A DNA stretch of 64,000 nucleotides, taken from NCBI RefSeq assembly GCF_000063445.1, contig NC_009464.1, positions 2,666,001 through 2,730,000 of the forward strand. The letters are read 5' to 3'. Source of the stretch: Methanocella arvoryzae MRE50 (lineage in GTDB: Archaea > Halobacteriota > Methanocellia > Methanocellales > Methanocellaceae). Below the pieces are notes generated by a model that did no database searches, had not been told where the DNA came from, and saw only the letters and a program-made list of their open reading frames with translations. The translations under genes and the position numbers were made by a program. Below are positions 1 through 64,000 of the stretch, one piece after another. The number at the start of each line of letters is the position of its first letter. The first letter of the stretch is position 1.

Positions 1-583
1 CAAGAAGACCGCCCTGTCGGCGTTCCAGAACATCCGGTCCACGGGCATTATCGCCATCGGCCTCGAAAGCGGGGATGAGCTGATCTCGGTCAAGATGACG
101 AACGGCAGCCAGGAAGTCCTGATCGCGACCAGGAACGGCAAGTGCAACCGGTTCTCCGAAAGCGAGGTCCGGACCATGGGCAGGCCTGCCATGGGCGTGA
201 TCGGTATCCGCCTGACAGAGAACGACAAAGTCATTGCCATGGAAATCGTCAGCCCCGGCCAGTCGGTCCTGACCATCTGCGAGAACGGGTTCGGCAAGCG
301 CACCCCCATCGAGGAGTACACCGCCCACCACCGGGGCGGCCAGGGCATGATCAACATCAAGACCACTCTGCGAAACGGTGCTGTTGTGGCCGTTATCAGC
401 GTCATGCCGGACGACCAGATCGTCATCGCCAGCAAGGAGGGCATGATGACGAGGATGAACGTCACCGACATTCCTGAAATAGGCAGGAACACTCAGGGCG
501 TCCGGGTCATGAAGATGAGGCCGGAGGACTCGGTCGTGGCGGTCGCCCGGCTCGTGTCGGAGAAGAAAGAAGACGAGATCTAA
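1..583 (+). CDS. gyrA: DNA gyrase subunit A, C-terminal part (5' truncated by window edge)
   Basis: The frame is open to the left edge, so only about the last 193 residues are visible. They form blades of the GyrA C-terminal DNA-wrapping beta-propeller: repeated short strands such as GVIGIRL and GVRVMKM, a GFGKRTPIEEY segment, and a degenerate GyrA-box (HHRGGQG). Gyrase A cleaves and rejoins DNA to introduce negative supercoils together with GyrB, and the C-terminal propeller wraps DNA. The protein ends in an acidic tail (EKKEDEI) and is followed directly by a hairpin terminator, so it is the last gene of its transcript. ParC-like topoisomerase IV is unlikely given the GyrA-type blades. The N-terminal catalytic part lies outside the window. 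Confidence 0.93.
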   Translation, partial: KKTALSAFQNIRSTGIIAIGLESGDELISVKMTNGSQEVLIATRNGKCNRFSESEVRTMGRPAMGVIGIRLTENDKVIAMEIVSPGQSVLTICENGFGKRTPIEEYTAHHRGGQGMINIKTTLRNGAVVAVISVMPDDQIVIASKEGMMTRMNVTDIPEIGRNTQGVRVMKMRPEDSVVAVARLVSEKKEDEI

Positions 584-587
584 GCCG

Positions 588-620
588 ATCGCCACTGTTG
601 TGGCGATTTCTCTTTTTTTC
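588..620 (+). terminator. Hairpin plus T-run terminator after gyrA
   Basis: A perfect 8-bp stem (588-595 with 600-607) with a TGTT loop starts five bases after the gyrA stop. It is followed by a T-rich run at 611-619. Confidence 0.75.
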
Positions 621-694
621 AGTTGCTGTCCATCAGCCCGCTCTACATATTTTCCAGCACCTGCCTTTTGAAATCCCGCATCTTATAGTCAAGT

Positions 695-706
695 AAAGTT
701 TATATA
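695..706 (+). promoter_or_regulatory. Archaeal BRE/TATA promoter of the glutamate synthase operon
   Basis: AAAG followed by TTTATATA (699-706) fits the archaeal BRE-TATA consensus, about 125 bp before the first glutamate synthase gene. A second TATA-like run (TTATATATA, 743-751) lies closer, so either could drive the operon. The gene has a strong ribosome site (CAGGAGGG, 817-824). Confidence 0.5.
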
Positions 707-830
707 CTAAAAGTAGACATAGCATTTCCCACCATAGACACATTATATATACATGAAGTCGGAAGCGAGTTGAATACCATATGGGACGGAACCACCAACA
801 CCCGGATAATTACAGGCAGGAGGGCTACTT

Positions 831-1925
831 ATGCTAAAGCAGGAAAGTGATCTCGGACACATACCTTCGGGATGCGCCATCTCCGGCATCTTTAACCGGA
901 AAGGCAAGCGCATCGACGGTACTAAGATCATCAAGTCGATCGCCCTCATGCATGACCGGTCCAACGGCCTGGGCGGAGGCTTCGCAGCATACGGTATCTA
1001 TCCCAGGTATAAGGATTACTACGCGTTCCATGTGATGCTCGACGACGAGGAAGCCAAAGAACAGCTGGAGGACTACCTGACACAGTACTTTGTCGTGGAG
1101 AAAGACGAGAAGATCCCTACCCGCAAGACCGCAAATATCGGTAAAGCCCCGCTGCTCTGGCGCTACTTCGTCCGGGTGGGCGAAAGGAATTTTGCTGACG
1201 ACAGCGCGGACGAGGAGGATCATGTAGTCCGGCATGTCATGCACGTCAACTCGAACGTCGCCGGCGCATACATTTCATCCAGCGGCAAGAACATGGGCGG
1301 CTTCAAGGGAGTGGGCTATCCGGAAGATATCGCCCACTACTTCAAGCTCGAAGACTACAACGCCTACCTCTGGACTGCCCACGGCAGGTTCCCGACGAAC
1401 ACCCCGGGCTGGTGGGGCGGCGCACACCCGATGGCGCTCCTCGACTGGTCGGTCGTGCACAACGGCGAAATCTCCTCGTACGGCATCAACAAGCGCTACC
1501 TCGAGATGTTCGGCTACAAGATGGAGCTCATGACCGACACCGAGGTCATCGCATACTTATTCGACTTATTAGTAAGGAGGCACAAGCTGCCCATCCGTGT
1601 CGCTACGGCTGCCCTGGCACCGCCGTTCTGGAAGGACATCGACGCCATGCCCGAGGCCGAGAGGCAGGCATACACGGCATTACGGATGGTCTACAGCGGA
1701 GCGCTCATGAACGGCCCGTTCTCCATCCTCGTCGGGTTCAAGGGCGGCGTGATCGGCCTCAACGACCGCATCAAGCTGCGGCCCATGATTGCCGCGGAGA
1801 AGGACGACTTCCTGTACATGTCCTCGGAAGAGGCCGGCATCAGGATCATCGAGCCCGAGCCGGACAAGGTCTGGGCGCCGAAGGCCGGTACGCCGGTCAT
1901 CGGCCTGCTTGAGGAGGAGGTATAA
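831..1925 (+). CDS. Glutamate synthase, glutaminase (class II amidotransferase) subunit
   Basis: This is the glutamine-hydrolysing subunit of an archaeal-type split glutamate synthase; it releases ammonia for glutamate formation from 2-oxoglutarate. The Ntn-hydrolase fold is recognisable from SGCAISGIF near the N terminus, with Cys15 as the expected nucleophile, and from the TAHGRFPTNT and WSVVHNGEISSYG segments that line the glutamine pocket. Because Cys15 is not next to the start codon, a 14-residue propeptide must be removed to expose it, as in bacterial GltB. The start is fixed by a strong RBS (CAGGAGGG) 7 bases upstream. The stop overlaps the next gene by one base, so the three subunits are translationally coupled. 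At 364 aa it matches the stand-alone archaeal domain rather than the ~1500-aa bacterial fusion. Confidence 0.9.
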   Translation: MLKQESDLGHIPSGCAISGIFNRKGKRIDGTKIIKSIALMHDRSNGLGGGFAAYGIYPRYKDYYAFHVMLDDEEAKEQLEDYLTQYFVVEKDEKIPTRKTANIGKAPLLWRYFVRVGERNFADDSADEEDHVVRHVMHVNSNVAGAYISSSGKNMGGFKGVGYPEDIAHYFKLEDYNAYLWTAHGRFPTNTPGWWGGAHPMALLDWSVVHNGEISSYGINKRYLEMFGYKMELMTDTEVIAYLFDLLVRRHKLPIRVATAALAPPFWKDIDAMPEAERQAYTALRMVYSGALMNGPFSILVGFKGGVIGLNDRIKLRPMIAAEKDDFLYMSSEEAGIRIIEPEPDKVWAPKAGTPVIGLLEEEV

Positions 1926-3436
1926 TGGCAACACAGGTTCCTCCCGAGTTCACGGTCAACATCAACGACCGGAAGTGCGCCCGGTGCAAGCGGTGCGTGG
2001 ACGAGTGCGGCTTCGAAGCGCTGACCTACAGCAAGGAATATCACGAGATCATCGCGGATGACGCAAAGTGCGTGGCCTGCCATCGCTGCGCTACCATGTG
2101 TCCGAAGCACGCCATCCGCATCGAGGATAATGCGCTGGCCTACAAATACAACGCCAACTTCTCCGCCCAGCACAGGAAGAACATCCTCAAGCAGGCGGAG
2201 ACCGGCGGCATCCTGCTTACAGCTATGGGCTGCGACCAGCCGTATCCCATCTTATGGGACCACATGCTCATCGACGCATGCCAGGTCACCAACCCGCCCA
2301 TCGACCCGCTGAGGGAGCCGATGGAGCTTCGGACCTACATCGGCCGAAAGCCTGCCTGGCTCGAGTTCGACGGAGAGGCAGGCCTGCCCAGGCTCAGGAC
2401 TGAGATGGCCCAGAACCTGAAGCTGGACTTTCCGATAGTGTTCGGCGGCATGTCATACGGCTCGGTCAGCTACAACGTCCACAAGTCCCTGATGCTGGCG
2501 GCCGAGCGCACAGGCATCCTTATGAACACCGGCGAAGGCGGGCTGCACCAGGATCTATACCAGCACAGGAACAGCGTAATCGTCCAGTGCGCTTCCGGCA
2601 GATTCGGCGTCCACGCCGAGTACCTCAATGACGGCGCTGCCATCGAGATCAAGATCGGCCAGGGGGCCAAGCCGGGCATCGGCGGGCACCTGCCGGGCGA
2701 GAAGGTCAGCGAAGACATCTCCCGTACCCGGATGATCCCTAAGGGTACGGACGCGCTGTCTCCGGCCCCGCACCACGACATCTATTCGATCGAGGACCTC
2801 GGACAGCTCATCTTCGCGCTGAAGGAGGCTTCACGGTACAAAAAACCTGTAGGTGTCAAAGTCGCGGCCGTCCACAACATCGCCGCCATCTGCAGCGGCA
2901 TCGTCCGTGCCGGAGCCGACTTCGTGACAATCGACGGCTTCCGGGGCGGCACCGGCGCAGCACCCCGTATCATCAGGGACAACGTCGGCATACCGGTTGA
3001 GCTGGCCATCGCGGCAGTCGATGACCGGCTGAGGCAGGAAGGCATCCGCAACCAGGCCTCGATCCTCTGCGGCGGCGGCATCAGGCAGAGCGCCGACATG
3101 ATCAAGGCGATCGCGCTGGGCGCGGACGCAGTGGTTATAGGTACGTCGGCGCTGGTGGCACTGGGCTGCAGGGTCTGCCAGAAGTGCAACACGGGCAAGT
3201 GCTCGTGGGGCATAGCGACCCAGAACCCGAAACTAACGGCCCGGCTGGACCCTGAGGAGGGTGCGCAGCGCCTGACTAACCTGATCCACGCCTGGGGCCA
3301 TGAGATGGAGGAAGTGCTCGGCGCTCTCGGAGTGAATTCAATCGAGAGCCTCCGGGGCAGCAGAGAACGTCTCAGAGGCATCGGCCTGGACGAAAAGACG
3401 CTGAATATACTTGGAATAAAGCCTGCGGGGAGATAA
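1925..3436 (+). CDS. Glutamate synthase, FMN-binding central subunit with ferredoxin head
   Basis: This is the catalytic synthase subunit (503 aa), which reduces 2-iminoglutarate at FMN. The N terminus carries a two-cluster ferredoxin domain: CARCKRCVDECGF (residues ~20-32) and CVACHRCATMCPK (~49-61), each CxxCxxCxxxC. The rest is a GltB-type TIM barrel with the GGMSYGSVS, GEGGLHQD and IDGFRGGTGAAP FMN/substrate segments. A second cysteine group, CRVCQKCNTGKC (~418-429), probably binds a further Fe-S cluster. Electrons probably come from ferredoxin or a partner reductase, because no NADPH-binding small subunit lies nearby. It overlaps the preceding gene by one base, and the next starts one base after its stop. 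Confidence 0.92.
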   Translation: MATQVPPEFTVNINDRKCARCKRCVDECGFEALTYSKEYHEIIADDAKCVACHRCATMCPKHAIRIEDNALAYKYNANFSAQHRKNILKQAETGGILLTAMGCDQPYPILWDHMLIDACQVTNPPIDPLREPMELRTYIGRKPAWLEFDGEAGLPRLRTEMAQNLKLDFPIVFGGMSYGSVSYNVHKSLMLAAERTGILMNTGEGGLHQDLYQHRNSVIVQCASGRFGVHAEYLNDGAAIEIKIGQGAKPGIGGHLPGEKVSEDISRTRMIPKGTDALSPAPHHDIYSIEDLGQLIFALKEASRYKKPVGVKVAAVHNIAAICSGIVRAGADFVTIDGFRGGTGAAPRIIRDNVGIPVELAIAAVDDRLRQEGIRNQASILCGGGIRQSADMIKAIALGADAVVIGTSALVALGCRVCQKCNTGKCSWGIATQNPKLTARLDPEEGAQRLTNLIHAWGHEMEEVLGALGVNSIESLRGSRERLRGIGLDEKTLNILGIKPAGR

Positions 3437-3437
3437 C

Positions 3438-4175
3438 ATGGTCAAAATAGACGCACACGAGATGCACTATAAGGAACTGAACGAGCGGATCCACGAGCTC
3501 GCCGGGCAGGGCGAAAAAGCTCTGGTCCTGGAGAACGTCTGCGGCCAGAAGTTCATCGGCGATGGCCTGCGGGGCAATATCAAGATCGACATCTACGGCA
3601 TTCCGGGCAATGACATGGCCGCCTTCATGGACGGCCCCGAGATCGAGGTCCACTGCAACGGCCAGGACAGCATCGGCAACATCATGAACTCGGGTAAAGT
3701 CATCATCCATGGCCACGCCGGCGATGTGATCGGCTATGCCATGAGGGGCGGCAAGATCTTTGTCCAGGGCGACGTGGGATACCGGGTAGGCATCCACATG
3801 AAAGCCTACCAGGACAACGTGCCCTACATCGTCATCGGCGGCAACGCCTCCAACTTCTTCGGCGAGTACATGGCCGGTGGTGTCATGGTCCTGCTGGGGC
3901 TGAACGACTCTGACGGCAATCCGATTGCGGGCGACTACGTAGGCTCAGGCATGCACGGCGGCGCCATCTACATCCGGGGCGACATCGAGGACCGCTACCT
4001 CGCCAGGGACGTCAAAAAAGTCGAACTGGACGTTTCAGACATCGCCTTGCTAGAGCCGCTGATCAGAGAGTACTGCCAGCACTTCAATTTCGACTACGGC
4101 AAGGTCATGAGCAAGCCGTTCATCAAGCTGGTGCCAAAATCGTCGAGGCCTTACGGGAACATGTACGTGAGCTAA
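3438..4175 (+). CDS. Glutamate synthase, C-terminal GXGXG beta-helix subunit
   Basis: This 245-aa protein is the stand-alone version of the C-terminal GXGXG domain of glutamate synthase large subunits, related to FwdC/FmdC. It shows the repeated glycine ladder of a right-handed beta-helix (GNIKIDIYGIPGNDM, GKVIIHGHAGDVIGYAM, GGKIFVQGDVGYRVG, GGAIYIRGDIEDR). In the fused enzyme this domain is structural and helps shape the ammonia channel between glutaminase and synthase sites. It is the last gene of the three-gene operon and is followed by T-rich sequence. Similar domains occur in formylmethanofuran dehydrogenase, but the operon context fixes the role here. Confidence 0.9.
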   Translation: MVKIDAHEMHYKELNERIHELAGQGEKALVLENVCGQKFIGDGLRGNIKIDIYGIPGNDMAAFMDGPEIEVHCNGQDSIGNIMNSGKVIIHGHAGDVIGYAMRGGKIFVQGDVGYRVGIHMKAYQDNVPYIVIGGNASNFFGEYMAGGVMVLLGLNDSDGNPIAGDYVGSGMHGGAIYIRGDIEDRYLARDVKKVELDVSDIALLEPLIREYCQHFNFDYGKVMSKPFIKLVPKSSRPYGNMYVS

Positions 4176-4180
4176 TAACC

Positions 4181-4200
4181 GTTTTCTTTTTTTCTTTTTC
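4181..4200 (+). terminator. Oligo-T archaeal terminator
   Basis: A pyrimidine-rich stretch with several T-runs begins about six bases after the glutamate synthase operon stop. No strong hairpin is seen, which is normal for archaeal terminators. Confidence 0.5.
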
Positions 4201-4313
4201 AGACTGCTTCAAGCCTTTAACCTTTTTACCTCCAGCGCCTCCTTAAACCTCTGCATTCTGCCAGCGAACGCTATCTCCACTGTTTCTTTTCATTGTCACT
4301 TGACCCCCTGAAA

Positions 4314-4362
4314 ACTTTTATATACTGATTGCTGCTATGTACCTATGTACAATAGGTACATA
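4314..4362 (+). promoter_or_regulatory. TATA box with perfect palindromic operator before the ABC exporter
   Basis: A TATA-like TTTTATATA (4317-4325) is followed about 10 bp later by a perfect 11-bp inverted repeat: TATGTACCTAT (4336-4346), five-base spacer, ATAGGTACATA (4352-4362). The palindrome sits where transcription would start, the usual place for an archaeal repressor site. No regulator gene is adjacent, so the protein that binds is unknown. Confidence 0.6.
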
Positions 4363-4446
4363 ATCAAACTATATGCATATAGATTAACAATACCTATTGA
4401 TTGTTCATATATCGAAATCCATAACACTCATAAGGGAGCGACTTAC

Positions 4447-5412
4447 ATGAATTCGGACAAAGACCTCGTGATCTGCACGAGGGGCCTCACAAAATCTTAC
4501 AACGGCAGGCCAGTGTTGAAGTCACTGGATCTAAAGGTGCCCAGGAACTCGATCTTCGGCTTCCTCGGGCCTAACGGCGCTGGCAAAAGTACGACCATCA
4601 AGCTGCTGCTCGGGCTGATCAAGCCTACTGCTGGCAGCGGCACCGTCTTCGGGCTGGACATCGCCCGGGATAGCGCGGAGATCCGCAGGCGAATCGGCTA
4701 CCTGCCCCAGAATCCCCGGTATTACGACTACATGACTGCCAGGGAAACTCTCAGGTTCACGGCGGGCTTTTTCTACAAAGGTCCTGCCGAACTGGTCGAG
4801 CGGCGCGTCGACGAAACTCTGCGGATGACCGGGCTGGATGATAAAGCCGATCGCAAGATCAAGGGCTTCTCCGGCGGCGAGTTGCAGCGCCTGGGCATCG
4901 CGCAGGCGCAGATCAACAATCCCGACCTGCTCATCCTTGACGAGCCTGCAGCATCGCTCGACCCGATGGGCAGGAGGGATGTTCTGGAGGTCATGCGTAG
5001 CCTGAAAAACCGGACTACTATCTTCTACTCCACCCACATCCTCGACGACGTGCAGCGAGTCAGCGATACCGTGGCCATCCTGAACAAGGGTACGCTTATC
5101 GCCATGGCGCCGATCGAAGACCTGCTCACCGCCCGGGAAGGAGTAGTGTACAAGCTGGTGCTGGCTGGCAACCCAGCCGGCATCCGTTCTACTCTTACCA
5201 CTCAGCCGTGGATCTCCTCTGTGACCTCGACGACAGACAACGGGCACTCTGTGTGGAACCTGACGATCACGGACGAGAAAGCGGCAGAAAGACAACTGTT
5301 ACGCCTGCTGTTGCGGGATGAAACTATAGCTGTCAAAGAGTTCAGCAGGGAACGATACGACCTGGAAGACGTTTTCATGAGATTTGTGCAGGAGGAAAAG
5401 TGCAATGCCTGA
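4447..5412 (+). CDS. ABC-2 type transporter, ATP-binding subunit
   Basis: This 321-aa cytoplasmic ATPase energises the membrane protein encoded next. It has Walker A (GPNGAGKST, ~residues 41-49), Q-loop (YLPQNPRYYDY), signature (FSGGELQRLG), Walker B (LLILDEPAASLDP) and the switch histidine (YSTHILDD). The C-terminal ~80 residues resemble the extra domain of CcmA/DrrA/NatA-like exporters. The frame extends up to 4345, but the ATG at 4447 is preferred: it follows a GGGAG ribosome site, it aligns with family starts, and the upstream start would lie inside the operator palindrome. The 3' end overlaps the permease start by eight bases. The substrate cannot be told from sequence. Confidence 0.9.
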   Translation: MNSDKDLVICTRGLTKSYNGRPVLKSLDLKVPRNSIFGFLGPNGAGKSTTIKLLLGLIKPTAGSGTVFGLDIARDSAEIRRRIGYLPQNPRYYDYMTARETLRFTAGFFYKGPAELVERRVDETLRMTGLDDKADRKIKGFSGGELQRLGIAQAQINNPDLLILDEPAASLDPMGRRDVLEVMRSLKNRTTIFYSTHILDDVQRVSDTVAILNKGTLIAMAPIEDLLTAREGVVYKLVLAGNPAGIRSTLTTQPWISSVTSTTDNGHSVWNLTITDEKAAERQLLRLLLRDETIAVKEFSRERYDLEDVFMRFVQEEKCNA

Positions 5413-6211
5413 AACAATGCAGCCGGTAACCGGTTCAGGCTGGACCCTTGGGCTGGCCAACATGCTGAAGAAAGAAAACCGCCTCTGGTGGGGCGACAAA
5501 AGATGGCTGATCCAGATGTTCGTCTGGACCGTCGTCGTCACCGGCCTTCTGGCCGCCACCCTCTATATCGTGACCCACGTGGCGCCGCCTGACGAGACTG
5601 AGATCCAGGACATGGGCAGCCTGGCAGTTCTCGGCTCAGAGCTCTTCTTCAGCATCGCCGGGTTTGCCATGGTCTTCGGAGTCATCATTCTCACCCACGA
5701 CGCCATCATCAAAGAGCGAGATTCCGGCACAATCGAATGGCTGCTGTCAAAGCCACTGTCCAGAAAAGCGTTCGTCATCGCCAAGCTGATCGCCAGCACG
5801 ATCGGCATGACCGTGATCATGGTACTCCTGCAGGGTGCGCTGTCCTACACAGTCATCTCTCTCTTCCATGGCAGCACGATAGCCCTGCTGCCCTTCATCG
5901 GGGGCCTCGCGCTGATCTGGCTGGCATGTATGTTTTACATGGCGCTGCTCCTCCTGCTCGGCACAGTTACGACTTCCCGGGGCCTGGTCCTCGGCTCCGC
6001 GATCGGCTTCTTCATGCTTGGCGGCCTTGTGCCGATGTTCTTTAGCCAGTCGGCCTACTTCACCCCCTGGAAGCTCGTCGACATAGCCACAGCAGTATCT
6101 CTCGGTACGCCGTTGACGGCCGAGATAGCAATGCCGATCCTTGCAACGGTCGTCTGGATCGTGATCTTCATCGCCGGCTCGCTGTGTAGGGTGGAAAAGC
6201 TGGAAATTTAG
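5405..6211 (+). CDS. ABC-2 type transporter, permease subunit
   Basis: This membrane protein of 268 residues has about six hydrophobic segments and matches the ABC-2/NosY-like permease fold. The conserved cytoplasmic stretch RDSGTIEWLLSKPLSRKAF after the second helix is typical of this family. The frame can be read from TTG at 5384, but ATG 5405 follows a good AGGAGG ribosome site (5390-5395), so it is the likely start. It pairs with the ATPase upstream and is followed by a hairpin plus T-run terminator, making a two-gene operon. Confidence 0.88.
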   Translation: MPETMQPVTGSGWTLGLANMLKKENRLWWGDKRWLIQMFVWTVVVTGLLAATLYIVTHVAPPDETEIQDMGSLAVLGSELFFSIAGFAMVFGVIILTHDAIIKERDSGTIEWLLSKPLSRKAFVIAKLIASTIGMTVIMVLLQGALSYTVISLFHGSTIALLPFIGGLALIWLACMFYMALLLLLGTVTTSRGLVLGSAIGFFMLGGLVPMFFSQSAYFTPWKLVDIATAVSLGTPLTAEIAMPILATVVWIVIFIAGSLCRVEKLEI

Positions 6212-6217
6212 TTTGGA

Positions 6218-6238
6218 GGGGCAGCATGCCCTTTTTTT
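6218..6238 (+). terminator. Hairpin and T-run after the ABC permease
   Basis: GGGGCA (6218-6223) pairs with TGCCC (6227-6231) and is followed by seven Ts, seven bases after the permease stop. Confidence 0.7.
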
Positions 6239-6288
6239 AAGATCGGTATTCCGGGCACGGCAAGGATAAAATAGGGTGACTGAGATAT

Positions 6289-7662
6289 ATGAACCCACTA
6301 CGGGGTAACACCTTGTTCGAGCCAAAAGTGTATAAGAAGAACGGCCTTGAAGCCTTCCGGCTGGTCGGCAGCGATGGCAGCGAGTTCTTCTACGAGGGTG
6401 CCATAGACTGTAACGAGAAGGAGATATTCAAGGACGAGCAGGGACGGCTATACTATCCTGTCCTTACGGAGATAGGCGGGGCCGTGCGGTACTATGTCGA
6501 GCTTGACCTGGATTTCCCGACTATCCCGGCTAACGACCCCGCATACGAGGAGAAAGAGATCTCCCGGCTGGTCAACGCCTCGCCCCGGAGCGGCAGGCAG
6601 CTGCCCGAAGACGTGTTTGTCCCCCGGACAGAGGAAAAGGTCGTTGCAGAAGAGCCAGCGTTAGAAGAGCCTGCGCAAGAAGTCCCTGCGCCAGAAGTGC
6701 TTGTGCAAGAAGTGCCTGTGCAAGAAGAGCCTACATCAAAAGAGCCTGCGTCAGAAGAGCCCGCGCCAGAAGAGCCGGCACCCCCCGCTATAACTGAGCC
6801 TGAACCGAGCCAGGAGCCTGTCGCTCCCGAAGTTAAGGCCAGCCCTGCCGAGCCTGTTGTTAGCGCGCAGGAGAAATCGCCTGAAGCTGAGCCTCTTGCA
6901 CGTAAGCCCCGGAAAACCCGACCAATGACGGTCCCCCTCGCAATAGGGCTTATTCTCGTCATCCTGATCGCAGCGATAGCCGGCGCCTACGTGCTAAAGC
7001 CTGAAGCATTCGATGGCCTCACCTCGCTTTATGCGCCCACACCGGTGCCGCAACCCACCCCCCTCCCCACTGCAGAGCCTGAGGTCACGGCCACGCCAGA
7101 GCCTGCCCCGGAACCGGTCTCCGAGCCTCAGAACGTAGCCACAGAAGCGCTCCGGATTCAGCCCCTGATCAACATAGATAGTCCGGCAGTGTCCGCTTTT
7201 GCAGCCGAGCATATCGCCGCAAACTCGGGGGCCAACAAAATCAGGCAGGCCTACGATCTCTACACGTTTGTGAATACCCGGTGGAACTATACTGACGATC
7301 TGACCTCCCAGGGCTTGCCAGCCAGCACCCTGACTCAGGCGCTCGGCGGCAATTCAAGGGACTACAGCGTCCTCATGTGCTCGCTGACGACCTCGGTCGG
7401 CCTGGAATCCCGGATCATAGCCTACTATAAAAACAACCAGCTGTACTACTACCCGGAAATACTTGTAGCGAACACTTCCGACGACTATGAAGCAGTCAAA
7501 GCGGACCTAAAGACCTGGTTCGGAGTCACCCAGGCCTACGGCCACAGCGATGCCAGAGGCTACTGGATTTCGCTGAGCAGGGGTACCGCCCCGGGCACCA
7601 GGGTTGAAGCCGCCGAGGAGTTTGCGATCTACATCTCGGGACCGCCCGTAAAGATCAAGTAA
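6289..7662 (+). CDS. Membrane-anchored protein with degenerate transglutaminase-like domain
   Basis: The 457-aa protein has four parts. Residues 1-115 are a globular N-terminal domain. Residues ~120-195 are a low-complexity stretch of EEPAPEEPA-type repeats. One membrane helix (VPLAIGLILVILIAAIAGAY, ~residues 210-230) is followed by a PTP-rich linker. The C-terminal ~165 residues resemble a transglutaminase/cysteine-protease fold. In that fold the segment around GGNSRDYSVLMCSL aligns with the usual GDCxDYAVLL, so the catalytic Cys appears replaced by Ser; the enzyme is probably inactive or a binding module. The C-terminal domain is predicted outside the cell. A leading TATATATG suggests a nearly leaderless start. 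No operon partner is seen. Confidence 0.65.
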   Translation: MNPLRGNTLFEPKVYKKNGLEAFRLVGSDGSEFFYEGAIDCNEKEIFKDEQGRLYYPVLTEIGGAVRYYVELDLDFPTIPANDPAYEEKEISRLVNASPRSGRQLPEDVFVPRTEEKVVAEEPALEEPAQEVPAPEVLVQEVPVQEEPTSKEPASEEPAPEEPAPPAITEPEPSQEPVAPEVKASPAEPVVSAQEKSPEAEPLARKPRKTRPMTVPLAIGLILVILIAAIAGAYVLKPEAFDGLTSLYAPTPVPQPTPLPTAEPEVTATPEPAPEPVSEPQNVATEALRIQPLINIDSPAVSAFAAEHIAANSGANKIRQAYDLYTFVNTRWNYTDDLTSQGLPASTLTQALGGNSRDYSVLMCSLTTSVGLESRIIAYYKNNQLYYYPEILVANTSDDYEAVKADLKTWFGVTQAYGHSDARGYWISLSRGTAPGTRVEAAEEFAIYISGPPVKIK

Positions 7663-7705
7663 TGGCTGAAAAGAAATAAGAAATCGGCACAGCCGGCCTT
7701 ATTTA

Positions 7706-8068
7706 TTAAAGCGCCCGGTACTGGGTATAATACGCTGGATACCGGCTCAGGTCACGCGGCGGCAGCGGCTGCGGATTCAGCATGACGTCCGAAGGCGATG
7801 TCTGCAGAGATCCGTACTGGTATGGCTGGTACTGGGACACCAGAGGCTGCGCCGAGAACTGAGGCTGTACCGTGTAACCGACCGGCTGCTGCCCGATCAC
7901 ATTCGTAGAGTACGCGGGATTTGTCTGGTAGTACTGCTGGTAATTACCGTATACGCCCGGCGGTAAAGGCTGAGGGTTCAACGCCGCAGCCGGCATGACC
8001 AGGCTTAAGATGGCTATTGCCGCCAGCACGGCAATTGTAAGGTGACGTATTCTTATACTGCACATCAT
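7706..8068 (-). CDS. Small secreted tyrosine/glutamine/proline-rich protein
   Basis: A hypothetical secreted protein of about 120 residues. The start is taken at the double ATG near 8065-8068, giving a clean signal peptide (hydrophobic IAVLAAIAILSLVM, then AAALNPQ). The mature part is rich in Y, Q and P and contains the short motif LNPQPLPP twice, once right after the signal peptide and once near the C terminus. A longer frame reaches 8131 but would bury the signal peptide. No catalytic motif is visible; it may be a cell-surface or matrix component. It faces the previous gene tail-to-tail. Confidence 0.6.
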   Translation of the reverse strand: MMCSIRIRHLTIAVLAAIAILSLVMPAAALNPQPLPPGVYGNYQQYYQTNPAYSTNVIGQQPVGYTVQPQFSAQPLVSQYQPYQYGSLQTSPSDVMLNPQPLPPRDLSRYPAYYTQYRAL

Positions 8069-8245
8069 TATCCCCGGTGAGGTTTCGGCAATAGCGGGGA
8101 TAAAATGTGGGCATGCTATACTTATGAACACGGGCTGAAATGCAGGTTTGCGTCGGGTCTCAGGACTCTACAGTATATAGTGACCGGGCCCTGCCCTTGC
8201 TTGCGATTCCTCGAACACGTCCACGCTGACAACTATATGGCTCGC

Positions 8246-9271
8246 CTATAGTTTATACCTGAGCTGCATGCGTATCTTCACATCTTCCGGCCCGTCGTTA
8301 TTCATGACAATCCAGTATACGTCATCGTGCGGAGGGATGAAGTCGAAGGTTTCGTTGACGGCGTCTTCCTTTGTCACGTAGGCGCTCCACCCTGCGGTGC
8401 CAGAATTATACGCGGTGAAGTTGTTCTTATCCATGATCATGACGTCGATCGGAGTACCGTAACTCTCGAAGTGCATCCTGGTCAGCTTCCCGGTGCTCAG
8501 GCCAAAGCTTGTCCATGCTGACGAGTTGCCAGGGATTGTCTGTGTCCAGTTGGAGTAGCTGGAATTAGCCCCGAACTCCTCGTCGTAGAAACCGAACTGG
8601 CCACCCTGAGTGGCGCCGCCGGCGGTGCCTGCCACCAGTATGACTTCTGCCGCCTCATAGACTGCCGCTACGCCGAGCAGCAACGCCACCACGATCAGCA
8701 GCTTGCCGATGTCTATGATCGCCTTCTTGTATGCCTGCAGCCGGGAATCGGTTCCGAACGACTGCGGCTTCAGCAGCGCAATCAGCCCTCTGGTGCAGGC
8801 AAACATCGCTACGACGTAGGCCTCCCCTTCCAGCAGGAGCGTCAGGTAGTGGGGTGCCAGAACGCTCAGCGGCATAATGCCTGGAACGGGCACGACCAGC
8901 ATGATGCCCCATAGCAGAGCCCTGTAAGCGCAGAAGAGCAGTGCCCAAAATGGCAGGATCAGCGAGGGTATGATGATCATGCCGACGGTCCCGAAGAAGA
9001 AGTTAACCACGAACGTAATTGCTGCTGCTATGATGATATTGCCTGAAAGGTAAGCGTCTCCGACTATGGAGAGCGGGCCTGCCGAGCCGTAGGTCTGGCT
9101 GGTAGCCGCTATCAAAGATATCTGCAGGTCGGGGTATGCGAGAGCGATCAGGGCTCCGAGGAGAATGGCGCCAAAGTATATGGCATTGATGATCAGGAAC
9201 AGTTTCCAGTCCTTGCGGAAGATAGTCTTGACATCTTCGAGGAGGCGCATAGCTGGATGATCAATATTCAA
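8246..9271 (-). CDS. SpoIIM-like multispanning membrane protein with extracellular C-terminal domain
   Basis: Residues 1-215 contain about five to six membrane helices and conserved features of the stage II sporulation M (SpoIIM/DUF95) family, including the PVPGIMPLSVLAPHYL loop followed by helices. The C-terminal ~110 residues, beyond the last helix, form a predicted extracellular beta-rich domain with aromatic and Asp/Asn-rich motifs (FDFIPPHDDVYWIVMNN). Archaea do not sporulate, so the family role here is probably envelope-related and unknown. The beta domain is not part of the core family. The promoter region is shared with the divergent DUF504 gene. Confidence 0.65.
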   Translation of the reverse strand: MNIDHPAMRLLEDVKTIFRKDWKLFLIINAIYFGAILLGALIALAYPDLQISLIAATSQTYGSAGPLSIVGDAYLSGNIIIAAAITFVVNFFFGTVGMIIIPSLILPFWALLFCAYRALLWGIMLVVPVPGIMPLSVLAPHYLTLLLEGEAYVVAMFACTRGLIALLKPQSFGTDSRLQAYKKAIIDIGKLLIVVALLLGVAAVYEAAEVILVAGTAGGATQGGQFGFYDEEFGANSSYSNWTQTIPGNSSAWTSFGLSTGKLTRMHFESYGTPIDVMIMDKNNFTAYNSGTAGWSAYVTKEDAVNETFDFIPPHDDVYWIVMNNDGPEDVKIRMQLRYKL

Positions 9272-9362
9272 ATATTAAAGTTTTACCTGCACGCAGAAGC
9301 ACAGGAAATTCCCGGGGCTTCCCGGACTAAATTATAATCTGTCCTTTCATCATATCTTATAG

Positions 9363-9629
9363 ATGATGCATGTAAGCCCGCGGGATGTATTGAACAGGCT
9401 CAAATGGAAGGCCGGCGAAAGCCTCTCAGATGCAACCATCTACTATGTGAGCCGGGGCAGCCCCGGGGACTCGGCTACGGTGAACGGTGACGAGATCAAG
9501 GAAATAGGGGCCTTCGGTCTGGAGCTGGAGTCCGGCGCTGTAATCCCGTACCATCGCATATACAGGATAGACTACCGGGGCGGCATAATTTTCGACCGGC
9601 TGTGGTACAGGCATACTCTGAGGCACTGA
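9363..9629 (+). CDS. DUF504 / UPF0248 family protein
   Basis: This 88-residue protein matches the archaeal DUF504 family: PRDVLNRLKWK near the N terminus, a central Y/V-R-G segment (YYVSRGSPGD), and the conserved IPYHRIYRIDY close to the end. These small proteins are widespread in euryarchaea; I know of no established function, though their RNA-binding-like look has been noted. It starts two bases after a short AT-rich stretch (TATCTTATAG), consistent with a leaderless message, and stands divergent from the SpoIIM-like gene. Confidence 0.8.
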   Translation: MMHVSPRDVLNRLKWKAGESLSDATIYYVSRGSPGDSATVNGDEIKEIGAFGLELESGAVIPYHRIYRIDYRGGIIFDRLWYRHTLRH

Positions 9630-9673
9630 CAGTGGCTGATTACAGCGATACCGACTCCTGCGGCGGATCAGTT

Positions 9674-9908
9674 GCATGAAAAATTTTCATTGGTATGAGT
9701 CGAAAATACCGCCAAGTCCGCCAAGAGGCCAAGCTCGCCAAGAGCTAATTTTTTCATTGGGTGCCAGGGACTTTTTCTATCGGAACCACGCCGATCACTA
9801 ATTATAGTTTGGCGTTCCATGAAAAATTGTTATCTTGGCGTACTTGGCACCTTGGCGGACTTGGCGGTATTTTCGACCTATACCGGGCCAACTTTCAATT
9901 TTTCATAG
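9674..9908. repeat. Long inverted repeat built on CCGCCAAG/CTTGGCGG units (class A)
   Basis: This intergenic region of over 350 bases has no gene. Two arms of about 65-85 bp (9674-9756 and 9819-9908) are near reverse complements. Inside each arm an 8-10 base unit related to CCGCCAAG recurs four times. The arms could fold into a long cruciform or RNA hairpin with a ~60-base loop. Its right half recurs at 48809-48925 with high identity. Confidence 0.85.
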
Positions 9909-9986
9909 CCTCTACCTGAAAATCCATTTTTAATTAGGCGATTGCTCAGAATATCTTTATATAACTTTGACTGATAATTTTCCCGC

Positions 9987-10649
9987 ATGGCCTCCACCAT
10001 CCTGTCCACCGGAAACAGCTTCACAAATGCATACCTTCTGAAAGACGACAAAGCTGTAGCCATCATCGATGCCGGCCTGCCGGGGCACGAGAAAAAGATC
10101 TTTGCCGCGCTGGAGGCTGATGGCATCGCAAGGGATCAGGTAAAGCTCATCATCCTCACCCACGGCCACGGCGATCACTACGGCAGCCTGAGCGCCCTGA
10201 AAGATGCTCTCCACGTTCCGGTTATGGCCGGCTGGCCCGACGCCAGCTATATCGAGAAGGGTGAAAGTGCCCCAGTCGTGCCTATCAGCCTGGCCGGGAG
10301 GATGATCGGGCTCTTCACCGGGGCAAAGGTGACCCCCTGCAAGGTCGACGTAATCGTCAAAGAGGATATGGACTTGAGCTCTTATGGTATAGATGCCAGA
10401 GTCCTCACTATGCCGGGCCACACTATAGGATCGCTTGCCGTGCTCGCATCCGACGGTAGCTGCGCTGTCGGCGACAATCTTGCGGCGCTGGTATTCAAAA
10501 ACAGGCCGGGGATGCCACCCTTCGCCGAATCCCCGGAGCTGATCGGTGCCGGGCTCAAAAAGGTGCTGGATAGCGGATCCAGGTACATCTATCCCGGCCA
10601 CGGGAACCGGTGGGATGCATCGACGGTCCGGAAGAAGTTCTTATTATAG
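9987..10649 (+). CDS. Metallo-beta-lactamase fold hydrolase
   Basis: The 220-aa protein has the MBL zinc-binding signature THGHGDHYGS (~residues 52-61, HxHxDH), a second histidine in MPGHTIGSL (~137-145), a metal-bridging Asp in AVGDN, and the terminal YPGHGNRWDAS. These residues define a two-metal hydrolase of the glyoxalase II-like subgroup; likely substrates are thioesters or phosphoesters, but the specific one cannot be told. It is flanked by two repeat-rich non-coding regions and appears to be a single-gene unit with TATA-like TTTATATAAC about 30 bp upstream. Confidence 0.85.
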   Translation: MASTILSTGNSFTNAYLLKDDKAVAIIDAGLPGHEKKIFAALEADGIARDQVKLIILTHGHGDHYGSLSALKDALHVPVMAGWPDASYIEKGESAPVVPISLAGRMIGLFTGAKVTPCKVDVIVKEDMDLSSYGIDARVLTMPGHTIGSLAVLASDGSCAVGDNLAALVFKNRPGMPPFAESPELIGAGLKKVLDSGSRYIYPGHGNRWDASTVRKKFLL

Positions 10650-10751
10650 AATTATCTTGCAGTGTTTCATATACAGTCGTTACTGAAACTTTTTTAACTG
10701 ATGCCCGATCAAATTGTATGGTGTATAGCTCTTGCGTATACTCTAGTGAAG

Positions 10752-11157
10752 GATGACGAACGCTGCGCTGTGCCCCGCGTGATTGCACTGGCTCCCGAGA
10801 TAGCAAGACGAACGCTGCGCTGTGCTAATCCTCACAGATGCCACAGATTCTGATTGATTCCACAGATTTCTCTGCTGAATCCACAGATTACTACTCGATA
10901 TCACAGAAGAAATACGCTAATACTATTAGATCAATGATAGCAATCATAAGAGTACTTAATCAGATTATTTTTTGTTTATCTGTGAAATCCGTCAGAATCA
11001 TCAGATTCTGCGTCATCTGTGCTATCGAGTAGGAATCTGTGGATTCTGTCGTAATCCGTGGAATCTGTGAGGAATAGCACAGCGCAGCGTTTGTTTTGCA
11101 GTCTCACCACACGTTAGCAATCAGGAATAGCACAGCGCAGCGTTCGTTTTGCAAGCT
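10752..11157. repeat. Long inverted repeat with CACAGATT units and GCGCTGTGC ends (class B, copy 1)
   Basis: There is no gene in this ~530-base gap. On the left, AACGCTGCGCTGTGC occurs twice (near 10760 and 10811) and is followed by several CACAGATT units. On the right the mirror image occurs: many ATCTGTG units, then GCACAGCGCAGCGTT twice (near 11080 and 11130). The whole forms a large, imperfect hairpin with a short AT-rich centre (about 10910-10975). A shorter copy lies at 28493-28680. Confidence 0.85.
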
Positions 11158-11181
11158 GAAATAGAAAAGTGAAAAAGGGGA

Positions 11182-12486
11182 TCAGGGGGTGATCCTGACC
11201 CTGTCTCTCGGGAACAGGACTGCTTCCCTGACGTTGTTCAGGTTGAGCATCGTCTGGAGCAGACGTTCTGCACCCAGGCCCCAGCCTGCGTGTGGGGGCA
11301 TGCCGTACCTGAAGGAGTCCAGGTAGAACTTGAAGCTGTCCGGGTTCAGGTCCCGGTCCTCTAAGTTCTTTATCAGTTTGTCGACCCGGTGCTCACGCTG
11401 GGCGCCCGACGACAATTCCATGCGCGGGTGCATGAGGTCAAAGGCCTTGCAGACTTCCGGCCTATCGTCGTAGGCCTGGGAGTAGAATGCCCTGATGTTG
11501 GTCGGCCAGTCCACGATGAAGTAGTGTTCGCCGATGGTCTCGCCGATCACGTGCTCTGCTGCAGTATCCAGGTCGTCGCCCAGCTCTAAGTGGGCGCACT
11601 CCGGGCTGGTCTTCGCGATTTCGACGGCCTCGGTGTACGGCACCCGCCTGAATGGTGTCTTTGGCACCTGTAGGTCGATGTTTAACACTTTAAGCTGGCT
11701 GGCGCAGTGCTCCTTTACATAGTTGTACACGTAGGCGATGGTGTTCTCCAGCAGGATCATGGCGTCCTCATGCGTGGCGAACGAGAGCTCCACATCGATG
11801 GACGTGGCTTCGTTCAGGTGCTTCCTGGTCGCGTGCTCCTCTGCCCTGAAGATGGGGCCGATCTCGTACACCCGGTCCATGCCGGCGGCCATCATCATCT
11901 GCTTGTAGAGCTGCGGGCTCTGGTTCAGGAAAGCCTCCCTGTCGAAATAAGAGATCGGGAACAGCGCCGTGCCGCCCTCGGTGGCAGTGGCGACGATCTT
12001 GGGCGTGGCGATCTCCAGGCAGCCGTTAGCGGACAGGAAGTCCCTGACGGCCTTGATCATATGAGCCCTGATGGTGAATATCGCCGTTACTTCGGGGCTG
12101 CGGATGTCCATGAATCTGGCGTCGAGCCTGGTGTCCAGCTCGGCAGGCACTTTGCCCGTCGGGTCCAGAGGCAGAGGGGTCTCGGCGATCGAGAGTACCT
12201 CGATTTCCGTGGGTATCAGCTCGTAGCCGTTGGGTGCCTTGGCCTCTGCCTTGACTGTGCCGCCTATGGATACTACGGATTCCCTGCTCAAGCCCTTGAC
12301 CGTGTCGATGATCTCTTTGGGCACCTTCTTCTTGGGCATGGTGACCTGTACCAGGCCAGCCCTGTCTCTTAAAATCAGGAAGGCCAGGCCACCGAAGTCC
12401 CTGATCTCGTGAACCCACCCGCTCACGATGACGGCGTCGCCGTTCATCTCCGGCGTGATGTCCTTGGAATAATGCGTCCTCTTCAT
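11182..12486 (-). CDS. aspS: Aspartyl-tRNA synthetase (archaeal type)
   Basis: A class IIb synthetase of 434 aa, the usual archaeal length. The N-terminal OB-fold anticodon domain (residues 1-105; [21 protein letters not shown]) is followed by the catalytic core with motif 1 ([15 protein letters not shown]), motif 2 ([21 protein letters not shown]) and motif 3 ([17 protein letters not shown]). It charges tRNA-Asp. The archaeal form is often non-discriminating and also makes Asp-tRNA-Asn when a GatCAB amidotransferase is present; whether that applies here cannot be judged from the window. It starts 10 bases after hisD, so the two are co-transcribed. Confidence 0.96.
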
Positions 12487-12496
12487 GTGATAACCT

Positions 12497-13762
12497 CTAG
12501 CTAAACCTCTTCATGACTGATTTTGCGTGAGCGTCAAAGCCCTCAATGTTCGCGAGGGCGACGATTATATCCCGGATGTTCTCCAGGCCCTCCTTCTCAA
12601 TGTACTGAACGCTGGTAGTCTTGAGGAACTGCATCACGTTCATGCCCGAGAAGGTCTTCGCGTACCCGCCGGTCGGCAGCACGTGGTTGGCTCCGCTGGC
12701 GTAATCGCCCGCAGCCACCGGGGCGTATTCCCCGACGTAGATTGTGCCGGCGTTCCTTACTCCGTTCAACACGGGCATTGGGTTTGCGACCATGATCTCG
12801 ACGTGCTCAGGGGCGATCTCGTTGCAGGCGGCTGCCGCCGCCACAAGATCATCGGTGACATAAATGACGTAGCCGGCTTTCTCGATGATCTGCTTCCTCA
12901 GGGCGCTCGAAGTCTGCAGCTTTATCTCCGAGTCCACGGCTTTCGCCAGCGCCTCTGACGGCGTGATCAATACTGCCAGGGAGTTCACGTCGTGCTCCAT
13001 CTGGGCGATCATGTCCGAAGCGATCAGCACCGGGTTGCCGGTCTCGTCGGCGATAACGACGATCTCGCTCGGCCCTGCAGGCATGTCGATCTCTGCGGCT
13101 CCCCTCACGTACATCTTCGCCGCTGTCACGTAGGCGTTGCCCGGGCCGACGATCTTGTCCACCTTGCGGACGCTCTCGGTACCGAAGGCCATCGCGGCAA
13201 TTGCCTGTACTCCGCCCACCCGGTAGATCTCGTCAGCGCCTGCCATGGCGATTGCGGTGATTGTCAGCGGGTGTATTGTGCCATCCTTCCTCGGCGGGGT
13301 GCAGGCGACGACTTCCGGCACACCTGCGACCTTGGCCGGGATGATGAGCATGAGGGCGGAAGACGGGTAAGACCCGGTGCCGCCGGGCACGTAGGCTCCG
13401 GCGCTGGCCAGTGCCGTATATTTCTGCCCGAGGCGGATGCCGGGGCTGACTTCGGTGAGCCACATGTCCGACTGGGGCATCTGCAGCGAGTGGAATGTCT
13501 CGATGTTGTCGAGGGCATGCTGGAGGTGCTCCAGCGTCTCATAGTCGATGAGCTCGAAGGCGCTGTCGATCTCTGCTTCGGTAAGAGCAAAGGAGTCGAG
13601 GTCGACGCCGTCGAACTGCTTCGTGTACTTTCTGACGGCTGTATCGCCGTTGACTTTCACGTCGTCGACTATCCTCTTCGCCGACTCCATGGCCGACTCG
13701 ATGCTGGTCCTGCGCTTAAAGACCTCCTCAAGCGAGCCCAGGCTGGAAAGCTTCTTTATCAT
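12497..13762 (-). CDS. hisD: Histidinol dehydrogenase
   Basis: HisD catalyses the last two steps of histidine synthesis, oxidising L-histidinol to histidine with NAD and a bound zinc ion. The 421-aa length is typical. Recognisable segments include [15 protein letters not shown] (NAD binding), [37 protein letters not shown], the metal/catalytic region IAPEHVEIM, and the C-terminal [12 protein letters not shown]. It lies upstream of aspS in a two-gene unit. The other histidine gene in this window, hisI, is 11 kb away, so the pathway genes are scattered. Confidence 0.96.
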
Positions 13763-13891
13763 CGGATTCCCTCAGTAAGACATGTCTGCGATTGTGTGAC
13801 CATTATAGATGCTTGAGGTTCATTAAACTTTGCGTTCACCGGAAACTATTTTCTAATGGAACCGCTATGCTTCATTACGTCAAGTGATTTT

Positions 13892-14365
13892 ATGCAGCAG
13901 AATACCAGGTCCTCTTCAGTCAAAATTCGGGAAGCGGGCCTGAAAGATCTGGCCGAAATGCAGCGCCTTGAGCGCATGTGTTTCGACATAGAAGCATTTT
14001 CCAAGTTTCAGCTGAGGTACCTGGTGACGACGCCGACCGGGATATCTCTGGCAGCGGAGATCGATGGCAAGTTCGCGGGCTTCATCATCGGCATCATCAA
14101 CCGGAACAGATACGGCACCTACGGCCGGATTTATACCCTGGACGTGGACACGGGTTTCAGGGGCAAAGGCACCGGCACCGAGCTGACCAGGGCGCTGCTG
14201 GAGCGGTTCAAGGCTTCCGGCTGCGAAAAATGTTTTTTAGAGGTCCGGGAAGACAACGACTGCGCCATTGCTCTTTATCACAAGCTAGGCTTCGAAAATA
14301 AGCACATTATTCCCCACTATTACGCTGAGGGGATCCACGCCATAAAGATGAGAAAAGACCTGTGA
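13892..14365 (+). CDS. GNAT family N-acetyltransferase (RimI-like)
   Basis: The 157-residue protein has the GNAT fold in order: VKIREAGLKDLAEMQRLE (beta1-alpha1), the acetyl-CoA binding motif A VDTGFRGKGTGTELTRALL (R/Q-x-x-G-x-G/A), and the C-terminal EVREDNDCAIALYHKLGFE, which is characteristic of RimI/Naa10-type N-alpha-acetyltransferases. It probably acetylates protein N termini. The start is uncertain: the frame opens at 13856, but ATG 13892 fits the family better. Its 3' end overlaps the convergent next gene by 59 bases. Confidence 0.82.
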   Translation: MQQNTRSSSVKIREAGLKDLAEMQRLERMCFDIEAFSKFQLRYLVTTPTGISLAAEIDGKFAGFIIGIINRNRYGTYGRIYTLDVDTGFRGKGTGTELTRALLERFKASGCEKCFLEVREDNDCAIALYHKLGFENKHIIPHYYAEGIHAIKMRKDL

Positions 14366-14822
14366 GTGGCGCGTAGCGCCCCCTGAGTGCAATGGCCAGT
14401 GCGAGGGCGTTGACGGTCACCAGCACGATCGAGATCAGGAACGCGTCGCTTCCGAGGGCCGCCTGCAAGTTTGCCATATCTGTGCCCGGCGAGTAGTTCA
14501 TCGAGTAGATAGTTGTTCGCAGGGCGAAAAATGCGGGCACTGCTTCTTTTCCTGCCATGGCAATGATTACTGCGGCAACTGTCGTAGCACATAGTCCGGC
14601 CAGTTCCAGCGCGATATATCCGGTGCCGGCAACGGGCGAATGCTCCATGTACGCGTCCAGCCCGATCGGATTGACGTAGAGCGCGAAGACCTCGCCTCCC
14701 AGCGCTTTGACTGCGACAGCGTGAGCGCTCTCATGAATCAGTCCGTAGCAGAAGTTGGCCGCTATCAGCACTGCAGCTAACGAAAGTGTGGCTATTGCTA
14801 TCGAGCCCACCTTGTACCCCAT
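14307..14822 (-). CDS. Small membrane protein with HExxH motif (M50-like metalloprotease)
   Basis: The 171-residue protein has about four hydrophobic segments. The second part of the first helix contains HESAH (HExxH) followed by AVAVKALGGEV, the layout of site-2-protease-like M50 enzymes. No clear NPDG-type third zinc ligand motif is visible; NYSPGTDMANL at ~residue 113 is a candidate. It may be a minimal intramembrane protease or a family member that lost activity. Its last 59 bases overlap the convergent acetyltransferase gene, an unusually long tail overlap for this genome. Confidence 0.6.
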   Translation of the reverse strand: MGYKVGSIAIATLSLAAVLIAANFCYGLIHESAHAVAVKALGGEVFALYVNPIGLDAYMEHSPVAGTGYIALELAGLCATTVAAVIIAMAGKEAVPAFFALRTTIYSMNYSPGTDMANLQAALGSDAFLISIVLVTVNALALAIALRGRYAPLTGLFSSLWRGSPQRNSGE

Positions 14823-14967
14823 GCTACTTCCCTGAGCCCGGGAACATAAAGCCTTTCTCCTGACACCCCGTCAGGGTGGCCTCTTACTCTCCGGACTCCG
14901 GGAAACCGTGCATTAATACGCGCTCATCCTTTTTATTTCTGGAACGCTAATCTATCACTGGACGAAG

Positions 14968-14999
14968 AGTATAAATAATACTGTAGTATTACTGGAGTA
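14968..14999 (+). promoter_or_regulatory. TATA box and tandem operator of the archaeosine operon
   Basis: TATAAATA (14970-14977) is followed by two 10-bp near-identical boxes, TACTGTAGTA (14979-14988) and TACTGGAGTA (14990-14999), spaced exactly 11 bp, one helical turn. The first is itself nearly palindromic. Tandem half-turn boxes are the usual target of ribbon-helix-helix dimers, and the first gene of the operon encodes one, so autoregulation is likely. Confidence 0.55.
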
Positions 15000-15015
15000 C
15001 CACCCGGGTAATATC

Positions 15016-15195
15016 ATGCCTAAGATTTCCGTAGACATCCCGCAGGAGCTTTTAGACGATCTGATGGCTCACGTGGGCGAGGACAAAAAGTACGTCAGCC
15101 AGTCGGACGCCGTCCGGGCTGCCATCAGGCGGCTGCTGGATGCGCTGGACGAGATCGACGAGCGGCGGGGCCGCAAAAAGGGGGCTAAGAACTGA
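15016..15195 (+). CDS. Ribbon-helix-helix (CopG/NikR-like) regulator
   Basis: This 59-aa protein consists of one RHH domain: the beta strand PKISVDIPQELLDDL, a first helix, then SQSDAVRAAIRRLLDAL as the second helix, ending in a basic tail (RRGRKKGAKN). RHH dimers insert the beta-ribbon into the DNA major groove. It starts 17 bases after a tandem operator-like repeat and overlaps the start of queC by the four bases CTGA, so it leads the operon and probably represses it. It is too short to have a ligand domain, so any signal must act directly on the RHH fold or through a partner. Confidence 0.8.
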   Translation: MPKISVDIPQELLDDLMAHVGEDKKYVSQSDAVRAAIRRLLDALDEIDERRGRKKGAKN

Positions 15196-15875
15196 AGTCT
15201 ATCGCTTTGTTATCCAGTGGCCTGGACTCTGTCGTAGCGTTCAAGAAAGAGCACGACGAGCATGGCGTCGCTCTCGCCATCACCTTTGATTACGGCCAGC
15301 GGGCCGCTTCTAAGGAGATTGAGATGGCGAGGCAAATCTGTGCCAGGTACCACGTCAGGCACGAAGTGATCGAGCTCCCGTGGCTTAAACAGATTACGAG
15401 AACTGCGCTGGTCAGCCGGCAGGCTGAGGTGCCTGAGCCGACGGAGGCAGAGCTGGACGAGATCAAGGGCAGGGCACTGGAGACCGCCCACCTGGTATGG
15501 GTTCCCAATCGTAACGGCGCGTTCATCAACATCGCCGCAGCGTTCGGGGATGCTTACGGGTATAACCGGATCGTCTGCGGCTTCAACGCGGAAGAGGGCG
15601 CTACCTTCCCGGACAATACCCCGGCATACGTGGACGCGGTCAACAAGAGTTTGGCCCTCTCCTGCGAGAAGCAGGTGCAGGTAGTAGCTCCGGTGATTCA
15701 CTTCGACAAGGAGGAGATCATCCGGGAAGGTGTCAGGATTGAAGCTCCGCTGGATTTAAGCTGGAGCTGCTATTTCGCAGGGGAGAAGCCCTGCGGCAAA
15801 TGCGAGAGTTGTATGAGGCGGGCCAGGGCCTTCAAGCGGGCCGGAGTGCCCGATCCTTCTCTGGGAGGCGTTTAA
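15192..15875 (+). CDS. queC: 7-cyano-7-deazaguanine synthase QueC
   Basis: QueC converts 7-carboxy-7-deazaguanine to preQ0 with ATP and ammonia. The N-type PP-loop motif (LLSSGLDS) lies at the N terminus, and the zinc-binding C-terminal cysteines are present (CYFAGEKPCGKCESC). In archaea preQ0 is put into tRNA position 15 to make archaeosine. The start is odd: an in-frame TAA at 15186 leaves only CTG (15192) or TTG (15207). TTG would remove half of the first beta strand (KSIAL), so the CTG overlapping the previous stop (CTGA) gives the complete fold. I chose 15192; TTG 15207 remains possible. Confidence 0.9.
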   Translation: MKSIALLSSGLDSVVAFKKEHDEHGVALAITFDYGQRAASKEIEMARQICARYHVRHEVIELPWLKQITRTALVSRQAEVPEPTEAELDEIKGRALETAHLVWVPNRNGAFINIAAAFGDAYGYNRIVCGFNAEEGATFPDNTPAYVDAVNKSLALSCEKQVQVVAPVIHFDKEEIIREGVRIEAPLDLSWSCYFAGEKPCGKCESCMRRARAFKRAGVPDPSLGGV

Positions 15876-15877
15876 CC

Positions 15878-16432
15878 ATGAAGTGTATTATTGCCGATCG
15901 CCCCATCGAGTACGACGGCAGCCAGATAAGCTCGCTGTGGGCTTACACAGTGTACAAAGCACAGGAAGACAGCATCGTGTGCTTCAGGGGCCCATGCGAC
16001 GTGACCCCCGGCCACATGATCGACCTGGAGGACAAGCTGAACGACGAAAAGATTTCCTCCCCGGACATGATCCACTTCATCGTGGAGCACTTCGACTCTA
16101 CGTCCATAGCCCTGGCCTATACCCGCCAGAGGCTGCTGTCCTGCATCGCAGGAGAAGCGCTGCGTGACAGGAAAGTGTTCGCGACGAGGTCGGGCGATGA
16201 CCTGTACTTCGGCGGTGAGAAGGCGTCTATCTCCATAGCCTCGGCAAGCGCGGTCAGCATGAAGATCCACTTCGGCATCAACGTCCGGTGCGAGGAGTGG
16301 GGCAGCCTCGAAAAGGCAGGTGTCACAGATCCCGAGGAGCTGATGGCTGAGATCGGCAGCCGGTACGCTGCAGAACATGATGATATCCAGCGGGATATGC
16401 GTAAGTCCCGGCCTCTGGGGGCGTTTTCGTGA
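15878..16432 (+). CDS. DUF366 family protein
   Basis: The 184-aa protein belongs to the archaeal DUF366 family (CIIADRPIEYDGSQISSLWAY at the start, then CFRGPCDVTPGHMIDLEDKL and FIVEHFD). It lies two bases after queC and overlaps queE by four bases, so it is part of the same message. DUF366 genes are commonly found beside queC/queD/queE in archaea, which implies a role in 7-deazaguanine metabolism or archaeosine formation, but the reaction is not known to me. The start is set by ATG 15878 with GGGAGG 9 bases upstream; the longer frame is not used. Confidence 0.8.
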   Translation: MKCIIADRPIEYDGSQISSLWAYTVYKAQEDSIVCFRGPCDVTPGHMIDLEDKLNDEKISSPDMIHFIVEHFDSTSIALAYTRQRLLSCIAGEALRDRKVFATRSGDDLYFGGEKASISIASASAVSMKIHFGINVRCEEWGSLEKAGVTDPEELMAEIGSRYAAEHDDIQRDMRKSRPLGAFS

Positions 16433-17166
16433 AGGCGCCGGTGAGGGAAATCTTCGTCAGCGTGCAGGGTGAAGGCCCTTACGTTGGTTACCGCCAGGCG
16501 TTCGTCCGGTTCCCGAAGTGTAACCTGGAATGCCTGTACTGCGATACTGCGAAGGACTGGGACAGCAACAAGAAGTGCATGGTCGAGAAGACTCCCGGCT
16601 CGGGAGACTTCGCTGAAGAAGAAAACCCCATTACTCCGGGCCGCTTGCTGACCATCGCGGAGCGGGACCCGAAGATCCACTCGATCTCGCTGACCGGTGG
16701 GGAACCTCTCCTTTATGGCAGCTTCATCAAGGAGCTCAAAGGAGCCAAGTATCCCCTGTACCTTGAGACTAACATGACTCTTCCCGAAGGCGCGAAGGAT
16801 GTCAAGGACGTAGTCAAGATCGTCTCGGGCGACTTCAAGCTGAAAGCCCACTGCGATTTCAAAAACCAGTACGAGAAGTACTTCAACGCCACGGCCAGGT
16901 CTTTCAGTATCCTCAGGAGAACCAGCTTCCGGGACTGCTTCTGCAAGATCATCGTTACCCCGGACCTGGAAAAAGAGGACCTGATGCACGCGCTTGACCA
17001 GATCAAGGGGACCATTTCAGCGCTGGTGCTGCAGCCGGTAACCCCTGTCGGCCCTGTCGGCCAGGTATCGCCGAAGTTCGTCCTGGATCTGCAGACGGCT
17101 GCCATGGACGTAGTTGAGGATGTCAGAGTAATTCCACAGACCCACAGAATGTGGGGGTGTTTATAG
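16429..17166 (+). CDS. queE: 7-carboxy-7-deazaguanine synthase QueE
   Basis: A radical SAM enzyme (245 aa) that contracts 6-carboxy-tetrahydropterin to 7-carboxy-7-deazaguanine. The cluster motif is CNLECLYC (CxxxCxxC, ~residues 31-38), preceded by the QueE hallmark EIFVSVQGEGPYVG and followed by the glycine-rich LTGGEPLLY that contacts SAM. It starts at GTG, overlapping the DUF366 stop by four bases, and its stop abuts the queD start codon. Tight packing shows one operon for the complete preQ0 pathway apart from GTP cyclohydrolase. Confidence 0.94.
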   Translation: MKAPVREIFVSVQGEGPYVGYRQAFVRFPKCNLECLYCDTAKDWDSNKKCMVEKTPGSGDFAEEENPITPGRLLTIAERDPKIHSISLTGGEPLLYGSFIKELKGAKYPLYLETNMTLPEGAKDVKDVVKIVSGDFKLKAHCDFKNQYEKYFNATARSFSILRRTSFRDCFCKIIVTPDLEKEDLMHALDQIKGTISALVLQPVTPVGPVGQVSPKFVLDLQTAAMDVVEDVRVIPQTHRMWGCL

Positions 17167-17505
17167 ATGAGATTAGGTGTTATTGAGTACATTGATAGCG
17201 CGCATTACCTGCCCGGGCACACCACCTGCGGCTGCATGCACGGGCACACTTACAAGGTTGAGTTTATCATCAGCGGAGAAAAGAAGGGCTCCGGCATGGT
17301 CATGGACTTCTACGACATGAAGACAGTCCTGCGGAAAGTGCTGAGCGAGTACGATCACAGGTGCCTGAACGAGATCGTGGAGTTCCCCAGCGTGGAGAAC
17401 CTCTGTGAGTCCATTTACGGCAAGCTGAAAGATCAGATCCCTTACCCGTTCGTCCTTCGGATGTGGGAAGGCAAGGGCAAGTGGTGTGAGATGGGGGAAA
17501 TTTAA
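17167..17505 (+). CDS. queD: 6-carboxy-5,6,7,8-tetrahydropterin synthase QueD
   Basis: This small enzyme (112 aa) of the PTPS/QueD fold has zinc ligands in SAHYLPGH and MHGHTY, the catalytic Cys in TTCGCMHGH, and the YDHRCLNE loop. It acts just after GTP cyclohydrolase, converting dihydroneopterin triphosphate to 6-carboxy-tetrahydropterin. It is the last gene of the RHH-queC-DUF366-queE-queD operon; the start ATG follows the queE stop with no gap. The next gene has its own TATA-like sequence (TTTTTATATG, 17530-17539). Confidence 0.92.
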   Translation: MRLGVIEYIDSAHYLPGHTTCGCMHGHTYKVEFIISGEKKGSGMVMDFYDMKTVLRKVLSEYDHRCLNEIVEFPSVENLCESIYGKLKDQIPYPFVLRMWEGKGKWCEMGEI

Positions 17506-17560
17506 CATCCCTCCCACCTCTAACTTATCTTTTTATATGTCTGAGCCATAATACTTCTCG

Positions 17561-18340
17561 ATGGCCATCTTCGCAACTCCTCTTGAAGTCACTCTCAAGT
17601 ACAGCCTTTCCAACATTCTCTCGCTGTTCATCGGCGGCCTCTTCTTCATACCACCACTCGTGGCGTATTTCTTCCTCATCATCGCAGCGGAGCTCTTCGA
17701 AGGTAACGAATACCTATTCCTCGCCCTGTTCGGGCTGCTATTCGTACTTATACCGGTCTGCGTGGCGCTGCCCGGGGGCTACATCATCCGCTGCCTGCGA
17801 GACAGGCGTACGGGCAGCCTAAGGATGCCAGGTTTCTTTGGGGAGCCAGTGAAGCTGCTGTCCGATGCCTTCGCCTTCCTCGTGATGGCCATAGTGTACA
17901 TGATCTGCTTTGGGCTGATGTTCGCCCTTCTCTTCACACCCATCGTATTCCTGCCTTCAAGCCCGACAGGCTTCGGATTCATAGCCTTCATAGCCTTCAT
18001 GTTCCTGTTCGTCGCCCTGTTCGCGATTGTCGCCAACGTCCTGTTTTTCACCTTCTTCATTTCCCTGACCATCTACGCTGCAGAGGGTAGCCTGATCAGC
18101 GCCCTTAATCCCGTACGTGTGATCAAAGTGCTGGCCTCGAACCCTCTTGGCTTCCTGGTCACTCTGGTACTGGTTTACGGCATAGGCTCGCTGCTCCAGA
18201 TTCTGGCCATCTTTCTCATCACGATGCCCTGGGTGCTCTTTTTCATCATGCTCATAGATGCGCTGGTCGTCGCTGACGTGTACCTGGCCACAGAGCGGAA
18301 GATCGGTGAGCCGGGCCTGACAGACCAGCCGGCCCCTTAA
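17561..18340 (+). CDS. DUF4013-like multispanning membrane protein
   Basis: A 259-aa protein with about six long hydrophobic helices and the layout of DUF4013 proteins: an early LPGGYIIRCLRDRRTG loop and a SALNPVRVIKVLASNP segment between late helices. Function is unknown; such proteins are common in methanogens and are likely envelope proteins. It is followed by a T-run (18343-18349). Nothing shows an operon link to the archaeosine genes or PhoU on either side. Confidence 0.6.
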   Translation: MAIFATPLEVTLKYSLSNILSLFIGGLFFIPPLVAYFFLIIAAELFEGNEYLFLALFGLLFVLIPVCVALPGGYIIRCLRDRRTGSLRMPGFFGEPVKLLSDAFAFLVMAIVYMICFGLMFALLFTPIVFLPSSPTGFGFIAFIAFMFLFVALFAIVANVLFFTFFISLTIYAAEGSLISALNPVRVIKVLASNPLGFLVTLVLVYGIGSLLQILAIFLITMPWVLFFIMLIDALVVADVYLATERKIGEPGLTDQPAP

Positions 18341-18452
18341 TTTTTTTGCGCCCATTTCCACTACGTCTGCAGAATTTTCCCTGCGCGATTTCGGGGCGGG
18401 CTTTTGTCCTCGCGGCTTGACATACTTCTGCCGGCAGGCGCCGGCGGTGCCC

Positions 18453-19139
18453 ATGCAGCAACTTATAGATGTTAAATCCATTGTGGCAGACACGCTGAAG
18501 ATAGCTGGCCTGGTGGGCCAGTCTATCGAGGACTCTGTCCGCTCTCTGGCCGATCGAGATATTGATCTGGCGGGCAAGGTGATTGATCGGGACGCAGAAA
18601 TTGACCGGCTGAAGCTCGATATTGACCGGGAATGCATCGACGCTCTGGCGGGGAAGCTCGAGGGCAGAGACTTACGAGTGGTCCTTGGCACCTACCGGAT
18701 GATCGTGGACCTGGAGCATATCGGCGATTACTCGGTCTCCGTGTCCCGGGTCACTCTGGCGGTAGCCAACAAGCCGGTCTCCGGCACCTCGCTGGAGATC
18801 ATGAAGATGGCGGAGATCGCCGGGCGCATGCTGAAAAAGTGTATCGACCTGTACTCCGGCAAAACTTCGGGAAACCTCAGGACCGTCTACGAGAACGATC
18901 TCGGGATTGACAGGCTCTACGGCAGCGTATTCTACAACAGCCTGGGGGAGATCGTCCACGAGCCAGAGCGGTCGACTAACATCATCTACCTGATCATGGC
19001 TGCCCGGGCGCTGGAGAGGATCGGAGACCACATCACTGAGATTGCAGAGCGTGTCGAGTACATCGAGACTGGCCAGCTGAAGGAGCGCAGCGTTCCGATG
19101 CACGTGCCCTACGGGGAGAGGGATAAGGGGTGGGAATAA
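18453..19139 (+). CDS. PhoU-domain protein
   Basis: The 228-residue helical protein has two PhoU repeats; the diagnostic segments are the TYRMIVDLEHIGDYSVSVS and AARALERIGDHITEIAERVEYI pattern (E-x-x-x-D/xRIGDH), which bind metal clusters. PhoU proteins regulate phosphate uptake or act as cytoplasmic adaptors; without pst genes nearby the specific role is open. ATG 18453 is preferred over TTG 18417 because it begins the conserved region. The last 10 bases overlap the HAD gene, so the two are coupled. Confidence 0.8.
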   Translation: MQQLIDVKSIVADTLKIAGLVGQSIEDSVRSLADRDIDLAGKVIDRDAEIDRLKLDIDRECIDALAGKLEGRDLRVVLGTYRMIVDLEHIGDYSVSVSRVTLAVANKPVSGTSLEIMKMAEIAGRMLKKCIDLYSGKTSGNLRTVYENDLGIDRLYGSVFYNSLGEIVHEPERSTNIIYLIMAARALERIGDHITEIAERVEYIETGQLKERSVPMHVPYGERDKGWE

Positions 19140-19861
19140 AGGCCGTAGTCTCGGACATCTATACCACTCTGATCGACATCAAGACCAGAGAGGATGACCT
19201 GGAGATCTACGAGCGTCTGGCCTCGTACCTCAAGTACCAGGGCATATATTTATCGGCGGATGAGCTGAAGTGGTTCTTCTACGAGAAGAAAGAACTGCAG
19301 AAGAAGTACAATAAAGAGCAGTACCCCGAGCATGACTACCGGCGCATCTGGTACGAGATCCTGTACGAAAACCAGTACGCCTACACTGGCCCGGACATCA
19401 ACAGCAGCACCATCGTCAGCGACATCATCAAGCTCCAGCGTTCGCTGTCGACCCGGAGAGTCAAGCTCTACAGCGGCGTCTATCAGACGCTGAGCCAGCT
19501 GAAAAACAAGTATACCCTGGGTATCGTCTCCGACGCCCAGCAGGATCACGCGTACCCGGAGCTGAAAATGCTGGGCATCTACGATTTTTTCCAGGCCGTA
19601 ATTGTATCTGCCGAGTTCGGGTACCGCAAGCCCGACGTCCGGCTGTTTGCCGAATGCCTGCGCAGGCTCGGAGTACAGCCTTCCGAGGCAATCTACCTCG
19701 GCAACGACACGCTCAGGGACATCAAAGGGGCTAACGACGCCGGCATGAAAAGTGTCCTGGTCATGACCGAGTACGGGAACAAGGATACTGCCGTTGCGAA
19801 GCCTGACTATATCATACATGACGTGGGCGAGCTGTTCGGCATACTGGAAGGGCTAAAATAA
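19130..19861 (+). CDS. HAD superfamily hydrolase
   Basis: This 243-aa phosphatase-type protein starts with GTG. Motif I is SDIYTTLID (nucleophile Asp; the second acidic residue is Tyr, as in haloacid dehalogenase-like members); motif II is GIVSDAQQDHAY (Ser); motif III is the lysine in GYRKPD; and motif IV is YLGNDTLRDIKGA. The helical cap (residues 20-110) is of the C1 type. A phosphoester substrate is likely, but the exact one is unknown. It overlaps the PhoU gene by 10 bases, suggesting a joint role around phosphate. Confidence 0.82.
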   Translation: MGIKAVVSDIYTTLIDIKTREDDLEIYERLASYLKYQGIYLSADELKWFFYEKKELQKKYNKEQYPEHDYRRIWYEILYENQYAYTGPDINSSTIVSDIIKLQRSLSTRRVKLYSGVYQTLSQLKNKYTLGIVSDAQQDHAYPELKMLGIYDFFQAVIVSAEFGYRKPDVRLFAECLRRLGVQPSEAIYLGNDTLRDIKGANDAGMKSVLVMTEYGNKDTAVAKPDYIIHDVGELFGILEGLK

Positions 19862-19966
19862 GGGCGGGATGCTGAGATCTATGGTAGCCTTCCGGCTGCC
19901 CGACACCTGCATATTTTTCTGATAATCTGTATATAGGCTCAACGCATACCATCAATCGGGATTTGA

Positions 19967-20659
19967 GTGGGATTGTTCAGCAGGCTCACTGCCAGCATCC
20001 GGGCAAGATCGAAGCGGTGGACGGCAGGGCAAACGGACACGCAGGATTACTCTGTTCAAAGCTATGAGACCCTGCGGGCAGAGGTGAAAGAGGCTGTCGA
20101 GAGTGAGGAGTCTCTTAAAGCGGAAATGCTGGTGCAGGCCAGCCGTCTGAACCAGTGCCTGCACAGGCAGGACGAACTGGCGGCTGATGCCGTCCGGGAA
20201 GGGCAGGATAAAAAAGCTGCAGGGCTGATCTATCGCAGGCTGCTCATGTCGAGGCAGATCGGCCTCCTGCGTTCAAAAATAGATGCCATTACTGCCGAGC
20301 GGGTGAGGCTGGACCGGCTGCTGTCAAGGCTGAAACTAAAAATACAGGCGTTCCGTGACGAGCGTAAAAGTCTCGAAACCCGCCATCTGCCGCACGATGT
20401 TGCATCAATTCGCATGAGGGAGGCCATGGCGGGGATGGGCGAGGAGCTGACCTCGGTTCGCTATGCCATCGACAGAGCAAAGGCTAAAGCGACAGAAGCA
20501 CGTATAAGCTGCGAAACTGCCCGCAGGCTGGCGGCAGGCTACGCCTTGCCCGCTGGCGATGTTGACATCCCGGACCAGGACATGGAACCAGTGGCCAGTG
20601 CCCTGAAAAGGCTCAAAGCAGAGATGAAGTACTATGATCGTCCGCATCCTCAACGATAA
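19967..20659 (+). CDS. pspA: PspA/IM30-like coiled-coil protein
   Basis: The 230-aa, almost entirely helical protein begins with an amphipathic helix (GLFSRLTASIRARSKRW) and continues as a long coiled coil (residues 35-185), the layout of PspA/Vipp1 membrane-stress proteins. It starts with GTG. Identification rests on the N-terminal helix, the coiled coil and mainly on the partner gene that overlaps it by 26 bases and encodes a PspAA domain. PspA-family proteins form ESCRT-III-like assemblies on damaged membranes. Sequence alone is divergent, so family assignment is moderate. Confidence 0.7.
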   Translation: MGLFSRLTASIRARSKRWTAGQTDTQDYSVQSYETLRAEVKEAVESEESLKAEMLVQASRLNQCLHRQDELAADAVREGQDKKAAGLIYRRLLMSRQIGLLRSKIDAITAERVRLDRLLSRLKLKIQAFRDERKSLETRHLPHDVASIRMREAMAGMGEELTSVRYAIDRAKAKATEARISCETARRLAAGYALPAGDVDIPDQDMEPVASALKRLKAEMKYYDRPHPQR

Positions 20660-20912
20660 CCAGTACATTGTGCCCTCGCTGTACTACGACGAGATTAACG
20701 CCCTGGACAACGCCCTCGTCCAGTCGATTGCCGGAAATGACCGGGATGCGTTTCGGATATGCTACGACCGGATGATCGAACTGGTGAAAAAGAACGGCGT
20801 GCCCATGGACCCTTACACAGTCAAGGAGTCCGACCTTATTCTGCCTCCCCCCGACATGACATTCGAGGAAGCCCGGAAGCTCTTCGTCGGCGAAGGCCTC
20901 ATACCTGACTAG
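20634..20912 (+). CDS. PspAA-domain protein (PspA-associated)
   Basis: This 92-aa protein has the PspAA pattern: MIVRILNDNQYIV at the start, then LDNALVQSIAGND, VKKNGVPMD, and the terminal SDLILPPPDMTFEEARKL and GEGLIPD. PspAA domains are known mainly next to, or fused to, PspA in actinobacteria and archaea. Its overlap with pspA by 26 bases shows translational coupling. It ends four bases into the tail of the convergent PspAB gene. Confidence 0.8.
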   Translation: MIVRILNDNQYIVPSLYYDEINALDNALVQSIAGNDRDAFRICYDRMIELVKKNGVPMDPYTVKESDLILPPPDMTFEEARKLFVGEGLIPD

Positions 20913-21445
20913 AGTGGCAGGCCCCAGAGAGGGTACCACTGGCTTAACGATTTCTCCAGCGGTAAAACGTCTTCGAGCTCGCGTTTCAGGCTGATCTCCA
21001 GATCATTCTCCCTTTCCTCGCCCACAGGCACGAATGGGTAGAACTTTCCGTAGGAGTTGAATATCCAGTACACCTTTTTATCATCTGCCGTGTATGCGAA
21101 GGCAGCACACAAAAAGTCCCGGCCGCAGGCATTGGCTGATACTGCATCAAAAGCCGCCCTGGCTGATTCTATTACTCTGTCCAGGCTGCCGTCGAGCAGT
21201 ATCCAGACGCATCCATATGAATCTTCGACAGTGCTGCACCTGGCAGTAATGCCACTGTCGTGCGGATGACTGGCTATTCTCTGGATCAGCTCTCTACAGC
21301 TGTCGGAAGTCCTGTAGCAGATCCCGGCTTTTTCGGCGAACCGTAATCCTGCCTGCTTCATCGCCGCGGCAGCGTTCCGCAGCTTCACCAGCTCTTCTGT
21401 GCTCCTCACCGGTCGCCTTAGCCTGAAAAAGTCCAGAATGCCCAT
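20909..21445 (-). CDS. PspAB-like protein
   Basis: A 178-aa soluble alpha/beta protein beginning GILDFFRLRRPVRSTEELVKL, with EDSYGCVWILLDG in the middle and a C-terminal YWIFNSYGKFYPFVPVGEERENDLEISLKREL-type segment (about residues 129-160). This arrangement fits the PspAB family, which is encoded beside HtpX in actinobacteria and archaea. Its start codon abuts the HtpX stop (shared base 21445), so the two are one operon. Assignment rests partly on context. Confidence 0.7.
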   Translation of the reverse strand: MGILDFFRLRRPVRSTEELVKLRNAAAAMKQAGLRFAEKAGICYRTSDSCRELIQRIASHPHDSGITARCSTVEDSYGCVWILLDGSLDRVIESARAAFDAVSANACGRDFLCAAFAYTADDKKVYWIFNSYGKFYPFVPVGEERENDLEISLKRELEDVLPLEKSLSQWYPLWGLPL

Positions 21446-22326
21446 CAGGACCTCATAGCACGCTCCATGCGCTCCAGTTCCCGGATACGCCTCTCGAGGC
21501 TCGGGTGAGTGGAGAACAGCTCTGCAATGGAGCGGCCGCTGATCGCGGGGATGATGAAGAACTGGTTCATGCCCTGCTCGGCGCGTAGGTCTTTTTTCGG
21601 GATGTGCTGCATCTGGCCGCTGATCTTGGTTAGCGCGTTGATCAGGGTCCGTGGCCTGCCCGTGATGATCGCCGAGCCCCTGTCCGCGGCCAGCTCTCTG
21701 TACCGGGACAGGAGCCTGACCAGCAGCAGGCTGATCACGTAGACAATCAGGGCGACTATGTACACAAGGACAAAGCTGCCTGCTCCCCGGCGGTTCTGGC
21801 CCCGGCCTCCTCCGAACATGAAGGACATCATGATAAAGTAGGCCACGGTAGAAATGAAACTCGCCAGAGTCATCACTGCCACGTCTCTGTTCTTGACGTG
21901 GCTGAGCTCATGAGCCAGCACTGCTTTGACCTCGTCAGGGTTGAGCCGCTCCATCAGGCCAGTAGTGACAGCGATCACGGATTTTCGGTGGCTTCTTCCC
22001 GTCGCGAAAGCATTGGGTATGTCGGTAGGCATGATCGCTACTTTAGGCTTGGGTATGTCCGCCTCTGCGCATAGCTGCTCTACAACGGCATGTAGTTGAG
22101 GAGCCTGCTCGGGAGTCACGATCTTTGCCCCTGAGCTCATGAGCACCAGCTTGTCGGAAAAGAAGAACTGGATGCCAAGCATTACTGCAGCAATGATCAT
22201 GATCATCGTCGGATCGATGCCCAGCCAGTAAAGAAATGCAAGGAACCCGAGGTACAGGGCGCCCAGTATAATCATCGTGAGCACCATACGTGCCATCAGG
22301 CCGAAATCTGAAGGCCAGTTTCTCAT
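21445..22326 (-). CDS. htpX: HtpX-family membrane metalloprotease (M48)
   Basis: The 293-aa protein has two N-terminal membrane helices, the zinc motif HELSH (in VLAHELSHVKNRDVAVM, ~residues 137-153), two further helices, and the third zinc ligand Glu in YRELAADRGSA (~210-220). HtpX degrades misfolded membrane proteins. Its coupling to PspAB and its convergence with pspA-PspAA make a complete Psp-type membrane-stress module in about 2.4 kb. Confidence 0.9.
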   Translation of the reverse strand: MRNWPSDFGLMARMVLTMIILGALYLGFLAFLYWLGIDPTMIMIIAAVMLGIQFFFSDKLVLMSSGAKIVTPEQAPQLHAVVEQLCAEADIPKPKVAIMPTDIPNAFATGRSHRKSVIAVTTGLMERLNPDEVKAVLAHELSHVKNRDVAVMTLASFISTVAYFIMMSFMFGGGRGQNRRGAGSFVLVYIVALIVYVISLLLVRLLSRYRELAADRGSAIITGRPRTLINALTKISGQMQHIPKKDLRAEQGMNQFFIIPAISGRSIAELFSTHPSLERRIRELERMERAMRS

Positions 22327-22560
22327 ATATTAATGAAACCGGCCCGCGCTGAAAGTAGTTTGCCCTCTATATGAAGAAGAATACCACACCCATCATCAAG
22401 TAGAGCGCGATTAGCTGCGGCCCTTACACCCTGTTTATGCAATAGGGCTTTGCATGGCCCGTAATGGTGGCGGTTGAGCTGATAATGCTCATTATCCGTC
22501 GAGCGAATTTATATATTTAACACTTAATATGTTAATGACTTAGCTATCAGGAGGTCATCT

Positions 22561-24558
22561 ATGCTTGCAGAACGAAGCAGGCCGTCCAGCCATAGAGAAA
22601 CTTTTAGCCAGCTGGTAGCCTGCGAGCGCCTCGGTGTCGCAGCCATCGCAGTCGATGTCAGTTTCCGCATCGTGTTCTTTAACGAGAAAGCGCGCAAGAT
22701 CTCCGGGTACTCCCGGGAAAATGCCCTGCGGAAGAGCATCTTCGACATCGTGGTTTCAGGAGACCTTAAAAAGTGCCTACGCAGGTCGATCAGGGGAGAT
22801 GCGATCGAGCCATGTTTCACCACTCGCTGTAACCTCGTCACCCGGGATGGAAAGATCAGGTCGGTAGAGTGGCAGGGCACAACTATGTACGGCGAGGGAA
22901 AAGCCGTCGGCGTACTACTGACCTGCATCGATGTCACCGAGTCTGAGCTTGTCCGGGAAGCGGCTCGCATCGCGGCCCGGGCGAGGGATATCGACGAGAT
23001 GGCCACGAGCTTCATGGACTTGCTGGGAGACCCGCTAAACCTGAAGATCGCCAGGCTGTCGATCTATGCTGACGGCAGGGCTCCTCTAACCCTCACCCGG
23101 GTTTTCCCACACGGGGGAGTGAGGAAAAAACCCCGGCACGCGCTGGATGACTGCCCTGCAGACCGGGAGATGGATATGAAGTTTTTCAGGCTGCAGCCTG
23201 GCGACCGGTGTATCGGGGCGCTGGAAGTCACAGCTTATGCTGGCTGCAGGCTGACCGAAGAGGATGCCGGATGCATCCAGGCCTTGTGCGACATTATCTC
23301 CTCCGGTATCACCCGGCTGATCCCGCCAGACCGCCGTCTTCCCGACCTCTCCGGCATCAGAGAATCTGGATCAGCGGTGGCCATAGTCCACCCGGGGGAC
23401 TACCGGGTGATCGATGCCAGCAGCAGTTTCGCAGCGATAACAGGCAAAGCTGATCTGGCCTGTGCCCGGCTGACAGACCTCATCCCATCGGCAGGGCTCG
23501 TAGAAGCGCTCCGGTCAGCCGTAGCTACTGGTACCCCCAGCTGGGGGACATGCCCGGAAAGCGGCCGCATCTTCTGCTGTGTGCCTGTTTCTGGCGAATC
23601 GAAAGAATCTGACGCTATCATTGTCTCTCTCCTCAACGCAACATCGGGCAGCCTGGAGCCCGGCAACAGTGCTTCAGCTTTACAGGGGGCACATGCAGCA
23701 GACATTCTCTCGATGCTGCCCCACGGGCTGGCCTTATGCGACGCTAACGGCCTGATCGTCACTGTCAACAACACCCTTTCCGGGCTGCTGGGGCTGGACA
23801 GGCAGATGCTGGAAGGGCGATTACTGGCAGATGTGCTACGAACGCTGAACCCCCGGCACGTGAACGGAATGCCTCTCAAGAGGAAACTGTTCTCCCTGAA
23901 CCGGCTGCAGAAGCCAGGCTCTGAAGCCGAGGCTTTCGTGACCATCGACGTGTCCGGCCGCAGGAGAACCATTAATGCTCTGGCTGCCCCAATATTCGAC
24001 GATAAGGGCTCGAAGACCGGTTTCATCATTACCGTCAGGGATGCTACAGTCCTTCATGCCTTGCTGCGGATGAGCCGGGCTACGATGGACAGCGAGCATA
24101 CAGGCGATCTGATCGACGAATCTATGGACATCATCCTTAATGCGGCCAGGCTTAAGCTGGCATGGCTGTACCTGTACGACGGCACCGAGCTGGCACTGGA
24201 AGTGCAGAAGGGGGACGTATCAGGGGCACCGCTGCCAGTCTGCCGGGAAGTGCCCGAGGCTGACAGTCCCACCCTGCAGTGCAGGGCTTTCAATAAGGCG
24301 GGTCCTGTGCTTATCAAGGACTACCGCCGGTGCGCTTCGGTCCGCACGTTCGATCCGCTGGCGAAAAGCCGGAGCATCAGGAGCATGGCTGCCGTACCAC
24401 TGATCGCCGACGGCAGCACTATCGGGGTACTCGTGGCAGCCACCGGGCCTGGCCAGCCTCTCCGGGAGCAACAACTCTCAGAGCTGGCTGTCATGTGCGA
24501 CCAGCTTTCGATCGGCATAGCCAGATCTCAGCACAGGCAAGTCCGAAGAGCGGCATGA
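22561..24558 (+). CDS. Multidomain PAS/GAF sensor without recognisable output domain
   Basis: The 665-residue soluble protein starts with a PAS domain (residues ~18-125; typical VDVSFRIVFFNEKARKISGY and ITESE-like end), a middle portion with one GAF-like (125-255) and two PAS-like regions (about 260-370 and 375-490), and a C-terminal GAF domain (~495-655; TLQCRAFNKAGPVLIKDY and SMAAVPLIADGSTIGVLV). No HisKA, HATPase, GGDEF or DNA-binding domain follows. It may act as a stand-alone signal adaptor. Upstream is a TATA-like TTTATATATTTAAC (22510-22523) and the RBS AGGAGG (22549-22554). Confidence 0.75.
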   Translation: MLAERSRPSSHRETFSQLVACERLGVAAIAVDVSFRIVFFNEKARKISGYSRENALRKSIFDIVVSGDLKKCLRRSIRGDAIEPCFTTRCNLVTRDGKIRSVEWQGTTMYGEGKAVGVLLTCIDVTESELVREAARIAARARDIDEMATSFMDLLGDPLNLKIARLSIYADGRAPLTLTRVFPHGGVRKKPRHALDDCPADREMDMKFFRLQPGDRCIGALEVTAYAGCRLTEEDAGCIQALCDIISSGITRLIPPDRRLPDLSGIRESGSAVAIVHPGDYRVIDASSSFAAITGKADLACARLTDLIPSAGLVEALRSAVATGTPSWGTCPESGRIFCCVPVSGESKESDAIIVSLLNATSGSLEPGNSASALQGAHAADILSMLPHGLALCDANGLIVTVNNTLSGLLGLDRQMLEGRLLADVLRTLNPRHVNGMPLKRKLFSLNRLQKPGSEAEAFVTIDVSGRRRTINALAAPIFDDKGSKTGFIITVRDATVLHALLRMSRATMDSEHTGDLIDESMDIILNAARLKLAWLYLYDGTELALEVQKGDVSGAPLPVCREVPEADSPTLQCRAFNKAGPVLIKDYRRCASVRTFDPLAKSRSIRSMAAVPLIADGSTIGVLVAATGPGQPLREQQLSELAVMCDQLSIGIARSQHRQVRRAA

Positions 24559-24679
24559 CTGTCGGCCCCCCTTTTTCTACTCTATTCCTAATTCCAGTTT
24601 TATAAATCGGCATATGGAAGAATACATATTAATAACAACACTTGAAAAATAGCTCTTATCAGTAAAAGCCGGTTTCCCC

Positions 24680-24892
24680 ATGAACTATAAAATTCTCTAC
24701 CAAACTCCAGTACTCAAGCTAATGAATGCGCTCGTTTTTCTCGACACTTTCATCCTCATAACCATAGGCGTCGGGGTGAAAGGCGAGATGGGCCTGGTAT
24801 TCGGCATGGGGTACGGCATTCTCGGCGGCCTGGCAGCGGCACTGATGTTCAACGTGCTGATCTTAGCGCTCGTCACGATGAAATCCCGGTAG
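24680..24892 (+). CDS. Small two-helix membrane protein
   Basis: A 70-aa hypothetical protein with two hydrophobic helices (ALVFLDTFILITIGVGV and GILGGLAAALMFNVLILALV) joined by a short glycine-rich loop. No family is recognised. The codon use resembles the host, and an ATG follows a CCCC-rich, otherwise plain leader. It stands alone between two genes on the same strand. Confidence 0.5.
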   Translation: MNYKILYQTPVLKLMNALVFLDTFILITIGVGVKGEMGLVFGMGYGILGGLAAALMFNVLILALVTMKSR

Positions 24893-24984
24893 CCGCATCT
24901 CATTGACACAGAGCATGTTTTTCAGGCGCCCGGCACAGTTGCGCCGACATAAATTATATCCGTTCTCGCGCACATTATGCCACT

Positions 24985-25344
24985 ATGATAGAGCCGGAAT
25001 TCAAGGACGGGCTGCTGCCCGTCATCGTGCAGGACTACGAAACGCTTGAGGTCCTCATGTTCGCATACATGAACCGGGAAGCCTTTGACCTCACCTGCAG
25101 CACCGGCATCGCACACTATTTCAGCCGCAGCAGGGGCAAGCTCTGGAAGAAAGGAGAAACCTCCGGCCACTACCAGCACGTCAAAGAGATGCGCATCGAC
25201 TGTGACCGGGACTGCCTTCTGATCCTGGTCGAGCAGGATACGGGGGCGTGTCACACCGGCTACCGCTCCTGCTTTTACCGGACCATCGAGGGGGACGTCG
25301 TCGGGGAGAAAACGTTCGAACCGGCCGACGTGTACAAGAACTGA
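24985..25344 (+). CDS. hisI: Phosphoribosyl-AMP cyclohydrolase
   Basis: HisI opens the adenine ring of phosphoribosyl-AMP, the third step of histidine synthesis. The 119-aa length is typical for the stand-alone enzyme. Key segments are [12 protein letters not shown], the [19 protein letters not shown] substrate loop, the metal-binding [13 protein letters not shown]-type region and [12 protein letters not shown], including the zinc cysteines. It lacks the HisE pyrophosphatase domain. A TATA-like TAAATTATATC (24950-24960) precedes the start. Confidence 0.95.
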
Positions 25345-25390
25345 GAGTATGTTTTAAAGCGTGACACGCCAAAGATCACAGGGAGCTAGC

Positions 25391-27262
25391 ATGACTGGAC
25401 TAAAGCTGGTCCCAGACACCAGCACAATCATCAACGGAAGCATCACTAAAAAAGTGGAGTCGGGAGAGTACCGGGACGCAATCATCATCGTACCTGAAGC
25501 AGTCGTGGCCGAGCTGGAATCTCAGGCTAACAGGGGCCTCGAGATCGGGTTCAACGGCCTCGAAGAGCTGCGAAAGCTGCATGACATGCACCTTGCGGGT
25601 GAAATCGAGCTCCAGTTCACCGGCCCCCGGCCGACGCTGGACCAGGTGAAACTTGCCCCGGGCGGAGAGATCGACTACATGATCCGCAGTATTGCGGCCA
25701 AGCACAACGCCGAGTTCATCACCAGCGACAAGGTACAGGCGAGCGTGGCCCGGGCCACCGGCATTCCCGTCATCTACCTGAAGCCGGAGCGGGAGGAGCA
25801 GAAGAAGCCGCTGTCCATCATGGACTACTTCACCGACGACACCATGTCCGTGCACCTGAAAGCCGACGTGGAGCCCCTGGCCAAGAGGGGTAGCATAGGC
25901 ACAATGCGTCTGGAGAAGATCTCCGATCGTAAGCTTAGCGATAAGGACATCATCCGCATGGCTCACGAAATCCTGGAGCACACCAAGAACGATCCCAACG
26001 GCTTTATCGAGATGGAAAAGAGCGGCGCCACAGTAGTCCAGCTTGGCTCAATGAGGATTGCAATCGCCATGCCTCCGTTCTCAGACGGGGCAGAGATCAC
26101 CGTGGTCAGGCCGATCGCTAAACTTAATCTGGAAGACTACGCGTTCAGCAAGACCTTCAAAGAGCGGCTCATCGAAAAGCGCAGAGGCATCCTAATCTCC
26201 GGACCACCGGGCGCAGGCAAATCCACTTTCGCACAGGCATGCGCCGAGTTCCTGCTGTCCAACGATTTCATTATCAAGACAATGGAGTCTCCCAGAGACC
26301 TGCAGCTGCCCGAATCGATCACCCAGTACGCGCCGCTGGAAGGGAACATGGAAAACACAGCGGACATCCTGTTGCTGGTCCGGCCGGACTACACGATCTA
26401 CGACGAGCTCCGCAAGACCTCAGACTTCTCCATCTTCTCCGACATGCGCCTCGCCGGCGTGGGCATGATCGGCGTCGTCCACGCGACCAGAGGCATCGAC
26501 GCCATCCAGCGTTTCATAGGCCGCATAGAACTGGGTGTAATCCCGCAGGTCGTGGATACAGTCGTCTTCATCGATAAGGGCACCATCGAGAAGGTCTACG
26601 ACCTGACGTTCACCGTCAAGGTTCCCGCCGGCATGCAGGAAGCCGACCTCGCCAGGCCTGTCATCCTGGTCAAGGAAATGGAGACCAACCGTGCGGAATA
26701 CGAGATCTACACATACGGCGAACAGGTCGTAGTCATGCCTGTCGGGGCGGAGAAAAAGCCGCCAAAGGCAGCGATGAAACTCGCGTCCAGGGAGATCCAG
26801 AAAGTCATCGGCAAATATGTCAAGGGCTACGTAGAAGTCGAGATGCAGGGAGAGAATAGCGCCCTCGTCAAAGTCCGGGAGAAGGAGATCGCCGGGCTGC
26901 TGGGGAAGGCCGGCAGCACCATCAAGCGGATCGAAAAAGACCTGGGCATCCACATCGACGTGAGATCGCTGGACGAGGAATCGAGACGGGGAGAACCGGA
27001 GGAAGCGCCCGTTACCGCACCCCGGAAAAAAAGCCAGGAAATCCCGGTCGAAGTAGAGGAAACCAAGAGACACGTAGTCCTCTACTTCCCCGAACGGTAC
27101 ATGGGGGAAACCATGGAAGTCTCCGCCGGCGGCAAATATCTATTTACTGCCACGATCGGCAAAGGCTCCTCGATCAAAGTGCCCAAAGGGTCGAATCTGG
27201 TTGACCGGTTGCTAACCGCCCAGGCGGCCGGGGAAGAGATTACCGCGAGGCTGGCGGAATAA
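25391..27262 (+). CDS. PIN domain - VirB11/PilT-like ATPase - KH domain protein
   Basis: This 623-residue protein combines three modules. An N-terminal PIN nuclease-like domain (residues ~1-130; LVPDTSTIING, EAVVAELE and the acidic ITSDK) is followed by a PilT/VirB11-type ATPase (~200-460) with Walker A SGPPGAGKST and a Walker B-like region. A KH RNA-binding domain sits at ~465-540 (GLLGKAGSTIKRIEK, GxxG loop), then a small C-terminal beta domain. The architecture is conserved in archaea; I know of no established substrate, but PIN plus KH implies an ATP-driven role on RNA. ATG 25391 follows CAGGGAGC. Confidence 0.9.
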   Translation: MTGLKLVPDTSTIINGSITKKVESGEYRDAIIIVPEAVVAELESQANRGLEIGFNGLEELRKLHDMHLAGEIELQFTGPRPTLDQVKLAPGGEIDYMIRSIAAKHNAEFITSDKVQASVARATGIPVIYLKPEREEQKKPLSIMDYFTDDTMSVHLKADVEPLAKRGSIGTMRLEKISDRKLSDKDIIRMAHEILEHTKNDPNGFIEMEKSGATVVQLGSMRIAIAMPPFSDGAEITVVRPIAKLNLEDYAFSKTFKERLIEKRRGILISGPPGAGKSTFAQACAEFLLSNDFIIKTMESPRDLQLPESITQYAPLEGNMENTADILLLVRPDYTIYDELRKTSDFSIFSDMRLAGVGMIGVVHATRGIDAIQRFIGRIELGVIPQVVDTVVFIDKGTIEKVYDLTFTVKVPAGMQEADLARPVILVKEMETNRAEYEIYTYGEQVVVMPVGAEKKPPKAAMKLASREIQKVIGKYVKGYVEVEMQGENSALVKVREKEIAGLLGKAGSTIKRIEKDLGIHIDVRSLDEESRRGEPEEAPVTAPRKKSQEIPVEVEETKRHVVLYFPERYMGETMEVSAGGKYLFTATIGKGSSIKVPKGSNLVDRLLTAQAAGEEITARLAE

Positions 27263-27276
27263 GCTATAGGCGACTA

Positions 27277-27500
27277 GTTACCACAGAGGCACAGAGGTTC
27301 ACAGAGATACACAGAGAACGATTTAAAAACGATTATGTGTGGCATTACTATAATAAAATCGCTCTCTACGTCTCTGTGTTTCTCTGTGCCTCTGTGGTGA
27401 ACCGTTCTCTGTGTTTCTCTGTGCCTCTGTGGTGAACCGTTCTCTGTGGGTCTCTGTGCCTTTGTGGTGAGCCGTTTACCTCTGTGCCTCTGTGGTGTGT
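27277..27500. repeat. CACAGAG-type inverted/tandem repeat (class C)
   Basis: The 365-base gap after the PIN-ATPase gene holds no real gene. The left arm (27280-27322) is ACCACAGAGGCACAGAGG-like. The right side has three 35-bp tandem copies (27371-27405, 27406-27440, 27441-27475) of its reverse complement plus a partial fourth. The two sides can pair into a long stem. Apparent reading frames across it are shadows of the repeat. Confidence 0.9.
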
Positions 27501-27626
27501 CTTGTAGCTTTTTTGCAATACTTTGCATATTACTTTCAGACCACTATCACACAACGCTTTAATCCCCAAAAGCTTATTTCAGGATTGGCCACCATCTGTC
27601 AAACCGTGGCCGGGAATGAAGATACT

Positions 27627-28433
27627 ATGAACTTCAAGTTCGAAGACATCACCGAGAAAAACGTGGATGACCTGATGTGCATTTGCGGCAACATGCCGGG
27701 CCTGGATAAGAACCCGCACTTCAAGGAGGGTCGGGAGGCGAGGAGGCAGTGGCTGCTGGAGATGATCGGGAAATACGGCACCGTGGGTGTGATCGCCTAC
27801 GACGGGAGCGGCAAGCCCGCGGGCTTTGTGGAGTGTATTCCTGCCGCCGCTCACCCGCTGGGGCTGTTCGCGGCCGACCTGCCCCGGACGATGATCATCG
27901 ACTGCGGGTGGTACAAGCAGGACGCCGGCATCGCGGTCCGCAAGGCGATTCTGGATGACATGTTCGCCCGGAAGTGGTTCGACAAGCCGCTGGGAAACAA
28001 GAAGTGCAAGTTCGTGGACGTGCTGACACTGAAAGGAGCGCCCATCATGCAGTACGACTTCTACCAGGGCTACGGGTTCAAAGACGCTGTCGAGATCACC
28101 GGCCACGCCACGAAGCGGTATCTCTTGAGGTACCCGGTCAGGGGTGACGAGATCACCCCTAAGGCGGAAGAGATCAACTTCTGCGACGCCGGCAAGAACG
28201 TGCTCGTCATCGGCATCTACCGCCAGTGCCACATGCCCTTCATGATCGCCGCGAAGATCCAGAATGCCGTAGAAGGCCTCGAAGGCCTGAGCGTCAAGAT
28301 CGTCGACTACTGGGCCACCGGATCGCCTACGGTCTGCGAAGCCTCCATCAACGGCAGGCCAGCATTCGACGGGCCCGTGTTCTTCATGAATGACGAGCAG
28401 ATCCGGGAGTCTGTAAAGAGCAAGATGATCTGA
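27627..28433 (+). CDS. GNAT-fold acetyltransferase with C-terminal YoaP-like domain
   Basis: The 268-aa protein has an N-terminal GNAT-type half (residues 1-150; VGVIAYDGSGKPAGFVECIP and the D-x-x-K-x-A region) and a C-terminal half with a thioredoxin-like pattern (NVLVIGIYRQCHMPFMIAAK ... VKIVDYW). This resembles the YoaP-type layout. The substrate is unknown. ATG 27627 is chosen; the longer frame from 27492 reads into the repeat and lacks an RBS. Confidence 0.6.
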   Translation: MNFKFEDITEKNVDDLMCICGNMPGLDKNPHFKEGREARRQWLLEMIGKYGTVGVIAYDGSGKPAGFVECIPAAAHPLGLFAADLPRTMIIDCGWYKQDAGIAVRKAILDDMFARKWFDKPLGNKKCKFVDVLTLKGAPIMQYDFYQGYGFKDAVEITGHATKRYLLRYPVRGDEITPKAEEINFCDAGKNVLVIGIYRQCHMPFMIAAKIQNAVEGLEGLSVKIVDYWATGSPTVCEASINGRPAFDGPVFFMNDEQIRESVKSKMI

Positions 28434-28442
28434 GTTCGCGTG

Positions 28443-28466
28443 TGCCCCTCTATGGGGCATCACATT
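28443..28466 (+). terminator. Hairpin terminator after the GNAT/YoaP gene
   Basis: TGCCCC (28443-28448) pairs with GGGGCA (28454-28459) ten bases after the stop, followed by TCACATTTTAAC. Confidence 0.5.
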
Positions 28467-28492
28467 TTAACTTATTATTGCTCTATTGTGGT

Positions 28493-28680
28493 GAGACAGC
28501 AATACGATCGCTGCGCTGTGCTGGGACACAGATTTAACAGATTGTACAGATTGCACAGATGAACACAATAGATAAAACAGGTAATGACTGTCTTAACCAG
28601 CCTGATTCGATGAGCATCTGTGTCAATCTGTGCTATCTGTGCAATCTGTGACCCTGGCACAGCGCAGCGTTAGTCCGCGT
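28493..28680. repeat. Shorter inverted repeat of class B (copy 2)
   Basis: CGCTGCGCTGTGC (near 28509) and then ACAGATT units on the left mirror ATCTGTG units and GGCACAGCGCAGCGTT (near 28658) on the right. The ends and internal units match the copy at 10752-11157, while the centre differs. The ~305-base gap has no gene. Confidence 0.85.
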
Positions 28681-28737
28681 TCACGATTGTGTAAACACTC
28701 TTAATATAAGAAAAGTGGATCCGCAGTTAAGGGCGGA

Positions 28738-28980
28738 TCACGGCCGTACGACTGGCCTTTCCCTGGGGCTTGTGAGCATCTGGTACAGCGGGTACAGCAG
28801 GTAGATCGCAGAGATGCCTACCAGTATGTAGATCAATTTTGTCAGTATGCTCGTCGCAGCGGGCCCGAAGATCGCTTCTACGAGGTTAAATCCGAACGCC
28901 ACCAGTAACCAGTTGATACCTCCTATGATGGTCAGTATCATTGCTATTATAGTCAAAGGATCTGTGGTTCTTCTTTCCAT
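28738..28980 (-). CDS. DUF378 small membrane protein
   Basis: The 80-aa protein has two membrane helices and the DUF378 signature: LTIIAMILTIIGGINWLLVAF, then LVEAIFG, followed by IYILVGISAIYLLYPL. Such proteins are common in bacteria and archaea with no known function. It is transcribed away from the tRNA gene and ends with a basic, proline-rich tail. Confidence 0.82.
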   Translation of the reverse strand: MERRTTDPLTIIAMILTIIGGINWLLVAFGFNLVEAIFGPAATSILTKLIYILVGISAIYLLYPLYQMLTSPRERPVVRP

Positions 28981-29094
28981 CTCAAGTCACCAAGATAAGT
29001 TTACGATGGTGGATATTTATAAATTGTCGATAATAATCTTGTCCGGGAGGGTTGCCCGGGTGTATCGATACCCCGCCCGGTCTGGCTCGCAGAT

Positions 29095-29102
29095 TTTATA
29101 TA
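29095..29102 (+). promoter_or_regulatory. TATA box of tRNA-Arg
   Basis: TTTATATA lies 31-38 bases before the mature 5' end of the tRNA, the usual archaeal spacing given a short 5' leader. Confidence 0.65.
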
Positions 29103-29132
29103 GCAGAATGAACATGTAAGATACGCAGATTT

Positions 29133-29207
29133 GGGCGGGTCGCCTAGCCAGGACATAGCGCCGGCCTCCTAAGCCGGATACCGTGGGTTCGAATCCCACC
29201 TCGCCCG
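29133..29207 (+). tRNA. tRNA-Arg (anticodon CCT)
   Basis: A 75-nt tRNA without encoded CCA. The acceptor stem GGGCGGG pairs with CTCGCCC (one G-U), the anticodon stem CCGGC/GCCGG encloses the loop CTCCTAA (anticodon CCT, reading AGG), and the T arm is GTGGG TTCGAAT CCCAC. The discriminator base is G at 29207. The last four bases are the first part of a 14-bp target duplication, and an integrated casposon starts 10 bases later, so the tRNA is intact. Confidence 0.95.
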
Positions 29208-29217
29208 CTGGCTTTTA
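29204..29217 (+). repeat. Left 14-bp target-site duplication of the casposon
   Basis: CCCGCTGGCTTTTA is exactly repeated at 43761-43774. Its first four bases are the last four of the tRNA, so insertion restored an intact tRNA 3' end. Confidence 0.95.
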
Positions 29218-29351
29218 GGGGATAATGATATCCCCCCATTTTTTGCCGTTTTTTCTGGACGCTCCAAACTTATTATCGCCTAACAGAGGCTTGGTCTACG
29301 AATATTAATATGACAATAATTTTATAAAATATGATTTTGGACTTAATTTCA
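29218..29351 (+). repeat. Left terminal inverted repeat of the casposon
   Basis: Bases 29218-29256 are a perfect reverse complement of 43722-43760. Beyond this, similarity continues imperfectly to about 29351; both sides share the blocks CTTGGTCT, TATTAATAT, TTATAAAA and GACTTAATTTCA in the same order. The outermost 18 bases are a near-hairpin (GGGGATA, four-base loop, TATCCCC) followed by CCATTTTTT, which could terminate transcription of the upstream tRNA. Confidence 0.93.
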
Positions 29352-29610
29352 AACGAGGCCCTAATAATTTGGTCGGGGGAAATGCAACATTACCTCATAC
29401 AAAAGTCGCTTAGAAAGACGGATCTATGATAATAACAATTCCATGATTATACCTGATTATGGTCATCGTTTATACTGATCTATATCAATTTTGGAGTCTG
29501 GCATATAGCTTGGCTTAATAAGAGATATATTTGTAACGGGTATAAGGAAATACTATTTCAGTATTCATGACAAATAATGAAAAGCTTAACTATGATTGAA
29601 TTATTTTAGT
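29352..29610. other. AT-rich left shoulder of the casposon, no gene seen
   Basis: Between the left repeat and the IS4 insertion I see no coding frame, tRNA or clear repeat. Base use is as AT-rich as the neighbouring cargo. Confidence 0.5.
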
Positions 29611-29619
29611 TTACTATTT

Positions 29620-30678
29620 GAGACTTTTGCATAAGTCATCCGATGATTGTGGTCCGGGGGTTTGCTCCTTGTTTGACCTGGTAGAGTACTTGGATTTGTC
29701 GTGCTATCAGTGTGAGTCCGGTCTTTACAGTAACTCGAAGGATTCTGGTAGTTTTTACTCGTTTTAGGGTGAGGTGTTCTTTTAAAAGGTAGTTGGTGTA
29801 CTCGCAATGCATCCGGTTTTTATATAATTTGTTTAGGGTTATGTCATGGAAGGGGATGATCTCCTGTATCCGGTACCTGGGAAGCTCTTTCTTAGTGTTT
29901 CTACGGTTAGTCCTGTTAATCATAGGTATGCCCAACGGGTAAAGACGTTCGATATGCTCTCTGGAATCGTAGGCAATATCAGCAAACAGCCCGTTCATCA
30001 ATAAGCTGTGCGAGCCCATTTTCTCTAGTAGCGGCAAGACCTGTGTGGTGTCATGAATATTTGCTGGAGTCACTACACTGCAGATGGGCGCTAATGTGGG
30101 AAGATCGTACAGCAGGTGTATTTTGTACCCGTAATACATTTCGTCGGCGATATGATCGTAGCCCCATGCAGCGTCCGGATCTGTCTTGTTAAACGCCGGA
30201 AGGCTTGTGCTGTCCACTCCGACCATGCACATGAAATCCGGGTCTTTGTCCCGTATCATGCTCCTCAGAATCCGCATGATCCTGTCAATCTCTATGCTTT
30301 CTTTGAACCTGCTGAACGTGCTTTCGCTCGGCAACTGATTAAAGCCAAGAAACTCTAATTTATATAAATCACCGGCCAGTATTCTTACCAATTTACTAAC
30401 GCTCGGAATACCGGCCAACTCCATGTAGACGAGGGCTTTGAGTAAAGCGATTTTACTGTAAATCGATGGCCTGCCACGCTTATTATTCTTCTCAACGAAG
30501 CTGAAACGCTGCCAGTCAATCGCTTCTATCATCTCAAGGTACGTGTCAGAAAGTATTTTGCATTGGCAGTCGAAGCAAGAACCGGGCATCTTCCAGCCCG
30601 TACAATCGTTTTTACTGAGCATAAAACCGATACGGCTAAGATGCCCATATACTTTTTACCGATTTATGCAAAAGTCTC
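29620..30678. mobile_element. IS4-family insertion sequence nested in the casposon
   Basis: A 1059-bp element is bounded by 15-bp inverted repeats (GAGACTTTTGCATAA at 29620-29634; the mirror at 30664-30678) and flanked by a 9-bp direct duplication TTACTATTT (29611-29619 and 30679-30687). It holds one transposase gene. The clean ends and intact frame indicate a recent insertion after the casposon was assembled. Confidence 0.92.
29636..30622 (-). CDS. IS4-family DDE transposase
   Basis: A complete 328-aa transposase. The N-terminal region carries an HTH-like SESTFSRFKESIEI. The DDE acidic residues appear in MVGVDSTSLPAF (first D) and LFADIAYDSREH (second D), and the glutamate is in the IS4 signature Y-(2)-R-(3)-E-(6)-K, here YKNRMHCEYTNYLLK. 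It excises and inserts the 1.06-kb element around it. No frameshift is present, so it could be active. Confidence 0.9.
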   Translation of the reverse strand: MLSKNDCTGWKMPGSCFDCQCKILSDTYLEMIEAIDWQRFSFVEKNNKRGRPSIYSKIALLKALVYMELAGIPSVSKLVRILAGDLYKLEFLGFNQLPSESTFSRFKESIEIDRIMRILRSMIRDKDPDFMCMVGVDSTSLPAFNKTDPDAAWGYDHIADEMYYGYKIHLLYDLPTLAPICSVVTPANIHDTTQVLPLLEKMGSHSLLMNGLFADIAYDSREHIERLYPLGIPMINRTNRRNTKKELPRYRIQEIIPFHDITLNKLYKNRMHCEYTNYLLKEHLTLKRVKTTRILRVTVKTGLTLIARQIQVLYQVKQGANPRTTIIG

Positions 30679-30725
30679 TTACTATTTGATAGAAATATCC
30701 TATCTAGATCTTGCAGAGGGATGTT

Positions 30726-32618
30726 ATGGCGAATGATAGTCTTTCTAATAATCTTATTGAAAAAATTCGTAATAGAGAAATTATTTTATGGGTAGGTTCG
30801 GGTCTTTCGTTTGTCGCTGGATATCCATCAGCAAAGAGATTAGGGGCGATTATTAAAGAACACGTTACGCCTGAACAACTCAAACATTTTGATGATAAAG
30901 AATTAGATGGTATTGCAGAGGAATATGTCCAAATATATTCACGAGAAAAATTGATAAATATCTTATCCGATGTTTTCCAAAAAGAGCCTAATATTATTGA
31001 TTACCATAAAATGATAAGTGAAATCCCCCAAATAGAAGTCATAGTAACAACAAATTATGATAAATTGTTTGAGATGGCTTATGCTAATAATATATTAAAG
31101 ATAGTTACTGATTCAGATATTGCTAAATCTGCAAATGATAACATAGCTCACTTATATAAAATACATGGGTGTATAGATTCACCTGATAATATAATAATAA
31201 CAAAAAGTGATTATACAGGATTTTTTACTAACGGACAATATAACTTATTATGGAGCGCTTTAAAAGTATTAGCATCTAAGTATTCTATCCTTTTTATAGG
31301 ATATTCTTTTGAAGACCAAAATGTGAAATACGTTTTTGAAGATGTTCTAAAACAATTGGGCGATAATCATAAGGATTATTTCCTAATTTCTCCTGATTTC
31401 CCGGAGCATAAACAACAAGTTTTGAAACAATATTCAATAGAATATATCCAGATGAAAGCTGAAGATGCAATACCAAAAATATACAAAGAGATCAATGAAC
31501 ATTTAATTGATGATGGGATAAAAGGGCGAATACCGTTATTGAAATGGCAAAAAGCACTTGAGGATAGAAAAATTGAAGTGGTATCAAGTTTAGAAGGCGG
31601 AAAGGTATCAATAAAAAAGATAGGAACTAAAGACAATTCCGTGAAAGCTGGCGGTACAATTCATTTTAAAACAACTAATGATAATCGCCAAAAAATAAAT
31701 GAATTATTTGATGTAATAAATGGTAAAAAAATTGGTCAGGTCAAATTATCGAAAGAATTTGATGATTTGGACTTAAAAACATTTTTCGGTGAAAGTATTT
31801 TTATAGGTGGAGAAGAATTCAAGATCGAAGAATTGGAAATCAAATCTCCTGTGCAGGACATTAGAACAAATTTTATACTTAAAAAGTCTAAGTTGTCTTT
31901 TGAAAATGTACCGGGAGAAAAATTAAATACGGGAACAGTAGCTCAAATTAAATTACACCCACCAGGTTTCGATTTTATATTAGATTTTAAAGTAACTGAA
32001 AATGTGATGGTTGATTGTCCTATTAACTTTACGTTTCATATAGATAATGTATTACAAGGATATCAAGCACTTAATTTTTTCAACGAATGGATAAAAGGCG
32101 ATGAGTTATTAATATATATTAATTTAATAGAAAAACCTTTAATTATACCATTTTCGAATATTAATATAGAAAAGACGTGGTTAGATTCTATAAACTTTAT
32201 GTTTTTTGTATATAATATATTATATGAAATCCAAAATGAATTTAATATTATATTAAATGTCCCTAAAGAATTTTCAGATGAGGAACTTGATGATATTCGA
32301 GTCGTAAATAGTTTAATAAAACAAAAAAGAGCTAAACTAAAATCTTTCAAAATAAATATTAATTCAAAAGAGTTACAAAAAATGAATATGAATGAAATAA
32401 TGCCTAAGTTACTTTTAACTTATGATAGTATTACTTTTGGTTTGTTCGATAAAAAATTTGAATATAAAAATTGTTCGGTATATTTTGAGGATGCGTATAT
32501 CAATAATAAAGATGAAGTATTGAAACAAATGGTTGAAGGAATAGATGAACCAATAGTTGAACTTTTTAGTAATTGTGATAAAATAGTCTTGATAATCGAA
32601 CAAATAACTTTATTATAA
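30726..32618 (+). CDS. SIR2-domain protein (putative defence NADase) of the casposon
   Basis: The 630-aa protein has an N-terminal SIR2-like domain (residues ~1-260): WVGSGLSFVAGYPS (NAD-binding GxGxS), VIVTTNYDKLFE, catalytic-type HG in LYKIHGCIDS, and FIGYSFEDQNVKYVF. The remaining ~370 residues are an unrecognised beta-rich domain that could sense phage or bind a partner. Such SIR2 proteins are typical of anti-phage abortive systems that destroy NAD. The gene is far more AT-rich than the casposon core, suggesting separate origin. ATG 30726 follows AGAGGG. The next gene is a HEPN-like protein on the same strand. Confidence 0.8.
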   Translation: MANDSLSNNLIEKIRNREIILWVGSGLSFVAGYPSAKRLGAIIKEHVTPEQLKHFDDKELDGIAEEYVQIYSREKLINILSDVFQKEPNIIDYHKMISEIPQIEVIVTTNYDKLFEMAYANNILKIVTDSDIAKSANDNIAHLYKIHGCIDSPDNIIITKSDYTGFFTNGQYNLLWSALKVLASKYSILFIGYSFEDQNVKYVFEDVLKQLGDNHKDYFLISPDFPEHKQQVLKQYSIEYIQMKAEDAIPKIYKEINEHLIDDGIKGRIPLLKWQKALEDRKIEVVSSLEGGKVSIKKIGTKDNSVKAGGTIHFKTTNDNRQKINELFDVINGKKIGQVKLSKEFDDLDLKTFFGESIFIGGEEFKIEELEIKSPVQDIRTNFILKKSKLSFENVPGEKLNTGTVAQIKLHPPGFDFILDFKVTENVMVDCPINFTFHIDNVLQGYQALNFFNEWIKGDELLIYINLIEKPLIIPFSNINIEKTWLDSINFMFFVYNILYEIQNEFNIILNVPKEFSDEELDDIRVVNSLIKQKRAKLKSFKININSKELQKMNMNEIMPKLLLTYDSITFGLFDKKFEYKNCSVYFEDAYINNKDEVLKQMVEGIDEPIVELFSNCDKIVLIIEQITLL

Positions 32619-32773
32619 AATCAATTGTTCCATTAATTTTATTTATATATATTTAAAATAATATATATTGCTATACTAACGATTGTATTATATACATAAA
32701 TATGATTATTAGAAATATTTGATGCATATCCTGCTAAATCTAAACATTCTATGAACAAAACTTATAAGTTGTA

Positions 32774-33595
32774 GTGAAAAAATTAATTAACGATTATATG
32801 TCTCTCACCTATAGAAAAATAGATGCTGATTTTTTAGCTAAATTGCCTGCTAACATAAAAAGTGATATTGAAAGTTATAACAATAGGATGTTAGGCAAGC
32901 CGTTTCCTTCGGGTGAAAAAGTAATTGTTACATATTGTACATATTGCCCATATTGTAAAAAAGCAACTATGGGCGGTTTCCCTGATGAGCGTGAACCTAC
33001 ATTTTGTATGTTTTGTGGTGAAACCGATACATATATCAAAGTTACAAGGAGTCTTTCAAAAGCTAAGGATCTATTAATCCTATCAAATAATACCATAATA
33101 GATGTTAATCTTAAAAGAATATTGCATGAACAGATTATTATAATTATTGCCACAAGTATGGAGATATTTCTTAGGGACATATATGCAACTTTATTAAACA
33201 TAAGATACATAAAAAGCAATCTATCATTATATGAGCGATTTTATAGGGACAGTAAAAACGATTTTGCGACATTTGGAAAAGCTAAAAAAGAGCTACAGAA
33301 CGAATTAAATATTAATTTTAATACCTTTTTAAGCGATGATGAAATTGATAATTTAAATATTCTATCCCTAAAAAGAAATGTAATTGTACATAATGCTGGG
33401 ATAATAGATAACCCGTATATAAGTCAATCTGGGCAAAAAGATTTAGCGATAGGGAGGCAATTACCAATAATTGAATCTGAAATAAATCTATATATTGATG
33501 CGATAGAAAAATTATCGAATGGACTATTTGATATACTAAAAAAAGAGCATGAAGATGAACTCATAAAAAAATTTGAAATAATTCTTGTAAAATAA
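32774..33595 (+). CDS. Zinc-ribbon protein with HEPN-like RNase motif
   Basis: A 273-aa protein that starts with GTG. Residues 55-81 carry cysteine pairs (CTYCPYC and CMFCGE), a probable zinc ribbon. The helical C-terminal half contains R201-N-V-I-V-H206 (in LKRNVIVHNAG), the Rx4H motif of HEPN ribonuclease/toxin domains, placed in a helix-loop as in that family. It lies 155 bases after the SIR2 gene on the same strand and shares its low GC content, so they may be co-transcribed. HEPN assignment rests on the motif and helical context; no partner antitoxin is evident. Confidence 0.6.
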   Translation: MKKLINDYMSLTYRKIDADFLAKLPANIKSDIESYNNRMLGKPFPSGEKVIVTYCTYCPYCKKATMGGFPDEREPTFCMFCGETDTYIKVTRSLSKAKDLLILSNNTIIDVNLKRILHEQIIIIIATSMEIFLRDIYATLLNIRYIKSNLSLYERFYRDSKNDFATFGKAKKELQNELNINFNTFLSDDEIDNLNILSLKRNVIVHNAGIIDNPYISQSGQKDLAIGRQLPIIESEINLYIDAIEKLSNGLFDILKKEHEDELIKKFEIILVK

Positions 33596-33941
33596 GACCT
33601 CAGTCATTATAAACATTTTATATATCTCATCTGTAAAAATTCCCTAATGTGAAGATAAATGAAGTCATAAGGTAGAGCATAAGTAATCATAAGAAAGGTA
33701 TAAGAAACCTGACACAAACCTGTGTTATTCTCATAGAAAATAAAATTTCGCCTTGCTGCACTATTGTTGTTGTACTAGAATAATTGCTGAAAAACAGAAT
33801 ATTATATATTTTTCTATAACAAGTGATAAGACTTCTTAACAAAATATGAAGTCGATGCTAAGCGAAAATGACAAACTCTACAAGAAAAAAGTACAATTGT
33901 CCTGTTTTCTATAAGAGAAAACAAGAGTTGTAGTACATTTG
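33596..33941. other. Gene-free region between HEPN gene and cas1 with TIR-like block
   Basis: No gene is seen. Bases ~33853-33891 (CGATGCTAAGCGA, 15 bases, CAAGAAAAAA) resemble the inner part of the right casposon repeat (CGATGTTAAGCGA, 17 bases, CAAGAAAAAA, 43690-43729) in the same orientation. A hairpin (TGTTTTCT/AGAAAACA, 33903-33922) and an inverted pair AAGACTTCTTAAC/GTTAAGTCTT also occur, the latter just past the cas1 stop, a possible terminator. Confidence 0.45.
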
Positions 33942-35162
33942 TTAAGTCTTAGTACTATTTAGCTTACCCTTGCTCTTTTCATATATTTTGATTCGCTTGC
34001 CTTCCCGAAGGTTTTTCTGCATATACCAGAGCGTTGTTTTACTGATTCCAAGTTTTTTCCTTTCAGCTGGCGTCATTTTTAATAGTGCATCTCTAACATC
34101 CGATGGATCGTCTCTATTAACCATTATGTCCGGTGTTGTAAACTCTACCGTCTTATTTTTGTCTTGTATGAAGTTAGCGAACTGTTGAACCTGGTCAATG
34201 AGGATATTCTCATAGGTGTAGTTTTGATTCTTGTATGGTGCCTTAAGGTTGAAGTTCAGCTTTATACGCTCAATTAATTTCTTAGCGGTTGCTTCTCTTA
34301 GTCTGAGGTGGTAATTTTCTGTTACAATAAAGTCGTTCTTCTTGAGTTTCTTTTCCTCTAGTAGCTGTATTACGGATAGGTCGATGAGCCAGCGGTATAA
34401 TTCTTGGAGGTCGTAGACGAGTGGTGCACCGCTGCCTTTCATTTCATGCAGGTACCCCATTGCTGGATCGAGGCCCATAGCATTGATGGGGCGTCGTATT
34501 TGTGCTTCTAGAATAGCGTAGCCGTAGTTTAGGAGTGCGTTGATTTCGTCGCTGGCGTTCATGTTCCAGCTGTTGCTCTTGTTTCTTCTTCCGGTGAACC
34601 TGAAGTCCGGGTATAGTTTGTTGAAGACTTTTGTTAGCCTGTCCCAATACGCCTTTGCTGTCTTGGCTTCGTACACCATGATTTTGTTGATATCATGTTG
34701 TTCTTTCTTGTTATAAGCTACAAATCCCGTGTACTCGTTGATGAAGGCTTCTTCTATCTCACTCTTATCCAGCTCTTCGTAATAGTCCGATAATTCCGTT
34801 AGTAGGTTGCAGGATTTCTTGACCTTTTCTTTAATAATCTGATAAGCGATATTGTACCTTGTTGTGGGGTCGAGGTATTTGGCGTATTGTTTTACTCGTA
34901 GTTTGCCTACGCTAGTTTCTTTAGGCATCCAGGTGCCGAGCAGATTACCATTCCAATCAAGTAGTGTTAAGTTGATTTTGTGCTTCATTATCCAGCGCAT
35001 AGCCTCAAAGCTAATGTTGCCAGTAAAACCATCGATTACAATAGTATCGTGATCTATCTGATGAGGATAGAATTCATAATCATTGGTTTCAGTACTAATT
35101 TTTAATCTTCGTTTTTCTACCGATATTCTGGTTCCAAAGCCTTGAATTAGTAATGGGTTCAT
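33942..35162 (-). CDS. cas1: Casposase Cas1 with C-terminal helix-turn-helix
   Basis: The casposon integrase, 409 aa counted from the GTG at 35171 or 406 aa from the preferred ATG 35162. The Cas1 fold is clear: an N-terminal beta domain (residues 5-85; IVIDGFTGNISFEAMRWIMK), then the helical domain with active-site residues Glu168 (VYEAKTAKAYW), His242 (GYLHE) and Asp254 (VYDLQELYR). Residues ~360-395 form an extra HTH (TPAERKKLGISKTTLWYM) absent from CRISPR Cas1. By homology it joins element ends to a target, as in spacer insertion. The start overlaps the stop of the winged-helix gene by about 70 bases. No cas2 or repeat array is nearby. Confidence 0.95.
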   Translation of the reverse strand: MNPLLIQGFGTRISVEKRRLKISTETNDYEFYPHQIDHDTIVIDGFTGNISFEAMRWIMKHKINLTLLDWNGNLLGTWMPKETSVGKLRVKQYAKYLDPTTRYNIAYQIIKEKVKKSCNLLTELSDYYEELDKSEIEEAFINEYTGFVAYNKKEQHDINKIMVYEAKTAKAYWDRLTKVFNKLYPDFRFTGRRNKSNSWNMNASDEINALLNYGYAILEAQIRRPINAMGLDPAMGYLHEMKGSGAPLVYDLQELYRWLIDLSVIQLLEEKKLKKNDFIVTENYHLRLREATAKKLIERIKLNFNLKAPYKNQNYTYENILIDQVQQFANFIQDKNKTVEFTTPDIMVNRDDPSDVRDALLKMTPAERKKLGISKTTLWYMQKNLREGKRIKIYEKSKGKLNSTKT

Positions 35163-36096
35163 TTTTATCACTCGTTTTTAAGAACTTAGATAAGAAGTGG
35201 TTACTATCGTCTCTTTTCACTATTTTATTTGTTAATAAATCAGTTATAAAGAGGGATTTTAAAATCAATATTGTTAAAGATTCATTATCTTCTTTTGTAA
35301 GGGAATTAAAATTATATTCGATTATTTCATTGAAAAATTCGATAGAGAACCCTCGTTCATCGAATAATTGTTCCATAATTTTTTGAAGTAATAATGGGTC
35401 AGCGTATTTTGGTTTTAAGCTATATCTTAATGCACTTGGAGATAATAAGAGAATATCAATTATATCTTCAAATTCATCCTTTGAAATTACAAAAGATGAC
35501 CTCAATAAAAGACTATTATTTGAGCGATTATCTAGTTGATGATCTCCTAATCTATTTTGGAGTTTATCTTCAATATCCTCAATAAATGAATTTTCGATAG
35601 TCTCAACTAATCGCCTATGTTGATTTTTTATTCTATCGTCTTTATCTTCTTTTTCAATTTTATCAATAATAGAGCAATGTCGTTGATTTATTGATTCTTG
35701 AAGCAAATTGATAAGCCATTTTCCTTTGAAGTCTTCCGATGTAACGTAATGATGGTAGTATTGTGTTTTCATGAATTCTTGTTCTAATTGATTATCTTGG
35801 AAGAATTCGTGTAGATTTTTAAAATTGTCAAATCCATTTAGATAATAAGTATCGGGTTTTCCTTTACCTTGACTTCTTTTTAATAAGAGTTTATCTTCAA
35901 TAAGCTCCGCTAAATGGGTTCTTAAGACTTTGAGATTTCGGATATTAAGAGAATCTTTTAGATGATCTCGGATCGCCTGAAATGAGGTCTCACCATTATT
36001 TGCCACTAGTAAGAGGATTGTGGTTTTTGTTTTTCCTGGTGGTTCCCGGTTGTTTGGCTTCCGACGCTTCATCCAATAATGTATCGTATTTTTCAT
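35095..36096 (-). CDS. Casposon winged-helix protein
   Basis: This 333-aa protein begins with a winged HTH (residues ~20-95; KTKTTILLLVANNGETSF, then LRTHLAELIEDKLLLKR and a GKPDTYYL wing), followed by about 240 charged residues with likely coiled coil (residues 130-180). The wHTH part is not one of the core casposon families I can name. It is the first gene of the leftward operon and overlaps cas1 by about 70 bases, so it is probably a regulator or DNA-binding partner of Cas1. Confidence 0.7.
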   Translation of the reverse strand: MKNTIHYWMKRRKPNNREPPGKTKTTILLLVANNGETSFQAIRDHLKDSLNIRNLKVLRTHLAELIEDKLLLKRSQGKGKPDTYYLNGFDNFKNLHEFFQDNQLEQEFMKTQYYHHYVTSEDFKGKWLINLLQESINQRHCSIIDKIEKEDKDDRIKNQHRRLVETIENSFIEDIEDKLQNRLGDHQLDNRSNNSLLLRSSFVISKDEFEDIIDILLLSPSALRYSLKPKYADPLLLQKIMEQLFDERGFSIEFFNEIIEYNFNSLTKEDNESLTILILKSLFITDLLTNKIVKRDDSNHFLSKFLKTSDKNEPITNSRLWNQNIGRKTKIKN

Positions 36097-36322
36097 ATAA
36101 AAACCTGCCTACACAGTACACTATAATTCGGCTAAGGTGTATACCCCACACAAAAATATTTATAGGACTACCCACTATACTCGCGGTTGCTAGCCAAGCG
36201 GTAACTACGCAGCACACTAAAAAACAAGAACATAGACCGCTTGTAAAAACATTAACGAAAAACAGACAGCAAAGTGGGAAAAGGTGGGTCTGGCAACCAG
36301 GTGGGACACAGGAGACAACAAT
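36097..36322. promoter_or_regulatory. Divergent promoter region of the casposon core
   Basis: A 226-base gap separates the leftward wHTH-cas1 unit from the rightward HTH-HNH-polB unit. AATATTTATAGG (36156-36167) is a TATA candidate for the rightward operon; TTTTTATATG read on the minus strand (around 36100) is one for the leftward genes. Short GTGTATACCCCACAC-like and AGTGGGTAGT sequences nearby could bind the HTH proteins. Confidence 0.45.
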
Positions 36323-36850
36323 ATGCCAAAGAATTCCAAGGTCCCCCTTCACAGGACCACCACACAAGGATTAACCGTAGAAAACAAGGTGATGAGAGCC
36401 AAGACCACCGAAGTGGTCGGAATCGCTCGCAGAACAGGAAAGCCCATCCAGGACTTGGCCAGACAGTACGGCCTAACCATGGATGAGATAAAGCGGCATA
36501 CAGGCGCTGTGAAAAAGCTGGGAGATACCTGGGCTGTCACTGCGTATGACCATGTGCCCCGAGAAATGCTCATCTTCGAGAACGGGCGGGAAGTCCAGAT
36601 TGAAGTTGCTGACTCTCGGGAAGCTACAAAAATCAGTCAGTACCACAACGCCATACGAGGATACCTCGCAGCGAAAGGCCCTGCCAAAGAAAAAGCCCTA
36701 CGCCAACTGAAAAACTATGGGAGTATCCGCATAAAAGATGCCACAGGTCGACTACACAGTTTAGAGACTGACCCGGATGTCATCCGCGAGATTGTGTTGA
36801 GAAAGGAGGTGCCAGAGTATCCAGAACCCTACCCTGAAGGCTGGAGGTGA
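36323..36850 (+). CDS. Casposon helix-turn-helix protein
   Basis: A 175-residue protein with a central HTH-like segment (GKPIQDLARQYGLTMDEIKRH), followed by an alpha/beta part. First gene of the rightward operon, it overlaps or abuts the HNH gene. Its conserved placement beside HNH and PolB matches HTH genes described in casposons, where they may regulate transcription or help replication. ATG 36323 follows a GGAG ribosome site; the in-frame start at 36284 lacks one. Confidence 0.7.
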   Translation: MPKNSKVPLHRTTTQGLTVENKVMRAKTTEVVGIARRTGKPIQDLARQYGLTMDEIKRHTGAVKKLGDTWAVTAYDHVPREMLIFENGREVQIEVADSREATKISQYHNAIRGYLAAKGPAKEKALRQLKNYGSIRIKDATGRLHSLETDPDVIREIVLRKEVPEYPEPYPEGWR

Positions 36851-36855
36851 TAACG

Positions 36856-37347
36856 ATGGTTACAAACCTAACTGTCATCGTAGCCCGGAGGGTAGTGGAA
36901 TGGAGAGACGACGTACAAAACCAGCTGGGGCATATTCCACAATACGTTGAGGAAGCTGATTGCTGGGTGATGGAGCTAACAATACGCAATGAATCCTCTC
37001 GAAAAAGGAATCGCTGCGAAGCATGCATCAAAAATGGTCCCATGGATGGCCACCATTTAGCTGGAAAGGCATTCGAAGACGTATGCCCCCAGAAAGCATG
37101 GATCTGCAGACAGTGCCATGAGAGCTTCACACCTGAACAAGCAGTAAAGGACAAGCTCCTCAGTATAGCATGCGAAAATCACAGAAGGAAAAAGCCGCGC
37201 TTAGAAACAGGGTATGCCTCATTCCTGCTAGGATTACAGAACCTGATCATGCTCAAAGCCAAAGCATGCGACCAGCCCCTCTTAGAGGGGTTATCGAAAA
37301 AGTTCACACCAGACATAATCGAACTACTCGGGATATACAATGGATGA
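36856..37347 (+). CDS. HNH endonuclease of the casposon
   Basis: A 163-aa nuclease with an HNH motif framed by zinc cysteines: CEACIKNGPMDGHHLAG (first CxxC and His pair) and KAWICRQCHESF (second CxxC and final His). HNH enzymes nick or cut DNA with a metal ion; in casposons this is a regular core gene whose role is untested. ATG 36856 lies 9 bases after GGAGG (36842-36846), whereas GTG 36847 does not. It overlaps polB by eight bases. Confidence 0.88.
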   Translation: MVTNLTVIVARRVVEWRDDVQNQLGHIPQYVEEADCWVMELTIRNESSRKRNRCEACIKNGPMDGHHLAGKAFEDVCPQKAWICRQCHESFTPEQAVKDKLLSIACENHRRKKPRLETGYASFLLGLQNLIMLKAKACDQPLLEGLSKKFTPDIIELLGIYNG

Positions 37348-40162
37348 TATCTACGTTAGGTACCACATGGGCCGTGGAGAACAGGCCGAATACCACAACG
37401 CTGGCCAGCCAACAATTAACAATAGCAGAATAGACCTGGTATTCGATACTGAGACTACCACGGATCGGTACCAGAACCTAACGTTCGGCTCATGCGGTGT
37501 CTGGGTGAACGGCAAGCCTGACAGGTTCCTAATTTTTTTCGACCATGAACTACCAAAACCCAGCACAGACATCATAAAAGCCTACAACATCCAGTACAAC
37601 ACCGAAAAAATACTAAACGACAAACTCCCCGGAACAACATTTAACTCCTACGAGCTGATGACAAAGGAGGAATTCGTGGAAAACGTACTCTTCCCCTACG
37701 TATTTCAGGCTCGCGCTAACTGCATCTGCTTTAACATACCCTTCGATATCACCAGACTCGCCATAAAGTTCTCAGAGTCGAGAAAATACAATAACGGCTT
37801 CTCAGTAACACTATCCGAGAATCCTAATAACCCTCGCATAGTCATAAAACACATCGATTCTAAGAGAGCCTTTGTAGAACTTACAAATCCAGATCGCAGT
37901 AAGGGTAAAAAGAAGAAAAAGCGGAGACCTTTCCGGGGCAACTTCCTCGACCTCCGAACATTCACATTCGTCCTAACCAACGAAGGATATGACCTGGGAA
38001 GAGCGTTACCGGACTTCGGTAGCAAATTCAGGAAAATGAGCCCGGAGGAACACGGGAAAATCACACCTGAGTATATCACCTATAACATAAATGATACCCT
38101 GGCAACTTACGACTTATACGTTCAGGCTTTGAAGAGGTACCGTTGGTACTGTCTTGATAAAACACCCACCAAACTGTACTCACCGGCCAGCATCGGGAAA
38201 GCCCTTCTCGACAAAATCGGCATACTTCCATTCCACTTTAAAAACCCGGAGTTCCCTGAAGAAATTTTGGGCTATGTCATGATGGGCTACTACGGAGGCC
38301 GTACAGAGACACGCATACGCAAAGAACCCAGACTAATAACATGCCTCGACTACATCAGCATGTACCCCTCTGTATTCGTCCTCCTGAACATGTACAGATT
38401 CCTAATCGCCAAAAACATCCTGCGAGAAGATGCCACAAAAGACGCTCAGACGTTACTTGACAAGATAACCCCAGAGGATATCCGTAACAAGGAGCTATGG
38501 AACGATTTCACAATCATTTGTGAGCTTGAGCCTAACGAGGATAAAGTCCCTGTAAGGTCCTCATATGGCAATAAGTACGCACTTAACATTGGCATTAATT
38601 ATCTTATCTCGACAGATGGTTCAACGATTTGGTACACCCTTATCGACCTTATCGCTGCAAAAATGGACCAGGGGAAAGCACCCAGGATAAAAAGAGCTAT
38701 CAGATTCATCCCGAGTGAGCCACAGGATAACTTAAACTCAATAACCTACCTGAAAGGCTTACCACCCTTAGAACCCGGCGCTGACCTGATAAAATACCTG
38801 ATCATCGAGCGAGACCATATCAAAAAGCTCATGAAAAGCCCTGAATGGGAAGGCAAAAAGGACACAGAGGAATACCGAGAACTGGAGATATCAGAGCAAA
38901 TCCTCAAAATCATAGCCAATTCCACCTCCTATGGCATATTCATCCAGCTAAACCCCGAAGACGCCGATAGCGAAGAAGTAACTATCTTTTGCGATCAAAC
39001 CTTCACAGCCGAGGTAAACAAGATAGAGAAGCCAGGCCCAGCATTTAACCCTATTATGGCAGTGTTCCTCACAGCAGGCTCACGCCTTATTCTTGCAACA
39101 GCCGAGGCCTTAATCACCCGTGAAAACGGGTATTTCGCCTACTGTGACACTGATAGTATATTCATATCACCCGAACACGTACCCATGATCCAGGAATTCT
39201 TCCGAGACCTCAACCCCTACGGAGTACACATAGAGGACATGTTCAAAATTGAAGATAACAAGAGTCGGAAGAAAAAAGTCAAAAGAGTAGTCAAACTTGA
39301 AAACGTCTGGCTATACGCCATATCCGCAAAAAGATACGTCCTATACCATGTACACGATAATGGGGCAATCGAGATACTCAAGTACTCATCACACGGACTC
39401 GGTCATCTTATGAACATCGATGAGGCCCAGATCTGGATGGACATCTTAACTTTACACTACCACCCAGAAGAGGCCGATGAGATATTCCAGCGGTACAAGG
39501 GCAAATACGCTTTCTCAAAACTGGCCATCACGACATATGACATATGGGCTCGGGTAAACAAGCGTAATCAAGGCAAGCCACTCAAAGAACAGATTAAGCC
39601 ATTCAATTTCATCCTTGTAGGAACCTCATACCGCACAGACCCAGAGACAAAACAGCCAATAATCCCCACCTGGCCTTACAACAGCGCTGACGACAAAGAA
39701 TTCGCAAAACTACCATACATGCCATTCATCGATTACAAGACCGGCAAAACCTACACAAACCCACCAGCAGCTGGTCAGGAATTCAGCACCGAATTCTACC
39801 TAAAACCAATGGATGAAGTACTCTACGACTATGTCAATCACCCGGAGGCAAAATCCGAAGGCGATACAGGACTACTAAAGTCAAGGTACCTTCACATAAA
39901 TAAAGCATCCATACACCGCATAGGAAAAGAATCCGATGACATAGAAAACTCTCTAATATTTGGTCTACCCTCGGATTCGTATGGGGAAGTAGCAAATATC
40001 TACCAGGCAATAAGCAACCTTACGCCAAAAGATGCTGGAAAACTGGGCATACCAGAAAGAACCCTTAGGAAGTGGAAAGCAAAAATACGGGAAGGTAAGC
40101 CACTTAACATGAAAAACAGTGTAATTATAAAATTAAAAAGGCCTATTGAATCAATAGAATAG
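37340..40162 (+). CDS. polB: Family B DNA polymerase of the casposon, with C-terminal HTH
   Basis: A 940-residue replicative-type polymerase. The proofreading exonuclease motifs are VFDTETTT (Asp36, Glu38), FNIPFDIT and YNINDTLATYD. The polymerase motifs are DYISMYPSV (motif A, ~337), NSTSYGIF (motif B, ~527) and YCDTDSIFI (motif C, ~602). All catalytic acids are present. The last ~40 residues, TPKDAGKLGIPERTLRKW then REGK, resemble the HTH tail of the casposon Cas1. It would replicate the element. It overlaps the HNH stop by eight bases. GC content is intermediate between host and SIR2 cargo. Confidence 0.95.
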   Translation: MDDIYVRYHMGRGEQAEYHNAGQPTINNSRIDLVFDTETTTDRYQNLTFGSCGVWVNGKPDRFLIFFDHELPKPSTDIIKAYNIQYNTEKILNDKLPGTTFNSYELMTKEEFVENVLFPYVFQARANCICFNIPFDITRLAIKFSESRKYNNGFSVTLSENPNNPRIVIKHIDSKRAFVELTNPDRSKGKKKKKRRPFRGNFLDLRTFTFVLTNEGYDLGRALPDFGSKFRKMSPEEHGKITPEYITYNINDTLATYDLYVQALKRYRWYCLDKTPTKLYSPASIGKALLDKIGILPFHFKNPEFPEEILGYVMMGYYGGRTETRIRKEPRLITCLDYISMYPSVFVLLNMYRFLIAKNILREDATKDAQTLLDKITPEDIRNKELWNDFTIICELEPNEDKVPVRSSYGNKYALNIGINYLISTDGSTIWYTLIDLIAAKMDQGKAPRIKRAIRFIPSEPQDNLNSITYLKGLPPLEPGADLIKYLIIERDHIKKLMKSPEWEGKKDTEEYRELEISEQILKIIANSTSYGIFIQLNPEDADSEEVTIFCDQTFTAEVNKIEKPGPAFNPIMAVFLTAGSRLILATAEALITRENGYFAYCDTDSIFISPEHVPMIQEFFRDLNPYGVHIEDMFKIEDNKSRKKKVKRVVKLENVWLYAISAKRYVLYHVHDNGAIEILKYSSHGLGHLMNIDEAQIWMDILTLHYHPEEADEIFQRYKGKYAFSKLAITTYDIWARVNKRNQGKPLKEQIKPFNFILVGTSYRTDPETKQPIIPTWPYNSADDKEFAKLPYMPFIDYKTGKTYTNPPAAGQEFSTEFYLKPMDEVLYDYVNHPEAKSEGDTGLLKSRYLHINKASIHRIGKESDDIENSLIFGLPSDSYGEVANIYQAISNLTPKDAGKLGIPERTLRKWKAKIREGKPLNMKNSVIIKLKRPIESIE

Positions 40163-40346
40163 CCCCTACATACTTCTTTAGATAATCGCTGTTGCTATAT
40201 GCAATAGACATATGTTACAATAAAATGAAAGTATGTTGCATGCGCTTGAGTTCAACATAAAGCTACAATTATCGCCATTGTGTGCTCGAGTCGATAGTCG
40301 TTGATTGTATCCTAAAAGCGAAGAAAGCTGAGGCTATCAAGAACGG

Positions 40347-40631
40347 TTATTTAAGGAGTTTTTTATAAGCGTGGCAGCGGTAATCGTATTCTCGTAGAAT
40401 CTCGAATTCGAGCACTTGCGTTCGTATTATCATCGATCGTATCTGTTGGCCCACTTCTGATATACTTATGAGTTTTGCGGGACCACTTGCTACTATCTCG
40501 CATTGTTCGTGGAAAACCGTGTAATCCTCGACTACGTCGTTACGGATAGTAAAAACATGACAGAGTCGATGTTCGTAGATACGTACTGCAAATCCTTTGT
40601 TCAATTGGAAGATTTCAGCATCAAGGTGCAC
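40347..40631 (-). CDS. Hypothetical small protein on the minus strand
   Basis: A 94-aa frame with a GTG start and no family recognised. It reads as a mixed alpha/beta protein with a basic C terminus (YDYRCHAYKKLLK). Evidence is only the frame length, convergence with polB and plausible composition; it may be a random frame in AT-rich DNA. Confidence 0.4.
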   Translation of the reverse strand: MHLDAEIFQLNKGFAVRIYEHRLCHVFTIRNDVVEDYTVFHEQCEIVASGPAKLISISEVGQQIRSMIIRTQVLEFEILREYDYRCHAYKKLLK

Positions 40632-40735
40632 GCTTACTCATCGGCAATAACACGATAAAAACATCAGGTTATAGTATTCCGAAAATAAAAAACATAGATA
40701 GTAACAGGATTGGTTAGCAAGCAACAAACATTATT

Positions 40736-41389
40736 ATGCAAAAAACACCTCTTAACATAGAAATGCTCAATATTAAGCAACTGGTAATCGGCCTAATATA
40801 TCTTATTACAATAACATCGATATTATTCGGTTACGTTAGTGGCTTTCATATTTTTTTCGTTATACCAGCCGTGGTCTGTTTTCCGTTATGGTTTAACAGG
40901 TATGTCCATTCATTTGATAGCGACAAAGAACAGATAAAAATTTTCACTACTTGGCTTGGAGCGGCAACACTAATTATTGTTGAGTATTGGATGATTGTTT
41001 TATTTTTCGAGCAACTTTTTAAAACAATTATGGATCAGAACTCCTATGCTGATACGGGGATCATTATTTTATTTATATTAATTATAGCAGAATTAACCGT
41101 TCTTACTGGAAAAACATCTCAAAAAATTATCAGACTATTTACATATTACGATCATTACCGCCTGGGTGGTATACGCGATCTCTTGTCAAAAGAATTGTTG
41201 GTACACGGAGCATTTTGTATATACAGCATACCTATCATCCTATCGGCGGGAATCGCTGGACTAATAAATAACCCGAGTAACGCCAATAGTAAAACTGGGT
41301 TTTTATTAGTGTTTGCTATTGTTTATCTCATCGGTCAATTATTCGATAAGTTCGTCTGTAAACACGTTTTTAAAATAGACTTTGATTAA
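40736..41389 (+). CDS. Multispanning membrane protein (casposon cargo)
   Basis: The 217-residue protein has about five hydrophobic segments (LVIGLIYLITITSILFGY, FFVIPAVVCFPLWF, ATLIIVEYWMIVLFF, GIIILFILIIAELTVL and a C-terminal pair). No family is recognised. It is transcribed rightward alone and has low GC content like other cargo. Its role in the casposon is unknown; membrane effectors are common in defence and toxin modules, but nothing in the sequence shows this. Confidence 0.55.
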   Translation: MQKTPLNIEMLNIKQLVIGLIYLITITSILFGYVSGFHIFFVIPAVVCFPLWFNRYVHSFDSDKEQIKIFTTWLGAATLIIVEYWMIVLFFEQLFKTIMDQNSYADTGIIILFILIIAELTVLTGKTSQKIIRLFTYYDHYRLGGIRDLLSKELLVHGAFCIYSIPIILSAGIAGLINNPSNANSKTGFLLVFAIVYLIGQLFDKFVCKHVFKIDFD

Positions 41390-41515
41390 AAGGATACTAC
41401 TGTAGCAATTTCTTACATATTAACTTAAAAAGGTTCAATGAACCGCTTGGTATACTTATCCCATCACGAATACTTCTCAACAGTCTGGTAAGCATCTTGG
41501 TAACTATAAATATTA

Positions 41516-42430
41516 TTAATAATATATGTGTATACTGTTGATTATCCATGGCTCTTGTATGATGTAGAAATTGCCTGTATTTAATAGCAATTCCACATGG
41601 TACTGCGAACCAAAATTCGGGGTATATGCGATTTTATCATAATTGTGTGTATACACTGTGTCCCCAGTGCAATCAATATAAATGGACCCTCTATCAGTCG
41701 TATTAAAAACATTTAGGGCATGTCCAGACCCATCGGAAAATTCCAACGTAACCACGCCAGCTTTTATGCCCATACTTTCTGCATTATCATGTACCCTGAC
41801 CGCATAATCTATTCAAACAAAACTTTCCTCTCTATATGGTATTTGATCTGAATTGTCGGTTAAAACAAAATTGATTAATTCTTGATACGAAGGATTGGTC
41901 GCATTTGGGTTATTATGAATATACATATAAGCCCCAGTCGAATTGGTTTCGTAATAATGTGTATTTCCTACCTGATACGAAAGTTCAACTGTATTTGGAT
42001 CGTATATAAATTCGTAATAACCTAAACCAAGAATAGCAACCACTATCACTACGAGTATTGCAGAATACAAATTGCTATTCAAGATTGTTCTTATTGACCG
42101 AGACAGGTTAAAATTAAACCTCCGCCGGTAACGCTTTGGCTTATAAGGTTTCTTGGAAATTTTCTTTTCGAATGAGATTTGATTATTGGTGTTATTATAA
42201 TTTGAAATCGACGGGATATTTTGGGTATGTGGCGCTTCTTCCATGGTGGGTAATCTTTCAATTATTGGTGGCTCCTCAATAACCGAAAATTCCCTGATAA
42301 CAGAACTGCAATCGTGTTTTTCAGGCAGCCTATGCTCACCGCAGTATTTCCCCCCACACCTCTTGCATGTAAAGAGCAGAGGTTCGGTTTCACCACAAAT
42401 ATCGCAGCAATACACACCATTTTTAATCAT
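41516..42430 (-). pseudogene. AN1 zinc-finger/transglutaminase-like protein interrupted by TGA at the catalytic Cys
   Basis: Two frames read as one protein of ~304 residues broken by one in-frame TGA (41813-41815). Residues 8-41 form an AN1 zinc finger (CCDICGETEPLLFTCKRCGG and CGEHRLPEKHDC), with one membrane helix at ~125-145, then a transglutaminase-like domain. The segment after the stop is IDYAVRVHDNAESMGIKAG, followed by GHALNVF (catalytic His) and YIDCTGD (Asp). The stop sits where the catalytic cysteine is expected (C-x-D-Y/F-A). No frameshift occurs: the distance is a multiple of three. It is either a nonsense allele of a recently active gene, or a recoded UGA codon; the former is likelier. 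Confidence 0.7.
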
Positions 42431-42526
42431 AGGATAGCTTAATTATCACTTGTTGATCATTATAAAATGTTTCGTATGCAACCGATAAATTAAAAAGTAT
42501 ATTCATTTAATATAGTCTCGGTCGGT

Positions 42527-43414
42527 ATGTTATTGGAGATGGTTAATTCTTCAGTGGGATCATCCAATTTTGATCTGGCACTATTCATCATAGATAAAGT
42601 AAGTGATTTTATTGTTCAATTTTGTGGCGTCATTATTGGTGCTGCTATCTCATTTATTGCCTTAATGTGGAATGTGAAACGCGATGATAAAGCAAAAAAA
42701 GATGCGGACAAAGAATCATTGAAATTACATTTAAAAAGGGTTCAAAGCGAATTATATTATAATATAATAAAAATGGGATTTCTAAAAGTTGCGTGTGGTT
42801 TTACAAAGACTTATGGGGCATCGATGGAATTATTATCAGAAATATCCATTTTTTATGATAAGGAATTTAGAAGTGACGCTTATGATGATTTGATGCGCTC
42901 GGGATTGTTAATTAAGCCGGGTTTATTAAAAAATAATGAAGAAGTATTAATTAAATTATTAACTCTATATAATAAGGTTGATGATATGTTTCATAAATAC
43001 AAAGCTAACTCCCTAGAAAAATTCTACCCAGATTCAAGAGTGGATGAGTATAGCTTTGATGACGTAGATCATATTATCCAAAAATTTGCAATAGAATCCT
43101 CAGAAATGGCTGATGAAATGCTCAATGCTTTAATTTTAGTTAGCAAAGCAATAATTGAACTCTCTCCGAACGAAAAAAACAATCCAGATCAAAAACAATT
43201 TTGGAATATGGGCTTATTTGAAAATACTACTAAGCAGGATACTCCGAAAGAGAAAGTAGAATCAGAAACACCATCAATTGTATCAAAAACCAGTACTCTC
43301 ACCCCATCACCTATTCCACCACTAAGGTGGTATGATGATCGTTTTTTTAAAATCTGTTTCGGTGTGGCGACCCTGCTAATCATTATTCTTGGGGTGGCTG
43401 CAGTTGTAAGATAA
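42527..43414 (+). CDS. Membrane protein with long cytoplasmic helical region (casposon cargo)
   Basis: The 295-aa protein has a first hydrophobic segment (FIVQFCGVIIGAAISFIALM, ~29-48), a long, mostly helical charged region (residues 50-215), a PTPS-type linker, and a second membrane helix at the C terminus (FKICFGVATLLIIILGVAAV). No family is recognised. It is the last cargo gene before the right repeat, 212 bases away. Two-helix proteins with a large soluble loop are often membrane effectors or sensors, but this is only a possibility. Confidence 0.55.
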   Translation: MLLEMVNSSVGSSNFDLALFIIDKVSDFIVQFCGVIIGAAISFIALMWNVKRDDKAKKDADKESLKLHLKRVQSELYYNIIKMGFLKVACGFTKTYGASMELLSEISIFYDKEFRSDAYDDLMRSGLLIKPGLLKNNEEVLIKLLTLYNKVDDMFHKYKANSLEKFYPDSRVDEYSFDDVDHIIQKFAIESSEMADEMLNALILVSKAIIELSPNEKNNPDQKQFWNMGLFENTTKQDTPKEKVESETPSIVSKTSTLTPSPIPPLRWYDDRFFKICFGVATLLIIILGVAAVVR

Positions 43415-43626
43415 TCAAATTGATCTGAAAAGATCAGTTGCTTACTTGTAGTCACTGGCAGGACGTCTTTGTTTAGGATTAACATAACCAGTTTTTTATA
43501 TTTCAATGTTACAGTTGCTAACACGCAAATGCAATAATACGCTCTTTAACCACTAGCGTTTGTCTATATCACCCATATACTTATACTCAAAGGGCTTGCT
43601 TTAACAAGGGAATTAAACATATTCGA

Positions 43627-43760
43627 TGAAATTAAGTCTAAAAACACTTTTTATAAAAAGACTGCTATATTAATAATTAAAGACCAAGCCGATGTTAAGC
43701 GATAATATGTTTGGTATGGCAAGAAAAAACGGCAAAAAATGGGGGGATATCATTATCCCC
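43627..43760 (-). repeat. Right terminal inverted repeat of the casposon
   Basis: Bases 43722-43760 are the exact reverse complement of the left terminus (29218-29256). The imperfect extension reaches ~43627, giving 134 bp, equal to the left side. The DNA from 43415 to 43626 has no gene. Confidence 0.93.
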
Positions 43761-43774
43761 CCCGCTGGCTTTTA
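43761..43774 (+). repeat. Right 14-bp target-site duplication of the casposon
   Basis: CCCGCTGGCTTTTA, identical to 29204-29217. It is followed by ATTTTTAAG, probably the original T-rich terminator of tRNA-Arg before insertion. Confidence 0.95.
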
Positions 43775-44066
43775 ATTTTTAAGTTTCCTATCCATCGATC
43801 AGTAAGTTCACTATGAACAATTATCGGATAAGATAAAATAGTTCAAAATTTGGTAGTTGCATTCTGACTGAAAACTCTGTCTTAAGGTGAAGTAATGGCA
43901 AAGCCTCTCAAGTTAGGTCTGGAACTCGAAGGCACGGATGCCGAACGATAAATGAAAAGTAACCTGGTATTTTCTCGAACGCGGTGCCCGGCAACCGAAT
44001 AAAATGCGCCTGGTTTACAGTTATTCCGCTTAAAAAATAAAAATTATATAGTTATTGTACTAATTA
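43775..44066. other. Host DNA right of the casposon, no complete gene
   Basis: Apart from the short frame at 43896 described separately, no coding sequence is seen. AAATTATATAG (44040-44050) is a likely TATA box for the UbiA gene. Confidence 0.45.
43896..43952 (+). pseudogene. Possible gene remnant, N-terminal 18 codons
   Basis: An ATG with AAGGTG ribosome-like site upstream opens an 18-codon frame (AKPLKLGLELEGTDAER), which looks like the start of a larger protein, cut by TAA. Weak evidence; it may be the stump of a deleted gene. Confidence 0.25.
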
Positions 44067-45053
44067 TTGTATATAGCTTTATTAATTGGCGGTTGGACTC
44101 TTATCGCTTGTGGTGAGAGTATTTACGTAGATCAACATGCTTTTAAGAACATCGCCATCTCTGGTAAAGACTTATTCGTCAATTCAGTCAACTGGCTTTA
44201 TTATAATAGCTATTTAACGGCAATAAGGCCTGCCTTCATCCTTTTAACAATGATGATCATTAATGGCGACATAATAAACATACCTATACTGGGCATAGCA
44301 TTTTTATTGACATTAATTGTGTATAGCTATGATCGCTTCTCCGGCCTGGACGAAGATCGGGCGTCTAACCCCGAACGGTCGGAGCTTTTGATGAGGAAGA
44401 AAAAACATTATCCATACTATTTAGCTTCGTGTATTGGTGCATTGGCCTTACTGGTTGTATTTTTTTCAACGACTCAACTTATGAGCCTCGCCATATTCGT
44501 TGCGGTTCTCGTCAGTATAGGCATTTTATATTCAGTTATGTTGAAAAATATCACAAAATACGTCCCTGCCTTTAAAAACTTATTAGTTGCTTCGGAATGG
44601 GGGGCAACGATAGCGCTATTGTATGGACTCTCCTATAATTCTTATACGTCTGCCTTAACGCTCACATTCACTGCATTCGTATTTCTTAAACTGTTTATCC
44701 TCACAGTCTTTTATGATATAAAGGACATTGAGTCTGATAAGAAACGCAGATTAAAGACCGTGCCAGTGATGCTTGGCTATACTAATACCCTGCGCTTCCT
44801 CACAATAATGACGATCTTATCTTGGGTTATCCTGGTTATGGGTACATTTCTTTTTAACCTGCCTAAACTATCGTTATTCCTGATACCTCTCAGTGCCTTC
44901 GTCTTCGTGGCCATCGGTGCCATGAAGTCAAATGGTGGAAAGCCCTCAAAATATGACTTGCTCGTATCTCTTGAATATGTTGTGTGGCCGTTAGGTATCG
45001 TGATCGTTATGGCCGCTGGTAACATTTTAACTTACTTATCGGCCGTAATATGA
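44067..45053 (+). CDS. UbiA-family prenyltransferase
   Basis: This membrane protein (328 aa, about nine helices) has the two aspartate motifs of UbiA enzymes: YDRFSGLDED (first D-rich motif, here YDxxxxxDED) and YDIKDIESDKKRRLKT (second, DxxDxxxD). UbiA enzymes move prenyl groups onto aromatic or lipid acceptors; archaeal members include digeranylgeranylglyceryl phosphate synthase and others, and the acceptor cannot be told here. It starts with TTG close to a TATA box (leaderless-like). It is the first host gene after the casposon, though its GC is somewhat low. Confidence 0.8.
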   Translation: MYIALLIGGWTLIACGESIYVDQHAFKNIAISGKDLFVNSVNWLYYNSYLTAIRPAFILLTMMIINGDIINIPILGIAFLLTLIVYSYDRFSGLDEDRASNPERSELLMRKKKHYPYYLASCIGALALLVVFFSTTQLMSLAIFVAVLVSIGILYSVMLKNITKYVPAFKNLLVASEWGATIALLYGLSYNSYTSALTLTFTAFVFLKLFILTVFYDIKDIESDKKRRLKTVPVMLGYTNTLRFLTIMTILSWVILVMGTFLFNLPKLSLFLIPLSAFVFVAIGAMKSNGGKPSKYDLLVSLEYVVWPLGIVIVMAAGNILTYLSAVI

Positions 45054-45163
45054 ATGCGGGCAGCCATGTCCCGTATATAAAAAAATGCTTTTTTTATACA
45101 CAACATAATTAATATGGATAAACAGCTAATATTCAGTCGTTTATATCTCGGAGGTATGTGAGG

Positions 45164-46801
45164 ATGGTGGCGAAACCTGGGTCGAGGAAAATGTCCGATA
45201 ATACCCGTCTTAGTGTCGATGTAGAGGATAAAGACCGGTTAATCACAGAACTTCACCAAAAAATTCAACTTCTGGAAAAAGAGCTCCAGTCAAAGCAGGA
45301 AGCTGCAAGACCTCCGGACAATGCCGAGCTCAAGCGGGTTGAGGAACTACTGCAGAAAAGCGAGGCCAATCTGGCTAAGTTACAGGAACTCGCTCACATT
45401 GGCAACTGGGAACTGGGTGTGCAGACCATAGAGATAAGCTGTTCTGCCGAATCTAACCGGATCTTCGGACTTGAGCCCGTTAAGACTAATATTAATTACA
45501 ATACGTTCCTGGACTTTATCGTGCCTGAGGACCGGGAACAGGTTGATGGTGCTATCAGGTCTTCGATAGAGACGGGAGAAGTGTACAGTGTTACCTACCG
45601 TATCAAGCGAAATGATGGCGTATGTAGAGTAATACAGAGTTATTGTGAAGCTATAAAAGATGCTTCCGGTCGTGTCATCAATATTTATGGGACTACCCAG
45701 GACATCACAGATCCCAGGCAACCCGAGGAAGCGCTGCTCGAGAGCGAAGAAAAGTTCCGCATGGTGGCCGATTCTGCTAATACCGGCATACTGCTGATCC
45801 AGGGCGAAGACATCGTTTATGTTAACCAGGCTCTCGCAGGAATGTTCGGGTATACGGTAGAGGAATGTAACCATTTGAAGTACTGGAATCTGGCGCCACC
45901 CGACAGAAGAGAATTTATCCGCTGGGCCGGAAATGCCCGGCAGCAGGGGTGGCTCGGGCCGTCCCGGACCGAACTCAAGATGATATGTAAGAACGGAGAG
46001 GACATATGGCTTGACTGTTCCTGGTCGGTTCCGATGCTGAGGGGAAAGCCGGCTGTGCTGGTGATGTGTGTCGACATTACTGCGCGCAAGCGGGCGGAGA
46101 GCGAGGTTTTGAAGGCGAAAGCCCAGGCAGAACTTTATCTTGACCTGATGGGGCACGATATCAACAACCTGAACCAGATAGCCCAGGGATACCTGGAAAT
46201 GGCGCTCTATTCACTGGACATTGCCCCTGCCCAAAAAGATCTCATCGAAAAGCCGCTTGAGGCATTGAAAAGCAGCTCGAGGATTATCGCTAACGTTAGG
46301 AAGCTTCAAAAGGCAGAAATGGGCGGGTTCCCGTCAAAAACGGTTGACATCTGTAGCGTCCTGGCAGATTTGAAAACCAGTTATTCCAGTATGCCCGAAC
46401 GAACCGTGACGATTGATTTCGATCACGCTTGTCCCTGTTACGTCCCTGCCAACGAACTTATTGTAGACGTCTTTTCCAACATTCTGGGTAATGCGATCAA
46501 ACACTCCGATCCTCAAAAGCCTTTGAATATTGACATGGGGATTGAAAATGTCATATGGGACGAAAAAAACTATTTCCGGATTATGATAGCAGATAATGGT
46601 CCGGGTATCCCTGACGACTTGAAAGAGAAACTGTTTTCCAGGTTTACGAAGGGTGAAACAAGGTCGAGAGGAAAAGGCCTGGGTCTCTACATTGCCAGGA
46701 CACTGGTTCAAAGTTTCCACGGGAAAATCTGGGTCGAAGACCGGGTGCACGGCGACTACACTAAGGGCACAAGGTTTGTCATATTACTCCCTGTAGCATA
46801 A
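45164..46801 (+). CDS. PAS-PAS histidine kinase
   Basis: The 545-residue cytoplasmic sensor kinase has an N-terminal coiled coil (residues 15-65), PAS1 (~75-185), PAS2 (~190-310, ending ITARKRAE), a phospho-acceptor helix with H-box LMGHDINNLNQI (His331), and an HATPase domain with N-box NILGNAIKHS, G1 DNGPGIP and G2 GKGLGLYIA. No membrane segment is present. The H-box HDINN is the form common in methanogen kinases. ATG 45164 lies 9 bases from CGGAGG. It has no receiver neighbour in an operon; a paralogue lies at 49346-50854. Confidence 0.9.
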   Translation: MVAKPGSRKMSDNTRLSVDVEDKDRLITELHQKIQLLEKELQSKQEAARPPDNAELKRVEELLQKSEANLAKLQELAHIGNWELGVQTIEISCSAESNRIFGLEPVKTNINYNTFLDFIVPEDREQVDGAIRSSIETGEVYSVTYRIKRNDGVCRVIQSYCEAIKDASGRVINIYGTTQDITDPRQPEEALLESEEKFRMVADSANTGILLIQGEDIVYVNQALAGMFGYTVEECNHLKYWNLAPPDRREFIRWAGNARQQGWLGPSRTELKMICKNGEDIWLDCSWSVPMLRGKPAVLVMCVDITARKRAESEVLKAKAQAELYLDLMGHDINNLNQIAQGYLEMALYSLDIAPAQKDLIEKPLEALKSSSRIIANVRKLQKAEMGGFPSKTVDICSVLADLKTSYSSMPERTVTIDFDHACPCYVPANELIVDVFSNILGNAIKHSDPQKPLNIDMGIENVIWDEKNYFRIMIADNGPGIPDDLKEKLFSRFTKGETRSRGKGLGLYIARTLVQSFHGKIWVEDRVHGDYTKGTRFVILLPVA

Positions 46802-46912
46802 AACTAATGTATTTTCAACTATGCTTGAGTGCTTACTGTCCACTATCCGATACCTTTAACCGTATTACTTGATAGATTCATCATACCAGAGGCTCATGGC
46901 GTTCAATTTTAG

Positions 46913-47170
46913 CTAGTAGATCACCTTTGTTATCACATTATTAGCATTTATGGTAACTGTGTATGTGCCACCTTCGCCGAGCGCATCATAAATACTAGAA
47001 TTAGCGCATTGAAAAGTATTAGCTCCATCTTTTATGAAATACTCATCCGCTCCCCCATAAGTCTTCATAGTGTATTTATCTTCAACGTGAATGGATTTTT
47101 GCGCCTCAAAACAGCCACAAGTAAAGATGATAGCCAATATTAATACAAAAGCAATCAATCTGCACTTCAT
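46913..47170 (-). CDS. Small lipoprotein
   Basis: The 85-residue protein has a hydrophobic signal (LIAFVLILAIIFTCGC) with a lipobox-like Cys, then a mature part of beta-strand character (KYTMKTYGGADEYFIKDG ... YTVTINANNVIT). ATG 47170 starts a better signal peptide than the frame's first ATG. No family is recognised; it is probably anchored outside the cell membrane. Confidence 0.6.
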   Translation of the reverse strand: MKCRLIAFVLILAIIFTCGCFEAQKSIHVEDKYTMKTYGGADEYFIKDGANTFQCANSSIYDALGEGGTYTVTINANNVITKVIY

Positions 47171-47342
47171 AGTACTCGCCTTCATTATCTCTCCTACTTC
47201 CTCGTAAACAGTTCAAATACACTTCTCGTTATTATCCAATGCTGCTTAAAGCCGGTCCTTACTCACATCTGCTAATTGACAGCAATACTTGTCATCAACT
47301 TTTGTTTCCTGTAAGATCCTAAAATATATTATCGTCTGGCTA

Positions 47343-47719
47343 TGTTACGATATGAACACTTCGCTGGCGATCGACCTCCCGCTTAAAGTGTCTATCGGGA
47401 TGCTGTCGGTAGGTACCCTCATTACACCAGCCTCAATCTTTTATATGACCCAGCACTCCACATCCCAGTATGCTCTGTATCAGGCGAATAACCCGGCTCT
47501 ACGCGGATTTTGCCATCAATATGGCTGTGGCCTACGGCGAAATACGATGAAATCGGGTTCATTGGCCTGTACGTGGTGAGGCCGGAGTACCCTGGGAATG
47601 GATACTGGATCCGACTGTGGAAAGCTGCGCTTGACTACCTCGGCGACCGGAACGTAGGGCTGGACGAAGTCCTGGCGCAGCAGGAGACTAAACCATGTCT
47701 GTGTGATTCATGTTGTTGA
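47343..47719 (+). pseudogene. Degenerate GNAT acetyltransferase
   Basis: The downstream half reads KYDEIGFIGLYVVRPEYPGN, then GYWIRLWKAALDYLGDRNVG, matching the FIGxYxVKPEYRGxGxGxxLW motif A and the RNVGLDxVxAQQE end of a well-known archaeal GNAT family. In that family the motif is R-G-x-G-x-G; here the arginine and glycines are altered. The upstream half lies in another frame and is not recognisable; the protein ends early in CLCDSCC. It is best seen as a decayed copy. Confidence 0.6.
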
Positions 47720-47797
47720 CGGCGTGCCGGGCTTGGACGGCTGATGCCCCGGCCTGGTTACCGTCCCAATGGCCGGGGAAGAGCCAATTTAAAAAAG

Positions 47798-48490
47798 TTA
47801 GGGGCTGCATACTTTACATGGCCCGTATCCGGCTGCCATGGCAGCGTCTCTGGTACTGAAGTAGATCTTATTTCCGTCCAGTATGTTCTTAGTATACCGA
47901 CAATCTGGCAGATGGAACTTTTCGCCACCACTGCCGCTACTTGCCACATAATTGCCACCCGGCGCCGAGATCGTTACTGGCGTGGGGGCTGGTGTAGGCG
48001 TTGGTGTCGGAGCTGGTGTCGGGGTTGGTGCGGGAGTTGCAAGCGGGGTCGATATCGGTGTTGGTGTATGTGTCGATGCAGGTGTTGGTGCAGGTGTTGA
48101 TGCAGCAGCTACGTTTTGCATTGTGGTTTCAACCGGCATAGATGCTGAGTCTGGTGTTGTGGCTGCTACAGGATTTGGTGCTGCCTCGGGGGCGGGGGTA
48201 GCTACTGGTGTAGGTGTGGCCTCCGCCTCAAGTGTTGCGGCTGGTGTAGCTGTTATTGTTGGTGTAGCTAAGATCTGGGATGCATCCTGCGTTTGTACAG
48301 TCTTTGTCTGGGGAGTAGTTGTCGCTGAAAATGTTGCCGATGCATTATCTGATAGGTTTGCCAGGGCTGTTGTTTCTGGTGTGGGACTTGATGGCGGGCT
48401 TTTTAGAGTCGAACCAGTCATGCAGCAACAGCAGCCGCTAGTTAATAGTGCTATGCAGACTAAGGCGAACAGTATTAGTTTATATTTCAT
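47798..48490 (-). CDS. Secreted lipoprotein with PT-rich stalk and C-terminal Ada-like zinc domain
   Basis: The 230-aa protein has a signal peptide with lipobox (LLTSGC), an extended linker of ATPTP repeats (~residues 30-175), and a C-terminal ~40-residue domain FHLPDCRYTKNI ... GYGPCKVCSP, the pattern of Ada/ComEA-type metal-binding tips found on secreted nucleases. The tip probably binds zinc. Low-complexity coding DNA gives long shadow frames on the other strand. Confidence 0.7.
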   Translation of the reverse strand: MKYKLILFALVCIALLTSGCCCCMTGSTLKSPPSSPTPETTALANLSDNASATFSATTTPQTKTVQTQDASQILATPTITATPAATLEAEATPTPVATPAPEAAPNPVAATTPDSASMPVETTMQNVAAASTPAPTPASTHTPTPISTPLATPAPTPTPAPTPTPTPAPTPVTISAPGGNYVASSGSGGEKFHLPDCRYTKNILDGNKIYFSTRDAAMAAGYGPCKVCSP

Positions 48491-48808
48491 GTGTCCTCAT
48501 ATCTCCTGGTACTCGTCGGATTGTTCTAATAAAACAAATTATAAAAAACAAGTATATGATAATTAATCGATATATTCACTTATTTTACGACTGATTGTCA
48601 TGGTAAATGGTGGGCTATTCAGCTTCAAAATCCGCTATTGTTATGACACTACTTGCGATAACACCGGTTGTTACCCGTTATCCGACGCTTGTATTGAGTC
48701 ATGAAGAAAGCAGGATGACCTCTGCACTTGTACCTGCATCGCCGGTAAATACTGTTCTTCTCTGATTATCGGATGAAGAATGGTATGCTGATAATTGGCT
48801 GTTGGCAC
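48491..48808. other. Gene-free stretch before the class A repeat
   Basis: This part of the 523-base gap (48491-49012) shows no coding frame with family signs; it ends in the half-copy repeat at 48809-48925. Confidence 0.5.
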
Positions 48809-48925
48809 TTTGGCGTTCCATGAAAAATTAGCTCTTGGCGAGCTTGGCCTCTTGGCGTGCCTGGCGGTATTTTCAACCTATATCGGACCAACTTTCAATT
48901 TTTCATAGCCTTTACCTGAATATCC
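48809..48925. repeat. Half-copy of the class A repeat
   Basis: From TTTGGCGTTCCATGAAAAAT to CTTTACCTGAA, this stretch is closely similar to 9808-9926, including TTGGCG units and the ATTTTTCATAGCC tail. The left arm of the hairpin is missing here. Confidence 0.85.
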
Positions 48926-49012
48926 TGTTTTTCATAAGTGAGTAATTCCTATACGGTTGCCTGTGTCCGCTGAGTCACAAATTATAAGGTTTACTATGCT
49001 CATTTGATCTCG

Positions 49013-49267
49013 ATGCCCAGCATAGCCATCATCGACAGCGATCCTAACATGGCCAGAATCTGTGAGACAGCCTTTGCGTCAAGAGGGCATACTCTTGCTT
49101 TCCACGCCGCTAACTGTGCGGAAGCGCTCGAAAAGCTCAGAGCCTCAACGAAAACGCCTGACATGATAGTCGTTAGCTCAGATCACGGATCTGAAGCGCT
49201 GAAGACTATCAAGTCCGAGCACCCGTCGATCATCGTCAAAGAGGTCCGGGGTAAGAATACTAAGTAA
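49013..49267 (+). CDS. Short receiver-like protein
   Basis: An 84-residue protein resembles the first two thirds of a response-regulator receiver: SIAIIDSDPNMARICETAF (beta1 with acidic pair reduced to DSD), and MIVVSSD (beta3; the usual phosphoryl Asp position appears as S or D). The C-terminal part (beta4-alpha5) is short or missing. It may be a decayed or specialised receiver; the adjacent kinase is convergent. Confidence 0.55.
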   Translation: MPSIAIIDSDPNMARICETAFASRGHTLAFHAANCAEALEKLRASTKTPDMIVVSSDHGSEALKTIKSEHPSIIVKEVRGKNTK

Positions 49268-49345
49268 AACCCGGGCACTGTTACCCGATCAACTTATCGC
49301 CGCATTTCCTCATCGGCTACGGTTCTACCATCCTTCACTTCTCTC

Positions 49346-50854
49346 TTATGCCCCTGCTACCGGGAGGTAGACGTTGAACCGGGCGCCCTTCCTGTGATCG
49401 CCGGGAACCCTGTCGGTGACTTCTATCAGGCCTCCGAAGCTCTCTACCAGCGTCTTCACAATGTAGAGGCCCAGGCCGGTGCCCTTTGCCTTCGTCTGCC
49501 CGCGTTTAAACCGCTGGAAGATCAGTTCTTTCTTCTCGTCGGGTATTCCATCGCCATTATCTACTACTGAAATCCTGTAGTAATTTACGCCATTACGTTC
49601 GACCCTGGCGACGTCGATGTCGATCATTACAGGATCATGCACGTGTTTCACAGCATTGTCTACTAGGTTGCTGATGACATCCTTGATCAGGGGGCTGACC
49701 ATCACTCTCTGGCCGGTTGCAGGCGTGTAGCGAATTGTGACGTCCCTGCCCGGGATGTCGGAGTACACATTTATGATTTCCTCTATAATCGGGCACAGGT
49801 CCAGAGGCTCTGCCTTGTATTCGCCCGACCTGACCTTCTGCAGCGTGCGGACATTGTGGATGAGGTTGACGCTCCGCTTCAACGTCCTGAACGGTATGTC
49901 CAGCATGTCCTTCTTTCTGACGTCCAGCTTTCCCTCCTCGTCAAGCACGCTGAGCGCCAGCTCGAGCTGCATGAGGATGATATGGTGCATGTTGGAGATG
50001 TCGTGGCTCATCAGGTCCAGGTAAAGTTCTGCCTGTGCTTTCGCAGCCTTCAGCTCTTCTTCAGCCTGTTTGCGCTCGGTGATGTCCTGCACAATGCCTA
50101 TGGACCGGATGATCTTGCCCGAGCTGTCCCTGTAGTGCTCGCATTTCTCGTGCACAATTCGGACCTGCCCGTCGGTTTTTCTAACGATCCGGTGCTCGAT
50201 ACTGTAGCTGTTTTTACCGAGCCTGACTGATCTGGTGTAAGCCTCGTCCACCGCTGCCCGATCATCCGGGTGCACGAATCTGAGGAACGCCTCGTACGTA
50301 GCACCGAACTCCTGCGGCTGCAGGCCGAAGATCCTGTATACCTCGTCAGACCACGTCAGCTGATTTGTGGTCAGATCAAGTTCCCAGTTACCGAGGCCGG
50401 CGATCTCCTGGGATTTTTCGAGGATGGCGCGGAGCCTGTTCATGGCTTCCTCCGCCTGTTTCCTGTCGGTGATATCTCGGATGATCTCAATGAAAGCCAT
50501 TTCGTCTCCGAGCACCGCTCTCTGCGCGCTGACCTCTGCCGGGAACACGCTGCCGTCTCTACGCCTGTATGCGGCCTCAAAAACCTGTCCCTGCCGGCAC
50601 TTCTCGAGATGCCCGGACATGTCTGGCTTTCCGTAAATGGGGAGCAGGTCTGCAAGGTTCATCCTGAGCAGCTCTTCTTTAGCATATCCGAATGCTTTAA
50701 TAAGCGAGTTGTTGACCTCGACTATTCTTCCGTCCGGGCGAATGATCAGCATGGGTTCGTGGGCGGTTTCAAAGATAACTCTATAAAAATTATTTTCATT
50801 TTTCAACCCATGCCCGCTATACACTCCTATGTCCTCCGGACGAATAATGACCAA
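49346..50854 (-). CDS. PAS-PAS histidine kinase (paralogue of 45164)
   Basis: The 502-residue kinase has the same layout as the one at 45164: PAS1 (~20-130; ETAHEPMLIIRPDGRIVEVN), PAS2 (~140-265; LGNWELDLTTNQLTWSDEV), H-box LMSHDISNMHHI (His284), N-box NLVDNAVKHV, G1 DNGDGIP, and G2 GTGLGLYIV. The phrase AKAQAELYLDLM before the H-box is shared. No transmembrane segment. It ends in GARFNVYLPVAGA, close to the paralogue's end. Partner regulators are not obvious. Confidence 0.9.
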   Translation of the reverse strand: MVIIRPEDIGVYSGHGLKNENNFYRVIFETAHEPMLIIRPDGRIVEVNNSLIKAFGYAKEELLRMNLADLLPIYGKPDMSGHLEKCRQGQVFEAAYRRRDGSVFPAEVSAQRAVLGDEMAFIEIIRDITDRKQAEEAMNRLRAILEKSQEIAGLGNWELDLTTNQLTWSDEVYRIFGLQPQEFGATYEAFLRFVHPDDRAAVDEAYTRSVRLGKNSYSIEHRIVRKTDGQVRIVHEKCEHYRDSSGKIIRSIGIVQDITERKQAEEELKAAKAQAELYLDLMSHDISNMHHIILMQLELALSVLDEEGKLDVRKKDMLDIPFRTLKRSVNLIHNVRTLQKVRSGEYKAEPLDLCPIIEEIINVYSDIPGRDVTIRYTPATGQRVMVSPLIKDVISNLVDNAVKHVHDPVMIDIDVARVERNGVNYYRISVVDNGDGIPDEKKELIFQRFKRGQTKAKGTGLGLYIVKTLVESFGGLIEVTDRVPGDHRKGARFNVYLPVAGA

Positions 50855-51135
50855 ATATGACTGCTACTGGCGCCCAATATTTTCTCTATGGCAAAATATT
50901 ATTGTATTTCAGCAAATTAAAAACCTCCTTGTTACTATATATGTTTTGTAATTGTATTAACTGAGGTATTTCTACAAGGCGTTAGTCTGTAAGATTTTTC
51001 CTCTGATTGTGATTCTGGCAGGCGGAGAGATCAATGATCCGGCTGCTCATACTGGCAAAAAACCGGGCAACTCAGGCATTATGCTGCCCCGAACTTTTTA
51101 CCCTGATCTTCCCTGATCACTCACGGGGTGGATGA

Positions 51136-51894
51136 ATGATCTCGAAACCTAAACTGTGGCTCACAGTAGTTATGGCTGTGGCAATATTACTCGCTACACT
51201 GGCTATAACTTCCGGAGTCTCTATAAGTCAACTCAGTTATCCTGCCACGTGTGCCCCGCCTTGCGGGACTTCCACGTGTCCTGTAACGTATCCTGGCGGT
51301 CAGTATAGCTGTCCATATCAGTATGGCTATCCGTATTCACCTTATATGCCGTCTTATGGCCTGCCAGCGGGATATCCTTTGCTTTCGCCAATCCGGTTCC
51401 CCGGGGTGTTCCCCGGCTTCCCAATTCAGTTCCCGAGGCCGATCCCTGCGCCCATGCCCGGCTTCCCGATGCCTACGTGGCCGCCCATCGTGACTCCGAC
51501 GCCGCCGACAGGTCCACCGACTCCGACTCCGGTACCATCGCCGACGGTTGTGCCTACCATAACACCTACGCCGATTGTATCTCCTGAGCCCACTATAGTG
51601 CCGACGGTGACGCCGACTCCTGTTCCAACGGTGACACCTACGCCGATTGTATCTCCTGAGCCGACAATCGTTCCTACCATAACACCTACGCCGATTGTAT
51701 CTCCTGAGCCCACTATAGTGCCGACGGTGACGCCGACTCCGGTTCCGACGCTGGAGCCGGCTCCGATTGTGTCTCCTGAGCCTACTATCGCGCCTACGCC
51801 GACTGTCGTGCCCACGCCAACGGCTACCATAGAGCCGACACCCGTGGTGACTGCGACACCGACGCCTACCGCGATACCGGCAATATTCAGGTAA
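51136..51894 (+). CDS. Secreted PT-repeat protein
   Basis: The 252-aa protein has a signal peptide (TVVMAVAILLATLAITSG), a Cys-pair and Tyr/Pro-rich segment (residues 35-95), and then about 130 residues of PTP repeats with recurring PTPIVSPEPTIVPT. There is no anchoring helix at the C terminus. It is presumably exported and may form an extended stalk or matrix protein. DNA-level repeats in the second half expand easily. Confidence 0.65.
   Translation: MISKPKLWLTVVMAVAILLATLAITSGVSISQLSYPATCAPPCGTSTCPVTYPGGQYSCPYQYGYPYSPYMPSYGLPAGYPLLSPIRFPGVFPGFPIQFPRPIPAPMPGFPMPTWPPIVTPTPPTGPPTPTPVPSPTVVPTITPTPIVSPEPTIVPTVTPTPVPTVTPTPIVSPEPTIVPTITPTPIVSPEPTIVPTVTPTPVPTLEPAPIVSPEPTIAPTPTVVPTPTATIEPTPVVTATPTPTAIPAIFR
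51553..51755 (+). repeat. 120-bp direct repeats within the PT-rich gene
   Basis: CCTACCATAACACCTACGCC begins at 51553 and again at 51673; about 80 bases following each are nearly identical, so a 120-bp (40-codon) segment has been duplicated. Shorter 9-15 bp units fill the area. Confidence 0.75.
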
Positions 51895-52022
51895 AACAGT
51901 CCGGACTATCCCCGCAGTAACTCATGTCAGAACATGCCGGGAGGGGCACAATCCATCCCGGCATCTGACCTTTTCTTATGCAGTTCTCCTGCCCTGTACT
52001 TTTTACTAATCCTGTGTACTAA

Positions 52023-52898
52023 CTAGTCTTTCTTAATTACCAGGTATGCTGCACCTGCCAGGCATATGATGGCCAGTACCCATTCAAAGCCGGGCGATCT
52101 GGCAGCGGTCGGGTTCGGGCCTGCCAGATCGGGGGGTACAGGCTGGGTCGTTGCCGTCCCGATACCGATGGGGGATGCCGTCGCAGTCGGATCTTTTGCT
52201 ATAGTATCCCTGACTACGTCTGTGGCCGTGGGTGTGCTCTGGGCCGGCGTCGGCTCGGGTGTATCTGCCGGCGGCGTGTTATCTACCGGGGGACTGGCCG
52301 GCTCCTGGGCCGGTGCAGGTTCTGGTGCCGGTTCCGGGGTTGGAGTTGGGGTAGGGGGTACGGGCGTAGCTGTCGGGGTCGCCGTCGGAGTGGCTTCCGG
52401 CGTTGGCGTGACTGTCGCGTTAGCAGCCGGTGTCGGTGTCACAGTCGCATTAGCCTCAGGCGTGGGGGTGACAGTGGCATTGGCGGCTGGTGTAGGCGTT
52501 ACCGTAGCATTTGGGGTTGGGGTTGGTGTGCTTGTCTCCATGACGATGTTGACCGCCGGTATCTCGTAGTATTGCTGGCCGGCGGTCAGCGGGTCGATCG
52601 TGTCTGTGTATGAATAGCCCTGATAGGTTGCCGTAAAGGGTAGACTGGTCCCGGTGGGCAGCCCTGCGATGACGTACACGCCATCTACTCCGTTGTAATT
52701 GCTGGTCGTAGCCGATCCTGTGCCGCAGGTCACTGAAACTCCGTTCGTCGGCACGCCGTTTACGTTCACCTGCCCGACGATGGTAGCCTGAGTCGCATTC
52801 GTCTGGGCAAGCGCAGTGGTGGCTGATAAGCTTGAAAGGATGGCGATCGCTATCAGAATACCTGCGATCACAGTTAGGGTTCTCATTGATCTCCGCAT
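52023..52898 (-). CDS. Surface protein with Cna-B-like domain and PGF-CTERM sorting signal
   Basis: The ~291-aa protein (start chosen at ATG 52898; 52886 is possible) has a signal peptide (VIAGILIAIAILSSL), a carboxypeptidase-regulatory/Cna-B-like domain (residues ~35-115; VGQVNVNGVPTNGVSVTCG), a long PTP/ATVTPTP linker, and a C-terminal tripartite signal SPGF, hydrophobic helix, KKD. The PGF-CTERM pattern is the target of archaeosortase A, which cleaves and lipid-anchors S-layer-like proteins. The protein is expected on the cell surface. Confidence 0.72.
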   Translation of the reverse strand: MRRSMRTLTVIAGILIAIAILSSLSATTALAQTNATQATIVGQVNVNGVPTNGVSVTCGTGSATTSNYNGVDGVYVIAGLPTGTSLPFTATYQGYSYTDTIDPLTAGQQYYEIPAVNIVMETSTPTPTPNATVTPTPAANATVTPTPEANATVTPTPAANATVTPTPEATPTATPTATPVPPTPTPTPEPAPEPAPAQEPASPPVDNTPPADTPEPTPAQSTPTATDVVRDTIAKDPTATASPIGIGTATTQPVPPDLAGPNPTAARSPGFEWVLAIICLAGAAYLVIKKD

Positions 52899-53212
52899 TT
52901 TCCTCGCCTCTGTCCGTCCTGCTGGCGCTGCCGTAACGGTGTGTAAAGGCTTTACTGGATGGGTCAGAACAACCCTCTCGCATACTGTACTCGAACGGCA
53001 GTCGGGGGATATCTGTTGCAGCAAGACGTTATCAGCCATATATTTAATTTCATTATATTTATAAAATTATCGAAAGATAATGTTGGGCTATTGGTCTAAT
53101 CGGGATTTTAATTTGTCTCGTGCAGATTTAGTGCACGTGCATCAGCATGGTCGGCGGCTTGACGGCTATCTTTTTTCACATCGTACACTTCATCTCATAT
53201 GGGGGCAGAAGA

Positions 53213-53614
53213 ATGCAGACCACTAAAGCCAAAGGGCGTGTTACTACCGGGGGGCTATGTCACATAGCCATCGATGTGACTGATCTTGAAAACTCCGTAA
53301 GGTTTTACACTGACATGTTCAACCTCGAAGTAGTAGACAGGACTGATTCTCACGTCCAGCTGAAAACTCCGGGCGGCAGGGATAGTTTCTTCCTGTTCAA
53401 GGCAAATGCTCCGGTAAACCCTCGGGGCTGCGGGCAGTCTCACGCTCACTTTGGGTTCAGGGTTGACGATCAGAATTTTGACGTAGCCATGGACTACATC
53501 AGGCGGAATAACATTAAAATCCATCCGAACCCGCGCAGATCTCCCGGCAGGTTTGTTTATATAGAAGACCCGGACGGCTATGTTATCCAGCTCGAGCCAG
53601 GGGACTGCGACTGA
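53213..53614 (+). CDS. VOC family (glyoxalase-like) protein
   Basis: A 133-aa single VOC domain. It shows GLCHIAIDVTDLENSVRFYTDMF (first metal His and helix), then HAHFGFRVDD and FVYIEDPDGYVIQLEPG (terminal Glu metal ligand), the glyoxalase/bleomycin-resistance pattern. The reaction is unknown; VOC proteins bind divalent metals and act on varied small molecules. ATG 53213 starts the domain with a plausible upstream AGAAG site. It is followed at its stop by a 10-bp hairpin. Confidence 0.85.
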   Translation: MQTTKAKGRVTTGGLCHIAIDVTDLENSVRFYTDMFNLEVVDRTDSHVQLKTPGGRDSFFLFKANAPVNPRGCGQSHAHFGFRVDDQNFDVAMDYIRRNNIKIHPNPRRSPGRFVYIEDPDGYVIQLEPGDCD

Positions 53615-53634
53615 ACAAGCGCAGTCCCCTTAAT
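53600..53634 (+). terminator. Strong hairpin spanning the VOC stop codon
   Basis: GGGGACTGCG (53600-53609) and CGCAGTCCCC (53620-53629) form a perfect 10-bp stem that includes the last codons and stop of the VOC gene, followed by TTAATCC. Confidence 0.6.
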
Positions 53635-53754
53635 CCTGGTTTGATCTCCTTTCACCTTCGGGGAGTGACATAATATTTATTATTGCCCCCGGTAGTTTTT
53701 TGATCAAGGATTAGTGTTTCCACCTGTAACAGACTTCAGGGAGGCTGAGGCTAA

Positions 53755-54303
53755 GTGAACCATCCGTCTGTCTTTGGGCGGCTGGCCGCGATGGCCAGCC
53801 GGATATGGGATCCGGATAGTGGACCATCTGATAATGGCGGCGAGTTCATCGCTACCTGTAGCGATACAGCTGTTTTAATTGGATTACTGTCTGATGCGTC
53901 TCCCCGGATTCGCATGATAGCAGCCGAAGCTCTTGGCCGGACACATGACCCCGGGGTGATAGAGCCTCTGCTGGCTTTGCTGACCGACGACTCCCGGGTG
54001 GCTGCAGCAGCCCTCGACGCGATCGGGATGATCGGGGGAGACCGGGCGATCTCCGCGCTCATCGGCGTGGTCAACGAAAGCAGGGACCTGACGATCAGCG
54101 AGCACGCAATTGTCGCCCTCGGTAAGATCGGGGATGAGCGTGCCCTTGATCCACTGATCGTCCGACTGCACGATCGTAGCGACTCCTTCTACGCTCGAAA
54201 ACTGGCTGCAAGAGCTCTGTATTCAATCTATAGCCGGGGTTCCCTGAGCGAACGCGGTGTAGAGAAAGTGATGAATCACTGGCACGCGTGGTACTTGTTC
54301 TGA
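53755..54303 (+). CDS. HEAT-repeat protein (PBS lyase-like)
   Basis: A 182-aa protein with about four HEAT/PBS-lyase repeats (LIGLLSDASPRIRMIAAEAL, then VIEPLLALLTDDSRVAAAAL, AISALIGVV and ALDPLIVRLHDRS), each a helix pair. Such repeats make protein-protein contact surfaces; no catalytic residues are expected. It starts with GTG. Unlinked to its neighbours by operon spacing. Confidence 0.8.
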   Translation: MNHPSVFGRLAAMASRIWDPDSGPSDNGGEFIATCSDTAVLIGLLSDASPRIRMIAAEALGRTHDPGVIEPLLALLTDDSRVAAAALDAIGMIGGDRAISALIGVVNESRDLTISEHAIVALGKIGDERALDPLIVRLHDRSDSFYARKLAARALYSIYSRGSLSERGVEKVMNHWHAWYLF

Positions 54304-54579
54304 GAAACCGGTATCATCACCTGGTTATGTTGATCTCAGCTTAATCATACAGAATATTTTATAAAACTATGAAGCCGTACTTATTTTTTGAGGCTGCTTG
54401 ATGGTACGGGGCTCTTAAAAGCCGCAGGTAGGGGCGACATTATCTCTTGCGGCACCTGTCCACATCGATTCGATCTGGCAACACTATAGTCAGGTCTGAC
54501 TTAAGCCAATGGGTGATCGGAATACTGTTGAGGTGATCCACTGAACAGACAGCAAAATCAGAGAACTGGCAGTTCCACG

Positions 54580-54870
54580 ATGGACGGGGAGACCGTTCGT
54601 GTAAGGACTCCTGATCGTCGGGAAGGCGAACTTTTAGGCACCGTGATAAATCTGCTCGGAGGCAGCCGGGTGCTGGTGCGGTGTATGGATAGCGTGACAC
54701 GAATGTGCCGTATCAGGGGGAAAATGAAAAAACGCACGTGGGTCCGAGAGGGGGATATCGTGATAGTAGTGCCCTGGGATTTCCAGAACGATAAGGGTGA
54801 CATTATCTGGAGGTACACCGGCCCTCAGGCAGAATGGCTCAGTCGGAAAGGCTTTTTAAAGACGGCCTGA
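54580..54870 (+). CDS. Translation initiation factor aIF-1A
   Basis: This 96-aa protein matches archaeal IF1[21 protein letters not shown], then [24 protein letters not shown] and [20 protein letters not shown], an S1-like OB fold. It binds the small ribosomal subunit near the A site. The usual N-terminal tail is short, starting close to the OB fold. It stands alone with no other translation genes nearby; a second copy elsewhere cannot be excluded. Confidence 0.88.
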
Positions 54871-55037
54871 GCTAAAACGAGCCTTCGGCACCTGCGGAGG
54901 CTCATAACTCTTTTTTAAATAGCCGCTCTACTATCCGGCAAATATGCTGTACTGGATGACTTGAAGAAAAACGATACGAAGAGTTACCCCTTCGTATTTG
55001 TTGAATATTTAGCTCTAACTTGAACTAATCTGGAACT

Positions 55038-55211
55038 TTAGAACCTGGGCTTCCTGTGCTTGGGCAGGCAGTCCTGGCAGTATACCGGGCGGCCTTCCGT
55101 TGGCTTAAAGGGTACTTCGCATTCTTTTCCGCAGTCAGAACAAGTAGTCTTATGCATTTCTCTCGGGCCGCCGAAGCTTCTCCGGGGTCCCCTAAATCCG
55201 CTGTCTCTCAT
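55038..55211 (-). CDS. CxxC-x17-CxxC zinc-binding protein
   Basis: A 57-aa protein: Arg/Gly-rich N terminus (MRDSGFRGPRRSFGGPRE), then TTCSDCGKE with Cys24 and Cys27, and YCQDCLPKH with Cys45 and Cys48, separated by exactly 17 residues. This matches the small archaeal/bacterial CxxC-x17-CxxC family, probably a zinc ribbon binding nucleic acid. ATG at 55211 and TAA at 55038 bound the frame. The gene lies in an otherwise empty interval. Confidence 0.75.
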   Translation of the reverse strand: MRDSGFRGPRRSFGGPREMHKTTCSDCGKECEVPFKPTEGRPVYCQDCLPKHRKPRF

Positions 55212-55380
55212 CTTAATTGCTCGTGCAGATAACCTGCATAACTACTATAATTGTGCATAGTATAAATAATTGCGCCCGTGCTTTCTGGACAAAACTAATC
55301 GCCCATTCTATGTGAAATCGTAAGACTTAATATCAATAGTGTGAAAATAAGTTGGTGCATAATACCTTCTGAGGCTCTTC

Positions 55381-56001
55381 ATGTGTCCATCGCCTGCTCA
55401 CCCCCTAATCGTCCGCCTGGCATGCTTTACTGGTATATTACTGGCGGCATGCCTGCTCTGCCAGACGATCTGGTCATCTTCGGCAGCAGCTCAGGCTATC
55501 AATGATACAGCCGATCGGACCTGTCACATCCGGGGGATGGTATACGATACTTACGGTACCGGTGTACCGGGTGCTGAAGTGCGGCTGATGCTGCCTGACG
55601 GCAAGTGGTATATGACTCCGGACAATCCCGTTCTCTCCGGTACTGGACAGCCTGCTGAAGAAGGGTCATTTGACTTCCTTGCAGCGCCCGAAAGTCATTA
55701 TCTTATCGCCGCGATAAAAGGCGACCATAATGGCTCGGTGCTATTCTCGACTGGCGAAGGTGACTGCTATGTAGAGGTCACCCTTTCCGGATACGTGTAC
55801 CGGGCGCCCGAACAGAACTCGACCCCTTCCCGGGCCTTACTGTCCGATCCGGTTTTAATGCCGCCGGAATCGTCGGGAACTTCAGATAAAATCAGTCTTC
55901 CTGCCCGTGCGAATACCACGCCTGACCTGTGGCTGGCAGGCCTCGGAGGTCTCATAATACTCGCCGGCGTCTCTCTTGCCGCCATCATCATGAGGAAATA
56001 A
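55381..56001 (+). CDS. Secreted protein with Cna-B-like domain and C-terminal membrane anchor
   Basis: The 206-aa protein has an N-terminal hydrophobic signal (IVRLACFTGILLAACLLC), a Cna-B/carboxypeptidase-regulatory domain (residues ~48-135; IRGMVYDTYGTGVPGAEVRL), a Ser/Pro linker, and a membrane helix near the end (LAGLGGLIILAGVSLAAIIM) with a terminal RK. It resembles parts of the protein at 52023-52898 and the N-terminal region of 59807-62842, so the window carries a family of such surface modules. Confidence 0.65.
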   Translation: MCPSPAHPLIVRLACFTGILLAACLLCQTIWSSSAAAQAINDTADRTCHIRGMVYDTYGTGVPGAEVRLMLPDGKWYMTPDNPVLSGTGQPAEEGSFDFLAAPESHYLIAAIKGDHNGSVLFSTGEGDCYVEVTLSGYVYRAPEQNSTPSRALLSDPVLMPPESSGTSDKISLPARANTTPDLWLAGLGGLIILAGVSLAAIIMRK

Positions 56002-56030
56002 TGATACAGAAGTAGCCGTTAGGGATCTGG

Positions 56031-56342
56031 CTATTTATTTCTACCCCGGTACCTGTACCAGTATACCCAGAACAGGATGATCACCAGGAATACCATCATC
56101 GCAAACAGCGATCCTAATATGATTTTCGAAGCAGGGTCCAGGCTGTTAAAATCAAAGCCGAGACCTAATGGCGACTGGAAGAGCGGATCAAGCGTGGATG
56201 CATCGACATCGTCGACTGCAGACTCGATATCTGCGATCTGGAAGCCCGTGATGCTGATCACAACGTAGGCAATCGTAGCTATGAGTAAAATTATGATGCC
56301 TACAGTTGCAATAGAGTCTGTTATATCCCTCGGCCTGTACAT
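56031..56342 (-). CDS. Two-helix membrane protein
   Basis: A ~103-residue protein (from ATG 56342; longer frames reach 56441) with membrane helices at ~12-35 (SIATVGIIILLIATIAYVVI) and ~72-95 (IILGSLFAMMVFLVIILFWV), an Asp-rich loop between, and a basic tail (YRYRGRNK). No family is recognised. Confidence 0.5.
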   Translation of the reverse strand: MYRPRDITDSIATVGIIILLIATIAYVVISITGFQIADIESAVDDVDASTLDPLFQSPLGLGFDFNSLDPASKIILGSLFAMMVFLVIILFWVYWYRYRGRNK

Positions 56343-56554
56343 ACTTACTGCTAATTCTGGTATTATCAAATATATACTTATCATTTCGTAATCTGTTGCG
56401 ATGAATATCTGATTAATTGGCCCGGGCCATTTTATGGCCACACTCGTGCCGATTTACCGGTGGGCTGCGACTGCTGCCCGCTTTCGAAAAATTTTTCGCG
56501 TTTAATAGGACGCCGGGCTTTATTCCTGCTGCTCAGATTGTTCTCGGTGATCTT

Positions 56555-57019
56555 ATGAGCGGTGCCGACGTACCATTCGGAGGCCGGGCGTTCGGGGGAT
56601 CAGGAGGGGCAGCGGCCGGAAGAGGCAGTACTATGGCCCCTGTCGAGCTGATCGACATTATCTTCGCCCTATCTAACGTCAGCCTGGTCCGGGAGATCGT
56701 ACAGGAAAACCTGAACTATCTCGAAGGGCTCAGAGCTGTGAGCAAAGGCCAGAACGAAGGCCTCCACGCCATGATCATGGATAAGCAAAAGCAGATCTAC
56801 GCCGACCTGGCCGACGTCGAGCAAACTTTTAAAGTCATCGTCGACCAGAGCGCAACAACAGCCCCGCAGCACCAGATCCATCGCAACTTCAACCTGAACG
56901 AGAAGCAGTCAAAAGCTCTGATCTATGCTATCAGCTTTTCCGTCAGCCACCTGCTGAAGTTCATCCCTGGGGCCGGCGGAGGCCAGGGGGGATCGGGAGT
57001 GCCCGGCGTAATCATCTGA
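56555..57019 (+). CDS. Hypothetical helical protein with glycine-rich ends
   Basis: This ~154-aa protein has Gly/Ala-rich ends (FGGRAFGGSGGAAAGRG and GAGGGQGGSGVPG) around a helical centre (ELIDIIFALSNVSLVREIVQ, then ADVEQTFKVIV). ATG 56555 is chosen since upstream codons look non-coding. No family is recognised. Not obviously linked with neighbours. Confidence 0.5.
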   Translation: MSGADVPFGGRAFGGSGGAAAGRGSTMAPVELIDIIFALSNVSLVREIVQENLNYLEGLRAVSKGQNEGLHAMIMDKQKQIYADLADVEQTFKVIVDQSATTAPQHQIHRNFNLNEKQSKALIYAISFSVSHLLKFIPGAGGGQGGSGVPGVII

Positions 57020-57109
57020 TCGACAGAAGCAATATTACCTGTCAATCCCTCAGAAAGTCCCTCTAAGTAAACCGATACGTTTTTACTACAGGCGCCGCAA
57101 GTAAATAGC

Positions 57110-57418
57110 ATGCCCGGATGCACTCAATGTGGCTCCTGTTGCCTCAAGTACGGCATGAGGCTGGAAGCCACGCCTCTCGACCTCGCCCGGTGGACGCTGG
57201 ATGGCCGGCAGGATATCCTGAGCAGGGTGGGCGTAGACTACGACGAGAAGGGCGAAGTCACCGGCGGGCGGCTGTGGATCAACCCCGACGGCAGTCCGGC
57301 TGCCGAATGTCCTTTTATGTACGAGAAAGAGGGCAAGTACTACTGCGGGATCCACGAGATCAAGCCTGAAGTATGCGTAGCCCATATCTGCATCAAATAT
57401 TATGGGAATACGAATTAA
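57110..57418 (+). CDS. YkgJ-family cysteine-cluster protein
   Basis: A 102-aa protein. The N-terminal CTQCGSCCLKYG, then CPFMYEKEGKYYCGIHEIKPEVC and CIKYY, give the eight-cysteine pattern of YkgJ/zinc- or iron-binding CxxCxxCC proteins. The cofactor and role are unknown. The start ATG follows a basic leader of about 30 bases with a TATA-like TTTTTACTAC. Confidence 0.85.
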   Translation: MPGCTQCGSCCLKYGMRLEATPLDLARWTLDGRQDILSRVGVDYDEKGEVTGGRLWINPDGSPAAECPFMYEKEGKYYCGIHEIKPEVCVAHICIKYYGNTN

Positions 57419-57559
57419 GTGTCAAGCACAGTGCAGCGTATAGATCCTGTGTCTCATTCACATGGTACTCATACTGTAATTTCATTTTTGAAAAATCGGC
57501 ATACTGTGCCACCATGTTAAAAAATAGCTTTATATACGTTGCCGGGCCAATCCTCCTGT

Positions 57560-58414
57560 ATGCAAGAGATCTCCGATCCTGACCTGCGGCTGTTGATCCG
57601 GAGGATCAAAGACCGGACAGGCATAGACCTCAGCCAGTACAAGGACAGCTACATCTATCGACGGCTGTCCAGTCGTATGAAGGTCTTCGGAGCGGCGACC
57701 TACAAGGACTATCTGGGCATCCTGGAGAAGGACTCGGGCGAGTACGAAAAAGTCGTGGACGCCTTTACGATCAACGTCTCGGAATTCTTCCGGGACAGGG
57801 AAGTCTTCAAGGTGATCATGGGCCAGGTCATGCCTGACATCATCGCGGAGAAAAAGCGCACTGGAAGGCGCAACATTCGCATCTGGAGCGCGGGCTGCGC
57901 TTGCGGCGAGGAAGTCTATTCCCTGTCCATGATCCTCAACAATCTGCTGGGCAACGACTACGACAACTTTTCCATCCGCCTGTACGCCACCGACATCGAC
58001 GAGGCCTGCATGGCTAAGGCGCGAGAAGGCTATTATGACCCGATTTCCCTCAAAAACGTTGATCGCGTGCTGATGGCAAAATATACTACGAAGACGCCTG
58101 ACGGCCGGATCAGGGTCACCGACGAAGTCAGGCGAAACGTGACCTTCAAGAGCTATAACCTCATCAAGGGTGGCAAATTCGGATCCTTCTTTGACCTGAT
58201 CCTGTGCCGCAACGTGATGATCTACTTCTCGGACGACCAGAAGGCCAGGCTACTCATGGAGTTCTACAACTCCTTATCGCCTGGCGGCTACCTTGTTATT
58301 GGCAGGACCGAGACCCTCGTGGGAGACTCCCGTAACCTGCTACAGGCTATCAATGGCATGGAAAGAGTGTACAGGAAGCCTGAAAACGGTACCGCTTTCT
58401 TTAAGCCTCTGTAG
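57560..58414 (+). CDS. cheR: CheR-type protein-glutamate methyltransferase
   Basis: This 284-aa enzyme has an N-terminal helical CheR domain (DRTGIDLSQYKDSYIYRRLSSRM), then a SAM-binding Rossmann fold (IWSAGCACGEEVYSLSMIL motif I region, ATDIDEACMAKAREGYY, and FDLILCRNVMIYFS). It methylates glutamates on chemotaxis receptors in organisms with Che systems; here no cheB, cheA or receptor gene is near, so its partner is elsewhere or different. ATG 57560 is the third-codon-consistent choice over TTG 57539. Confidence 0.9.
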   Translation: MQEISDPDLRLLIRRIKDRTGIDLSQYKDSYIYRRLSSRMKVFGAATYKDYLGILEKDSGEYEKVVDAFTINVSEFFRDREVFKVIMGQVMPDIIAEKKRTGRRNIRIWSAGCACGEEVYSLSMILNNLLGNDYDNFSIRLYATDIDEACMAKAREGYYDPISLKNVDRVLMAKYTTKTPDGRIRVTDEVRRNVTFKSYNLIKGGKFGSFFDLILCRNVMIYFSDDQKARLLMEFYNSLSPGGYLVIGRTETLVGDSRNLLQAINGMERVYRKPENGTAFFKPL

Positions 58415-58546
58415 GCTATGATCGAGACCTCCCGGGGCTGAGGATTGATTGATCCTCCGCCGGGGCTATTTCTCTCGTGTATACAAGGGCTAAGGCCGCT
58501 ATTACTACACCGAACCCTTTCTATCACAGACTTCTTTCTACCTTCT

Positions 58547-59788
58547 ATGCAGATCAAGTATCTCCAGTGTGCCAGGTGTGGCCGGACTTATCCCCGGGAG
58601 GAGGTACGCTACAGATGCGAGTGCGGGGACAGCATAGAGCTGATCTATGATTATTCGGAAATCCGGGGACGCATTTCCTGGGATCAGCTTCGGTCCCGGC
58701 CGTTCGACCACTGGCGGTACCGGGAGTTCTACCCGCATCTTGACGTCTGGAGCATCATCTCCATGGGCGAAGGGGGCACTCCTCTGGTCCGCTCGAGAAA
58801 CATTGCCAGGGAGCCTGGTTTCGGGGAACTCTTTTTCAAGCTGGAGAGCCTGAATCCGACTGGCTCGTTCAAAGATCGGGGCTCTACAGTGGAGATCTCC
58901 CAGGCCTACCACTACCTCTGCCACCACGGTGAGTGCGAGAACGAGATCGTCTGCGCCTCTACTGGCAATATGGGCGCCAGCGTCGCAGCCTATTGTGCCC
59001 GGGGTGGCATCAGGTGCACGATCTACGTGCCAAATGATACGGCGAAGATCAAGCTGCTCCAGATGATGGCACACGGGGCGGAGATCGTCAGAGTGGACGG
59101 CGACTATACTGTGGCCATGCACACGGCCAAGCGGGAATATGAAGAAAGAGGGCGGTATCTGGCCGGCGACTACCCCTACCGTGGCGAAGGTGAGAAGTCT
59201 GTAGGCCTGGAAGTGATCGATCAGCTGAACGGCGTGCCGGACTACATCGTCTGCCCTATCGGCAACGGCACCCTGGTTCACGGCATCTGGAAAGGCCTGA
59301 AAGAGCTGAAGATCACCGGGCTGCTTCAGAGGTTGCCGAAGATCATCGGGGTACAGGCCGGGGGCTGTAACACTGTGGCCAGATCGTTCGAGGAGGGGCG
59401 GGATGACATCACGCCGGTCGTGCCGCACACCCTCATGGATGCGGTGGCGTGCGGCGATCCGCTGGACGGCACCTGGGCGCTGAGAGCGATCAGGGAGTCG
59501 GAGGGCTGGGCCACCGCCGTCTCAGACGTCGAGGGAGCCAGAGCCCGGGACCTGCTCGGGAAAAAAGAGGGTATCTTCGCAGAGCTGTCTGGCGCCCTGA
59601 GTATGGCAGGCCTGATCAAGGCTTATCAGGCAGAGGTCATCGAGAAAGATGCCCGGGTGGTAGCCCTTGTCACAGGCCACGGCCTGAAGGAGCCCGAGAC
59701 CTTCGAAGATGAGATAAGGACGATCGGCGAGCTGGTAAATGTCCGGGACTCTATTCTACCTCTTGCGAACAGACCAGAATCACAGTAG
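58547..59788 (+). CDS. thrC: Threonine synthase
   Basis: This PLP enzyme (413 aa) converts O-phosphohomoserine to threonine. An N-terminal zinc ribbon-like CARCGRTYPREEVRYRCECG precedes the PLP fold; the lysine that binds PLP is in NPTGSFKDRG, with ASTGNMGASVAAY (Ser/Thr-Gly phosphate cup) and CPIGNGTLVHG. ATG 58547 matches the zinc-ribbon start of archaeal ThrC; the longer frame begins in non-coding DNA. It is tail-to-tail with the next gene over a perfect palindrome. Confidence 0.92.
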   Translation: MQIKYLQCARCGRTYPREEVRYRCECGDSIELIYDYSEIRGRISWDQLRSRPFDHWRYREFYPHLDVWSIISMGEGGTPLVRSRNIAREPGFGELFFKLESLNPTGSFKDRGSTVEISQAYHYLCHHGECENEIVCASTGNMGASVAAYCARGGIRCTIYVPNDTAKIKLLQMMAHGAEIVRVDGDYTVAMHTAKREYEERGRYLAGDYPYRGEGEKSVGLEVIDQLNGVPDYIVCPIGNGTLVHGIWKGLKELKITGLLQRLPKIIGVQAGGCNTVARSFEEGRDDITPVVPHTLMDAVACGDPLDGTWALRAIRESEGWATAVSDVEGARARDLLGKKEGIFAELSGALSMAGLIKAYQAEVIEKDARVVALVTGHGLKEPETFEDEIRTIGELVNVRDSILPLANRPESQ

Positions 59789-59804
59789 CTTATAAGCTAC
59801 TGTG
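59781..59804. terminator. Perfect palindromic bidirectional terminator
   Basis: Bases 59781-59804 are a perfect 24-bp palindrome (CACAGTAGCTTA and its mirror) covering the thrC stop; it lies just before the stop of the convergent gene. It can fold in both transcripts. Confidence 0.7.
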
Positions 59805-59806
59805 GT

Positions 59807-62800
59807 TTAGAAGCGGCCGGAAGATCCGGGGGTTGTTCCGTCGATATCACCTATATAGCGGAAAAATCTCGCAGCTTTTTCAACAGCAGCATCGCTCAAG
59901 TAATAGATCTGCCTGCCATCAGGCGTATTTTCCCGAACCGCTATTCCCTTCAGCGTAAGTACTTTTAGCAGCTTGCTGATGGCGCTTTCCGGCTGTCCGA
60001 GCCGCTCGCAGAGATCGGCGTTGCTGATGCCGGGGGCATCCAGCAGAGCATTGATGATTCTGCCGGTGGCAACTCTGCGCATGAGCGATATGATCTGCTG
60101 ATCCTCTTTGCTATAAGTATTAGAGTTAGGAAAATACCGGACGAACTTTCCATCACTAAACGTAGTGATTTTGTGGTTGATGCTCAGGATGAAGGCGTGA
60201 TATCTGACGGTGCCCATGTTCATATTCGTACTCCTGGAGATCTCGTACAGCGTGCTGCCCGGGTGCTCTTTGACAAATGCTACTACACGATTACGATTCT
60301 CGTTGCTGTCCAGTCTTGCCCTCCCTCTGGACACTGTGCCGAACAGGAGGAACTTGGCGACTATCGCGATAGTCGCCAGCAGTGTCAGTCCTGCTACGAT
60401 ACCTGCTGCCACAGCGGATATGTTTCCTCCACCGGTGCTGAAGAAGACCGTGCTGTTATTTACTGCCATGGCAGTGATGAGCGATGAGGTCTTCGTCCTG
60501 TATACCGGCGTCCCGTTCAGGCTCAAGGCGTAGATATCGCTGGCATAGGCTGCCCTGGAAGTGCCGAGGATCACTGGGTATTCGTATTTTAATGCCCTGA
60601 AGCTGACGTATATCACGTCGCCGCTCGGGCGAACTTCGGTGAACACGACCCTGTTGGCTGTGCCCGGGGACACACCCCTGGTCAGATTGGTGCCGAGCAG
60701 AACATCAGGGTATTCATCCGGATCGATGAAATCGGTGATTTCACCGACGTTGTCAGCATCGATCACTATCTCGTGCTCAACCCCGGGGTTGATCGTGTGA
60801 GCCCAGAGGATCGTGTCGTTGTAGATGTCATATGCTGCTACGATAGCGTAAGGCATGTTCTCGACTGGCACTTCCCAGTCCAGGTTCCTGGTAATCACAT
60901 AGTATATGATACCATCCCGTGCTGCAGGGCTAGTCCTCGAGTCGATGATCTCTGAGTACACTCTCGAGTCTGCTATGACATTACCTTCGTCGTTGAGGAC
61001 GTGCAGCCAGGTGTCTCCCAGGCTGGAACTGCCTTCGTCGTACGCCAGGTAGACGTTGTTTTCGGAGTCGATCGGCATATGCATGAAGAGCTTGTAAGCT
61101 TCACCCATACGCGCAGACCACTTCAGGCTGCCGTTCGTGGAATATGCGAGGACTCCGTCTCTGACCGGCACATACAACGTATCCTGCTGGTATAGCGGAA
61201 GCGAGCCGTACTGCTGCCGGACTTCTTCTGCGATGTACTGCCTGATGATCTCAGTACCGATGTCTATACTCCAGCTGCGGGTACCGTCATTGGAATATGC
61301 TTCGACGATCCGGGACGGGACCCTGTAATCAAGTATCCCATAGTCGAAAGCCGAGTCAGTATATCTTCTTGTGCTTGATCGCATATCTCTCGGGGTCGCG
61401 GGAGTGACATATAAGTTACCAGCCTCATCGACTGCAGCAGGATCGGAAATGTCTGGAATTGTAAACAGCACCTTGCCATTTTTATCTGCTACGATTTCTG
61501 TGTAGTCGTGGAAGACATAAACCCGGTCTCCCAGGGCTCTGATGGTAGTTGTATCTGCAAACTCGATACCCGTCGGTAAAGGCAGCGTCCATAGCACCTT
61601 TCCCTCGGGCGATATCGCCATGACTACCCAGCTTAGGGCTGCCATATCCACACTTCCGGCACCCTGGTAGTCGTTGTCCAGCGTCGGGTACGAAGCGTTT
61701 GGAGTGAGGTATACGTACAGGTAACCATCCTTTACGTCGTAGATCGGCCGGGAGCCCATTTTCATCAGGTTTGGCCCGTAGGGGGGCTCATTCATATCAT
61801 ATAGATTCCTCCAACAGGGCCTGTTGAGGCGCCACTGAGACGGTATCTCATAGCTCCATCGCTGTTTACCTGCCTCATCCAGACTATAGACCGTACGCTG
61901 GCCGAAAGCAAACAGCCCTCCCTTTCCATCCTGTGTGATGCTCCGGATAGTATCGTTCAGGGATGTGGTCCACAGGTCTTCAGGGCTTGAGGAATTCTGG
62001 CTTACGGCATACGGTGCATCACTGGAGAGATTCGAGACACCTGGCAATTCTTCGACTGCTCTTTCTAACCAGGTCATGCCATAAGGTAATGTCGTGTATA
62101 CTCTTCTGCCGTTTTCTTCGTCAGCCCTGAAGTCCAGCACCCACTCTACGATCTGACTGTCCTTGACTGCGGTAAGCTTATACCAGCCCGGAGATACGTT
62201 CCCGAAAGAATAGAAGCCACGATAGTCTCCTGTGCCAGACATAACCGGGTTATTTTCTATCTCTGTGGCAAGCACGGGTGTGCCATAACGGCCATTCTGC
62301 CTGAACAGGGTGACTGTAGCGTTACCAATATTACTGCCATATATATCTGTAGTCCAGCCGTAGATCGTGTTGCGGTCCAGGTTAACAGTACCGGGAACCT
62401 TATTGCCCGGATTATCGACCATCACTGATAAGACACAGTCGGCTGAATCTGGGGTTGATGACGTGAACGCCTGCCACGTTTTATCTTCCCTCGTTGCGAC
62501 GATCTCGTAATCGCCGTAGGGCACGCCGTAAAACCTGTATAAGCTATCCCCACAGAAAACTACATTCGAGGCGTTCAGGGGATTCCCCGGTATGTTTACG
62601 AGCTCCAGGTCATCATGGCCAGTGGATACATTGTACCCCAGCATTCTGTATAGTGCCACGTTAGCATCAGCCAGATATTCGTGCCTGCCGTACTGCAAGC
62701 CGAAGGTGATCGTGCCGGTGCTTTGCTCTGAGCTGTTATTACTGAATGATTGAGCGTATACGCATGCCGTATCTGATGCAATTGCCAGGAGACAAAGCAG

Positions 62801-62842
62801 CCCGGCCAGCAATATTGCTTTTAGCGAGACACTGGTTTTCAC
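59807..62842 (-). CDS. Membrane-bound one-component regulator: extracellular PQQ-like beta-propeller plus cytoplasmic winged helices
   Basis: The 1011-residue protein has a signal peptide (ILLAGLLCLLAIASDTAC), a Cna-B-like N-terminal region (~40-250), a PQQ/quinoprotein-type beta-propeller (~residues 290-780; repeated blades with GDRVYVFHDY, then VLAYSTNGSLKWS), one membrane helix (ISAVAAGIVAGLTLLATIAI, ~810-835), and two consecutive winged-helix domains. The first is EHPGSTLYEISRSTNMNMGT (~860-900); the second is ISNADLCERLGQPESAISKL (~935-985). The layout implies that ligand binding outside controls transcription inside, without a kinase. It is rare in archaea to my knowledge. Confidence 0.82.
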   Translation of the reverse strand: MKTSVSLKAILLAGLLCLLAIASDTACVYAQSFSNNSSEQSTGTITFGLQYGRHEYLADANVALYRMLGYNVSTGHDDLELVNIPGNPLNASNVVFCGDSLYRFYGVPYGDYEIVATREDKTWQAFTSSTPDSADCVLSVMVDNPGNKVPGTVNLDRNTIYGWTTDIYGSNIGNATVTLFRQNGRYGTPVLATEIENNPVMSGTGDYRGFYSFGNVSPGWYKLTAVKDSQIVEWVLDFRADEENGRRVYTTLPYGMTWLERAVEELPGVSNLSSDAPYAVSQNSSSPEDLWTTSLNDTIRSITQDGKGGLFAFGQRTVYSLDEAGKQRWSYEIPSQWRLNRPCWRNLYDMNEPPYGPNLMKMGSRPIYDVKDGYLYVYLTPNASYPTLDNDYQGAGSVDMAALSWVVMAISPEGKVLWTLPLPTGIEFADTTTIRALGDRVYVFHDYTEIVADKNGKVLFTIPDISDPAAVDEAGNLYVTPATPRDMRSSTRRYTDSAFDYGILDYRVPSRIVEAYSNDGTRSWSIDIGTEIIRQYIAEEVRQQYGSLPLYQQDTLYVPVRDGVLAYSTNGSLKWSARMGEAYKLFMHMPIDSENNVYLAYDEGSSSLGDTWLHVLNDEGNVIADSRVYSEIIDSRTSPAARDGIIYYVITRNLDWEVPVENMPYAIVAAYDIYNDTILWAHTINPGVEHEIVIDADNVGEITDFIDPDEYPDVLLGTNLTRGVSPGTANRVVFTEVRPSGDVIYVSFRALKYEYPVILGTSRAAYASDIYALSLNGTPVYRTKTSSLITAMAVNNSTVFFSTGGGNISAVAAGIVAGLTLLATIAIVAKFLLFGTVSRGRARLDSNENRNRVVAFVKEHPGSTLYEISRSTNMNMGTVRYHAFILSINHKITTFSDGKFVRYFPNSNTYSKEDQQIISLMRRVATGRIINALLDAPGISNADLCERLGQPESAISKLLKVLTLKGIAVRENTPDGRQIYYLSDAAVEKAARFFRYIGDIDGTTPGSSGRF

Positions 62843-63019
62843 GTTTCATACCTGCCTATACAGCTGAAAGACAGGATGGTATATGAAGGTTCTATCATAA
62901 TCAGATATGGCCCTGACGCTCTGTGATAATAGTAAGCGGTGTACCTTATCCGGAGGCTGTCTTCACCTGGTATAATTTTTTCTATCCGGGAAGATACTGT
63001 GAAAAAAAGGTCCCGAAGG

Positions 63020-63733
63020 TCACGATGGCAACACCGTGACCTCCTGCAGTTTCTCTCCTTCCTTAAACACCGTGATCGTCAGAGGCTTCCCCTGCGGTAT
63101 GCTTTCGGCAGACGTATCGATGATGGTGGCGATGATCTCTTCCTTCTCGAGCATCGTGTCGTTATCCGCATTGCACCAGTCAACCGGCTTCGGCGTCCAG
63201 ACATCCCTGAAGACGCTGCCCTCACACTGCATGTCTATCGTCACTTTGCTGATATCGACGGGCTCAGAGTGTTTCAGCAGCTGCAGGGTGATCAGGCACT
63301 TGCCGTCGGCCTTGTTCAGGGATGCGTGCATGCTAAACGGGCCATCGTTACTAATCACGGGCCCCGGAGTGGGTGTGATCACCTGAGTCGGTTCCGGAGT
63401 GGCCGTCGGCTCTGGCGTAGCTTCCGGCGTAGGCTCAGGAGTGGCCGTGGGTATTGGGGTTGGGGTAGCTATGACCTTACCTCTCAATGCGTCATATCCG
63501 GCAGTGGCAGCGACGACCACGATCAGGGCCAGTAAGACGATGCCGAGGGCTAATATGGCAATTCTTCTCACATCTGCAGGCGGCTTTTTCTTCCTGCCCT
63601 CCAGGGGGCTTCTCTTATCCGCCCCACGTGGTTTCCTGTTTCTGTCTACCAGCGATCTCAGCCTGTTCAGCAGTGGCTCTTTCTTCTCTGCAGGCGGTAT
63701 CCTCCTTTCCTTTCGTGGTCTTATCTGTTCCAT
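63020..63733 (-). CDS. Membrane-anchored extracellular protein with PTP stalk
   Basis: A 237-aa protein with a basic N-terminal cytoplasmic region (residues 1-55; many K/R), one membrane helix (IAILALGIVLLALIVVVAA, ~57-76), a PTPEPTP linker (~90-125), and a C-terminal beta-sandwich-like domain (TLQLLKHSEPVDISKVTIDM, then SIPQGKPLTITVFKEG) similar to archaeal pilin/flagellin tips. It is predicted as type II membrane protein with the C terminus outside. Function unknown; perhaps with the adjacent sensor, 178 bases downstream on the same strand. Confidence 0.65.
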   Translation of the reverse strand: MEQIRPRKERRIPPAEKKEPLLNRLRSLVDRNRKPRGADKRSPLEGRKKKPPADVRRIAILALGIVLLALIVVVAATAGYDALRGKVIATPTPIPTATPEPTPEATPEPTATPEPTQVITPTPGPVISNDGPFSMHASLNKADGKCLITLQLLKHSEPVDISKVTIDMQCEGSVFRDVWTPKPVDWCNADNDTMLEKEEIIATIIDTSAESIPQGKPLTITVFKEGEKLQEVTVLPS

Positions 63734-63879
63734 CGAGTCACGACCGTATCAAGCTTGAAGTACACAGTATTCTTTAGATTAAACAGTATTCTTTAGATAA
63801 TTGATCTATAGTCGATGTTTTTTAAGCCTTCTGTCACAAAAAGTTAATCTGCAGATGCCATGGCAGCATGCATGTAGCC

Positions 63880-64000
63880 TATCCTCTCAGGCCTTTCCAC
63901 ACTCCCCGACCTCCTCTCAGACCTCCCTCTCCTCCATGAGCTCCCACAATGAAGATCCTCCCGGACCTCCGGATACCTCTCGAACCTCCCATCCTTCCAG
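63880..64000. other. C/T-rich low-complexity end of the window
   Basis: Short units like CCTCC, ACCTCC and CTCTCAG recur with a strong strand bias (mostly pyrimidine). No gene is seen from 63734 to the edge. The start of a repeat array is possible but cannot be judged. Confidence 0.4.

Follow-up and report, generated by a model that had tools for sequence, protein, structure and literature searches.

Downstream of a tRNA-Arg gene, the window analysed here (64,000 nucleotides of Methanocella arvoryzae MRE50, genome positions 2666001-2730000) contains about 14.5 kb bounded by matching repeats, which raises the question of what kind of element this is and which enzyme placed it there. Casposons are mobile DNA elements whose insertion depends on an enzyme related to Cas1 of CRISPR systems, and CRISPR adaptation has been proposed to stem from them. 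Therefore, a complete casposon whose casposase is divergent and whose target is a different tRNA offers useful material for comparison. The initial annotation had read this region as a casposon, and the boundaries and the target it named are supported. We regard it as practically certain that region 29204-43774 is MetArv-C1, a family 2 casposon of M. arvoryzae MRE50 and thus a DNA transposon whose Cas1 homologue would join its ends to the 3' end of a tRNA gene. The 14.5-kb element is real and apparently complete. The region contains the following features:

29133-29208, plus strand: tRNA-Arg (CCT), the target gene, by ARAGORN (29133-29207 by Rfam)
29204-29217, plus strand: left 14-bp target site duplication, CCCGCTGGCTTTTA
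29218-29256, plus strand: left terminal inverted repeat, 39 bp, perfect, starting with GGGGATAATGATATCCCC
29218-29351, plus strand: left arm of a longer imperfect inverted repeat
29620-30678, no strand assigned: insertion sequence of 1059 bp, a passenger
29636-30622, minus strand: DDE transposase of the insertion sequence (Pfam DDE_Tnp_1, E 3.3e-19)
30711-32618, plus strand: cargo protein with N-terminal SIR2-like domain of the ThsA/NADase kind, the rest unassigned
32774-33595, plus strand: cargo protein, Cys-rich in its N-terminal part and with an RNxxxH-type (HEPN-like) motif read by eye, function guessed
33942-35171, minus strand: cas1 (casposase) with C-terminal helix-turn-helix (HTH)
35095-36096, minus strand: putative HTH protein, named by its position next to cas1, where the family has an HTH protein
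36284-36850, plus strand: second conserved casposon-core protein, HTH-type by the family description
36847-37347, plus strand: putative HNH-like nuclease
37340-40162, plus strand: family B DNA polymerase (PolB) with C-terminal HTH like that of Cas1
41516-42430, minus strand: cargo gene, named by eye as zinc-finger plus transglutaminase-like, with one in-frame TGA
43627-43760, minus strand: right arm of the longer imperfect inverted repeat
43722-43760, minus strand: right terminal inverted repeat, 39 bp, perfect
43761-43774, plus strand: right 14-bp target site duplication, CCCGCTGGCTTTTA

The borders carry the first part of the answer. Both 14-bp repeats are identical, without a mismatch, and no other copy occurs on either strand of the window, which was the space searched. 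With the gene end given by ARAGORN (29208) they begin in the last four bases of tRNA-Arg(CCT), as was proposed initially. Family 2 casposons usually insert at tRNA 3' ends and duplicate 14 bp. Directly inside lie the 39-bp terminal inverted repeats, and the exact complementarity claimed for them was confirmed with one correction: they form the outer portion of a 134-nt imperfect inverted repeat in which 112 positions match. An exact target site duplication thus borders exact terminal inverted repeats, as is characteristic of casposons. In the 3,179,916-bp genome the 134-nt end sequence has two sites only, both at the element ends, and the same repeats were therefore not found at other loci lacking cas1. 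Chance cannot plausibly account for repeats of such lengths that sit exactly at the two ends of the element and at the 3' end of a tRNA.

The assignment of Cas1 is equally firm (Pfam 204 bits; 6opm with E 2.9e-70). Its alignment with 6opm runs to residue 394 and thereby into the tail of the protein. Identity to 11 aligned relatives amounts to 35-39%, and E168, H242 and E257 are invariant in this alignment; with these residues kept, integration by the element's own Cas1 is predicted. The C-terminal tails of Cas1 and PolB share 13 of 40 residues, in line with the family 2 description, in which Cas1 ends in an HTH and PolB in a similar one. As in other casposons, the gene lies outside a CRISPR-cas locus and stands alone in the element. 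The claim that Cas2 and CRISPR are absent is correct inside the element but not for the host, which is listed with type I-E and possesses a second Cas1, a Cas2 and an array of 114 repeats at genome positions 1749618-1757767, 0.94 Mb away. The host Cas2 belongs to the CT1978 family (PF09707), whose single genome match is at 1756601; PF09827 has no match at all, and no Cas2 of these families is found inside the element. Among the 113 spacers of this one array no convincing match to the element was detected (40 kb examined), the strongest among the top six being exact over 13 nt or covering 16 nt with a single mismatch.

A self-encoded family B DNA polymerase is a further casposon trait, and its identification was borne out by intact motifs (DTET, DYISMYPS, NSTSYG and YCDTDS), a PHROG polymerase match (E 2.2e-15) and tblastn matches in 34 of 37 relatives' loci, with a Pfam score below the curated cut-off (19.9 versus 23 bits) and no match among PDB sequences. 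The claimed HNH nuclease is consistent with a motif read by eye and with its position, but Pfam, PADLOC, NCBIfam and PHROGs do not back it and tblastn found it in none of the 37 loci and, in a second comparison, in one of 17 (L089, weak, E 1.5e-4). From the family 2 set of an HNH protein and two HTH proteins, one conserved member, encoded at 36284-36850, is matched in 26 of the 37 loci at E <= 1e-3. The putative HTH protein beside cas1 has no tblastn match in either comparison (37 and 17 loci), and neither of these two proteins has a family match in Pfam, PADLOC, NCBIfam or PHROGs.

The element also carries cargo. The SIR2-like domain is assigned by Pfam (SIR2_2, E 9.8e-36) and PADLOC (ThsA, E 2e-33) and matches solved ThsA and KomC chains. 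Its neighbor of 273 amino acids has relatives and no family match in Pfam, PADLOC, NCBIfam or PHROGs. A two-gene system of SIR2 and HEPN-like protein is unsupported, since no SIR2 gene was recognised, by eye or annotation, beside three relatives of the latter (L155 and L156 with 1.5-kb flanks, H16 with 5 kb). Alignment-free structure predictions for both proteins were discarded (mean pLDDT 33.9 and 34.3). The interrupted gene at 41516-42430 has a relative in another locus (L095), and its upstream part has no family match in NCBIfam or PHROGs. Selenocysteine at the TGA was considered and rejected: no tRNA-Sec of the genome exceeds the gathering score (best 38.1 versus 47; in the control this score was passed in 5 of 14 genomes), which makes a nonsense change likelier.

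Other histories of the region have to be weighed against these data. A DDE transposase sits inside the left end and might have mobilised the whole region. It lies, however, within an insertion sequence with its own ends (18-nt inverted repeats, 94%) and its own 9-bp direct repeat, TTACTATTT, on either side, of which two further full-length copies with 97% identity occur elsewhere in the genome. Because these boundaries are independent, mobilisation by the transposase is contradicted and we grant it hardly any probability. Against NCBIfam IS families every score of the transposase remains below the cut-off. Genomic islands carried by site-specific tyrosine recombinases typically reside at tRNA 3' ends with a direct repeat that restores the tRNA. 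As the element shares precisely these two properties, it could be such an island with Cas1 as cargo. Yet the Pfam scan of ten element proteins (without the short reading frames 40347-40631, 41516-41773 and 41813-42430) revealed no integrase, long terminal inverted repeats follow immediately within the direct repeats, and the same target geometry recurs in 20 of the 23 casposons whose ends were resolved, and at 10 of these 20 sites no tRNA gene is recognised; moreover, the element has been published as a casposon. An origin as a recombinase island is thus extremely improbable.

More weight is due to the view that the element is a casposon by descent and now a fossil, inserted once by Cas1 and no longer mobile. 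The TGA-broken cargo gene, the insertion sequence, the divergence of the inner part of the long inverted repeat (112/134) and the single copy speak for it, whereas the identity of the outer 39 bp of both ends, the faultless direct repeats and the open cas1 and polB genes with retained motifs speak against it; we consider this state possible but rather doubtful. The insertion sequence and the interrupted cargo gene inside the element qualify its initial description as intact, which holds for the reading frames of Cas1 and PolB. In three other genomes of the host's family, none of the same species, the tRNA is present without a casposon-type Cas1 match, and the region lacking the 14-bp duplication was not encountered there. 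The right flank of the element has no DNA match in these relatives.

For the favored reading, Cas1-driven insertion, the ends, the duplication, the gene content, the Cas1 residues, the target geometry and the unoccupied tRNA loci in three relatives were observed here, and the tetramer, end-joining and gap-filling steps are modelled on experiments with the sister enzymes of Aciduliprofundum boonei and Methanosarcina mazei. A Cas1 tetramer would read the T-loop DNA upstream, and the 3'-OH of one terminal inverted repeat (...TCCCC-3') would attack the border, which lies four bases into the tRNA gene. The second end would attack the opposite strand 14 bp away and gap filling would yield the 14-bp repeats, the left copy restoring the tRNA. 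PolB, with a C-terminal HTH of the same kind as that of Cas1, probably copies the element.

The T-loop DNA of tRNA-Arg(CCT), GTTCGAATC, occupies positions -17 to -9 from the insertion point. Since GTTC is kept at -17 to -14 in 20 of the 23 casposons whose ends were resolved, MetArv-C1 included, and no tRNA gene is recognised at the site in 10 of these 20, the T-loop DNA sequence rather than the tRNA gene may act as address. In all 10 the address lies at the same distance, and four of them show at most two of five T-stem pairs. We think it fairly probable that the address recognised by family 2 casposases is a short DNA sequence, GTTCRAAT at -17 to -10, together with a border C, and not the tRNA gene as such; tRNA genes would then be targeted because they contain the T-loop sequence. 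The start of the duplicated segment varies (CGCA in most other casposons, CCCG in MetArv-C1) with address and distance unchanged. This fixed spacing, seen also at sites where no tRNA gene is recognised, has a parallel in the leader-repeat geometry that CRISPR integration follows, and it yields a simple prediction that can be tested at the bench.

MetArv-C1 has been described (Krupovic 2014; Hickman & Dyda 2014). Its published left end at NC_009464:2695204..2695258 (Hickman & Dyda 2014) corresponds base for base to 29204-29258, since the window begins at genome position 2666001. The suspicion of the initial annotation that the casposon might be known was thus justified; its reading is correct rather than new, and it recovered a published element to the base from the raw sequence alone. 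The published account includes an ISNCY insertion sequence, in agreement with the one delimited here by its own ends and duplication, and no difference between both descriptions was found. Relative to these accounts, supplementary tables aside, the ThsA/NADase kind of the SIR2 cargo, the TGA-broken gene, the lack of a matching spacer in one host array and the unoccupied loci in relatives may be additions.

Among known systems, the MetMaz casposons of Methanosarcina mazei, with a casposase structure (PMC6977970) and mobility in vivo (PMC10359463), share with MetArv-C1 a Cas1 with C-terminal HTH and a 14-bp duplication that takes in the final 4 bp of the targeted tRNA gene. They differ in target (tRNA-Leu and CGCA versus tRNA-Arg and CCCG) and in the start of the terminal inverted repeats (GGGATATAGG versus GGGGATAATG). 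For A. boonei, integration requires TCAAATC 9-15 bp upstream and CC, and a TCCCC pentamer was integrated efficiently; the T-loop address described above is an extension of this result. AciBoo-C1 targets tRNA-Pro with TCAAATC and MetArv-C1 tRNA-Arg with TCGAATC, but in both the T-loop motif lies at -15 to -9, CC follows at +1 and +2, and the 3' end is TCCCC, identical with the A. boonei pentamer.

The casposon inserted between the two 14-bp direct repeats at 29204–43774 was correctly recognized, its ends and main genes are complete, and it is already published as MetArv-C1. This name was given by Krupovic 2014 (PMC4046053), where an ISNCY insertion sequence with its own ends and duplication is described inside the element. 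Hickman & Dyda 2014 (PMC4150552) aligned the left end as NC_009464; 2695204..2695258, i.e. 55 bases that comprise the 14-bp target site duplication and 41 nt. Window position 29204 corresponds to 2695204 of the genome, so that the published left end agrees to the base. Coordinates and ISNCY together thus identify an already known element, as the initial annotation had suspected. A full-text literature search for the name MetArv-C1 returned no mention beyond these two papers. The features are as follows (window positions):

29208 (ARAGORN) or 29207 (Rfam): 3' end of tRNA-Arg (anticodon CCT)
29620–30678: insertion sequence inside the casposon, 1059 bp, with 9-bp duplication
30711–32618, plus strand: SIR2 cargo protein, like ThsA and other NADase-type defence proteins
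32774–33595, plus strand: Cys-rich cargo protein with RNxxxH motif
33942–35171, minus strand: Cas1
35095–36096: HTH protein beside cas1
36847–37347: HNH protein
37340–40162, plus strand: family B polymerase (PolB)
41516–42430, minus strand: cargo gene interrupted by a single in-frame TGA, judged by eye to be zinc-finger plus transglutaminase-like

The genome is a single contig of 3,179,916 bp (window G000:C1:2666001-2730000). Both direct repeats (29204–29217 and 43761–43774) read CCCGCTGGCTTTTA without mismatch, and no further copy occurs on either strand of the window. The terminal inverted repeats (TIRs; 29218–29256 and 43722–43760) are perfectly complementary over 39 bp and form the outermost portion of a longer inverted repeat of 134 nt with 112 matches. 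Both repeats are therefore as initially annotated, and so is the insertion at the 3' end of tRNA-Arg, the left repeat starting at 29204. Recurrence of the repeats around other loci without cas1 had been named as an argument against a casposon; across the genome no third copy of the end sequence was found.

The proposed comparison with empty sites succeeded in part. The three further family genomes compared all possess the tRNA-Arg gene, and none of them has a match to casposon-type Cas1 at 1e-20. The gene left of the tRNA (27471–28430) is the same in G029 (73%) and G009 (66%), and in G019 genes further left are conserved. Directly after the tRNA the relatives' sequence is unlike that of the window. 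On the right, no DNA of the flank is matched in the three relatives and the protein matches (33–41%) are probably to a multi-copy family, so that only the left side of an empty site could be demonstrated.

Cas1 comprises 409 amino acids, reaches a Pfam score of 204 bits and has as top match among solved structures 6opm (E 2.9e-70), the Methanosarcina mazei casposase. When 12 Cas1 proteins are aligned, its residues E168, H242 and E257, presumably catalytic, do not vary. Cas1 and PolB agree at 13 of 40 residues in their C-terminal tails, and for family 2 casposons an HTH common to both C-termini was described (Krupovic 2014, PMC4046053). Locus L116 (9974–10294) holds the start of a Cas1 gene, cut off by the end of a Micrarchaeota MAG contig whose host is assigned by binning only; it shows 60% identity to the Cas1 of MetArv-C1 at residues 4–99, the highest in the search that yielded it.

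The polymerase carries the motifs DTET, DYISMYPS, NSTSYG and YCDTDS. It matches a PHROG polymerase family (E 2.2e-15) and, at E ≤ 1e-3, 34 of 37 loci fetched from around the Cas1 genes of relatives, some of which overlap or stem from one genome. Its Pfam score lies below the curated cut-off, and a PDB sequence search gave no match. Annotation of Cas1 and of a family B polymerase is upheld by these data. The protein at 36284–36850 is matched in 26 of these 37 loci. Neither the HNH protein nor the HTH protein next to cas1, both named from position and motif reading, has a match there, and HMMs of Pfam, PADLOC, NCBIfam and PHROGs detect neither of them. For the annotated HNH nuclease one weak match (L089) turned up among 17 further loci.

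Among the cargo, the TGA of the 41516–42430 gene falls where the relative in locus L095 has Cys; as the genome contains no tRNA-Sec above cut-off, it is probably a nonsense change. The last ~370 residues of the SIR2 protein match no family searched. Of the 392 genomes sampled from the phylum, 8 (own genome included) have a match to the Cys-rich protein, a possible HEPN-type RNase. Further genomic copies of the insertion sequence are two full-length (97%) and seven near-full-length ones (77–79%).

A Cas2 of the CT1978 family, presumably type I-E, is encoded beside a second Cas1 and an adjoining CRISPR array of 114 repeats (genome 1749618–1756550). M. arvoryzae MRE50 is listed as type I-E CRISPR-Cas (PMC12195208). 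The 113 spacers of this one array match the element over at best 13 nt exactly or 16 nt with one mismatch.

The sole lead worth pursuing from MetArv-C1 is the T-loop address of casposons that lie at no recognized tRNA gene. In the window and the 37 relatives' loci, end candidates scoring at least 60 were obtained for 22 elements, 21 of them from relatives, and the 17 further loci added four; L092, a duplicate of L072, was left out. Of 25 elements, 23 with GGG...CCC ends and a 14-bp repeat with at most one mismatch were retained, L058 and L073 lacking this combination. In L052, L056, L060–L066 and others the direct repeats exceed 14 bp because they continue into the apparent TIR of a neighbouring casposon (tandem arrays).

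Counted from the insertion point, TTC[AG] occurs at −16 to −13 on exactly one side in 20 of 23 elements and on both sides in none, at a background rate of 1.06% per position. In L056 and L066, which are without it, the left flank ends like the TIR of another casposon, and in L070 the other flank lies beyond the fetched stretch; these explanations were found after the count. As TTC[AG] served to choose the side, its four columns are not independent evidence. Independent columns are G at −17 (20/20), A at −11 (20/20), T at −10 (19/20) and C at +1 (20/20).

ARAGORN detects a tRNA at ten of these 20 elements: tRNA-Leu at nine of them and tRNA-Arg at the element of the window. Neither ARAGORN nor Rfam at gathering score found a border tRNA in L052, L055, L067, L075, L076, L080, L086, L090, L095 and L099; in L090 a tRNA-Gly ends roughly 70 nt from the border. 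Six of these sites retain 4 or 5 of 5 T-stem pairs and may be decayed tRNA ends. In L055, L080, L086 and L090 just 1 or 2 of 5 pairs are left, and presence of the address where T-stem pairing is mostly gone suggests that the target is recognized as DNA sequence. Not every site counts as independent: L067 and L095 apparently share theirs, and the one of L076 resembles part of a tRNA-Leu. A full-text literature search on casposons with TTCGAA listed only papers unrelated by title; a 2016 M. mazei study lies outside its coverage and we make no claim of novelty.

The mechanism of MetArv-C1 would follow that worked out for A. boonei and M. mazei. The M. mazei casposase binds its target as a tetramer with 14-bp offset and is reported not to integrate without its HTH (PMC6977970); the A. 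boonei authors judged the HTH non-essential for catalysis from comparison with an HTH-lacking enzyme (PMC6614799). In vivo, M. mazei casposons move also to tLEU2, a site only partly like tRNA-Leu (PMC10359463). Two target features are required for integration in A. boonei, TCAAATC 9–15 bp upstream of the site and CC where the site begins; the TIR 3'-end pentamer TCCCC is efficiently integrated (PMC6614799). A review relates TCAAATC to the tRNA-Pro T-psi-C loop (PMC9939771). MetArv-C1 has TCGAATC at −15 to −9, CC at +1 and +2, and TCCCC at both 3' ends.

Follow-up and report, generated by a model that had tools for sequence, protein, structure and literature searches.

A predicted SIR2 NADase-type protein and a zinc-ribbon HEPN protein as plausible defence cargo of a casposon in Methanocella arvoryzae MRE50

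Introduction

ThsA of the Thoeris defence system carries a STALD/SLOG sensor in addition to its SIR2 domain and has a TIR partner, ThsB. DSR1, DSR2, and other single-gene SIR2 defence proteins combine a SIR2 NADase-type domain with a large private C-terminal region, and DSR1 and DSR2 are approximately 1,200 aa in length. In HEPN_RiboL-PSP (PF18735) and zinc-ribbon-HEPN proteins of defence islands, a zinc ribbon is followed by a HEPN domain with an Rx4H motif of the form RHxxxH. In the HepT/MntA (HEPN-MNT) system, the HEPN toxin is accompanied by an MNT antitoxin gene.

The origin of CRISPR adaptation has been linked to casposons, a group of transposons. A previous report described the casposon MetArv-C1 with an ISNCY insertion and tRNA-proximal casposon targets with a 4-7 nt overlap with tRNA genes (Krupovic et al. 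2014, PMC4046053). In the same report, Sir2-like proteins were noted in three casposons, and a deacetylase or other activity was proposed for them. The element, Sir2-like casposon cargo, and the insertion sequence (IS) have thus been known since 2014 (PMC4046053), and the main text of that report mentions neither the HEPN gene nor NADase-type defence.

In this study, we analysed a SIR2 gene and a HEPN gene lying side by side in a 64,000-nt stretch of M. arvoryzae MRE50 DNA (NC_009464.1, positions 2,666,001 to 2,730,000 of the forward strand; hereafter the window, to which all coordinates refer). A first-pass annotation had proposed the two genes as a candidate two-gene defence system. We found that the observation itself is confirmed and that a defence role is plausible, and that a two-gene system is unsupported by co-occurrence.

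Results and Discussion

The two genes lie within a casposon at 29218-43760, as the first-pass annotation had placed them, and this location was confirmed by its terminal inverted repeats (TIRs) and target site duplication (TSD). A repeat search located the TIRs, each of 134 nt, at 29218-29351 (+ strand) and 43627-43760 (- strand), with the left TIR 84% complementary to the right. They are flanked by the 14-bp TSD CCCGCTGGCTTTTA at 29204-29217 (+) and its right copy, also of 14 bp, at 43761-43774 (+). The left TSD covers the final 5 nt of the tRNA-Arg (CCT) gene (29133-29208, +), which is the integration target. Cas1, the casposase (33942-35171, -), matched PF01867 with E=3e-60. An HNH-like nuclease of the casposon core (36847-37347, +) was read from the sequence, with weak zinc-finger matches only. 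The family B DNA polymerase (PolB; 37340-40162, +) matched PF00136 just under the cut-off (E=4e-4) and was recognised by homology to PolB of other casposons; it shares approximately 40% identity with its counterparts at other casposon-type loci, and Cas1 is also present at 33 of these 38 loci. Based on the name, the IS insertion, and its features, we infer that the element is MetArv-C1, described in PMC4046053. The casposon PolB was not found in three sampled Methanocellaceae relatives, so the element may be recent.

An IS with a DDE transposase (29620-30678, -) separates the SIR2 gene from the left end of the casposon. It has TIRs at 29620-29637 and 30661-30678 and a duplicated target, ttactatttga. 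The IS stops 47 bp short of the SIR2 start codon and may have altered SIR2 expression. The right-hand cargo (40736-43414), which is AT-rich too, consists of two membrane proteins, for which scanning gave no clear family match, and an AN1-like zinc-finger membrane protein.

The SIR2 gene (30726-32618, +) begins with the ATG at 30726, preceded by a Shine-Dalgarno-like GAGG, and encodes a protein of 630 aa. Its SIR2 domain occupies residues 1-250 (30726-31475, +) and matched SIR2_2 (PF13289) in Pfam with E=1e-35 and 123.4 bits against a cut-off of 24.5. The motifs GSGLS, TTNYD (N110), and KIHG (H147), previously noted as GSGLS, TNYD, and HG, aligned with their equivalents in ThsA and KomC. The codons of N110 and H147 are at 31053-31055 and 31164-31166. 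The nearest defence profile was PADLOC ThsA (E=2e-33), which covered residues 4-246 only. Sequence matches in the PDB were 7uxt (a 497-aa chain labelled USG protein), 8wc0 (ThsA), and the NADase KomC. These matches place the domain in the SIR2_2/ThsA NADase branch rather than in the classical deacetylase family.

The C-terminal domain (residues 251-630; 31476-32615, +), of approximately 370 aa, is a presumed sensor or regulator. It had no match in Pfam, NCBIfam, PHROGs, or the PDB, and no relative in 295 Methanobacteriota genomes, plasmids, viral contigs, or any of the fetched loci. The earlier assignment of this domain to no known family thus held in every library tried. The top plasmid match of the SIR2 protein was from Hymenobacter (31% over 277 aa). 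This protein is a single-gene SIR2 of approximately 650 aa with a different C-terminus, and BLASTP and single-sequence hhalign detected no similarity between the two C-termini. A single-sequence AlphaFold model of the C-terminal domain had a pLDDT of 32 and was discarded as unusable. Since the domain has no homologue in these searches, a sensing role is proposed for it by analogy only.

Among known systems, Thoeris ThsA is the closest by profile and resembles the SIR2 protein in its SIR2 domain and catalytic motifs. However, the SIR2 protein has no STALD/SLOG sensor (no match to PF18185) and carries the unrelated C-terminus instead. A ThsB TIR partner (PF08937) had no match anywhere in the host genome. 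Membership in Thoeris was rejected because STALD and ThsB were both missing. The SIR2 protein is laid out like DSR1, DSR2, and other single-gene SIR2 defence proteins, with a SIR2 NADase-type domain and a large private C-terminal region, but its 630 aa are about half the length of DSR1 and DSR2. Dsr1 matched only the SIR2 part, with E=0.0012 and 16.6 bits, where the cut-off is 1400, and membership in DSR1/DSR2 was rejected because similarity did not extend over the full length. The SIR2 protein is thus predicted to be an effector of the NADase type, and with its private C-terminal domain it is arranged like single-gene defence sirtuins.

The second gene (32774-33595, +) encodes a zinc-ribbon HEPN protein of 273 aa when read from a GTG. 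The ATG at 32798 is a better start, because it is in frame, a TATA-like element, CTTATAAG (32761-32768, +), lies approximately 30 bp upstream, and the closest relative begins there. The element was read from the sequence and is a candidate promoter of the HEPN gene itself. The true start is probably this ATG, giving a protein of approximately 265 aa in which R201 and H206 become R193 and H198. The casposon HEPN protein was aligned with 44 relatives, drawn from relatives at 80 genome loci. The zinc ribbon C58-x2-C61 ... C78-x2-C81 (32945-33016, +) precedes the HEPN Rx4H motif R201-x4-H206 (33374-33391, +). R201 and H206 were present in 45 of 45 aligned members, and C58, C61, C78, C81, E119, G209, D212, and Y215 were invariant or nearly so. 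The alignment agrees with the original description of a 273-aa protein with a zinc ribbon and an Rx4H HEPN motif. The reading frames of both the SIR2 and HEPN genes are intact, and all predicted catalytic residues are present.

The casposon HEPN protein had no match over the curated cut-off in Pfam, NCBIfam, or PADLOC. Its closest relative, an archaeal protein (L003) with 34% identity, matched HEPN_RiboL-PSP (PF18735) with 32.2 bits against a cut-off of 28.4, and the casposon protein itself has no PF18735 match. An AlphaFold model built with the 45 sequences had a mean pLDDT of 82, with most of the HEPN part exceeding 90 and helices at residues 86-104, 111-145, 188-207, and 234-272. The 13 best PDB fold matches of this model in Foldseek were HepT-type HEPN toxins or YutE, with probabilities of 0.82-1.00 and no E-value below 0.05 (best E=0.057, probability 0.99). 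The model indicates that the second protein has an all-alpha HEPN fold. A non-HEPN fold in its C-terminal half had been named as grounds for rejecting the first-pass proposal, and the 13 matches instead agree with a HEPN fold.

The casposon protein shares the order of zinc ribbon and Rx4H-bearing HEPN domain with HEPN_RiboL-PSP and the zinc-ribbon-HEPN proteins of defence islands, but its motif reads RNVIVH instead of RHxxxH. Two cysteine modules and a length of approximately 335 aa characterise the bacterial relatives, whereas the casposon protein is of the short archaeal type with a single zinc ribbon. The PADLOC candidate PDC-M14A overlaps the N-terminal part of the bacterial relatives. The best solved-structure fold matches of the model were from HepT/MntA (7bxo, 7ae6, and 7ae8). 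In contrast to this system, no MNT gene was found beside the HEPN gene, and the HEPN protein carries an extra zinc ribbon. A nucleotidyltransferase (MNT) domain was not found among the neighbouring proteins scanned, and a HEPN-MNT toxin-antitoxin assignment was rejected on this basis.

We next consider the distribution and neighbours of the HEPN family. An archaeal two-sequence HEPN profile gave no match in genome contigs, and a bacterial-type profile was used instead. The family was found in 6 of 295 Methanobacteriota genomes, with the M. arvoryzae genome counted. With the casposon HEPN protein as the query, there was no match in phages or viral contigs. The neighbours of the relatives include HsdS, HsdR, AbiH, capP-like, ThsA/ThsB, Mrr, PLD, and KAP proteins, with no fixed partner. 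HsdS was the immediate co-directional neighbour in 4 of 60 cases, and other such neighbours were restriction helicases, M78 peptidase/capP-like, HTH, AAA, and AbiH proteins. The zinc-ribbon-HEPN family is widespread and largely uncharacterised; its members lie in defence neighbourhoods in numerous bacterial phyla as well as in some archaea. Defence had been suggested as the likely theme of the locus, and the type I restriction, AbiH, capP-like, and Thoeris genes beside the relatives support this suggestion.

In an ANME-1 contig (L034, 7001-9196), the genes that follow the zinc-ribbon-HEPN gene are the PADLOC candidate PDC-M50A and one for a TIR protein resembling ThsB. In a marine Pseudomonadales genome (L078, 7001-9986), a complete Thoeris pair, ThsA and ThsB, begins approximately 33 bp downstream of the zinc-ribbon-HEPN gene, which is possibly an accessory Thoeris gene there.

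The SIR2 and HEPN genes are neighbours on the same strand, with GC contents of 0.275 and 0.285 and GC3 of 0.20 and 0.21, and they share one casposon. Adjacency, shared direction, and matching low GC would also suit joint acquisition and joint function. The two genes could therefore form one coupled system, in which SIR2 senses or signals and HEPN acts as a regulator or as a second effector, or in which NAD loss and RNA cleavage act jointly. The occurrence of other HEPN relatives beside NAD-pathway genes, namely ThsA-ThsB at L078 and the ThsB-like TIR gene at L034, is also in line with this explanation. However, the pairing did not recur. A SIR2 profile matched at 3 of 81 scan-derived HEPN loci, and another 8 loci, archaeal and plasmid, gave no match. 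The HEPN ORF was identified for 78 relatives. Of these, the one at L078 alone has a SIR2 gene immediately beside it in the same direction, and the product of that SIR2 gene is a full ThsA belonging to a complete Thoeris system. HEPN was found in 0 of 13 fetched stretches around SIR2 homologues, 8 of which extend just 1.5 kb on each side, and in 0 of 38 casposon-type regions, which come from 28 archaeal genomes other than that of M. arvoryzae. Neither the casposon SIR2 protein, searched with phmmer, nor its C-terminal domain was detected in these 38 regions. Furthermore, a gap of 155 bp, with the TATA-like element, separates the SIR2 stop from the HEPN start. Adjacency across genomes had been set beforehand as the test for one two-gene system, and co-occurrence elsewhere was largely absent. 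As for base composition, the genes are indeed AT-rich relative to the casposon core (PolB, 0.447), as had been stated, but AT-richness alone is a weak argument that they arrived together, because other casposon cargo is AT-rich as well (0.299 for the ORF at 35186-36096 and 0.33-0.37 for the right-hand cargo). Since SIR2 and HEPN were not found together elsewhere, ordinary defence cargo is likelier than a new two-part system. We consider a coupled system unlikely, with some weight left to a rare real pair because the sample is limited and the HEPN family is rare in Methanobacteriota. A more specific version appears improbable: an undescribed two-gene defence system on an archaeal casposon, whose zinc-ribbon HEPN RNase and SIR2 NADase, the latter with a novel kind of sensor domain, would work together so that infection sets off RNA cleavage as well as NAD loss.

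Two further explanations set defence aside. The genes may serve the casposon, with SIR2 as a chromatin deacetylase or regulator and HEPN as an addiction toxin or regulator. Alba deacetylation is one option raised for casposon Sir2-like proteins in an earlier paper (Krupovic 2014, PMC4046053), and toxin-antitoxin pairs are common among HEPN toxins (PMC3710099). Against this, the placement of the SIR2 domain in the NADase branch argues for another activity, and the scanned neighbours include no MNT antitoxin domain; we regard a casposon-serving role as quite doubtful. The cargo could also be silent or decaying, carried without function after the IS severed SIR2 from its promoter. An IS with terminal repeats and a duplicated target directly upstream of the SIR2 gene, together with the possibly recent arrival suggested by PolB, is compatible with such a state. 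Nevertheless, both frames and all catalytic residues have been kept, the SIR2 ATG is preceded by its Shine-Dalgarno-like GAGG, and a separate TATA-like element serves as candidate promoter for the HEPN gene, which leaves silent cargo with little probability.

Separate abortive-infection-type effectors, a single-gene NADase and a stand-alone RNase carried as casposon cargo, are the explanation that we favour and hold to be probable. In this model, the private C-terminal domain of the SIR2 protein would detect a viral product or another sign of infection and unleash the N-terminal SIR2 domain. The SIR2 domain would then hydrolyse NAD+ via N110 and H147, and the loss of NAD+ would cause the infected cell to halt or die. 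The zinc ribbon of the HEPN protein is probably a binding module for RNA, DNA, or a partner. Once triggered, a HEPN dimer would cleave RNA through R201 and H206. The two proteins would act independently of each other, to the presumed benefit of the casposon or its host.

These findings add evidence that casposons carry innate-type defence effectors. SIR2-type genes were found in 2 of the 38 casposon-type regions, and neither was matched to the casposon SIR2 protein by phmmer. In one region (L161, 15136-19901), a casposon-type polymerase and Cas1 are followed by a cluster that reads as HsdM, HsdS, a SIR2 protein, and probably a type I restriction subunit, and casposon boundaries were not found around this SIR2-bearing cluster. 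The other SIR2-type gene (L140, 13313-14413) is a divergent SIR2/AbiH-like gene of 366 aa in another archaeal casposon, enclosed by perfect 34-nt TIRs at 7417-7450 and 15405-15438. The position of this gene inside the TIRs indicates that SIR2-type cargo recurs in casposons.

Two subjects deserve follow-up. One is the orphan domain at the C-terminus of the SIR2 protein, a candidate new sensor; the other is the widespread zinc-ribbon-HEPN family, which suits experiments better than the SIR2-HEPN pair does. Among the bacterial relatives, the HEPN gene on the Sinorhizobium meliloti plasmid pSmeSM11a (L010, 1675-6516) forms a tight co-directional cluster with genes for a 507-aa hypothetical protein and a KAP-type NTPase.

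Follow-up and report, generated by a model that had tools for sequence, protein, structure and literature searches.

Casposon locus of M. arvoryzae

The window, a stretch of 64,000 nucleotides from Methanocella arvoryzae MRE50, contains an element of 14,543 bp at 29218-43760. Its borders were determined from the target-site duplication together with a profile search for terminal inverted repeats (TIRs); a generic repeat search and the initial TIR pattern had missed the TIR. With ≤3 mismatches allowed, two copies only of this repeat were found in its own genome. The following features were assigned (strand in parentheses).

29133..29208 (+), tRNA-Arg(CCT), the integration target (ARAGORN)
29204..29217, left target-site duplication CCCGCTGGCTTTTA, 14/14 identical with 43761-43774
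29218..29256 (+), left TIR, 39 bp, perfect inverted match to 43722-43760
29237..29256 (+), inner half of the left TIR, predicted site of the PolB tail by analogy with TIR positions 19-30 of 31 relatives
33942..35171 (-), Cas1 (casposase), 409 aa; PF01867, E = 3.4e-60 over residues 7-303; TIGR00287
33954..34103 (-), C-terminal helix-turn-helix (HTH) tail of Cas1, residues 357-406, from alignment, profiles and predicted helices
35095..36096 (-), core gene, probable HTH protein; gene order as in family 2 in the text available of PMC4046053, named by analogy, no Pfam match
36284..36850 (+), core gene of family 2, probable HTH protein, 188 aa; relatives at nearly all complete Cas1-PolB loci
36847..37347 (+), probable HNH nuclease; CxxC and HH residues identified by eye, no significant Pfam match
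37340..40162 (+), PolB, family B DNA polymerase, 940 aa; PF00136, E = 3.6e-4, under the Pfam cut-off
39989..40138 (+), C-terminal HTH tail of PolB, residues 884-933, from alignment, profiles and predicted helices
40052..40093 (+), recognition-helix stretch of PolB, residues 905-918, from mutual information with the TIR box
43722..43741 (-), inner half of the right TIR, predicted site of the PolB tail, on the same basis as the left half
43722..43760 (-), right TIR, 39 bp, perfect inverted match to the left TIR
43761..43774, right target-site duplication, 14-bp match to the left copy

The 14-bp duplication sits at the 3' end of tRNA-Arg(CCT), and the T-arm of this tRNA (TTCGAATC, 29188-29195) lies 8 bp ahead of it. 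Transcription of Cas1 and of PolB runs outward, with both tail-coding ends facing the ends of the element. The Cas1 columns invariant with 11 relatives include Glu-168, His-242, Asp-254 and Glu-257, which we take to be the catalytic residues. A catalytic role of His-242 and Asp-254 is supported by the accessible part of PMC7786333. PolB is 34-41% identical to casposon PolBs. For the HNH candidate and the two additional HTH candidate genes, domain searches gave no significant match. The predicted inner-box register in the clade of the window element is shifted by a few bases relative to the relatives.

By its Cas1 and PolB, TIRs with duplication, paired HTH tails and tRNA target, the element is a family 2 casposon. 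Like the family 2 elements of Krupovic 2014, such as MetMaz-C1 of Methanosarcina mazei, it combines Cas1 and PolB, both with a C-terminal HTH, with candidate HNH-like and HTH genes, 14-bp duplications, a tRNA target and TIRs beginning with GGG. It differs from the Methanosarcina type in the outer TIR motif (GGGGATAATGATATCC versus GGGATATAG) and in the start of the target (CCC versus CGCA), and its TIR measures 39 bp. Of 392 genomes of the phylum, 30 have a PolB relative at E ≤ 1e-20, and the best 80 of 83 matches led to 73 loci in genome contigs. No relative turned up in viral contigs, which were scanned with Cas1, with PolB and with an alignment of PolB sequences.

Homology of the Cas1 and PolB tails

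A preliminary description of this DNA had proposed that Cas1 and PolB share a C-terminal HTH module. The strings on which it was based are exact (Cas1 residues 367-386 and 388-392, PolB residues 895-914 and 916-920), and the shared module was confirmed: residues 357-396 of Cas1 and 885-924 of PolB align without gaps, with 13/40 positions identical and 24/40 positive. This stretch is also the best local alignment of the whole proteins (BLASTP of the two sequences, E = 4e-4). Its score of 64 was reached by 0 of 20000 tail shuffles and 5 of 1000 whole-protein shuffles. Taken alone, the window pair would give moderate support for homology of the tails. At the level of sequence the profile-profile comparison was decisive: whole Cas1 against whole PolB gave a single significant match of 51 columns, located in the tails (probability 94.3, E = 1e-7; next-best match, E = 0.083), and the tails compared with each other gave a probability of 98.4 and E = 7.8e-15. 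When searched against the whole of its own genome, the Cas1-tail profile matched the Cas1 and PolB open reading frames only. Against all PDB sequences, the PolB-tail profile had one significant match, residues 361-412 of the M. mazei casposase 6opm (E = 5.5e-7; Hickman 2020), whose C-terminal tail was matched by both tail profiles. Helices were predicted at Cas1 residues 357-364, 368-374, 378-389 and 398-406 and at PolB residues 878-893, 896-901, 906-918 and 927-933. The AlphaFold2 models of the tails have a common helix order, with a pLDDT of ~87-91 in the HTH and low values outside; a Foldseek search of both models against the PDB gave nothing significant. The tail observation itself had already been published (Krupovic 2014, PMC4046053, section 9).

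In bacterial family 3 casposons, as in family 2, the Cas1 tail and the PolB tail are similar to one another (probability 96.9, E = 1.5e-10), but they are of another HTH type (IRAGRxxPHPRHW) and do not match the family 2 tails (probabilities of 0.7 to 13.3). In two deep lineages, tail type thus corresponds to the family of the element, an argument for Cas1 and PolB working together despite a difference in fine specificity.

Covariation of the PolB tail with the inner TIR

The TIR search was tried on 49 elements, and TIR pairs with 14-bp duplications were obtained for most. The set used for Mantel tests comprised 31 elements with duplication-supported TIR pairs, after removal of L085, where the TIR assignment was judged spurious, and of the deep clade of the window element (W0, L072, L101 and L104). 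The window element thus lies outside the covariation set: it belongs to a small clade, and both the register of its TIR and its outer motif are different. The left TIRs of L041 and L049_3 seem to belong to a neighboring element and were retained. Distances between PolB tails correlated with those between inner boxes (TIR positions 19-30) at the right end (r = 0.626, P = 0.0002) and at the left end (r = 0.554, P = 0.0002), where P values are indicative, as they assume exchangeability and the elements are related. Controlling for the cores of PolB and Cas1 and for the Cas1 tail gave partial correlations of 0.636 (right) and 0.560 (left). The PolB core showed no correlation with the inner box in the same 31 elements (r = 0.013, P = 0.40), nor did three further core genes (r = 0.03, 0.08 and 0.005). 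For the Cas1 tail a weak residual association was found (partial r = 0.15, P = 0.06).

The signal was confined within both partners. The outer half of the TIR is alike across elements and follows the PolB core (r = 0.49), not the PolB tail (partial r = 0.03), whereas the inner half can be sorted into types, which track the PolB recognition helix. In windows of 3 nucleotides along the TIR, r was ≤0.17 for positions 1-19 and 0.31-0.52 for positions 19-32. Along PolB, residues 898-923 gave r = 0.58 and residues 873-897 r = 0.22, and |r| was ~0.12 or less in all earlier windows. Mutual information with the TIR box was concentrated at PolB residues 902-916 and 928. Among disjoint sister pairs, 6 kept both tail and box, 6 changed both and 1 changed the tail with the box kept; no pair kept the tail with a changed box (Fisher P = 0.004). 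The following recognition-helix types and boxes were associated.

RSRFQG/RSRFHG, TTLWD and RSTFQE types, box AAAAAC[CG]GAACT
RG[TN]FKR, box AAAAATGCAAC
RKTFQ, box [TC]GCCACT or the near variant TACCACT
RSTLKRM and RSSLKRM, box AAAAACGCAACG
RGTLKRIQ, box AGATACT
RS[TSA]LK[KQ], box AAAAAGTGTACG
RSALAYLKK and RSEL types, box TTTTTTGTACG
RSDLIRL, box AAAAACACTACG

Leave-one-out prediction of the box, a post hoc analysis with n = 36, succeeded in 33.9 elements with the recognition helix and in 32.7 with the whole tail, compared with 16.5 for the Cas1 core, 14.5 for the PolB core, 11.3 for the Cas1 tail and 7.4 for random assignment. Prediction was also applied to 57 other PolB tails, 41 with and 16 without a detectable end. 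The predicted box was found within 3 of 12 positions in 27 of the 41 (expected, 9.3), and several of the misses were false ends. A blind prediction with the rule fixed beforehand was correct in 3 of 5 cases (null, 1.23), a small and weak result; two of the three successes had already been met among the preceding predictions, and 1 of 3 never-seen elements passed. The blind set consisted of 14 PolB C termini, 4 of which were duplicates of training sequences and 5 of which had no TIR, leaving the 5 tested. Both misses have the helix RSTLKRMKDR and a box of that class, and were mis-assigned by whole-tail identity; one of them has the TIR and duplication that a figure legend in PMC10359463 gives for MetMaz-C1. 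As far as our literature searches reach, and the TIR analysis of Krupovic 2016 (GBE) aside, the link between the PolB tail and the inner TIR is new.

The Cas1 tail and the tRNA target

To compare the targets, the 31 elements were oriented by the start of the duplication alone, and the 32 bases upstream were examined. GGTTCRAATCC was found ~8 bp upstream of the duplication in most of them, and also in the window element and its clade. Among the 31 elements, position -14 is C in 31, position -11 is A in 29 and position -10 is T in 27; the exceptions to the motif are mostly second elements in tandem arrays. The motif is the T-arm and corresponds to the TCAAATC leader mapped for the casposase of A. 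boonei (PMC6614799). According to the sections available of that paper, the A. boonei casposase depends on this leader, placed 8 bp ahead of the duplication, and of the TIR it needs no more than five terminal bases, which leaves the inner TIR without a known reader. The paper also reports very similar activity for a family 1 casposase without HTH, so the Cas1 tail need not set the target. For the M. mazei casposase, the available text of PMC6977970 describes a tail that is disordered in the crystal, a purified HTH that did not bind DNA, and a role of the tail still open in 2020; in Hickman 2020, the tail is necessary for integration. The available text of that work deals with the casposase tail and with no polymerase tail.

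The Cas1 recognition helix is almost constant, GFSKGTLHYMK in most of 36 elements, and in the same elements the PolB helices and inner TIR boxes vary together. The Cas1 tail probably reads a constant sequence, for which the tRNA T-arm GTTCRAATC is the best candidate. It was assigned to the target solely because a constant tail goes with a constant leader.

Proposed roles of the two tails

The tails are best explained as one HTH module present in two copies whose functions have diverged. The recognition helix of PolB would contact the inner TIR over ~12 bp (positions 19-30) at both ends of the element, and this contact would dock the polymerase onto the transposon ends. Recombination would exchange the PolB HTH as a cassette, with the inner TIR changing alongside. 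The Cas1 tail would ignore the variable box and most likely read the T-arm just upstream of the target duplication. The integrase would then be held at the target and the polymerase at the donor ends, where docking may serve replication or end processing. We consider it probable that the PolB tail is an end reader at the inner TIR that is swapped as a cassette, with the Cas1 tail most likely on the T-arm. The sharper statement, that PolB and not the integrase reads the ends specifically by a near-regular helix code, that a cassette swap switches the identity of the ends and that the Cas1 tail is for the T-arm, is favored with more reserve. Physical binding, the ligand of the Cas1 tail and the service of docking to replication or end processing are inferred.

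The PolB tail could instead bind the inner TIR chiefly for regulation, rather than for priming or starting replication. HTH domains are often regulatory, and several elements with different boxes occur in one genome (L034, L049). However, co-resident tails are no more dissimilar than expected (P = 0.986) and show no sign of incompatibility groups; incompatibility between co-resident elements was rejected by the P value in that direction. We regard a chiefly regulatory role as rather unlikely. Such a role could consist in repression of transcription or transposition, or in the marking of self from non-self.

The preliminary description had placed both tails on common sites, perhaps the inverted repeats, bringing polymerase and integrase together. 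The inverted repeats fit the PolB tail, but binding of both tails to the same site was not supported. The tails are homologous, family 3 Cas1 and PolB tails match each other, so that tail type is matched by family, and one PolB (L094) bears a Cas1-like tail. Within elements, however, own pairs had a mean score of 37.4 compared with 37.8 for pairs across elements (permutation P = 0.61; n = 46, excluding L063, whose Cas1 has no tail, and including some broken genes). Given the cores, the two tails did not covary in the 38 of these elements with complete cores (partial Mantel r = 0.06, P = 0.18). Mean identities in the 38 elements were 0.62 for the Cas1 core, 0.68 for the Cas1 tail, 0.53 for the PolB core and 0.35 for the PolB tail. 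With each of five PolB tails from other elements, the Cas1 tail of the window element gives a higher score than with its own PolB tail, and part of what makes the pair in the window conspicuous is that its match coincides with the module consensus. Because own pairs show no excess and the Cas1 helix is constant while PolB helix and box vary, the same-site model was rejected; that both tails bind one sequence is very unlikely.

Proposed exchange of the PolB tail

The proposed cassette exchange is illustrated by L092 and L082, whose PolB cores are 87% and Cas1 tails 89% identical, but whose PolB tails are only 24% identical; both tails and boxes differ in this pair. In swapped pairs, DNA similarity stops sharply ~150-180 nucleotides ahead of the PolB stop codon and was not regained within the 120 nucleotides inspected. 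Such a stop, together with the orientation of the PolB 3' end toward the right end, would also be expected if this end and the nearby right TIR were exchanged as a block, with no functional contact. Yet the outer TIR half, which lies farther out, is not associated with the tail (partial r = 0.03), and the left TIR also follows the PolB tail. Among 28 pairs with common tail and box, the DNA from the PolB stop codon to the right TIR was unalignable (<10%) in 25 and the left cargo in all 28. Since the intervening DNA is unalignable in 25/28 pairs, block transfer does not explain the covariation; it was rejected on this ground and on the behavior of the outer TIR, and hitchhiking is highly improbable. 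The least probable account, in which the tails serve for contacts between proteins and the covariation is an accident of common history, would suit the disordered tail and the isolated tail without DNA binding in the part available of PMC6977970, but is opposed by the partial Mantel tests, the control genes and regions and the concentration of the signal in the predicted recognition helix.

If the PolB tail reads the inner TIR, the covariation suggests a way for a self-synthesizing transposon to recruit its polymerase to the ends of the element. It also bears on which features Cas1 lost and which it retained as casposase became CRISPR integrase, and offers a direct and cheap test using matched and mismatched boxes. 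In type I restriction enzymes, exchange of the specificity domain likewise equips a conserved enzyme core with interchangeable cassettes that read DNA; in the casposon, the enzyme would be a polymerase and the site the element's own end. A third casposon protein would also be able to acquire the HTH module, as in L049.

Tail exchange and tails on other proteins

The C-terminal helix-turn-helix (HTH) module, or tail, that is homologous on casposon Cas1 and PolB was compared across the casposon loci of relatives (L-numbers; coordinates are those within each locus). Among 104 C-termini, the only PolB tail to favor the Cas1-tail HMM was that of Methanoculleus sp. SpSt-1176 (L094:1202-3874), with 48.1 bits versus 40.4 bits. 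This PolB marks an exchange of tails between Cas1 and PolB. A PolB-like tail (50.7 bits) was also detected at the C-terminus of a 408-aa protein (L049:4210-5433, minus strand), which is apparently the HEAT/HTH casposon protein. Two PolB C-termini carried tandem HTH copies (L056:8297-11218 and L065:10851-12197), and PolB-tail remnants lacking the polymerase were observed close to element ends in L040:13594-13713, L059:14147-14347, L047:16524-16694, and L052:15892-16011.

For the bacterial family 3 casposons, Cas1 loci L096, L097, L098, L099, L108, L113, and L123 were considered together with PolB loci L096-L098, L107, L113, L123, and others. Here the Cas1 tail matches the PolB tail, with an HTH of another type. 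A second Cas1 of M. arvoryzae MRE50 (G000:C1:1757138-1757767; loci L002 and L003) adjoins other cas-like ORFs and has no HTH tail of the casposon type.

Cargo genes and casposon arrays

Three further genes were annotated within the casposon of the window.

29636-30622, minus strand: DDE transposase, IS1182/IS5-like (matches below curated cut-offs)
30711-32618: cargo gene with SIR2-like domain (PF13289, E = 9.8e-36)
41813-42430, minus strand: cargo gene for AN1-type zinc finger protein (PF01428)

The SIR2-like product resembles ThsA-type defense proteins (PADLOC ThsA, 2e-33). The transposase gene lies directly past the left terminal inverted repeat (TIR).

Tandem arrays of two to three casposons were found at L049 with L168/L169 and at L034 with L158. 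Within each array, the inner boxes (TIR positions 19-30) differ between the casposons, and the sequence of the target-site duplication is common.
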